Source: a virus
Direction: 5' to 3' (one strand)
Length of the DNA: 27,150 nucleotides
Virus record (IMG/VR): IMGVR_UViG_3300030389_001492
Coordinates: 1 to 27,150 of that record
Part shown: positions 1 through 27,150 of the stretch, piece by piece
How positions within the stretch are numbered: position 1 is the stretch's first letter
How the letters are laid out: each line of letters begins with the position of its first letter
The notes under the pieces: generated by a model
What the model was told of the DNA's origin: nothing
Seen by the model: the letters and a program-made list of their open reading frames with translations, nothing else
Database searches by the model: none
Translations under genes and position numbers: made by a program

Positions 1-106
1 AAAACGAGAAAACAAATCGAGAGTTGATAAGGGTCAAGAAACATATGACGTAAACGATTTTTGGTTAGAAAAAGTTGAAGTGTTTTCAAGGGAGCAAGCA
101 AGATGA
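1..106 (+). CDS. 3' end of an unidentified gene (5' end outside the window)
   Basis: The frame with codons starting at base 2 is open from the window edge to a TGA at 104-106 and encodes about 34 residues, ending in FSREQAR. The TGA overlaps the ATG of the next gene (ATGA). That arrangement recurs at many true gene junctions in this arm, and it is the main reason to believe this is a real gene end. The visible residues are charged and hydrophilic and carry no motif I recognise. A chance open frame of this length is quite possible, so confidence is moderate. Confidence 0.5.
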   Translation, partial: KRENKSRVDKGQETYDVNDFWLEKVEVFSREQAR

Positions 107-1257
107 ATGAGATACTAACAAGTAGTATACAAGCTACAGATATAGATCGTAAGATATACAAACTCTTTGATCTATTCCATGATCACGAGGGCGATACTTA
201 TACGACCACATTTGAAGTGCCTACACTAGAAGTGCCACAGGACTACAACATAGGTTTGATTGTAGGGTCAAGTGGGTCAGGTAAATCATCAATATTGAAA
301 CAGTTTGGTGAGGAGTATAAACCTACATGGATTCGTGATGCATCAATTGCTAGTCATTTTGGTGATGTAGACAATGCTATTGAGAGATTGAGTGCAGTTG
401 GTCTCAATAGTGTGCCTACATGGGCAAAGCCTAGACATGTCGTATCAAATGGCGAGGGTTTCAGGGCAGACTTGGCACGTAAGTTAAGTTATGGTGCAGT
501 CATTGATGAGTTTACATCAGTAGTCAATCGTAATGTAGCTAAGTCATGCAGTGCTAGTGTGGCTAAATACATACGTAAGCAAGGACTATCGCACATTGTA
601 TTTGCATCGTGCCATGATGATATTATAGATTGGCTTGAGCCTGATTGGGTATATAACACAGACACAAAACAACTTGTGTCGAGGGGGTCTCAAAGGCGAT
701 GGGTCAGACCCACAATTGAGCTTAGTATTTACAGATGTCAGCGAGACAAATGGGAAATGTTTAAGAACCATCACTATCTAAATCACAAGCTACCACATGC
801 TACTCGTTCATGGATAGCTAAGTGGGGAGATGAACTTGTAGCATTCGCATCATCTATATGTCTTCCCGGTCGTACCCCCGGTTTATATGAGGGCGACATT
901 CGTATGAAGTGGCGAGAGTGTAGGACAGTATGTCTACCTGACTTTCAAGGCATTGGTTTAGGCACACGATTGTCTGATACAATTGCTGACATGCATATCG
1001 AACAAGGCTTACGATATTTTTCTAAAACTAGTCACATACGCATGGGCGAGTACAGGCAGAAGTCACCTTTATGGAGACCGACTGCTACAAACTTGGTGGA
1101 TAGATCAAAGAGTGGCAACAGTAAGAGTTGGCATCACTTTCCACTAGAAAAGAAACGCATATGTTATTCACATGAGTACATAGGCGAAAACAGGAAGTCT
1201 TACGATCCTAAATGGCTAGAGGTATACAATGCAAGTAAACAAAATCAAGTGCAGTAG
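103..1257 (+). CDS. ABC-type ATPase fused to a GNAT acyltransferase
   Basis: A 384-residue two-domain protein. The N-terminal half is a P-loop ATPase: Walker A GSSGSGKS at residues 55-62, a signature-like VSNGEGFR at 114-121, Walker B ending in D135-E136 (GAVIDEFTS), and a switch histidine H171 in ASCHDD. This is the order of ABC-type ATPases. The C-terminal half (about 207-345) looks like a GNAT acyltransferase, with the acetyl-CoA-binding loop DFQGIGLGTRL at 280-290. An HHYLNHKLPHATRSW segment at 223-237 is reminiscent of Mom-like acyltransferases that modify DNA bases. No membrane segment is seen, so it is probably cytoplasmic. Its start overlaps the preceding stop. The substrate is unknown; nucleic-acid modification is my inference from the ATPase-GNAT pairing (compare TmcA, which modifies tRNA), while protein or small-molecule acetylation remains possible. 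The domain calls are firm and the role is not. Confidence 0.75.
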   Translation: MNEILTSSIQATDIDRKIYKLFDLFHDHEGDTYTTTFEVPTLEVPQDYNIGLIVGSSGSGKSSILKQFGEEYKPTWIRDASIASHFGDVDNAIERLSAVGLNSVPTWAKPRHVVSNGEGFRADLARKLSYGAVIDEFTSVVNRNVAKSCSASVAKYIRKQGLSHIVFASCHDDIIDWLEPDWVYNTDTKQLVSRGSQRRWVRPTIELSIYRCQRDKWEMFKNHHYLNHKLPHATRSWIAKWGDELVAFASSICLPGRTPGLYEGDIRMKWRECRTVCLPDFQGIGLGTRLSDTIADMHIEQGLRYFSKTSHIRMGEYRQKSPLWRPTATNLVDRSKSGNSKSWHHFPLEKKRICYSHEYIGENRKSYDPKWLEVYNASKQNQVQ

Positions 1258-1420
1258 TGAGTTGATGCGACAGAGAAATACACCTGATGAGGAAGCATTC
1301 AAAGTTACACTACAGGGTTTGACTTTGAATGAGGTTGAAAAGGTGGCAGAGTTTGTCACAAATGTTTTAATGAAGAATAGAAATCAAATGGCATATAAAT
1401 ATGGGAGAATGTATGAATGA
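1229..1420 (+). CDS. Small hypothetical protein (63 aa)
   Basis: Encodes a 63-residue soluble protein overlapping the end of the ATPase-GNAT gene by 29 bases. The ATG at 1229 has AGAGGT shortly upstream, which favours it; an in-frame ATG at 1265 would give 51 residues. The middle (TLNEVEKVAEFVTNVLMKN) should form an amphipathic helix. The stop overlaps the next start as ATGA at 1417-1420, which suggests coupled translation. I recognise no family, and no function can be assigned. Confidence 0.6.
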   Translation: MQVNKIKCSSELMRQRNTPDEEAFKVTLQGLTLNEVEKVAEFVTNVLMKNRNQMAYKYGRMYE

Positions 1421-1824
1421 TAAATAAAATACCAGAATTTTGTCAGTCACATTGGCTATGGAGAATACCTTTAGCTATCGTGTTTATTCAACAAGGGTGG
1501 TGGAAGATGCCCATTGATATGTCCGAAGCAGAATCATATGGATTATCATATCTCACTTGGTGGGTAGTAGCTTATGGAGAATTTCTTTCAGGTATAGGTT
1601 TACTTGTAGGTGGTGTTATGAACGTGCAATGGATGTATGAAGTACCTAATTGGGTAGGCGATATGATCACTAGATTTAGTGGCATCACTATCTGTTGTAT
1701 TATGACAGGGGTAATATGGGTAGGTGATCCAGAAAGTATACTTGATGTAGTGTTCTATGATAATCTTCATGTGTTACTGTGGGTTGGTGGATTATATTTT
1801 GCATTGAGAGGAAATAAAGTATGA
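1417..1824 (+). CDS. DoxX-like integral membrane protein
   Basis: A 135-residue protein with about four hydrophobic segments: roughly 14-26, 45-67, 88-103 and 117-130. The pattern resembles DoxX-family small membrane proteins, with an RIPLAIVFIQQGWWK first segment (an Arg followed by a Gly/Lys-rich helix end) and a GEFLSGIGLLVGG second segment. Cellular DoxX proteins are tied to redox and respiratory complexes, but what a phage copy does is unknown. It is joined by ATGA overlaps to both neighbours, within a block of small membrane proteins. A different four-helix membrane protein is possible. Presence of the gene is solid; the family call is moderate. Confidence 0.65.
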   Translation: MINKIPEFCQSHWLWRIPLAIVFIQQGWWKMPIDMSEAESYGLSYLTWWVVAYGEFLSGIGLLVGGVMNVQWMYEVPNWVGDMITRFSGITICCIMTGVIWVGDPESILDVVFYDNLHVLLWVGGLYFALRGNKV

Positions 1825-2024
1825 GTGATGAGATAAAAAAAGCATGTCAAGAACAGGCTGAAGAGGGTTACAAAATGTTCTTGTGGTTCTGCAAATGGTT
1901 TTCATACTATTGCATATTTATTATGTTAGTGTTAGCATCATGTAATTTTGGTGTTGATGGAACAGGTGGTAAAAGTAATGGAGAATTACACGAAGAGTAT
2001 AAAGAAAGGATGGGATTAAAATGA
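1821..2024 (+). CDS. Small membrane protein or candidate lipoprotein (67 aa)
   Basis: Encodes 67 residues with one hydrophobic segment (about 24-40) that ends in LVLASC, a sequence fitting a lipobox with Cys41. The ATG at 1821 overlaps the previous stop (ATGA) and has GAGGA upstream. A second in-frame ATG at 1875, preceded by GAGGG, would start 22 residues before that cysteine and would make a conventional lipoprotein signal peptide. After the cysteine come about 26 polar residues with a GTGGKSNG linker. Whether it is a lipoprotein or a single-pass inner-membrane protein depends on which start is used. Small phage lipoproteins can block superinfection or act as spanins, but nothing here decides between those roles. 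Confidence 0.6.
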   Translation: MSDEIKKACQEQAEEGYKMFLWFCKWFSYYCIFIMLVLASCNFGVDGTGGKSNGELHEEYKERMGLK

Positions 2025-2509
2025 AAGATTCAAAAGGAAGACCAATTTGTAGAATTTGTAAAATTAAATTAATCAAATTAGATAATTGGACAAAAGCAAA
2101 TGCAGAGGGTGGTATTAAAAACCCTAGTACTAGAAACATAAGGTATATTTGTACACCCTGTGACAATCATAAATCATTTATGAGGAGACAGAAACAAAAG
2201 GCTATTTATAATCCTGATAATAAAGGATGCGTGTATGCACTAAGTAATCCAGCATATAAGGGGTGGATTAAAATTGGGAGAACTAATGATATTAAACAAA
2301 GGATATCATCATACCAAACAGGCACACCATTTAGTGATTATGTCATTGAAAGTCAGTACACATTTGATGAGTATAAAAATGCAGAAGCTAACATTCATGC
2401 TAAGTTATCAAGTGTTTATAAGGAACGCATAAGAGAGTGGTACAGAGTAGATGTATCTAAAGTTAAAGACATTATGAGGGATGAGTATAATGAAACCATA
2501 TCACAATGA
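2021..2509 (+). CDS. Zinc-ribbon protein with T5orf172 (GIY-YIG-like) domain
   Basis: A 162-residue protein in two parts. Residues 10-47 hold two Cys pairs (C10/C13 and C44/C47), a likely zinc ribbon. Residues 69-143 match the T5orf172/MUG113 branch of the GIY-YIG nuclease fold: GCVYALSNP, then WIKIGRTND, a QRISSYQTGTP segment, E122 in the AEANIHAKL helix, and a closing REWYRV. Family members are DNA-binding or nuclease-like proteins in phages and viruses. Possible jobs are host DNA attack, DNA repair or a stand-alone homing-type nuclease; the sequence does not separate these. It overlaps the previous gene by ATGA, has a stop inside the next gene, and is clearly more AT-rich than the ATPase-GNAT gene. 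Confidence 0.75.
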   Translation: MKDSKGRPICRICKIKLIKLDNWTKANAEGGIKNPSTRNIRYICTPCDNHKSFMRRQKQKAIYNPDNKGCVYALSNPAYKGWIKIGRTNDIKQRISSYQTGTPFSDYVIESQYTFDEYKNAEANIHAKLSSVYKERIREWYRVDVSKVKDIMRDEYNETISQ

Positions 2510-2711
2510 GGGATTTGGATTGTCCTTTTTAGCAATAGTATTTTTCATGTTGATATTTCCGGCTATTATTTTATTTGTATCAATGGGTACGTGGGATACA
2601 TTCGTTAGGATGCACATACCTGATGGTGATTGTTGGGAGAATGCCAAACATGAGAGGGTATGTAAGCAAACTGCAAACTGTAAAATATGGAGGAATTTTT
2701 GTGATGGATAG
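2490..2711 (+). CDS. Small single-pass membrane protein with Cys-rich tail
   Basis: I chose the ATG at 2490 because GAGGG (2476-2480) lies 9 bases upstream; an in-frame ATG at 2481 would sit directly on that ribosome-binding site. The 73-residue product has one strong hydrophobic stretch (about 10-33) and then a hydrophilic tail with four cysteines (CWEN, ERVCK, ANCK, NFCDG) that could form disulfides in the periplasm. It starts inside the end of the zinc-ribbon gene. Function is unknown. Its architecture resembles the product of 2894-3097, so the two may be related in role. Confidence 0.6.
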   Translation: MKPYHNEGFGLSFLAIVFFMLIFPAIILFVSMGTWDTFVRMHIPDGDCWENAKHERVCKQTANCKIWRNFCDG

Positions 2712-2925
2712 AGGTATGAAAATTAGTTTAATAGACAATCATTTAAAAACAGCAATAGAAACAATACAAAAGCATTATAAAAATAAATATGATAATGCTG
2801 TATTAGTTCCTGATAGTGTGGAAATAATGCAAAGACATCCTGAAATTGTATCTGCTCTTATTTCACACTTAACTCAAGATCAAATACTAGACCATGAAAA
2901 AGATAAATGGTTTTTGGAAAGTTAA
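2704..2925 (+). CDS. Small hypothetical protein (73 aa)
   Basis: The ATG at 2704 follows GGAGG by about 10 bases and begins MDRGMKISLIDNH. A longer upstream reading frame lacks such a site and would run through the preceding membrane gene. The protein is soluble and predicted mostly helical, with a PDSVEIMQRHPEIVSALISHL segment near its C-terminal third. It overlaps the preceding gene by 8 bases. I recognise no family. Confidence 0.55.
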   Translation: MDRGMKISLIDNHLKTAIETIQKHYKNKYDNAVLVPDSVEIMQRHPEIVSALISHLTQDQILDHEKDKWFLES

Positions 2926-3097
2926 TAGGTGGAAGAGTTTACTATTTATTATAGTGATTGCCTATTTGTGGGAGTTGCATATTGAAAAAAGATTTATTAG
3001 TATGTGGCATTACCCAAAAGTTGTAATTTGTGGAGATGAACATGAAAAAAATCAAGATAGTGCGTGTAAATCCAATCGCAAAAGTTATGCTGAGTGA
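2894..3097 (+). CDS. Small single-pass membrane protein (67 aa)
   Basis: The ATG at 2894 opens inside the end of the preceding gene. The product has a basic start (MKKINGFWKVNRWK), one hydrophobic segment (about 15-27) and a polar tail with two cysteines, so an N-in membrane topology is likely. No good ribosome-binding site is visible, and the last 56 bases overlap the small basic gene at 3042, which does have one. Translational coupling could explain its expression. It may equally be a chance frame. Confidence 0.45.
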   Translation: MKKINGFWKVNRWKSLLFIIVIAYLWELHIEKRFISMWHYPKVVICGDEHEKNQDSACKSNRKSYAE

Positions 3098-3200
3098 TCG
3101 GAAGTCTCCACAGATTGTGCCACCTAAGAAAGGCAAGAAAAAACCACACAAACGTGTAAAATTTAATGTGAGGAGTGACCAATATGACACAGAGATTTAA
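3042..3200 (+). CDS. Small basic protein (52 aa)
   Basis: An ATG at 3042 with GGAG 6 bases upstream opens a 52-codon frame ending in TAA at 3198-3200. The product starts MKKIKIVRVN and carries a very basic stretch, PPKKGKKKPHKRVKF, at about residues 27-41. It is therefore strongly positively charged and could bind nucleic acid or a polyanionic surface. The frame ends inside the start of the next gene. No family is recognised; the ribosome-binding site and charge pattern are the support. Confidence 0.55.
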   Translation: MKKIKIVRVNPIAKVMLSDRKSPQIVPPKKGKKKPHKRVKFNVRSDQYDTEI

Positions 3201-3444
3201 ACAAATAAAAAATCCTGTACAATTTAGCAAGATGATGAGTGCTATAAGTGATATAATACCATACGATATGGACGAAGAGGATATAATTGCAATTGTCTTT
3301 GCTATTATGTCTATGTATGTACATGATTCTGATACTGCTGAGTATGTATTGACATTGTGTGCAGATAATGTTAGAGAATTTTATGATCGTATCCATGTTA
3401 ATGATACTGTTATAAATATTACAACTGTAAATAGGTTACAATAA
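3184..3444 (+). CDS. Small hypothetical protein (86 aa)
   Basis: The start is the ATG at 3184, with AGGAG at 3171-3175 spaced 8 bases upstream. A GTG at 3175 is in frame but lies on the ribosome-binding site itself. The 86-residue product is acidic and predicted helical; a DMDEEDIIAIVFAIMSMYV stretch at 28-46 is amphipathic rather than a clear membrane span. Its TAA shares one base with the next ATG (TAATG). No family is recognised. Confidence 0.6.
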   Translation: MTQRFKQIKNPVQFSKMMSAISDIIPYDMDEEDIIAIVFAIMSMYVHDSDTAEYVLTLCADNVREFYDRIHVNDTVINITTVNRLQ

Positions 3445-3587
3445 TGAATGAGTTACCTTATGATATTAAATCATTCTTAGACGAAATAGGTGTGCGTGAA
3501 ACAGTTACTATTATAAAAGAGGAGCTACCACGCATCGAATATGACATTTGGCTACCATCCTGTAAGGGTGAAGAGCCACCATTTTAA
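3444..3587 (+). CDS. Very small hypothetical protein (47 aa)
   Basis: An ATG at 3444 overlapping the previous stop by one base (TAATG) opens a 47-codon frame ending in TAA at 3585-3587, just before the ribosome-binding site of the recombinase gene. The product starts MNELPYDIKSFLDEIGV and is acidic. The tight fit between two genes and the coupling-type start support it. No family is recognised. Confidence 0.5.
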   Translation: MNELPYDIKSFLDEIGVRETVTIIKEELPRIEYDIWLPSCKGEEPPF

Positions 3588-3600
3588 ATTAGGAGATATT

Positions 3601-4728
3601 ATGAACAAGAAAATACCAAAATATACTAAAGTAGTACGTGATTCTGATGGAAGTACATGGTGGGAGTACAATCCACCTATAAAGGCAGTAGTGGTGGGCA
3701 TCGTGCATCCCATGAGGTGTGAAGCAAATCGCTATGCATCCTACAATAAGATACAAGAGCAGAATAATAAGCTAGATAAGTGGCAAAAGTTCGTTATTGC
3801 ACAGAAAATACCAACTGACAAAAGCACACTTTATGCTTTATTTAGATTTTATCAAACTACACACAGTTTCAACAAGTTACGTGAGCAAACTAGGCGAGAT
3901 TATCGCAATGTTATGCATAATGGCTTGATGACTAAGATAAAAAGTGGCAGAACACTACAAAATATTAAGCTAGGTAAGCTATGTAGGTCAGACATTAAGT
4001 CAGCATACGAAAAATGGCTAGAAAGAGGGGTGAGAACTGCTAACATTACCCATTCTGTATTGCGTAAGGTACTAAATGTCGCACTTGAGTACGATATTAT
4101 CGTGGCTAACCCTTGTTTGGGCATAGAAAAACAAAAAGAGGTGGCTAGGAAAGTAGTTTGGACACAAAAAGAGGTGCGATTGTTCCTAGAAACTGCATAT
4201 AGCAAGTGGAAGTGGAGAAATATAGGCTTAATTACTCACATGGCTTACGAATGGGGGCAGAGAGTGGGTGATATGCGTGAGTTGAAGTGGTCATGTGTCA
4301 ATCTAGATGACAAAGTTTTGACACTTGAGCAATCTAAACGTAGATCAGAGGTGTTTTTACCTATTTCTGATGATTTAGTTCGTATGTTGAAGCAACAACA
4401 TGAAGATTGGGGATGGCAAGAGTACGTTGCACCTAATGTATCTGCATATAAGGGTGTATATAGACCTTACGATAAGACACAAATATCTACAAAAGCAAAT
4501 GAGATCAAAGATAAGTGTGGATTGTCACCTGATTTGAGGATTATGGACATGAGAAGAACAAAAATCACAGAGATGGTTGAGGGTGGTGTTGATATAACAC
4601 AAATTATGTCAGTAAGTGGGCATCAGAACGTGCAATCGGTGACTCCATATGTAAAACACACACTAAAATCAGCAAAAAGTGCGTTGTCTAAGACACAATC
4701 ATTAAATTTTTATGGTGGTGAGTCTTGA
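3601..4728 (+). CDS. int: Tyrosine recombinase / phage integrase
   Basis: A 375-residue protein. The ATG at 3601 follows AGGAG at 3591-3595 and is preferred over an upstream in-frame ATG at 3541, which lies inside the 47-aa gene. An N-terminal SAM-like core-binding region spans about 55-170 and the catalytic domain about 185-360. Catalytic residues are R221 (in GQRVGDMRELKW), K246 in the beta-hairpin (LEQSKRR), R318 (in MDMRRTK), H341 (in SGHQN) and the nucleophile Y350 (TPYVKHT). The usual first histidine of the HxxR box is M315. Tyrosine recombinases integrate and excise phage genomes or resolve DNA multimers. No att site could be identified. The gene sits directly upstream of the replication module. 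Confidence 0.9.
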   Translation: MNKKIPKYTKVVRDSDGSTWWEYNPPIKAVVVGIVHPMRCEANRYASYNKIQEQNNKLDKWQKFVIAQKIPTDKSTLYALFRFYQTTHSFNKLREQTRRDYRNVMHNGLMTKIKSGRTLQNIKLGKLCRSDIKSAYEKWLERGVRTANITHSVLRKVLNVALEYDIIVANPCLGIEKQKEVARKVVWTQKEVRLFLETAYSKWKWRNIGLITHMAYEWGQRVGDMRELKWSCVNLDDKVLTLEQSKRRSEVFLPISDDLVRMLKQQHEDWGWQEYVAPNVSAYKGVYRPYDKTQISTKANEIKDKCGLSPDLRIMDMRRTKITEMVEGGVDITQIMSVSGHQNVQSVTPYVKHTLKSAKSALSKTQSLNFYGGES

Positions 4729-4774
4729 CAAAATAAAATTTTTAGTTCATGTACATTATAAGTGGAGCATCTAG

Positions 4775-5572
4775 ATGTTTATAAATACATATATAAATGA
4801 TTTACACATAAGTGAGGGCGATAGCTATCGTGGTGATTGTCCTTTATGTAGAGGAAAGAATACATTTACTGCCACCAAGATGGATGGCACTATTGTGTTT
4901 AATTGTTATAAAGTATCGTGTGGATCAAGAGGTAAAGTATCTGTGGGATTAAATCGTGAAGACATATACAATCTTATGAATAGATCAGGTGAGTTGCCAC
5001 AGGGCAAGTCAGAGGAGTTTGAACTGCCAACTTATGTGACGCATGATCTAAGCAAACCTATCATCAAGGCTTTCATGTCTAGGTGGGGATTGCATAAGAA
5101 CTTATCAGCATCTTATGTGATGTACGATGTAAAAGATGATCGTCTTGTTTTTCCTCTTCGAGATGAGAATGGTACACTCATAGATGCTATAGGACGTAGC
5201 TTAGTTGGGGGGCATCCGAAATGGCTACGTTACAGTGGTAGGGCAGACTACTACGTGCAACATACGTGGGGGAGAAAAAAGAAAGCAATCATAGTTGAGG
5301 ACGTTGTGTCATCTCTAGTAGTCTATGATTGTTTTCCTGATGTCGATGGTGTTGCCATATTGGGTACTAATCTCAATCATCGACACATTGATTTTTTGTC
5401 TAAGTATGAACATTGTGTAGTTGCCCTAGACCCTGATGCGAGGAGTAAGACAGTTACTTACACAAAGGAATTAAAAAATTATGTTCCTGAAGTAACTGCT
5501 TACCCCTTGACAGATGATATAAAATATAGGAAAGTTGAAGACATAGACGGATTAAAAGAGGTGTTGGCATGA
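4775..5572 (+). CDS. DNA primase (zinc finger plus TOPRIM)
   Basis: A 265-residue protein that matches the N-terminal half of T7 gp4-type primase-helicases. The zinc-binding domain has C22/C25 and C44/C49 (CPLC ... CYKVSC). The TOPRIM fold carries the catalytic glutamate E175 (IIVEDVVSS) and the metal-binding D219 and D221 (ALDPDA). It should synthesise RNA primers at the fork. The start at 4775 has GGAG 7 bases upstream. The helicase is a separate gene, joined by an ATGA overlap at 5569-5572, so equimolar expression is likely. Residues 73-79 (ELPQGKS) are encoded by an exact repeat shared with the polymerase gene. Confidence 0.9.
   Translation: MFINTYINDLHISEGDSYRGDCPLCRGKNTFTATKMDGTIVFNCYKVSCGSRGKVSVGLNREDIYNLMNRSGELPQGKSEEFELPTYVTHDLSKPIIKAFMSRWGLHKNLSASYVMYDVKDDRLVFPLRDENGTLIDAIGRSLVGGHPKWLRYSGRADYYVQHTWGRKKKAIIVEDVVSSLVVYDCFPDVDGVAILGTNLNHRHIDFLSKYEHCVVALDPDARSKTVTYTKELKNYVPEVTAYPLTDDIKYRKVEDIDGLKEVLA
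4990..5013 (+). repeat. 24-base direct repeat, copy 1 (in primase)
   Basis: Bases 4990-5013, beginning TGAGTTGCCACAGGGC and ending AAGTCAGA, are identical to 7159-7182. The copy lies between the zinc finger and the TOPRIM domain of the primase and encodes ELPQGKS in the reading frame. Flanking bases differ on both sides. Confidence 0.95.
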
Positions 5573-6789
5573 CAGAGTTGGCTTTAATACGATCACTCAT
5601 GGACAAGAAGTTCTATGATGAACATAAGGGGGCTAAGTCACCTGATAAAATATTTTCAAAAGACGTTGTTAAGATTAAGCAAGTCTTAGACTATTCAATG
5701 AAGAAGTATGAGAAGAGTCTAACTGTGGATGAGCTACAGGCTTTGTTTATGGCAAACAATCCTACAATGACAACTGCTAATCGACAGGTTTACACAAACT
5801 TGTTTGCTAAATTAAGCAAGCAACAGCCTATGAACAAAGATATAGCTAGTGACGTTCTATCTAGTTTGTTTAGGCAGATGTTGGGCGAGGAGATTGCAAA
5901 CATAGGATTTGACTACGTAAATGGTTCAACTAAATCACTAGAACCTCTACGTAAGATAATACATAAGCACAATGACGATTTTCTACCTAATCTAGAGATT
6001 GTTTGGGAAGACATAAGTGTGGAAACATTGCTACGTCTTAACAATCTTGAAGCTAAGTGGAAGTTTAACTTACCCACTCTTAAACAAAGAATAGAGGGCA
6101 TCAGCGATGGGCATTTGGTTATGATTGGTGCAAGACCTAACACAGGCAAAACATCGTTTCAGGCATCAATTTTAGCAGGTCCGGGTGGATTTGTAGATCA
6201 GGGTGCAAGATGTGTCATACTTACAAATGAAGAAGCATATCACAGGGTGGGTATTCGCTACATGAGTGCGGCAACAGGAATGAGTAGAGATGAAATAAGA
6301 GCAAACCCCTCTAAAACACAACTGTTATACAAGAGGGTGCTAGATCGTTTATCAATCAAAGATTGTACAGATAAGTACATGGACTATGTTGAGTTGGTTA
6401 TTAGGGCAGTTAAGCCTGACATTGTTGTGTTGGATATGGGTGACAAGTTTGCTATGCGTACAAGTGATAAGTCCGATGTGTACTTGAAAGATGCAACAAT
6501 ACATGCTAGAAACATGGCTAAGATATATAACTGTGCAGTAATATGGATGAGTCAGCTATCTGCTGAAGCAGAGGGCAGAGTCACACCTAATCAATCTATG
6601 CTTGAGGGTTCTAAGACAGGTAAAGCGGCAGAAACAGATTTGATGTTACTGTTATCTAAAGACCCCATGCTTGAGGGCGAGGAAGAAACAGATATAAGAC
6701 ATATAGTTGTATCTAAGAATAAGTTGAATGGATGGCATGGTACAGTTACCTGTCGTTTAGATAAAGAGAAATCATTTTATATACCTTGA
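5569..6789 (+). CDS. Replicative DNA helicase, DnaB/gp4-like
   Basis: A 406-residue protein with an N-terminal helical region (1-150) and a RecA-like helicase core. Walker A is GARPNTGKTS at 187-196, Walker B DIVVLDMGD at 284-292, and the sensor strand VIWMSQLS at 324-331 with Q329; the GSKTGKAAETD segment (347-357) matches the nucleotide-sensing region of DnaB-family helicases. It should form a hexamer that unwinds the fork ahead of the polymerase. Start and stop sit in tight junctions with primase (ATGA overlap) and polymerase (7-base gap carrying GAGGA). Together primase and helicase equal one T7 gp4. Confidence 0.9.
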   Translation: MTELALIRSLMDKKFYDEHKGAKSPDKIFSKDVVKIKQVLDYSMKKYEKSLTVDELQALFMANNPTMTTANRQVYTNLFAKLSKQQPMNKDIASDVLSSLFRQMLGEEIANIGFDYVNGSTKSLEPLRKIIHKHNDDFLPNLEIVWEDISVETLLRLNNLEAKWKFNLPTLKQRIEGISDGHLVMIGARPNTGKTSFQASILAGPGGFVDQGARCVILTNEEAYHRVGIRYMSAATGMSRDEIRANPSKTQLLYKRVLDRLSIKDCTDKYMDYVELVIRAVKPDIVVLDMGDKFAMRTSDKSDVYLKDATIHARNMAKIYNCAVIWMSQLSAEAEGRVTPNQSMLEGSKTGKAAETDLMLLLSKDPMLEGEEETDIRHIVVSKNKLNGWHGTVTCRLDKEKSFYIP

Positions 6790-6796
6790 GGATAAG

Positions 6797-8839
6797 ATGA
6801 AAATAGTAGTTGATGTAGAAAACACAGTAATAACTAGAGATGGCAAGCTACACCTTGATCCATATGAGCCAACGAATACTTTAACTATGGTTGGTATTGG
6901 CGATGCAAATGGTAGTGGTGAGCCACAGGTATTTACTTTTGACCATGCAGATAAAGAAGCAGATGATGTAAGTAAACTGAAAGCTATATTAAAAGATGCT
7001 ACATTACTAATTATGCATAATGCACAACACGATTTACAGTGGCTGTGGAATTGTGGATTTGAATTTGATTGCGATATATATGATACTATGTTAGCTGAAT
7101 ATGTTTTATGTAGAGGAGTAAAGAAAGGTTTGTCACTTGAGAAGTGTGCAGAAAGGTATGAGTTGCCACAGGGCAAGTCAGACATATTAAAAGAGTATTT
7201 TAAAAAGGGGTACACAACTAGAGATATTCCACATGCTGAATTAAGTAGTTATTTAAGAGATGATATACGAGTAACTCGTTGTCTATATTGGGCATTGTTT
7301 AAAAGATATCAGGATAAAGAGAATATGTCTTTACATAAAGTGCTAGATATTACGAATAAGGTATGTAAGACATTAACTAGAATGTATATGAATGGCATGA
7401 AAGTTGATGAGATGGAACTAGAAAAAGTGCGTAATGAGTTTGAAAGAGAAAAGACAAACATAACACTTGATTTATCAGATCAGGTGCGTATCTTAATGGG
7501 TGATACACCGATAAATTTAAATAGTCCTGAACAGTTATCGCAAGTAATATACAGTAGAAAAGTAATAGATAAAAAAATTTGGGGAGAAGAGTTGTTTCAA
7601 TACGTAAAAGATAAACAGGCTTTTAATAAATGTGTTGAGCAGAATACTGTTCCTATGTATAAAACTAAAGCTATTCAATGTGATGAGTGCAAAGGAAATA
7701 AAAAAGTATATAAAATCAGAAAGGATGGCACACAGTTCAAGAAGCCTAATATTTGTAAAAAATGTTTGGGTGAGGGGTATCTGTTGATACCATCCCAAGA
7801 TATTGCGGGATTACGATTTAAACCTACAAGTAAATCTTGGGTGAGTGCTAATGGTTTTTCTACTGCTAAAGGTGATCTTGATGTATTACAGAATCAAGCA
7901 TTAGCTCACAACTTAATTCCACAATCTAAGTTTATATCTAATGTGAAGAGATTATCTGCGTTAGACTCTTACTTATCTTCTTTTGTTCAAGGCATTAAAA
8001 CATTTACAAAGGAAGATGGATTTTTACATGTTGGTCTTACGCAACATATTACATCTACAGGACGTTTTAGTGGACGTAATCCTAACATGCAGAATATGCC
8101 TAGAGGTGGCACGTTTCCTGTTAAAAAGGTATTTGTATCACGCTTTGATAATGGACAGATACTTGAAGCTGATTTTGCACAATTAGAGTTTAGGGTTGCG
8201 GCATTTTTATCACAAGATAAAGTTGCTATGGAAGAGGTGAAAACAGGATTTGATGTGCATAGTTACACTGCAAAAGTTATATCAGATGCGGGACAGCCTA
8301 CGAGTCGTCAGGTAGCTAAGATGCATACATTTGCTCCCTTGTACGGGGCAAGTGGGTATGGCAGAACAAAAGCAGAAGCAGAGTACTATACTCATTTCAA
8401 TGAGAAGTATCAAGGAATTGCTAGATGGCATCAGAAGTTAGCTGATGAAGCTGTAGCAACAAAAAGGGTGACTACCCCATCAGGCAGACAATACGAGTTT
8501 CCATTAGTTGAAAGGAGAAGAAATGGTAGCGTAAGTTTTTTTACAATGATTAAGAATTATCCTGTACAGGGTTTTGCAACAGGATGTATTGTTCCGATAG
8601 TATTATTGGAATTTGAGAAATTGTTAGGAAATCTACAGAGTTGTTTAGTAAACACAGTACACGATTCAATCGTTGTTGATGTACATCCTAACGAGGTGGA
8701 TGAAGTGATAGCGGCAGTAGCACACCTAAATCAAAATCTGCACGACATCATCCACCACTACTATAATATTGATTTTAATGTGCCATTACTATTAGAAGCA
8801 AAAATAGGTAAAAATTGGCTTGACACGAAAGAAATTTAG
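6797..8839 (+). CDS. polA: Family A DNA polymerase with DnaJ-like zinc insertion
   Basis: A 680-residue replicative polymerase. The 3'-5' exonuclease has D6 and E8 (VVDVENT), D79 (HNAQHDL) and the YLRDDIRVT motif at 152-160. A central segment holds C295-x2-C298-x-G and C320-x2-C323-x-G-x-G, the CxxCxG zinc pattern of DnaJ, reported for the polymerase of marine phage HMO-2011. The polymerase half has TGRFSGRNPNMQNMP at 421-435, motif A with D459 (LEADFAQLEFR), motif B R504/K508/F512/Y516-G517, and motif C H622-D623 (VNTVHDS). F512 corresponds to E. coli Pol I position 762. No 5' nuclease domain is present, as in T7. Residues 122-128 share an exact DNA repeat with primase. Confidence 0.96.
   Translation: MKIVVDVENTVITRDGKLHLDPYEPTNTLTMVGIGDANGSGEPQVFTFDHADKEADDVSKLKAILKDATLLIMHNAQHDLQWLWNCGFEFDCDIYDTMLAEYVLCRGVKKGLSLEKCAERYELPQGKSDILKEYFKKGYTTRDIPHAELSSYLRDDIRVTRCLYWALFKRYQDKENMSLHKVLDITNKVCKTLTRMYMNGMKVDEMELEKVRNEFEREKTNITLDLSDQVRILMGDTPINLNSPEQLSQVIYSRKVIDKKIWGEELFQYVKDKQAFNKCVEQNTVPMYKTKAIQCDECKGNKKVYKIRKDGTQFKKPNICKKCLGEGYLLIPSQDIAGLRFKPTSKSWVSANGFSTAKGDLDVLQNQALAHNLIPQSKFISNVKRLSALDSYLSSFVQGIKTFTKEDGFLHVGLTQHITSTGRFSGRNPNMQNMPRGGTFPVKKVFVSRFDNGQILEADFAQLEFRVAAFLSQDKVAMEEVKTGFDVHSYTAKVISDAGQPTSRQVAKMHTFAPLYGASGYGRTKAEAEYYTHFNEKYQGIARWHQKLADEAVATKRVTTPSGRQYEFPLVERRRNGSVSFFTMIKNYPVQGFATGCIVPIVLLEFEKLLGNLQSCLVNTVHDSIVVDVHPNEVDEVIAAVAHLNQNLHDIIHHYYNIDFNVPLLLEAKIGKNWLDTKEI
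7159..7182 (+). repeat. 24-base direct repeat, copy 2 (in DNA polymerase)
   Basis: Identical to 4990-5013. This copy lies between exonuclease motifs II and III and encodes the same ELPQGKS peptide, followed by D here and by E in primase. Confidence 0.95.
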
Positions 8840-8847
8840 TGTATAAC
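8820..8847 (+). promoter_or_regulatory. Sigma70-like promoter upstream of the 306-aa gene
   Basis: TTGACA at 8820-8825 is an exact -35 consensus. TATAAC at 8842-8847 follows after a 16-base spacer, and a second TATA-rich stretch lies at about 8856-8861. It overlaps the end of the polymerase gene and points at the gene starting at 8882, so it could raise expression of the exonuclease and reductase block. The call rests on consensus only. Confidence 0.5.
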
Positions 8848-8881
8848 TATAGATTCTATAAAAGTCGAAAGTGAGGATATA

Positions 8882-9802
8882 ATGACTACCAATATAGTAA
8901 CACAAGATAAGATGAATAAATATAATGCTGAAATGGCAAAGATAATGGGTGTAGCTGATGATGATGATGATTCTGAAACTAAAACATCTACACTTGCTAG
9001 AGTAAAAATAATCCATGCTCCAATTATGGGTATGAAAACTATTGATGGCGAGGAAACAGAGACAGTTGTTATCAAAGGTGGTTCGTACTCCATACAAATG
9101 CCTGACGATAAGATTGTCTATGGTAGCAAACTAACTATGAGACCATTCATGCAAAGGTATATGTACAAAAAATATGTACAGGGTACTGATGCAGATAATC
9201 CCGGCTACTTTGTAAAGACACTCATGGCTGACTCTTTGAATCAAGACCTCAAAGACACACATGGTGGATACAACTGTGGTAAACCCGCAGGATATATCAA
9301 GGACTTCAAGGCACTTAGTGAGGATATGCAAAAGCTTATACGTACAATTAAACGTGTGCGTGTCATATTTGGTTTAGCTGAACTTACTAATCCTGTTGAT
9401 GAGGATGGTAGAAAGCATGATGTAAGTCTTTTTAAAAACATTCCTGTTATATTTGAAGTGGACAATAGGACTAGTTTTAAAACATCAGGTGAGCCTTTTG
9501 CATCTTTAAAAAAGCGAAAGCATTACCCACCTAACCATGAGATTGACTTTACTACTGAAGCACAGGAGTTACAAACAGGTGCTAAGTATTATACAGTGCT
9601 TGCTAAGTTAAATTCAAAATCATATGAACTTAATGAGCAAGATGCTGACACACTTCAGTCATTCTTAGATTGGATTACTAATTACAATAATTATGTTACA
9701 ACTAGCTTTGATGAAAAGAGAGGTAACTCTGTATCAGAAGAAGAAGCAGAAATTATTGATCAAATCGTGGGAAATGACTTACCTGAAATTGAGGTAGCTT
9801 AA
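8882..9802 (+). CDS. Candidate ssDNA-binding or replication accessory protein
   Basis: A 306-residue soluble protein with no catalytic motif I recognise. It has a strongly acidic patch near the start (DDDDDSE, about 26-32), a basic, aromatic-rich middle (RPFMQRYMYKKYV, and later KKRKHYPP), and an acidic C-terminus (SEEEAEIIDQIV ... PEIEVA). An acidic tail is typical of phage ssDNA-binding proteins such as T7 gp2.5. Its position between polymerase and exonuclease, with its own predicted promoter, fits a protein needed in large amount at the fork. Assignment by context and tail only. It starts after GAGG and ends in a TAATG overlap with the exonuclease gene. Confidence 0.75.
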   Translation: MTTNIVTQDKMNKYNAEMAKIMGVADDDDDSETKTSTLARVKIIHAPIMGMKTIDGEETETVVIKGGSYSIQMPDDKIVYGSKLTMRPFMQRYMYKKYVQGTDADNPGYFVKTLMADSLNQDLKDTHGGYNCGKPAGYIKDFKALSEDMQKLIRTIKRVRVIFGLAELTNPVDEDGRKHDVSLFKNIPVIFEVDNRTSFKTSGEPFASLKKRKHYPPNHEIDFTTEAQELQTGAKYYTVLAKLNSKSYELNEQDADTLQSFLDWITNYNNYVTTSFDEKRGNSVSEEEAEIIDQIVGNDLPEIEVA

Positions 9803-10647
9803 TGAATCATCCTGTTGAACTGTTGGCTCAAGCCTATCTTAAAAATATTGTTAATAACAAAACCAAGATGGACTCTGACACTATCGAAACTGTTGTTAAT
9901 GATATAAGAGATGCCTTGCACCGACAGTTTGCGGGAGAGACACAACAAGAGTTTAGATTAAGACCATCTAATTTGGGCAGACCTAGATGCCAACTATGGT
10001 TTGATAAGAACAAGCCTAGTAAAGGATCAGATCTGCCCTCTAACTTTGTCATCAATATGTTTCTAGGGGATGTTGTTGAAGCAGTATTCAAAGGCATATT
10101 ACGAGCCATGAAAGTTGAGTTTCAAGATAATGGCAAGATTGACCTAGACGTAGAGGGTGAAAACATTACAGGCGAATACGATCTTATATTAAATGGCAAG
10201 GTTGATGACGTTAAGTCAGCATCAGCTTGGTCATATAAGCATAAGTTTGATAATTATAGTAGTCTAGCAGAGCATGATGCATTTGGTTACATACCACAGT
10301 TAGCTATCTATTCAGAGGGTACAGGTGCTGATGTAGGTGGTTGGTGGGTAATCAACAAAGGCAATGGCGAGTTCAAGTATGTATCAGCAGAACAGATGGA
10401 CAAAGATGCTGTAATGAAAGAAGTTAGATCAACAGTTGCTTACATAAATAATGATGAGCCTTTTGAAAGATGTTATGAACCTGTTCCTGAAACATATAGA
10501 GGAAAAGAGTCAGGCAACATGGTCTTACCTAAAGAGTGTCACTTCTGTAAATATAAATATGATTGTTGGGATAATATACAGGAACTACCATCTAAGGTGT
10601 CTCAAGCTAAAGAGCCACCGATGGTTGAGTATATTTCACTAGTATGA
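9802..10647 (+). CDS. Cas4-like PD-(D/E)XK exonuclease with Fe-S cysteines
   Basis: A 281-residue nuclease. The PD-(D/E)XK core shows GEYD at 124-127, VDDVKS at 134-139 (D136, K138) and the QLAIY motif at 166-170. Four cysteines in Cas4/AddB arrangement frame the core: C63 (RPRCQLW) upstream and C246, C249, C255 (ECHFCKYKYDC) downstream, predicting a 4Fe-4S cluster. Phage relatives are thought to act as recombination or host-DNA-degrading exonucleases, filling the role of T7 gp6; that role is inferred. The gene overlaps its neighbours at both ends (TAATG at the start, ATGA at the end). No cas genes or CRISPR array lie in the window. Confidence 0.88.
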   Translation: MNHPVELLAQAYLKNIVNNKTKMDSDTIETVVNDIRDALHRQFAGETQQEFRLRPSNLGRPRCQLWFDKNKPSKGSDLPSNFVINMFLGDVVEAVFKGILRAMKVEFQDNGKIDLDVEGENITGEYDLILNGKVDDVKSASAWSYKHKFDNYSSLAEHDAFGYIPQLAIYSEGTGADVGGWWVINKGNGEFKYVSAEQMDKDAVMKEVRSTVAYINNDEPFERCYEPVPETYRGKESGNMVLPKECHFCKYKYDCWDNIQELPSKVSQAKEPPMVEYISLV

Positions 10648-11051
10648 AAAGGAGACACAACAAACGCAAGTATCGTAGTGGTCTAGAAGAAAAAGTAGCA
10701 GAGTTCATACGAGAACATGAATCATGTGTTCGTTACGAAGAGTTCAAGATCAAATGGACAGATGTGCGTTTTAGAGTGTATACTCCTGACTTTGTTTTAG
10801 ATAATGGTATTATTATTGAAACAAAAGGACTATTCACTAGTGAGGATCGCAGAAAACATATTGAAGTACAAAAGCAACATCCTGAATTGGATATTCGATT
10901 TGTCTTTACAAATGAAAGAAGTAAACTATATAAAGGCAGTAAAACAACTTATGGTATGTGGTGCGATAAAAACAATTTTAAATATGCAACGAGGATTATA
11001 CCTCTCAAATGGTTAAAGGAAAAAATTAATGTATCAACTAGGAAAAGATGA
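10644..11051 (+). CDS. Endonuclease I, Holliday junction resolvase (T7 gp3-like)
   Basis: A 135-residue protein that aligns along its length with T7 endonuclease I: RSGLEEKV at 11-18, YTPDF at 46-50, IIIETKG at 56-62, QHPELDIRFVF at 78-88 and KLYKGSKTTYG at 94-104. The catalytic set is E15, D49, E59 and K61; the D-to-E and E-to-K spacings equal those of T7 D55, E65 and K67. It resolves branched DNA before packaging and helps break down host DNA. Its start overlaps the exonuclease gene by ATGA, and its end overlaps the next gene by 23 bases. Confidence 0.95.
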   Translation: MKRRHNKRKYRSGLEEKVAEFIREHESCVRYEEFKIKWTDVRFRVYTPDFVLDNGIIIETKGLFTSEDRRKHIEVQKQHPELDIRFVFTNERSKLYKGSKTTYGMWCDKNNFKYATRIIPLKWLKEKINVSTRKR

Positions 11052-11397
11052 TATAGCACTTATGTTCTTCTGTGGCGAAGACAAAGATGGTAAGTGGAAT
11101 GGTAATTATGAAATTAAAATGTATTGTGATTACGATAATAAATTGGGTACAGATCATGTAGATAGTATGAAAAGATTCATGGGTTTGGTAACTACTTGTG
11201 TTCACTTAATGGTTGAAGATGATAATTTTAGACTTAAAGTACATGATGAATATGAAAAAAGAGAAAAAGCTTTCCATGAACAGCAAGCACATAGTATCAT
11301 GGACAAACATGACGAGTTAGAATCAAAAGTAAAAGATAATCCTAAGATTATATCTAGAAAGGGAAATGTTATTAAAGTTGATTGGGGGCAAGTATAA
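11029..11397 (+). CDS. Hypothetical protein (122 aa)
   Basis: Starts at an ATG with AAAGGA about 9 bases upstream, inside the last codons of the endonuclease I gene. The product has an N-terminal mixed region (FFCGEDKDGKWNGNYEIKM), a helical stretch, a highly charged segment (KVHDEYEKREKAFHEQQAH, about 80-98) that should be a long helix, and a C-terminal strand ending VIKVDWGQV. No known family. It ends in a TAATG overlap with the DUF3310 gene, so it is likely co-translated with nucleotide and DNA metabolism genes. Confidence 0.75.
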   Translation: MYQLGKDDIALMFFCGEDKDGKWNGNYEIKMYCDYDNKLGTDHVDSMKRFMGLVTTCVHLMVEDDNFRLKVHDEYEKREKAFHEQQAHSIMDKHDELESKVKDNPKIISRKGNVIKVDWGQV

Positions 11398-11666
11398 TGG
11401 CTATAGAAGAGTTCAAAGGCAAGTATACAGAGGATGCATTTACACCTAACTTAGAAGACATGGTAAATAATCCACCTCACTACAATCAGCATGGTATAGA
11501 ATGCTTAGATGCAATACGAGCCGCAACAGGCGAGGGGTATCAGTATTACTTACAAGGAAATATATTAAAGTATTTGTGGAGATACAGATATAAGAATGGA
11601 AAAGAAGATCTACAGAAAGCATTATTTTATTTACAAAAAATGATTGAGGAAGTAGATGAAAGTTAA
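11397..11666 (+). CDS. DUF3310 family protein
   Basis: An 89-residue protein using the ATG at 11397 (one-base overlap with the previous stop, GGGGG upstream); an in-frame TTG at 11382 is less likely. The sequence is a compact DUF3310 domain: NPPHYNQHGIECLDAI at 25-40, then YLQGNILKYLWRYRYKNG at 51-68 and a KEDLQKALFYLQKMI helix. These proteins are common in phages beside nucleotide-metabolism genes, and I know of no settled function. Its place just before the ribonucleotide reductase fits that pattern. Confidence 0.88.
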   Translation: MAIEEFKGKYTEDAFTPNLEDMVNNPPHYNQHGIECLDAIRAATGEGYQYYLQGNILKYLWRYRYKNGKEDLQKALFYLQKMIEEVDES

Positions 11667-11829
11667 AGTATTCTTAATGCTTGACATTGATGAGGAAGAA
11701 AATATACTTCCCATTGACGATGGCATTGAGGATGCTATACAAGGCATCATTGAAAATTTAATTTTTGATGTTGATGGAATTGAGATAAAGAGCATAAAGG
11801 TGACACATGACAAACGCATTACCAACTGA
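11656..11829 (+). CDS. Small acidic protein (57 aa)
   Basis: An ATG at 11656, with GAGGA a few bases upstream, opens a 57-codon frame ending in TGA at 11827-11829. It overlaps the end of the DUF3310 gene by 11 bases and the start of the reductase gene by 23, filling what would otherwise be a 140-base gap in a gap-free operon. The product (MKVKVFLMLDIDEEE at the start) alternates hydrophobic and acidic residues, suggesting a small alpha/beta fold. No family is recognised. Confidence 0.6.
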   Translation: MKVKVFLMLDIDEEENILPIDDGIEDAIQGIIENLIFDVDGIEIKSIKVTHDKRITN

Positions 11830-13711
11830 TTATCAAAACTTCATAGCTGTTTCTCGCTATGCAAGATGGATCGCTGAAGAAAACAGAAGAGAAACATGGA
11901 CAGAAACAGTATCAAGATACATGGATTACTTATGTAGTAAGATTAATATAGACAATGCTACTAAAGGGTATCTGTGGGAAGCAATACATAGCTTACAAGT
12001 AATGCCATCTATGAGAGCATTGATGACTGCGGGTGTTGCACTTGATCGTGACAATACTGCGGGATATAACTGTGCTTACTTGCCTGTTGATGATCCCAAA
12101 TCATTCGATGAAGCTATGTACATATTATTATGTGGTACAGGTGTTGGCTTTAGTGTTGAAAGACAATACACAGAAAAGTTACCTGAAGTTCCTGATAAGT
12201 TATATAAGTCTGATACGTGCATTAAAGTAAAGGATAGCAAAGAGGGATGGGCAAAGTCCTTACGTATATTGATATCACTTCTATATGCGGGTGAGATACC
12301 AACTTATGATGTTTCAAAAGTACGTCCTGCGGGATCTAGACTGAAAACATTTGGTGGTACTGCATCGGGTCCCGGTCCACTAGTGCAATTGTTTCAGTTC
12401 GCTATCAATACGTTTGAGAATGCTAAAGGACGTAAACTTAATTCATACGAATGTCACAGTCTTATGTGTAAAGTAGGTGATGTAGTTGTATCAGGTGGTG
12501 TTCGTAGGTCAGCAATGATTAGCTTATCTAATTTATCTGATATAAGAATGCGTCATGCTAAGTCAGGTGAGTTTTGGAAGACTGCACCTCATATGAGTAT
12601 GGCTAACAATAGTGTTGTTTATACAGACAAGCCTGATGGTGCTACATTCTTACGAGAGTGGACTTCACTTGTTGAATCTAAGTCAGGTGAACGTGGTATA
12701 TTCAATAGAATTGCCGCACAAAAGCAAGCTGAGAAGAATGGAAGACGCACAGCAGATATAGATTTTGGTTGTAATCCATGCTCTGAGATTATATTGCGTC
12801 CATATCAGTTCTGTAACCTCACTGAGGTGGTAGTTCGTGATAAGGATACCTCTGATGACCTAGCGAGAAAGGTGCGACTAGCAACGATTCTAGGCACAGC
12901 ACAGGCGACATTAACAAAGTTCCCATATCTTAGAAAAGTATGGACAGACAATACAGAGGAAGAAAGACTTCTTGGTGTTAGTCTTACAGGCATCATGGAC
13001 AATGGTTTAACTAGCTCTACTTACGATTTGAAACACATACTAGAAGAATTAAAGCAAGTGGCTATTGATACAAACAAAGTTTATGCTGAGAAGTTTGGAA
13101 TACCACAATCTACTGCTATTACATGTGTGAAGCCTAGTGGTACAGTATCGCAGTTGTGTGATTCAGCTAGTGGCATTCACCCTAGATATTCAGAGTATTA
13201 TATAAGAACTGTAAGAGGTAGCAATCACGATCCACTTACACAGTTTATGAAAGATCAAGGTGTTCAAAATGAGCCTTGTGTAAATAAGCCTAATGAGAAT
13301 ACTGTGTTTAGTTTTCCTTTTAAGTCACCTCGTACATCCACAACTGCATCTACTATGTCTGCTATAGATCAATTGGAATTATGGTTGACTTATCAAAGAC
13401 ATTGGTGTGAGCATAAGCCTAGCTGTTCTGTTTATGTTAGGGATCACGAATGGGCAGAGGTAGGGGCATTTGTTTACAAACATTTTGATGAAATGTCAGG
13501 TGTATCTTTTTTTCCTAAAGATGATCATGTATATCAACAAGCACCATACAGTGAGTGTACTAAAGAAGAATATGAAGAAGCAATAAAAAAAGCCCCATCT
13601 AGAATAGATTGGAGCTTGTTAAAGGACTTTGAGAAAGAGGATACCACCTCTTCTAGTCAGACATTTGCTTGTAGTGGAGATTCCTGTGAAGTTGTAGATA
13701 TCGGTGCATAA
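11807..13711 (+). CDS. Class II (adenosylcobalamin-dependent) ribonucleotide reductase
   Basis: A 634-residue enzyme that makes deoxynucleotides from ribonucleotides using coenzyme B12. The active-site motif NPCSE at 323-327 gives N323, the thiyl-radical cysteine C325 and E327. C89 (GYNCAY) and C336 (FCNLTE) form the reducible pair, and a C-terminal C622/C627 pair (ACSGDSC) would shuttle electrons. The 11-residue C325-C336 gap and 5-residue tail-pair gap match the monomeric Lactobacillus leichmannii enzyme, which is about 100 residues longer. GGVRRSAMISLSN (230-242) and PSGTVSQLCDSASG (443-456) are further family motifs. No ATP-cone is seen at the N-terminus. It starts inside the 57-aa gene and ends in a TAATG overlap with the resolvase gene. 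Confidence 0.95.
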   Translation: MTNALPTDYQNFIAVSRYARWIAEENRRETWTETVSRYMDYLCSKINIDNATKGYLWEAIHSLQVMPSMRALMTAGVALDRDNTAGYNCAYLPVDDPKSFDEAMYILLCGTGVGFSVERQYTEKLPEVPDKLYKSDTCIKVKDSKEGWAKSLRILISLLYAGEIPTYDVSKVRPAGSRLKTFGGTASGPGPLVQLFQFAINTFENAKGRKLNSYECHSLMCKVGDVVVSGGVRRSAMISLSNLSDIRMRHAKSGEFWKTAPHMSMANNSVVYTDKPDGATFLREWTSLVESKSGERGIFNRIAAQKQAEKNGRRTADIDFGCNPCSEIILRPYQFCNLTEVVVRDKDTSDDLARKVRLATILGTAQATLTKFPYLRKVWTDNTEEERLLGVSLTGIMDNGLTSSTYDLKHILEELKQVAIDTNKVYAEKFGIPQSTAITCVKPSGTVSQLCDSASGIHPRYSEYYIRTVRGSNHDPLTQFMKDQGVQNEPCVNKPNENTVFSFPFKSPRTSTTASTMSAIDQLELWLTYQRHWCEHKPSCSVYVRDHEWAEVGAFVYKHFDEMSGVSFFPKDDHVYQQAPYSECTKEEYEEAIKKAPSRIDWSLLKDFEKEDTTSSSQTFACSGDSCEVVDIGA

Positions 13712-14139
13712 TGCAATTTGATCTCTTCAAGAACCTACCTACTGATATAGGTGATGATGGCAAGACTTGTATTAAATGTAATAGATATTTACCACAAGAG
13801 TCCTTTGAGTGGTTTTCAGGTTCTAATACATGGAGAAGACCAGAATGTAAACGATGTAGAGGAGAAAGTAGGAAAGTAAGAGATGAGATAAGAAGACATG
13901 CTCCCCCAATAACTGAAGACCACACTTGCCCCATCTGTGAAAAAAATCTAGAAGAAATATCTTTACATAAATCAAAGAGTATGGGTTCATTTGTTTTAGA
14001 TCACGATCACGAAAAAAGAATGTTTAGAGGTTGGCTTTGTCATAACTGTAATTCAGCTTTAGGAATGTTAGGCGATAGTCCGACCACAATAAAGAGGGCA
14101 TACAATTACTTAAAGGAGTTCAAAGATGAACATAGTTGA
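13711..14139 (+). CDS. Recombination endonuclease VII-like HNH resolvase
   Basis: A 142-residue protein with two zinc-binding modules. The first has C20/C23 and C46/C49. The second is the endonuclease VII-type His-Me nuclease: C73/C76, then VLDHDHEKRMFRG at 95-107 with the catalytic DHDH, then C110/C113 in LCHNCNSALGMLGD with N114. T4 endonuclease VII cleaves Holliday junctions and other branched DNA; phage relatives may also be packaging-linked or homing HNH nucleases. It overlaps the reductase stop by one base and the next small gene by 14. Its coexistence with endonuclease I is noted in the findings. Confidence 0.88.
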   Translation: MQFDLFKNLPTDIGDDGKTCIKCNRYLPQESFEWFSGSNTWRRPECKRCRGESRKVRDEIRRHAPPITEDHTCPICEKNLEEISLHKSKSMGSFVLDHDHEKRMFRGWLCHNCNSALGMLGDSPTTIKRAYNYLKEFKDEHS

Positions 14140-14302
14140 TAAAGGTTATAAAGCATTTTGGAAAGGTAATTTAGTTAATCCTTACAATACAGGCACTTAC
14201 AGAAATAAAGAGTGGGAGAGAGGATTTAACAAAGCTTACTTTGAGCAGTTAAAAAGGGTAAAGAAACATGAATCTAGAAAAGGAAGCAGAACAATTCATT
14301 AA
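14126..14302 (+). CDS. Ribosome-modulation-factor-like small protein
   Basis: A 58-codon frame from the ATG at 14126 to TAA at 14300-14302, with AAGGAG upstream inside the resolvase gene. Residues 7-36 read GYKAFWKG, NPY at 18-20, then R26, W30 and GF at 33-34. This follows the conserved pattern of ribosome modulation factor (Rmf): GY-x-A, a Gly, a PY pair, an Arg, a Trp, and G followed by an aromatic. The C-terminus is basic (KRVKKHESRKG). Bacterial Rmf dimerises ribosomes into inactive 100S particles. Small phage proteins with this pattern exist, but their role is unclear. The match is by eye over about 30 residues. Confidence 0.6.
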   Translation: MNIVDKGYKAFWKGNLVNPYNTGTYRNKEWERGFNKAYFEQLKRVKKHESRKGSRTIH

Positions 14303-14390
14303 TAACAAAGTAAAAGATTGCAAAGAAGACATTAAATTAATTATACAAGAACTAAAAAAAGCACTTGACAAATTAGAAAAAATGCTTTAG
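14268..14390 (+). CDS. Small coiled-coil protein (40 aa)
   Basis: The ATG at 14268 has AAGGG about 10 bases upstream and opens a 40-codon frame ending in TAG at 14388-14390. It overlaps the Rmf-like gene by 35 bases in another frame. The product (start MNLEKEAEQF, end LDKLEKML) has hydrophobic residues at heptad spacing throughout and no helix breakers, so a single amphipathic or coiled-coil helix is expected. It is the last gene of the plus arm. Function is unknown. Confidence 0.5.
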   Translation: MNLEKEAEQFINNKVKDCKEDIKLIIQELKKALDKLEKML

Positions 14391-14400
14391 TTTATAAGTA

Positions 14401-14430
14401 GATTGATTGCAATACCTTTCGTAATCAATC
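14401..14430. other. Inverted repeat (10-bp stem, 10-base loop)
   Basis: GATTGATTGC at 14401-14410 pairs with GTAATCAATC at 14421-14430, with one G-T wobble on the plus strand, around the loop AATACCTTTC. It lies between the two convergent arms. It has no T-tract on either side. It could be an end-of-transcript processing or pausing hairpin, a protein-binding dyad, or part of a small RNA. Confidence 0.7.
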
Positions 14431-14452
14431 GTAGCTGTGTGGTCAACTCTGA

Positions 14453-14487
14453 GGGGGTGGGTATTAGTTTACTGCCCCCTTTTTTTA
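14453..14487 (+). terminator. Rho-independent terminator of the plus arm
   Basis: GGGGG at 14453-14457 pairs with CCCCC at 14475-14479, with a possible inner GTA/TAC pairing, and is followed by seven T at 14480-14486. The T-tract is on the plus strand, so it terminates plus-strand transcription. It overlaps the last codon of the minus-strand 1370-aa gene. No equivalent T-tract is visible for the minus strand. Confidence 0.8.
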
Positions 14488-17400
14488 ATAGGCTGTTTCA
14501 TTTCCATATCTATCTATTTTTACTCTTTCAGATTCTCTGTACACACCCTCAAAACCTGATAAATCAAATTTACCCTTTTTACTTCCTCTGTCTGCTATTC
14601 TTTTTGATTCATTAACTAGTGTAGATAAGTAATCTGTTATTCTAAAATCTCTATCTTCTCTAGTTATTTCAAATAAATCAACTAAACTAATTTCAGGGTC
14701 TAGTCTAAATTTTGAATCTTCATTAAGTTTTTCATTTATATTATTAATTGCCTTTTTTCTGATGTCTACATTGTAGTTAGCTAATTTCTGCAATTGTCTT
14801 ATCCTCTTTGCTAAATTTGCAGTAGTTGATCCATCTCCCTCTTTAAATTTTATGTTTGTATTTAATATATTTTTTTCAACCAAACTAAAAAAATCTTTCT
14901 TTACATCTTGTATTAAATCTTTTGTTAATTCTGCTCTTTCACTTATTGACCCCTTAATAAAATCTTCTCTATTCATCAAATGAAAAGCTTTATCGTTCAT
15001 TAGAGGTGCAATTAGAGTTCTGATAAATCTATCTCCTTCAGGAAATTTAGTTTTAAATTCTGTTTCATAAACTGCAAGTCCTGATTTAGCCAACAATATT
15101 TCCATGTTAGTTGTCGGTGCTTGTGCTTTTAATCCTGATAAATTTGCACTTATGTCATATACATTTTTTACTTTTTCTTTTTCTGTATCTCTAGATATTG
15201 TTGTCACAGGATTAATTCTGTCATTTCTAGGAACACCTATAGCACCTAGAAGTTCATTGAAATATCTAGCTGAATTAAAAACAACTGCTTCCCAACTGTT
15301 TTTATTATCAAAGGTTAGTTTATTTGCACCCTCATCTGTTACACTACCACTTACAATTGTACTAACAGGCTGAAAAGGACGAGTTATACCTGATGCATAA
15401 TTTGTTGGAATGTTTGCAAAGAATTTAATCATTATTTGTTCAGCAGTTTCATAATCACCATTAATAAAATCAGCAATCATGTTATTCATAGTTGTTCCAC
15501 TTGTTAAGTGCCTACTTATAGATCCAAATGCAAATTGCTCAAGTAGATCTCTATTCATTCCTTTTCCTAAATCTGATTTTGTTCCATCTGAACTTATAGA
15601 GTTTCTAATGTTGTAAGCTCTAGCTGCACAAAAACATTGTGATAAAGGAAAATGATACCTAATATTTATTTTTTTACCTCTGTATATTTCTTCATCCCAC
15701 TGAAGTCCTTGCTGTAACTTTGCTTTATCTCGTTCTACACATTGTGAAAAAGCAGAATATGTTGTAGCACCTCTTACAAGTGTGTTCACAGCAACATCAT
15801 TATACTTTCCTACTACACCAAGAAGATCCCCTTTAGACATTAGCTCTTTAACTTCTTTTACATCTTCAATTAACTGATTTATAAAGTTTTGTTTAGTTAC
15901 AGAGTTTTCTATATCAAGGTCGGTAGGGTCTCCAAATCCTTGTGCATATTTCTCTTGCCACTCTTCACTAAGAATGTCTTGTTCAGTTAACATTAAAGGT
16001 ATAGCAATACCACCTGTTGCAAATGCTTTCATCACTCTTCTTTGATTGTGGTGTCCTATTGTTCCTGTTCTTATAAGTTCCATTATAGCTGCAGGAGATC
16101 CCCCACCTAGAGCATCATAGGTAAAAGCTGTCATGTTATTAAAAAATCTACCGAATGGAAAATAAACACCTAAGATAGGAATGTTACCTATTTCTTCTAT
16201 GTTACGAGCTATATAATCCATAGCATTCCCAAAAAATTTAGCAGGTGCAAGTATCTTAGCATCAGATGATTGTAATCCTAGCACCCAATCTTTGTCGTAA
16301 GCATAACTTTTAGAAAATATATCTCTCTGAGTCATGGGTGTCGCTTCTGTTAAAGCATCAAAAAAACTTTTAGAAGCAAATATTTCATTTATTTTTTCTT
16401 TTGGTAGCATTGCTGCTTCTCTTAGACCTATATACTTACCATCTGCGTTTTTAACATTCATTCTCATGGCTAAATCTAGATTAGTAATGAAAGATTGAGA
16501 TTTAGTAAAAACATCTACAAAGTCAACTGCGTTTAAAAATCTAGCAACTTTTAATGATCCCTCTGCTACATGCATAGTAGGAGTTACGTGTCCTACAATT
16601 TTACCATTTTCAACTTTTACGTTGCCCATTTTTTTAGCTAAATCACTAAGACTATCTCCAGCCTCAACACCTGCATTTGTATACTGATTAAGTAACTTAG
16701 CTGTATCTTTGTCTATCTTTAATATTTGATTGTAAAAATCTATACTTGCAACAGGGTCAAACGCAGTAGCTAATCGTTCTTTTGTGTTATAAAAGAGAGC
16801 TTTACTAGTCTTAAAAGACTCTTGTAAAACACTCATGTCATTTCCTGTTAACTTTTTCTTTGTAAAATTATATGCTAACTTATATGGCATCGCCCATAAG
16901 TTTAGTGCTAAAACACCTGCATCAGATGCAACATTAACTCCTGTTGCTGCTGTCCACCCAGCTAAGTTATATACACTTGTTGTAAAGTTAGTAACAACTG
17001 CCCTTTTCCAAAATGTTTGAAAATAAGAATCAAATTGTTTTCCCTTTTTATATTTTTCTAGTAACTCTCTTTCTGTTAATTTTTGAGTTATTTCCTCTGA
17101 ATTATTATAAACTTTTTTTGCTAGGTGTCCTACAAAACCTAACTCTTTTCCACCTCTTGATCCTGTCCTTGCCATATCAAGTAAGAAAACACTCCAATAG
17201 TCTTGATTTTTAGTTCTGTTGTCTACTTTACCAAATCTAACCTTTCCATCTTTACTTATGGGTTCTTCTGCAAGTATAGACTTCCTGTATTTCCCATCTG
17301 TATCCATCTCTTTTAATTTTTTAGCTAAGAATCTTCTAGTATCATTGTCTATAACTTCGTTTAACATGTAACTTAGGTGTTGCATAAACTCGCCTGAACC

Positions 17401-18597
17401 TTTTAAACTTTTAAGCTTGGCTATGTAAGTAACACCTAATTTATTTGATAATAAATCGAACATACCATCAATGTTTTTGGACGGATCTGTTGGGTGTTTA
17501 TATCCATCTAAGAAAGCTCTCATAAAATCAACATGATTTGTACCATTTGCAGGCTCTAGTAGTGTTGCTCCACCTTTAGTAACCTCGTTCCATCTATTCA
17601 TAATATCTTTAGCTTTTAAAGAAATCTGTTTTCTAGCTAGTCTTTTTTCTTTTGCGCTTAACTGCAACTTAGTATAGAAATTTGGAAAGTCAAAACTAAA
17701 AGATGATAAATTTTTTAACTTTCTAGCTTTTAAACCTAGCTGAAAACCACCTGTAATTATTGCACTTGCTGCTGTAAAACCTGTTTGATATGGATTATAT
17801 TCCTCCTGATATCCTATATCCATCAGTGCATGTTGATACCAATGCCCTAATTGAGCTTGAGCATACCCATCAATACCTGCACCTAATGTTATTTCACCAA
17901 TATAACCTTTTGTTGTTAATTGTTTTACTTTTTGTTTTGCAACTTCTTTACCAACAGGAAAACCTACTTTTGTAGATCCCTTTTCAACTACCTTAGTAAA
18001 TCCTGGTATACTTTTTACTACCTTGCCAGCTATGGCTGGTCCTACATAGGTCATAGGACTTTCACTAGGTGATAATATGTTAAAAGCATGTTGACCTAAT
18101 AGTTCTCTAACTTTAGACCAATCTTTTGTTTCTATAGATTCTGAAATAAGATCATTTAAATCAGGATACTTTTCAAATATATCATATCCTGTTTTGAGAG
18201 CTTCTAACTTTGTTAGATCTTTTTCATTTGCAAGTCTCTTAGCTAATACTGTCTCTCCCCATAAACCTAATTCAGATGTGCTGATACCACGATGTGCTGT
18301 TGTAAACTGCTCATACACCTCTTGATTTGTTAATTGATAAGCTGTTTTACCTAATCCTCGTGCTTCTAGTATTGCTCTCAAACCATCATTAAGCACTGTA
18401 TTATCAATTAATTCTTCTTTAGTAAAAGTTTCTACTTCTTCAATGTCATACTTACTTAATGGTCTAAATTCATATTCTTTAGAGCCATACAATTCACGCA
18501 ATGGCTCTTCAGGTATTTTTACAGGCTCTACATCTAATTGATTATTATCATTAGTGTTGATCTGAGTACTAAAATCTAGATGATCATATATTCCCAC
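14485..18597 (-). CDS. Large virion protein, probably internal/ejection protein (1370 aa)
   Basis: The largest gene in the window and the last of the late arm. The start is a GTG at 18597 with AAGGAG about 10 bases upstream; it follows the previous stop after 2 bases. The first 200 residues are hydrophilic. About 532-575 is a long apolar stretch (VVTNFTTSVYNLAGW onward) and about 800-870 another, including GVYFPFGRFFNN and GGIAIPLML, which could insert in membranes. The C-terminal third is charged and helical. T7-type podoviruses end their late region with very large internal core proteins that form the ejection conduit (gp16, about 1320 residues). Size and position match, but I see no transglycosylase motif. 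The role is inferred. Confidence 0.85.
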   Translation of the reverse strand: MGIYDHLDFSTQINTNDNNQLDVEPVKIPEEPLRELYGSKEYEFRPLSKYDIEEVETFTKEELIDNTVLNDGLRAILEARGLGKTAYQLTNQEVYEQFTTAHRGISTSELGLWGETVLAKRLANEKDLTKLEALKTGYDIFEKYPDLNDLISESIETKDWSKVRELLGQHAFNILSPSESPMTYVGPAIAGKVVKSIPGFTKVVEKGSTKVGFPVGKEVAKQKVKQLTTKGYIGEITLGAGIDGYAQAQLGHWYQHALMDIGYQEEYNPYQTGFTAASAIITGGFQLGLKARKLKNLSSFSFDFPNFYTKLQLSAKEKRLARKQISLKAKDIMNRWNEVTKGGATLLEPANGTNHVDFMRAFLDGYKHPTDPSKNIDGMFDLLSNKLGVTYIAKLKSLKGSGEFMQHLSYMLNEVIDNDTRRFLAKKLKEMDTDGKYRKSILAEEPISKDGKVRFGKVDNRTKNQDYWSVFLLDMARTGSRGGKELGFVGHLAKKVYNNSEEITQKLTERELLEKYKKGKQFDSYFQTFWKRAVVTNFTTSVYNLAGWTAATGVNVASDAGVLALNLWAMPYKLAYNFTKKKLTGNDMSVLQESFKTSKALFYNTKERLATAFDPVASIDFYNQILKIDKDTAKLLNQYTNAGVEAGDSLSDLAKKMGNVKVENGKIVGHVTPTMHVAEGSLKVARFLNAVDFVDVFTKSQSFITNLDLAMRMNVKNADGKYIGLREAAMLPKEKINEIFASKSFFDALTEATPMTQRDIFSKSYAYDKDWVLGLQSSDAKILAPAKFFGNAMDYIARNIEEIGNIPILGVYFPFGRFFNNMTAFTYDALGGGSPAAIMELIRTGTIGHHNQRRVMKAFATGGIAIPLMLTEQDILSEEWQEKYAQGFGDPTDLDIENSVTKQNFINQLIEDVKEVKELMSKGDLLGVVGKYNDVAVNTLVRGATTYSAFSQCVERDKAKLQQGLQWDEEIYRGKKINIRYHFPLSQCFCAARAYNIRNSISSDGTKSDLGKGMNRDLLEQFAFGSISRHLTSGTTMNNMIADFINGDYETAEQIMIKFFANIPTNYASGITRPFQPVSTIVSGSVTDEGANKLTFDNKNSWEAVVFNSARYFNELLGAIGVPRNDRINPVTTISRDTEKEKVKNVYDISANLSGLKAQAPTTNMEILLAKSGLAVYETEFKTKFPEGDRFIRTLIAPLMNDKAFHLMNREDFIKGSISERAELTKDLIQDVKKDFFSLVEKNILNTNIKFKEGDGSTTANLAKRIRQLQKLANYNVDIRKKAINNINEKLNEDSKFRLDPEISLVDLFEITREDRDFRITDYLSTLVNESKRIADRGSKKGKFDLSGFEGVYRESERVKIDRYGNETAY

Positions 18598-18599
18598 GA

Positions 18600-20273
18600 T
18601 TAATTTCTCCTTATAAACTGATCCATTCCCTCATCTGTAAGTTGACTTAGCGTGGCAGAAACAAGAACAGATTTACCGCTCTCACTTGCCGGATGTAAGA
18701 ATGTAATTGTATCTGTAGGTCTAAATCCATTATATGAACCTCTTTCAGGATCAATGTTTAATAATGATAAGAAGTCTCTAACACTATCTATATTTGCAAA
18801 AACTCGACCATCTATAGGTAGTTCTCTTTTTATTATTAATTTTGAAGATGCTGTAGCTTTAGTTATAGATCCTAGCTCACCCTCCACATACTGTTTTATG
18901 TTATTTATCATTGAAGTTGCAAATGATTGTCCGTGAATTACTACATCTTGTAAGGATATCATGCTAGATCCAGGAGATGGATTTTCAACAAAGCCCTCAT
19001 GCACTGTAAACAGATTTCTATCTCTTTCTTCAAATTCTCCACTAGTAATTTTATCTCTATGCTCTGCTTGTAGTTGCATAATTTTTATTGGTGTAAACAT
19101 TTTATCACCATTTTCGTCTACTTGCTTATCTAAGATAAAATTGGCATAATTTGATTCTACTAGAAGTTGTAGTGATAAATTACCTTGAAATTTGTTTTTA
19201 AGCCTCTGAGCAGATTTTGCTGCCTTTTTTTGAGGTGAACCCTCCGCTGCATTTCTTCCCACTTCGATTGTCTTATCTAATGTAGCCATATCCCCATCCC
19301 ACGGGAGATAATCCCCATCATAGTAACCACCTGCCTGTGAATAGTCTCCGTTTGGAGAAAACATATTACTAGATTCTGTGTCTGTGAAAGTTAAAAACGA
19401 ATTTGTAATACTATCGCTTAATTTATCTTGTACGTTTTCTACAAATAAATTAGGATCATTTCTACTAAAATCGTAACTGCCCGGTATAGGAATAAAATCT
19501 TCAGGGTTTTGCCCTAGATAACCTGCCTGTGAAAGTTCTGCTAGTTGTTGCATAGTAAATGTCGTACCATCAATTGTTTGTGGTGGCATTACACGCATTA
19601 ACTTAGCTTGCTCTTGTAATGCACCTGCACTTGGATTGTAAAAAGACGCAAGCAATCCTGTCTTAGCTTGACTTGCATTTTCTGATGCATCTATAATTTC
19701 TTTATAACCACTAAACTGTGTATCTAAATAGTCTCTAAATGTTTTGCCCTCTGTCTCTTCGAAAGTTTCCCAATCTTGATCAGCATAGTTTCTCAATATT
19801 GTCTCTGCTTGTGGAAACATTCCTTCGATCTCTGCAGCTGAAAGTTTATAAGAGTCACTGCCTGTAGCTTTTGCAAGTGCAGCTTCTTCTTTTGCAAGTG
19901 CTTGTGCAAATAATCTCCATTGTCCAGATTCAACTAGTGCTTTTACAAAAGGTTTTCTAACTGCCATGCCCTCACCATCAATCATACTACTTCTGTACCA
20001 TTGATCTAGTTCATTCTTTTCTTTTTCTATTTCTTTTAATCGTGGAATGGTTTTACTGTTAACAGTAGATACTGTATTTTTAGCTAAATTAGCACCTAAT
20101 GTTTTAGACATTTCCAACGCCTCTTCCATAACATCAGCCTGTCCTTGCACACCATCAGGATTAGCTAGAGCTATTGCTAATGTGCCTAGACCATAAATCA
20201 TATCACCTGTGCTTAACCTACTTCTCAATCTTGTAAAATAATCATCTTTAGTTTTTGGATCACCTAGTGCCAT
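18600..20273 (-). CDS. Virion protein of unknown role (557 aa)
   Basis: The ATG at 20273 has GAGGAGA upstream. The N-terminal half is Ala/Glu/Lys-rich and helical (for example FAQALAKEEAALAKATG at about 120-136), with hydrophobic LGTLAIALANP at 29-39. The middle is Gly/Asp/Tyr-rich (SQAGGYYDGDYLPWDGD, about 316-332), and the end is mixed alpha/beta. No enzyme motif is seen. Its place between a 196-aa protein and the 1370-aa protein suggests an internal virion protein comparable in position to T7 gp15, but this is inference from order alone. Confidence 0.8.
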   Translation of the reverse strand: MALGDPKTKDDYFTRLRSRLSTGDMIYGLGTLAIALANPDGVQGQADVMEEALEMSKTLGANLAKNTVSTVNSKTIPRLKEIEKEKNELDQWYRSSMIDGEGMAVRKPFVKALVESGQWRLFAQALAKEEAALAKATGSDSYKLSAAEIEGMFPQAETILRNYADQDWETFEETEGKTFRDYLDTQFSGYKEIIDASENASQAKTGLLASFYNPSAGALQEQAKLMRVMPPQTIDGTTFTMQQLAELSQAGYLGQNPEDFIPIPGSYDFSRNDPNLFVENVQDKLSDSITNSFLTFTDTESSNMFSPNGDYSQAGGYYDGDYLPWDGDMATLDKTIEVGRNAAEGSPQKKAAKSAQRLKNKFQGNLSLQLLVESNYANFILDKQVDENGDKMFTPIKIMQLQAEHRDKITSGEFEERDRNLFTVHEGFVENPSPGSSMISLQDVVIHGQSFATSMINNIKQYVEGELGSITKATASSKLIIKRELPIDGRVFANIDSVRDFLSLLNIDPERGSYNGFRPTDTITFLHPASESGKSVLVSATLSQLTDEGMDQFIRRN

Positions 20274-20274
20274 A

Positions 20275-20865
20275 TTATTCTCCTCTTCTTGCCATTAAAG
20301 AAGTAGCTTGTGGTTTTTCTTCTATTGGCATCTCCTCTTGACTTTCTACTTCATCTACAGATGGTTCACCCTCTTGTAACATTTCAACTGTTTGTCTCAT
20401 TAATTCAACACCACCATCATCAGTTTCAGGATTCTTTTGTAATGTATCAATTCTATTTTCTAAGTCACTAGCTAATTTTTGATTCTTCATACGATTCTTT
20501 TTTCCTGAATCATCAGGATTTAAACCATCTACAATTTTTATATTTGCTTTTTTGCCTATAAGCCTAATAAATTCATGTAAAAGTGGACTTATAATCATTC
20601 TTGTTTGCATACTATGTTTGCCCTCCATTACATTTTGCATTGTAATAGCATTAACAATCAATTCTACAGGAGCTTCCATAGAGAGCATCTCACCTATATT
20701 GTCTATAAATTCTTCTGAAAACATAACATCTAAATAATAGCCTAGTATGTGTCCTAAATCTGTCATTTCAGGTGGTCTTTCATATGGTCTTAATTTAGGC
20801 TCAACTATTAGCGATTCACCAGGCGTTGGTCTATCAAAAAAATTTATTCCACTTTCCATCTGCAT
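20275..20865 (-). CDS. Hypothetical virion-region protein (196 aa)
   Basis: I chose the ATG at 20865 because AAAGGAG sits 8 bases upstream; an in-frame ATG 21 bases further up lies on the other side of that site. The N-terminus is Pro-rich (RPTPGESLIVEPKLRPYERPPE). A helical hydrophobic middle follows (about 28-100), and the C-terminal 70 residues are acidic and low-complexity (QEGEPSVDEVESQEEMPIEEKP). No family is recognised. Adjacent virion genes suggest a structural or assembly role, and the acidic tail would suit a scaffold-like or chaperone function, but this is a guess. Confidence 0.7.
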   Translation of the reverse strand: MQMESGINFFDRPTPGESLIVEPKLRPYERPPEMTDLGHILGYYLDVMFSEEFIDNIGEMLSMEAPVELIVNAITMQNVMEGKHSMQTRMIISPLLHEFIRLIGKKANIKIVDGLNPDDSGKKNRMKNQKLASDLENRIDTLQKNPETDDGGVELMRQTVEMLQEGEPSVDEVESQEEMPIEEKPQATSLMARRGE

Positions 20866-20869
20866 TAGT

Positions 20870-21964
20870 TTATCTCCTTTCAGCAAAAGTTCTAATATTC
20901 AAAGAATCAGGTCTTTCTAGTGGAGCTTGTGCTTTTTCAACTACACCAGCCAATCCATTATAACCAGCAAAAATATGTCTTCCTATTTTTATTCCACCAT
21001 CCAAATGTTCTCCTAATAATGTTTTGCCCCACGATGGAGTGTCTGTCTTATTGTTGCTAGCCGCCAACATTCCTGATGGACTCCAATAATGCGTTGCAAA
21101 ATTAGTTGGATCAGCTATTTCTCCTGATAGCACTTTATCTAATACAATAGACATATTCTTATATGTATCACTATCTTTACTTACATTAACTCTTTTATTC
21201 CCATGTTTGTTAGTTAACCACGCAGAAAATTGGCTAGGTCTAGTTATGTGATTAATTGTTTTTCCAAATTTACCAGATGCTAATCTATTAAATATAATAT
21301 GTGCAATAGCTGCTTGACCTATTTCATCTTCTCCCTCTGCTTCACCAATCATTGTTCTAATAATTCTATCTCTATCTTTGCTACTTAACTTAAACAAGTC
21401 AGGTATATCACCTGATTCTAGTTTAGCTCGACTCTCTTTTGACAATGGTTGACTTAATGCAGGTTTTTCTGTCTTTGTTACATTATCATCTTCTGATGTT
21501 ATTTCACCTAAATTAATAGCTTGATCTTTAAGATCGGCAGGTGACAAATTTGTTTCATTTAATGATATTAAAGGTTCTGTTCCGGTAGGCTCTTTCCCTA
21601 TCTTTACTACTGCATCTTGTTTATCTATCCTGTCAATTTCATTATTTATTTCACCAAAAATATCTGAAATTACGTTCATATAAATTCTATTTCTTCTTTC
21701 TTCGTTTGAAATAGGAGTGTCATCTAAAAGAGCATACTCTTCTATTTGATTTGCAATATTTTCAGTTTGACTCTTTGCTATTTTACTTGAAAAATCACTG
21801 TAAGGATTTGAATAAAATTGATACTCTTTAACTCCCTCACTCAATGGCATTCCACCTCTATCAAGCACTTGAGGAACATTTACTCCTCTATTTCTCTTAG
21901 CTTTTGCAAGATGTGTTTGATACCCTCTTGCATACGTTATTTTATCATCTAGCATTTCTACCAT
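20870..21964 (-). CDS. SleB-type cell-wall hydrolase
   Basis: A 364-residue protein using the ATG at 21964, with AAAGGAAA just upstream; an earlier in-frame start at 22045 would run into the end of the 715-aa gene and adds an unlikely N-terminus. The first 195 residues are hydrophilic and unassigned. About 198-333 is a Hydrolase_2/SleB domain: RTMIGEAEGEDEIGQAAIAH with probable catalytic E208, a VIFNR-like IIFNRL, SQFSAW at 244-249, and THYWSPSGM at 291-299. SleB-type enzymes cleave peptidoglycan glycan strands. No signal peptide is seen. Because it is flanked by virion proteins, it may be a virion-borne enzyme that opens the wall at entry, or the endolysin used with a holin. Confidence 0.85.
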   Translation of the reverse strand: MVEMLDDKITYARGYQTHLAKAKRNRGVNVPQVLDRGGMPLSEGVKEYQFYSNPYSDFSSKIAKSQTENIANQIEEYALLDDTPISNEERRNRIYMNVISDIFGEINNEIDRIDKQDAVVKIGKEPTGTEPLISLNETNLSPADLKDQAINLGEITSEDDNVTKTEKPALSQPLSKESRAKLESGDIPDLFKLSSKDRDRIIRTMIGEAEGEDEIGQAAIAHIIFNRLASGKFGKTINHITRPSQFSAWLTNKHGNKRVNVSKDSDTYKNMSIVLDKVLSGEIADPTNFATHYWSPSGMLAASNNKTDTPSWGKTLLGEHLDGGIKIGRHIFAGYNGLAGVVEKAQAPLERPDSLNIRTFAERR

Positions 21965-21996
21965 AGCATTTCCTTTATTTACTAATGTTAAGATTG

Positions 21997-24144
21997 TTAC
22001 ACACCAGCTAAAACACCTAATATGTTTTGAAATATTGAACTCCATCCATTTGCTTTAGCAGCGTCTGTTTTTGAGTTTGCTTGAAGCTGTGCAATCATCA
22101 AAGAACTCGCCCTTTGTTTATCATTATCTGATGCTGTAAATATCCAATTCATCATATCTCTATCTGCTTGAAAAATATGATCTAACTGTGTCTTTGTAAA
22201 TGCAGTCGCATTTTGGGCATCTTGCATATTAGCTGCATTTTTAGCGGCTGTGTTTGTTGTCGTAACTAACTGTTCCCATTGAGCATTAGCTTGAGCAATC
22301 GTTAATGAGTTAGTAGCATTAAATTGAGCCCGGTTCTCTTTTAATGTTGAAAAGAATTTATTCATGGCATTTTGCTCTTGAAATTCTAGACCATCCATTG
22401 TATTTTTTTGTTCAGCATTAAATTTCTCTTGAGAAGCAATAAGACCCTCTATAAACATATCTACTTGATTCTTTTGTTCAGCATTAAATTGTTTCTGTGC
22501 ATTTTCAGCTGCTTGATCTTTAAACATTGCCTGAACTTTAGCTTCTGCTTTAAATATTGCAGTTTGTTGCTCATTGTCTAGGTTTTTAAGATCCATTTGA
22601 AGAAAAGCATTAGCATTAGCAACTTCAGCTTGTTGTTTGTTAGTTAAATTAGTTATATCCATCTTAGTTAAAGCTGCTGCATCTGATAAAATTTTTGCAT
22701 TTTCTGCATCTAAATTGGCTAAATCAACAGTGTTAGCCATTCTAGCATTTTCTAATGCTATCTGCACATCTGCATCATAATTTTGTCTAGCTATTTCAGA
22801 TATAGTAGATGCATTTTTTACCCTTGCTTGAAACTCCTGATCAAATTCCACACCCAAAAAGGTTGCCCTTTGTTCAGCTGCTAATATAGTAGCTTGTTGT
22901 CTATTAGAAAGATTTTCCAATTCAAACCTAGCAACAGTTTGAGCATCTGCTTGTGCAATTGGTATTGCAGACTCCATAGCTGCTTGTACAATAGCCTGAC
23001 CTGCAAGAGATGATGCATTTAGTCCTCTAGCATTCATAGCCGCTAATGCTGTTCTCATAGCTCCTGCTGCCCACGGGGGTGTACGACCCGGTTCAAAGTC
23101 AGTCATTAATTCATCTAGCTGTCCTTTTACCATAGCTTTTGTACTAGGGTCTGCTGTTGCAAAAGCTGCTTCAGTTTTTTGAATTACTTCATCTGCTTTA
23201 TCTTTATCATAGGCTGATTGAACTGTTTCATTATCTTGTAATGTTCTTTTGTTTGGTGCTTTTACAGTTTGTGCATTTTCTATCTGAGCTGCTTGTAAGT
23301 CTAGTTGAGACAATTCATTTTTGTCCATTGTTACAGCATCAACTTTTGCATCCTCACTTACAGTTCCTTTTACTGCATTAACATCTTTTAAATTTTCATC
23401 TATTTTATCTGCTGTTTTTGAAACATCTTCGTCTGCAATGGTACTTGCATCTAAAGTTCCTTGATAGTTTGCAGTATTAGTAGTTCCTATATCTACATTT
23501 TGATTTGTTGTATCAACAGTTCCTGTAATCTGACCTGCATCACTATCTATTTTTGCTGAGTCTTTTTCTGCATCAGTAATTGTTGATATAGGTGTTGAAG
23601 TAATTTTAGGTGCATATGCTCCTCCAGGTGTCTCACCATCATCTGTGGTAGTAGTACTCGTAGTACCTGTACTCGTAGTGCCTGTACCTGTAGTATTCGT
23701 ATTAGCAGTGGTATTAGTAGTAGTAGTAGTATCAGGAGTAAATGTAGTAGCACCAGCAACTGTTGAGCCAAACTTTATGTTCATATCTGTAGCTTGTTGT
23801 GTATTAGAACCTGCACCCTCTGCTTTAGCTTGAGCCATCCATTGTTCTTTTGTAAATGGCGCATTACTAAAATCATAATTTTCAAATGTAGATAAGTCTT
23901 TATAATCACCTGATGAACCACTAATATATTTGTTCATTTCAGCTAATCCACCATCCATAAATCCACGTTTTTGTCTTCCTACAAGTGTTGTAGCTTCATT
24001 AAACATTTCCACGACATAACTTTTAGCTTTATCGTTACCCATGATAAATTTATTAATATCATTTATATTGTTACTGCCCGTGTAGCCTTTCATCTGTGCT
24101 AACTTGAACATTTGATCATTTGTAAATCCTGCAAAATCTGCCAT
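21997..24144 (-). CDS. Repetitive Ala/Gln/Asn-rich virion protein (715 aa)
   Basis: The ATG at 24144 follows AAGGA. Residues 1-110 are ordered in appearance. About 133-170 is almost pure Thr/Asn/Gly/Ser, and 170-330 is acidic. About 330-700 is long helical with repeats: a NLsNrQQA..AaA unit occurs three times (about 410-435, 500-520, 525-545), and an FNAEQKN unit twice (with a degenerate third copy), about 560-625. The protein ends in a hydrophobic SIFQNILGVLAGV. Proteins of this style occur in late operons of marine podoviruses. Its helical rod and position suggest a tail or internal virion component; the exact role is unknown. Confidence 0.8.
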   Translation of the reverse strand: MADFAGFTNDQMFKLAQMKGYTGSNNINDINKFIMGNDKAKSYVVEMFNEATTLVGRQKRGFMDGGLAEMNKYISGSSGDYKDLSTFENYDFSNAPFTKEQWMAQAKAEGAGSNTQQATDMNIKFGSTVAGATTFTPDTTTTTNTTANTNTTGTGTTSTGTTSTTTTDDGETPGGAYAPKITSTPISTITDAEKDSAKIDSDAGQITGTVDTTNQNVDIGTTNTANYQGTLDASTIADEDVSKTADKIDENLKDVNAVKGTVSEDAKVDAVTMDKNELSQLDLQAAQIENAQTVKAPNKRTLQDNETVQSAYDKDKADEVIQKTEAAFATADPSTKAMVKGQLDELMTDFEPGRTPPWAAGAMRTALAAMNARGLNASSLAGQAIVQAAMESAIPIAQADAQTVARFELENLSNRQQATILAAEQRATFLGVEFDQEFQARVKNASTISEIARQNYDADVQIALENARMANTVDLANLDAENAKILSDAAALTKMDITNLTNKQQAEVANANAFLQMDLKNLDNEQQTAIFKAEAKVQAMFKDQAAENAQKQFNAEQKNQVDMFIEGLIASQEKFNAEQKNTMDGLEFQEQNAMNKFFSTLKENRAQFNATNSLTIAQANAQWEQLVTTTNTAAKNAANMQDAQNATAFTKTQLDHIFQADRDMMNWIFTASDNDKQRASSLMIAQLQANSKTDAAKANGWSSIFQNILGVLAGV
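23645..23736. repeat. Imperfect short-repeat tract encoding Thr-rich segment
   Basis: GTA-rich triplets and recurring GTACCTGT/GTACTCGT-type units, ending in a pure (TAG)n-like run near 23716-23732, encode the Thr/Asn/Gly-rich linker of the 715-aa protein on the minus strand. Such tracts change length by slippage. Confidence 0.7.
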
Positions 24145-24149
24145 GTTGA

Positions 24150-24380
24150 TTAATCCTTACTTAATACTTTATCTAATTTATCTTCTAATCTGTGTAATGC
24201 ATCCATCACTTGACTAAGATCATCACGCATTTCTTTACGTGTTACGTATTCTTCTCTTGTTTTATTTAGTAGTATGTCTATACGTTTTACTTCCTGTATG
24301 AGTCCTCTAAATGCCCATACAGCAGGAGCTATAACTAAAGTTAAAATGATGTTCCAAAACATCCACATACTAATTTCCAT
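24150..24380 (-). CDS. Small membrane protein, holin candidate (76 aa)
   Basis: A 76-residue protein with one N-terminal membrane segment (about 5-25, IILTLVIAPAVWAF) and a long charged helix after it (KTREEYVTRKEMRDDL ... RLEDKLDKVL) with heptad hydrophobic spacing. Single-span proteins with a cytoplasmic coiled coil are common beside phage lysis genes. It lies 4 bases after the 158-aa membrane protein gene and upstream of the SleB hydrolase, so a holin or pinholin role is possible. No experiment or close match backs this, and a virion membrane anchor is an alternative. Confidence 0.7.
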   Translation of the reverse strand: MEISMWMFWNIILTLVIAPAVWAFRGLIQEVKRIDILLNKTREEYVTRKEMRDDLSQVMDALHRLEDKLDKVLSKD

Positions 24381-24383
24381 ATT

Positions 24384-24860
24384 TTACTCCTGTATTGATT
24401 TTAAATACCATACGAGCCAACCAAAACCGACAATTGTACATAATAATAAAAATATAAAAATGCCCTCTATAATACGTTCTTTTATCTCTTGCTGACGATA
24501 TAGTTGTTCTTGTCTAGCTTTTCTAATCTTGCCCTCCATTGCAATCAATTCTTCCCAAGCTTTATGACCATGTGAAAATTGAATGAAAGTTTTAAGCTCA
24601 TATCTTTGCTCTTCTAGTTTCTTCTTAGCGGCAAAGGCTTCTAATGCTTCTTGCTCTACTGATCCAAATATCTTACGAAAGATAGGTGGATTCTTAGCTT
24701 GTTTCTCTTTTTGTTCTATATCAGACACAGCACTCATCCATCTTGATAAATCGCCTGTCATAGATTCAATATCACGACCTGCTTGAAAAGCACGTTTAAG
24801 ACCAGAAAATGCCGTACTTGCTGTGGTCAGGCAAGCACCAATTGTAATTGGATCAAACAT
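24384..24860 (-). CDS. Tail-anchored helical protein (158 aa)
   Basis: The ATG at 24860 shares one base with the stop of the chaperone-like gene (TAATG). Residues 1-25 are mildly hydrophobic (ITIGACLTTASTAFSGL). Residues 35-130 are strongly helical and charged, with a KKKLEEQRYEL coiled-coil stretch. The C-terminus has one strong membrane span (about 133-153, FIFLLLCTIVGFGWLVWYL) followed by KSIQE. This single C-terminal anchor after a long soluble helix could suit a lysis or envelope-fusion protein, or a virion protein inserted at entry. No family is recognised. Confidence 0.7.
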   Translation of the reverse strand: MFDPITIGACLTTASTAFSGLKRAFQAGRDIESMTGDLSRWMSAVSDIEQKEKQAKNPPIFRKIFGSVEQEALEAFAAKKKLEEQRYELKTFIQFSHGHKAWEELIAMEGKIRKARQEQLYRQQEIKERIIEGIFIFLLLCTIVGFGWLVWYLKSIQE

Positions 24861-25369
24861 TAAGATGGTTTAGTTGGCCAGGTTACATTATATATGTCAG
24901 ATGCTTTTGTTATATCACGTAGCTGTTGTCTATAAGTTCTCCATGCACTAGAATCTCCATCTGCATCTTCAATCTTATGTATCTGCCAATCAGCTTCTTC
25001 TAATAAAGATATACGAGTAGCTCTTAATGCATTTTTTTGTGTATCATCTAAATGTGCTTGATATGCAGTATCTTGTGATTCCTTAGTTACAGTATTGCCA
25101 TCTTCATCTGTGTAGGCTGTATGTCTATCTATTTCTTTCCACTTTACATACCATTTACCATCTTTTTGCTCTACACCATCTTTTACAATAACTTTTGTTA
25201 TAGCTGATGCACTAGGCATTGCTGAATCATATACTAATTCGTAACCTAGATGCTCAACCATATCTGCTTGTATGCCCACACTTGAGGGAAATGATATATT
25301 TGGATTGTTATCACGTATTTCCTTTTCTGTGTGTACATCTCCTGTATCTTTTTTTCTGTAATCTGCCAT
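24860..25369 (-). CDS. Tail fibre assembly chaperone-like protein
   Basis: A 169-residue protein. The C-terminal 55 residues follow the phage tail-assembly-chaperone pattern: LRATRISLLEEADW at about 115-128, a variable loop, AWRTYRQQLRDIT at about 142-154, and a closing VTWPTKPS. The N-terminal part (PSSVGIQADMVEHLGY and a KDGKWYVKWKEIDR segment) resembles the strand-rich region seen in the same proteins. They help fold or attach tail fibres and normally follow a fibre gene, as here: the fibre gene ends 9 bases upstream. A minor tail component is the alternative. Confidence 0.8.
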   Translation of the reverse strand: MADYRKKDTGDVHTEKEIRDNNPNISFPSSVGIQADMVEHLGYELVYDSAMPSASAITKVIVKDGVEQKDGKWYVKWKEIDRHTAYTDEDGNTVTKESQDTAYQAHLDDTQKNALRATRISLLEEADWQIHKIEDADGDSSAWRTYRQQLRDITKASDIYNVTWPTKPS

Positions 25370-25378
25370 TTTTTTCTC

Positions 25379-27150
25379 CTATCGAAAAGCTAAAAATATA
25401 TATTTGGAATCTGAATCCCCATCATTCATATCATTTGTTATATTGTGACTACTACCTGTTTCTGAAGTTCTAATGCTTCCATCATTACCTACTATAGCAA
25501 ATCCTGAATTATAAGTGTCAATAACACTTTGTGATGTTTGTATACTATCTGTTGCACTCATGTTATCATATGTATCATTTCCATAGTTTGATATACCTCT
25601 TGTGGTGTCAAATAAAAGCCATGAACCTTTATCTGCTGCACTACTTGCATCATTAAGGTAATTTCTTATCATTACAAATCTAGCTGAACTTGAAAATCCA
25701 CAATCAATATTCTGTAAACTTGCAGAGCCAGAATAACTTCCAACTTTACTTATGTTAGGAAACGTAGCAAACATTGTGTATTGATAAATTGCACCATCTC
25801 TATTAATACCACCTGCGTTACCACTTTCTTGTTTTACAGAAAAAGTATTTTTATTAGGATATAAGTCTGCCCACGGGCTGTAAGCAGTACCAAACTCAGA
25901 ATTAGACCAAGAATAACCATAACGTGTTTCTGGATTAGGAGTAGCATGTTTACAGTAAATTAATACACCTGTATGATCACTTGATTCATAGGTGTTTACC
26001 CATATCATTTCAGGCTCTACACCTAAATTATGAGGTATGTGTTGTAGTGCAGTACCATCTCCTATATAGTATCCTGAATGTGCAACTTTAGGAAACTCTC
26101 TTATCATATTAACATAGTTAAGATAACCATTTAATAAAAATCCTGAATAAAATCCTGTTGAGAAAAAATTGTGATTACCACTAGGTGACAATTCAACATC
26201 TGCATCCCAATTTGCAATATGTGCTTTTCTATCTATTCTTCGACTTAAACTAAAATATCTATTAGAGCTACCTGCATTTGCATTATTCATTATAGCTATA
26301 TCTGGAGCAAACCCTGCAGGTGCGCGTGGATTATCTGATCTTTGATCTCCTAAAAATCCTGCATACACTTCTGTATTTGTACTAGGTGTATCCATCGGAG
26401 TCTGTCTAATGGCTATGTATGTAAAGTCATCACCTGAATTGTTCCACGTAGAATGTGTCTTGTTAGCAGTAGCAATTCCAGAATAATTCACCATCTGAAA
26501 ACCATCAGGCATAGCTTGTATACCAACTCTATTTGAATTAGTAGAATCAGAGTCATTCATTTTTACGTAATTTGCTGATCCATTGCTACCACTTGTACCT
26601 GACATTATTCCTTGACTGTTATGATGAATATAAGGTGGAGCAAAACCACCACCACCTGTGGGTCTTTGATCATTAAACGAAAACCATCTACCATCATCAG
26701 CATCATATTGTCCACCACTACCTGTGGCATTTTTAACCATTAGAAATTTTGGTTCCCAGCCTAGTGTAACTTTTGTGCCATCTGTTCCACCAGAATACTG
26801 CCCACAATTGATAAAACTATTAGGAGACTCATCATGTGCAAATAGAAAAGCTATGTATGTATCACCATTATCACCATTAGCATTGTTGCCACTAAATTGT
26901 CCTACTTGAAACTCTGTACTTGTTGGTGTTGTTGTATTCCACATAGAACCTGTGCCACTAGAAAAACCATTAACTGTATTAAACTCTTGCCAAGTTCCAT
27001 TCCCTCTTGATCTGTGAAAACAAGCCCAATTTCTATTAGTGTCTACATTCTTAATCATTATATAGCCAGGTTCACATTGTAGATTATGACTAACAGTTTT
27101 AGATCCTGATGTAATTCCTGTGTAAGTAACAATATCAAAAAATCTAGGCT
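25379..27150 (-). CDS. Tail-fibre-like repeat protein (5' end outside the window)
   Basis: The frame is open from the stop at 25379 to the right window edge: upstream of the first in-frame ATG at 27058 another 30 codons (starting PRFFDIVTYTG) continue the same fold, so the gene begins beyond 27150. About 590 residues are visible. They hold several related beta-rich modules, each with a Y-x-G-x-G or Y-S-G start, an (I/L)xHNLG-type strand and a PxFxxxKN-type strand: for example YTGITSGSKTVSHNL then GYIMIKN, YSGGTDGTKVTLGW then KFLMVKN, and IPHNLGVEP then MIWVNTY. This fits DUF7483-like domains of marine phage fibres. Gly, Ser, Asn and Trp/Tyr are abundant. It probably binds the host surface. 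Confidence 0.85.
   Translation of the reverse strand, partial: PRFFDIVTYTGITSGSKTVSHNLQCEPGYIMIKNVDTNRNWACFHRSRGNGTWQEFNTVNGFSSGTGSMWNTTTPTSTEFQVGQFSGNNANGDNGDTYIAFLFAHDESPNSFINCGQYSGGTDGTKVTLGWEPKFLMVKNATGSGGQYDADDGRWFSFNDQRPTGGGGFAPPYIHHNSQGIMSGTSGSNGSANYVKMNDSDSTNSNRVGIQAMPDGFQMVNYSGIATANKTHSTWNNSGDDFTYIAIRQTPMDTPSTNTEVYAGFLGDQRSDNPRAPAGFAPDIAIMNNANAGSSNRYFSLSRRIDRKAHIANWDADVELSPSGNHNFFSTGFYSGFLLNGYLNYVNMIREFPKVAHSGYYIGDGTALQHIPHNLGVEPEMIWVNTYESSDHTGVLIYCKHATPNPETRYGYSWSNSEFGTAYSPWADLYPNKNTFSVKQESGNAGGINRDGAIYQYTMFATFPNISKVGSYSGSASLQNIDCGFSSSARFVMIRNYLNDASSAADKGSWLLFDTTRGISNYGNDTYDNMSATDSIQTSQSVIDTYNSGFAIVGNDGSIRTSETGSSHNITNDMNDGDSDSKYIFLAFR

Follow-up and report, generated by a model that had tools for sequence, protein, structure and literature searches.

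The stretch of DNA analysed here (the window) comprises 27,150 nucleotides of a 28,473-bp virus record; the DNA polymerase it encodes shares 58.7% identity with that of Puniceispirillum phage HMO-2011. It opens with the 3' end (...DVNDFWLEKVEVFSREQAR) of a small ORF on the + strand (positions 2 to 106), the remainder of which lies beyond the contig end. The stop codon of this ORF overlaps the start (ATGA) of a + strand gene spanning positions 103 to 1257, which begins with ATG, contains no internal stops and encodes, by ORF call and translation, a 384-aa protein combining an ABC-type ATPase and a GNAT domain (ABC-GNAT). A 63-aa ORF (1229 to 1420, + strand) overlaps the 3' end of the gene and is likewise arranged in loci L004, L005, L006, L008 and L016. 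Further downstream, a tyrosine integrase gene (3541 to 4728, + strand; PHROG integrase, 2.3e-42) forms the right border of an accessory cassette whose left border, seen in L004-L008 and L016, is a DUF932 gene. In HMO-2011 itself the DUF932 gene abuts the integrase gene, and in the close relatives of the window the two are separated by the cassette, which holds ABC-GNAT and many small ORFs; ABC-GNAT is thus accessory cargo carried beside the replication genes. The earlier note described it as an early gene, a label drawn only from its place in a + strand block that precedes the integrase, primase, helicase and DNA polymerase genes. The ABC-GNAT copy of locus L009 is 88% identical to residues 141-379 of the window protein despite a primase that is just 32% identical, which suggests movement of the gene from phage to phage.

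The N-terminal ABC-type ATPase domain (aa 1-200; 103 to 702, + strand) carries a Walker A motif, GSSGSGKS (aa 55-62; 265 to 288), a signature-like VSNGE (aa 114-118, with SNGE at 115-118; 442 to 456), a Walker B motif, GAVIDE (aa 131-136, with AVIDE at 132-136; 493 to 510), and a switch-histidine motif, CHDD (aa 170-173; 610 to 621), all on the + strand. The GNAT domain follows (aa 203-367; 709 to 1203, + strand), with an HHYL motif (aa 223-226; 769 to 780) and the acetyl-CoA pyrophosphate loop QGIGLG (aa 282-287; 946 to 963), both on the same strand. In an alignment of 52 relatives the key residues of these motifs are invariant or nearly so: G55, S57, G58, G60 and K61 in Walker A; S115 and G117 in the signature, where position 114 (mostly L) and E118 are nearly invariant; D135 and E136 in Walker B; C170, H171 and D173 around the switch histidine; H224 and Y225, an HY pair that is likewise invariant across the Mom rows; and Q282, G283 and G285 in the CoA loop.

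One protein therefore contains a GNAT at its C terminus and, ahead of it, an intact ABC-type ATPase, as the earlier note had read from the letters, and several lines of evidence bear this reading out far beyond chance. The Pfam Acetyltransf_1 match of the window protein (22.4 bits) exceeds the gathering score of 20.7 and its ABC_tran match (19.4 bits) stays below the cut-off of 25; family-wide, at E<=0.1, ABC_tran is found in 52/52 members and Acetyltransf_1 in 51/52. The PHROG 11143 profile covers residues 8-365 (1.6e-106). The AlphaFold model of the whole protein has a mean pLDDT of 90.0 and a pTM of 0.84, and VIA-align matches it to ABC cassettes over aa 1-200 (for example 1l2t, aa 1-197) and to GNATs over aa 205-367, each with Z about 13; a model of the GNAT domain on its own reaches pLDDT 92.2 and pTM 0.86, with GNAT matches at Z 11-13. 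Finally, dN/dS against six close relatives is about 0.1 (0.095-0.158), a sign of purifying selection that maintains the gene as protein-coding. PADLOC returned weak P-loop matches and nothing more.

Relatives of ABC-GNAT were found by tblastn in 51 GenBank phage records and by a scan of IMG/VR in at least 590 stretches. A single scan of genome contigs gave one relative, L016, on a contig of an archaeal MAG, which is probably viral because its gene order is that of the phage. The tree places the family on two sides of one branch (support 100/99), the clade of the window and a sister clade. The two domains are fused except at five loci, where each has an ORF of its own; phages with this split form are pT24 and those of Thomasclavelia, Oenococcus and Streptococcus. 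An additional stand-alone GNAT accompanies ABC-GNAT in L033, L034 and L036; we considered it as a Mom and rejected it, as it is a paralogue of the GNAT of ABC-GNAT. The window protein is clearly homologous to the published exemplar pT24 (tblastn 1e-48, 37.6% identity), and this homology, the full-length profile match, and the intact motifs and CoA loop place it in the published ABC-GNAT family, PHROG 11143. The pairing of ABC and GNAT is the same, but pT24 has two ORFs where the window has one fused gene, and the window differs from the published family in being a marine HMO-2011-type phage in which no ParB-type partner is seen.

The genomic context of the family is what the present analysis adds, and one element of it is the exchange of ABC-GNAT with Mom, the GNAT-fold enzyme with which phage Mu modifies DNA (PF25680). 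These comparisons were picked after the data had been seen. In Porphyromonas, phage007a carries ABC-GNAT in the slot where phage012a has a Mom relative, the left flanks being 91.7% identical in DNA over 3.2 kb and the right ones sharing a 93-bp match. In Arthrobacter phages, EastWest (ParB and ABC-GNAT) and StevieBAY (ParB and a Mom-like gene) are colinear on both flanks, and their ParB genes are homologous with differing tails. In the HMO-2011-type lineage to which the window belongs, the slot between DUF932 and integrase is occupied by ABC-GNAT in L004-L008 and L016; in L159 and L239 it contains a Pfam Mom gene (about 1.7e-37; L159 and L236 being the same contig), and a Mom gene lies ahead of the integrase in L237 and L238. 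Besides, in the Mu-like Pseudomonas phage Komp_PAO1_1, ABC-GNAT and the small ORF that precedes it (the mini-domain described below) directly follow a Com-like zinc-finger ORF; in JD024 a Com-like ORF precedes Mom.

The two genes also occur together: Mom adjoins ABC-GNAT in L035/L037 (about 30 nt apart) and L057 (4-nt overlap), lies near it in L056, L100 and L009, and both are present in PX29. Mom was found within about 5-6 kb of ABC-GNAT in 6/80 loci (one below the Pfam cut-off) against 1/80 for a DUF932 control, a weak enrichment (p = 0.058). A neighbour in L077 matched Mom at 25.3 bits, short of the 27.1 cut-off, and is not counted in the argument as a Mom. A shared slot reveals a common accessory site and is not proof of the same chemistry; the HMO-2011-type slot also houses ADP-ribosylglycohydrolase genes (L171, 1458-2318; L217, 7113-7961), so it may be a general counter-defence site. 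Taken together, the exchange and co-location with Mom and the Com-like ORF argue for placing ABC-GNAT in the same functional class, that of anti-restriction DNA modification.

A second element is specific to the sister clade, where a ParB-type gene or a mini-domain gene lies directly upstream of ABC-GNAT, usually overlapping it, in all 14 loci examined, twelve of which seeded the HMM of the tail described next and two of which (L012 and L027) were found by that HMM. The ParB-type genes (for example L014, 4291-4950, and L024, 4147-4701) end in a conserved C-terminal tail of about 40 aa, the mini-domain. In L003 and L021, from Komp and Porphyromonas phages, it stands alone as an ORF of 42-49 aa, and an ORF of this kind bears the annotation 'acr candidate'. 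Homologous ParB genes differ in their tail by neighbour, zinc-ribbon-like next to Mom (L147, 3181-3711) and of the ~40-aa type next to ABC-GNAT (L024, 4147-4701). In the clade of the window, the tail HMM found a ParB or mini-domain partner beside ABC-GNAT in 0/93 loci. Nor does such a gene lie directly upstream there, as judged from L004-L008 and L016, the upstream gene of the window being truncated by the contig end; its homologue, a 75-aa ORF in L005 (4246-4473), is neither ParB-like nor a mini-domain. As reported in PMC12704722, ParB-type folds of phages frequently occur in fusions with DNA methyltransferases, and GTP is bound by a bacterial fusion of ParB and an acetyltransferase; that work, of which the ABC-GNAT family is not the direct subject, is in keeping with an enzyme that modifies DNA having a ParB-type partner.

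We thus propose that ABC-GNAT is probably an ATP-gated, DNA-directed acyltransferase that modifies bases of the phage's own DNA and lets it escape host restriction. The idea is not new: the ABC-GNAT pairing, with pT24 named, was predicted in PMC7824862 to acyl-modify a DNA base, a prediction that its passage on the pairing credits to a 2013 paper. The earlier note had likewise considered acylation directed to DNA or RNA, possibly protecting phage DNA; the DNA part now gains indirect support from the Mom exchange, the Com-like and ParB-type neighbours, the Mom adjacency and the published prediction, and the RNA part does not. The five loci with separate ABC and GNAT ORFs also speak for the proposal; against it stand the limits of slot sharing, the choice of comparisons after the fact, the weak enrichment of Mom, the lack of a ParB-type or mini-domain neighbour in the clade of the window, and the profile and fold comparisons given below, which do not single out Mom. 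DNA as the substrate, a dimer clamp, gating by ATP and an anti-restriction role are what we infer, and a mechanism may be outlined as follows. Conservation of the signature and Walker motifs implies, from what is established for ABC ATPases, a dimer of the ATP-sandwich type. Two ABC domains would close on DNA, each signature facing the Walker A motif of the partner subunit; ATP binding and hydrolysis would place the DNA or distort it, and the tethered pair of GNATs would pass an acyl group of a CoA thioester to a base, at an exocyclic amine. In the sister clade, the ParB-type protein with its ~40-aa C-terminal tail would probably load the enzyme onto DNA; the clade of the window has no such neighbour. 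More tentatively, and with somewhat less than even confidence, we suggest that ABC-GNATs may be interchangeable in function with Mom, which would give phages a second way of modifying DNA with a GNAT; in one clade the ParB-type loader would guide the enzyme, to which its C-terminal tail would be matched.

Judged from its sequence, ABC-GNAT is neither Mom nor TmcA. It shares with Mom the GNAT fold, the invariant HY pair, the genomic slot and, in relatives, Com-like or ParB-type neighbours, but has an ABC ATPase in addition, its acetyl-CoA loop is of the canonical QxxGxG form, and the Mom HMM PF25680 gives no match to the window protein at E<=1 (Mu Mom itself scores 253 bits). A profile comparison of its GNAT with Mom is marginal (hhalign probability 3.5%, E 0.012), aligned just around the HY motif. 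The earlier note had asked for a fold search against Mom, TmcA and other GNATs; it confirmed the GNAT fold, but the match to Mom 8bv8 (Z 11.5, rmsd 4.3, 158 residues) is tied with those to RimI and small-molecule GNATs, and we rejected the search as a means of telling Mom from a generic GNAT. From the nucleotide-binding subunits of ABC transporters, which have the same cassette fold and motifs, the protein differs by its fused GNAT, and no permease was recognised nearby.

The same fold matches bear on two other readings. ABC-GNAT might make or transfer a small-molecule group for another DNA-modification enzyme, as a step in a pathway instead of the enzyme acting on DNA. The top GNAT matches do include small-molecule GNATs, Mom adjoins ABC-GNAT in L035/L037 and L057 as noted above, and a formyltransferase-like gene lies directly downstream of ABC-GNAT in Komp, Porphyromonas phage007a and Gordonia Axumite, as does an aspartate-decarboxylase family gene in Jace. 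We nevertheless consider this unlikely: no gene of either type was recognised in the neighbourhood of the window, and the ParB-type partners suggest a protein that itself works on DNA. The downstream genes (L003, 7068-7685; L021, 5900-6373; L026, 1805-2452; L022, 5879-6304) may hint at the group transferred. Alternatively, the GNAT could acylate a protein of the host, such as its RNA polymerase or one involved in defence, for takeover or disarming, with the ABC domain serving as an ATP-dependent switch. The best fold matches include the protein GNATs RimI and NAA60, the gene lies within the early block, and phiKMV-like phages provide a precedent in the GNAT Rac, used on RNA polymerase (PMC7824862); this too is improbable in our view, as it leaves the Mom exchange, the Com-like ORF and the ParB-type partner unexplained.

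Acylation of RNA, either of tRNA as by TmcA or of aminoacyl-tRNA as by GNAT toxins, is very unlikely: although the Foldseek matches of the GNAT model include the toxins KacT and AtaT as well as TmcA (tRNA(Met) cytidine acetyltransferase, 2zpa), in which a GNAT fold and an ATPase likewise share a chain, the ATPase of ABC-GNAT is of the ABC type, its matches at E<=1 include none of the TmcA-specific Pfam families (N-terminal and helicase-type domains), there is no RNA context and the genomic context favours DNA modification.

If DNA-directed acylation is correct, the DNA of many marine and cultured phages would carry an uncharacterised acyl mark, with consequences for studies of restriction, sequencing and defence, and ABC-GNAT would be a DNA-modifying GNAT gated by ATP. 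Thanks to the Mom exchange, the published prediction can be put to a direct test in cultured pairs such as EastWest and StevieBAY. Other genes of the window may also be mentioned. A DoxX-like membrane protein (1417-1824; Pfam 24.7 bits, cut-off 23.6) is encoded two genes downstream of ABC-GNAT, and a T5orf172/MUG113 (GIY-YIG-like) protein lies within the cassette (2021-2509). Farther along, a ribonucleotide reductase (11807-13711) matches a B12-dependent insertion domain.
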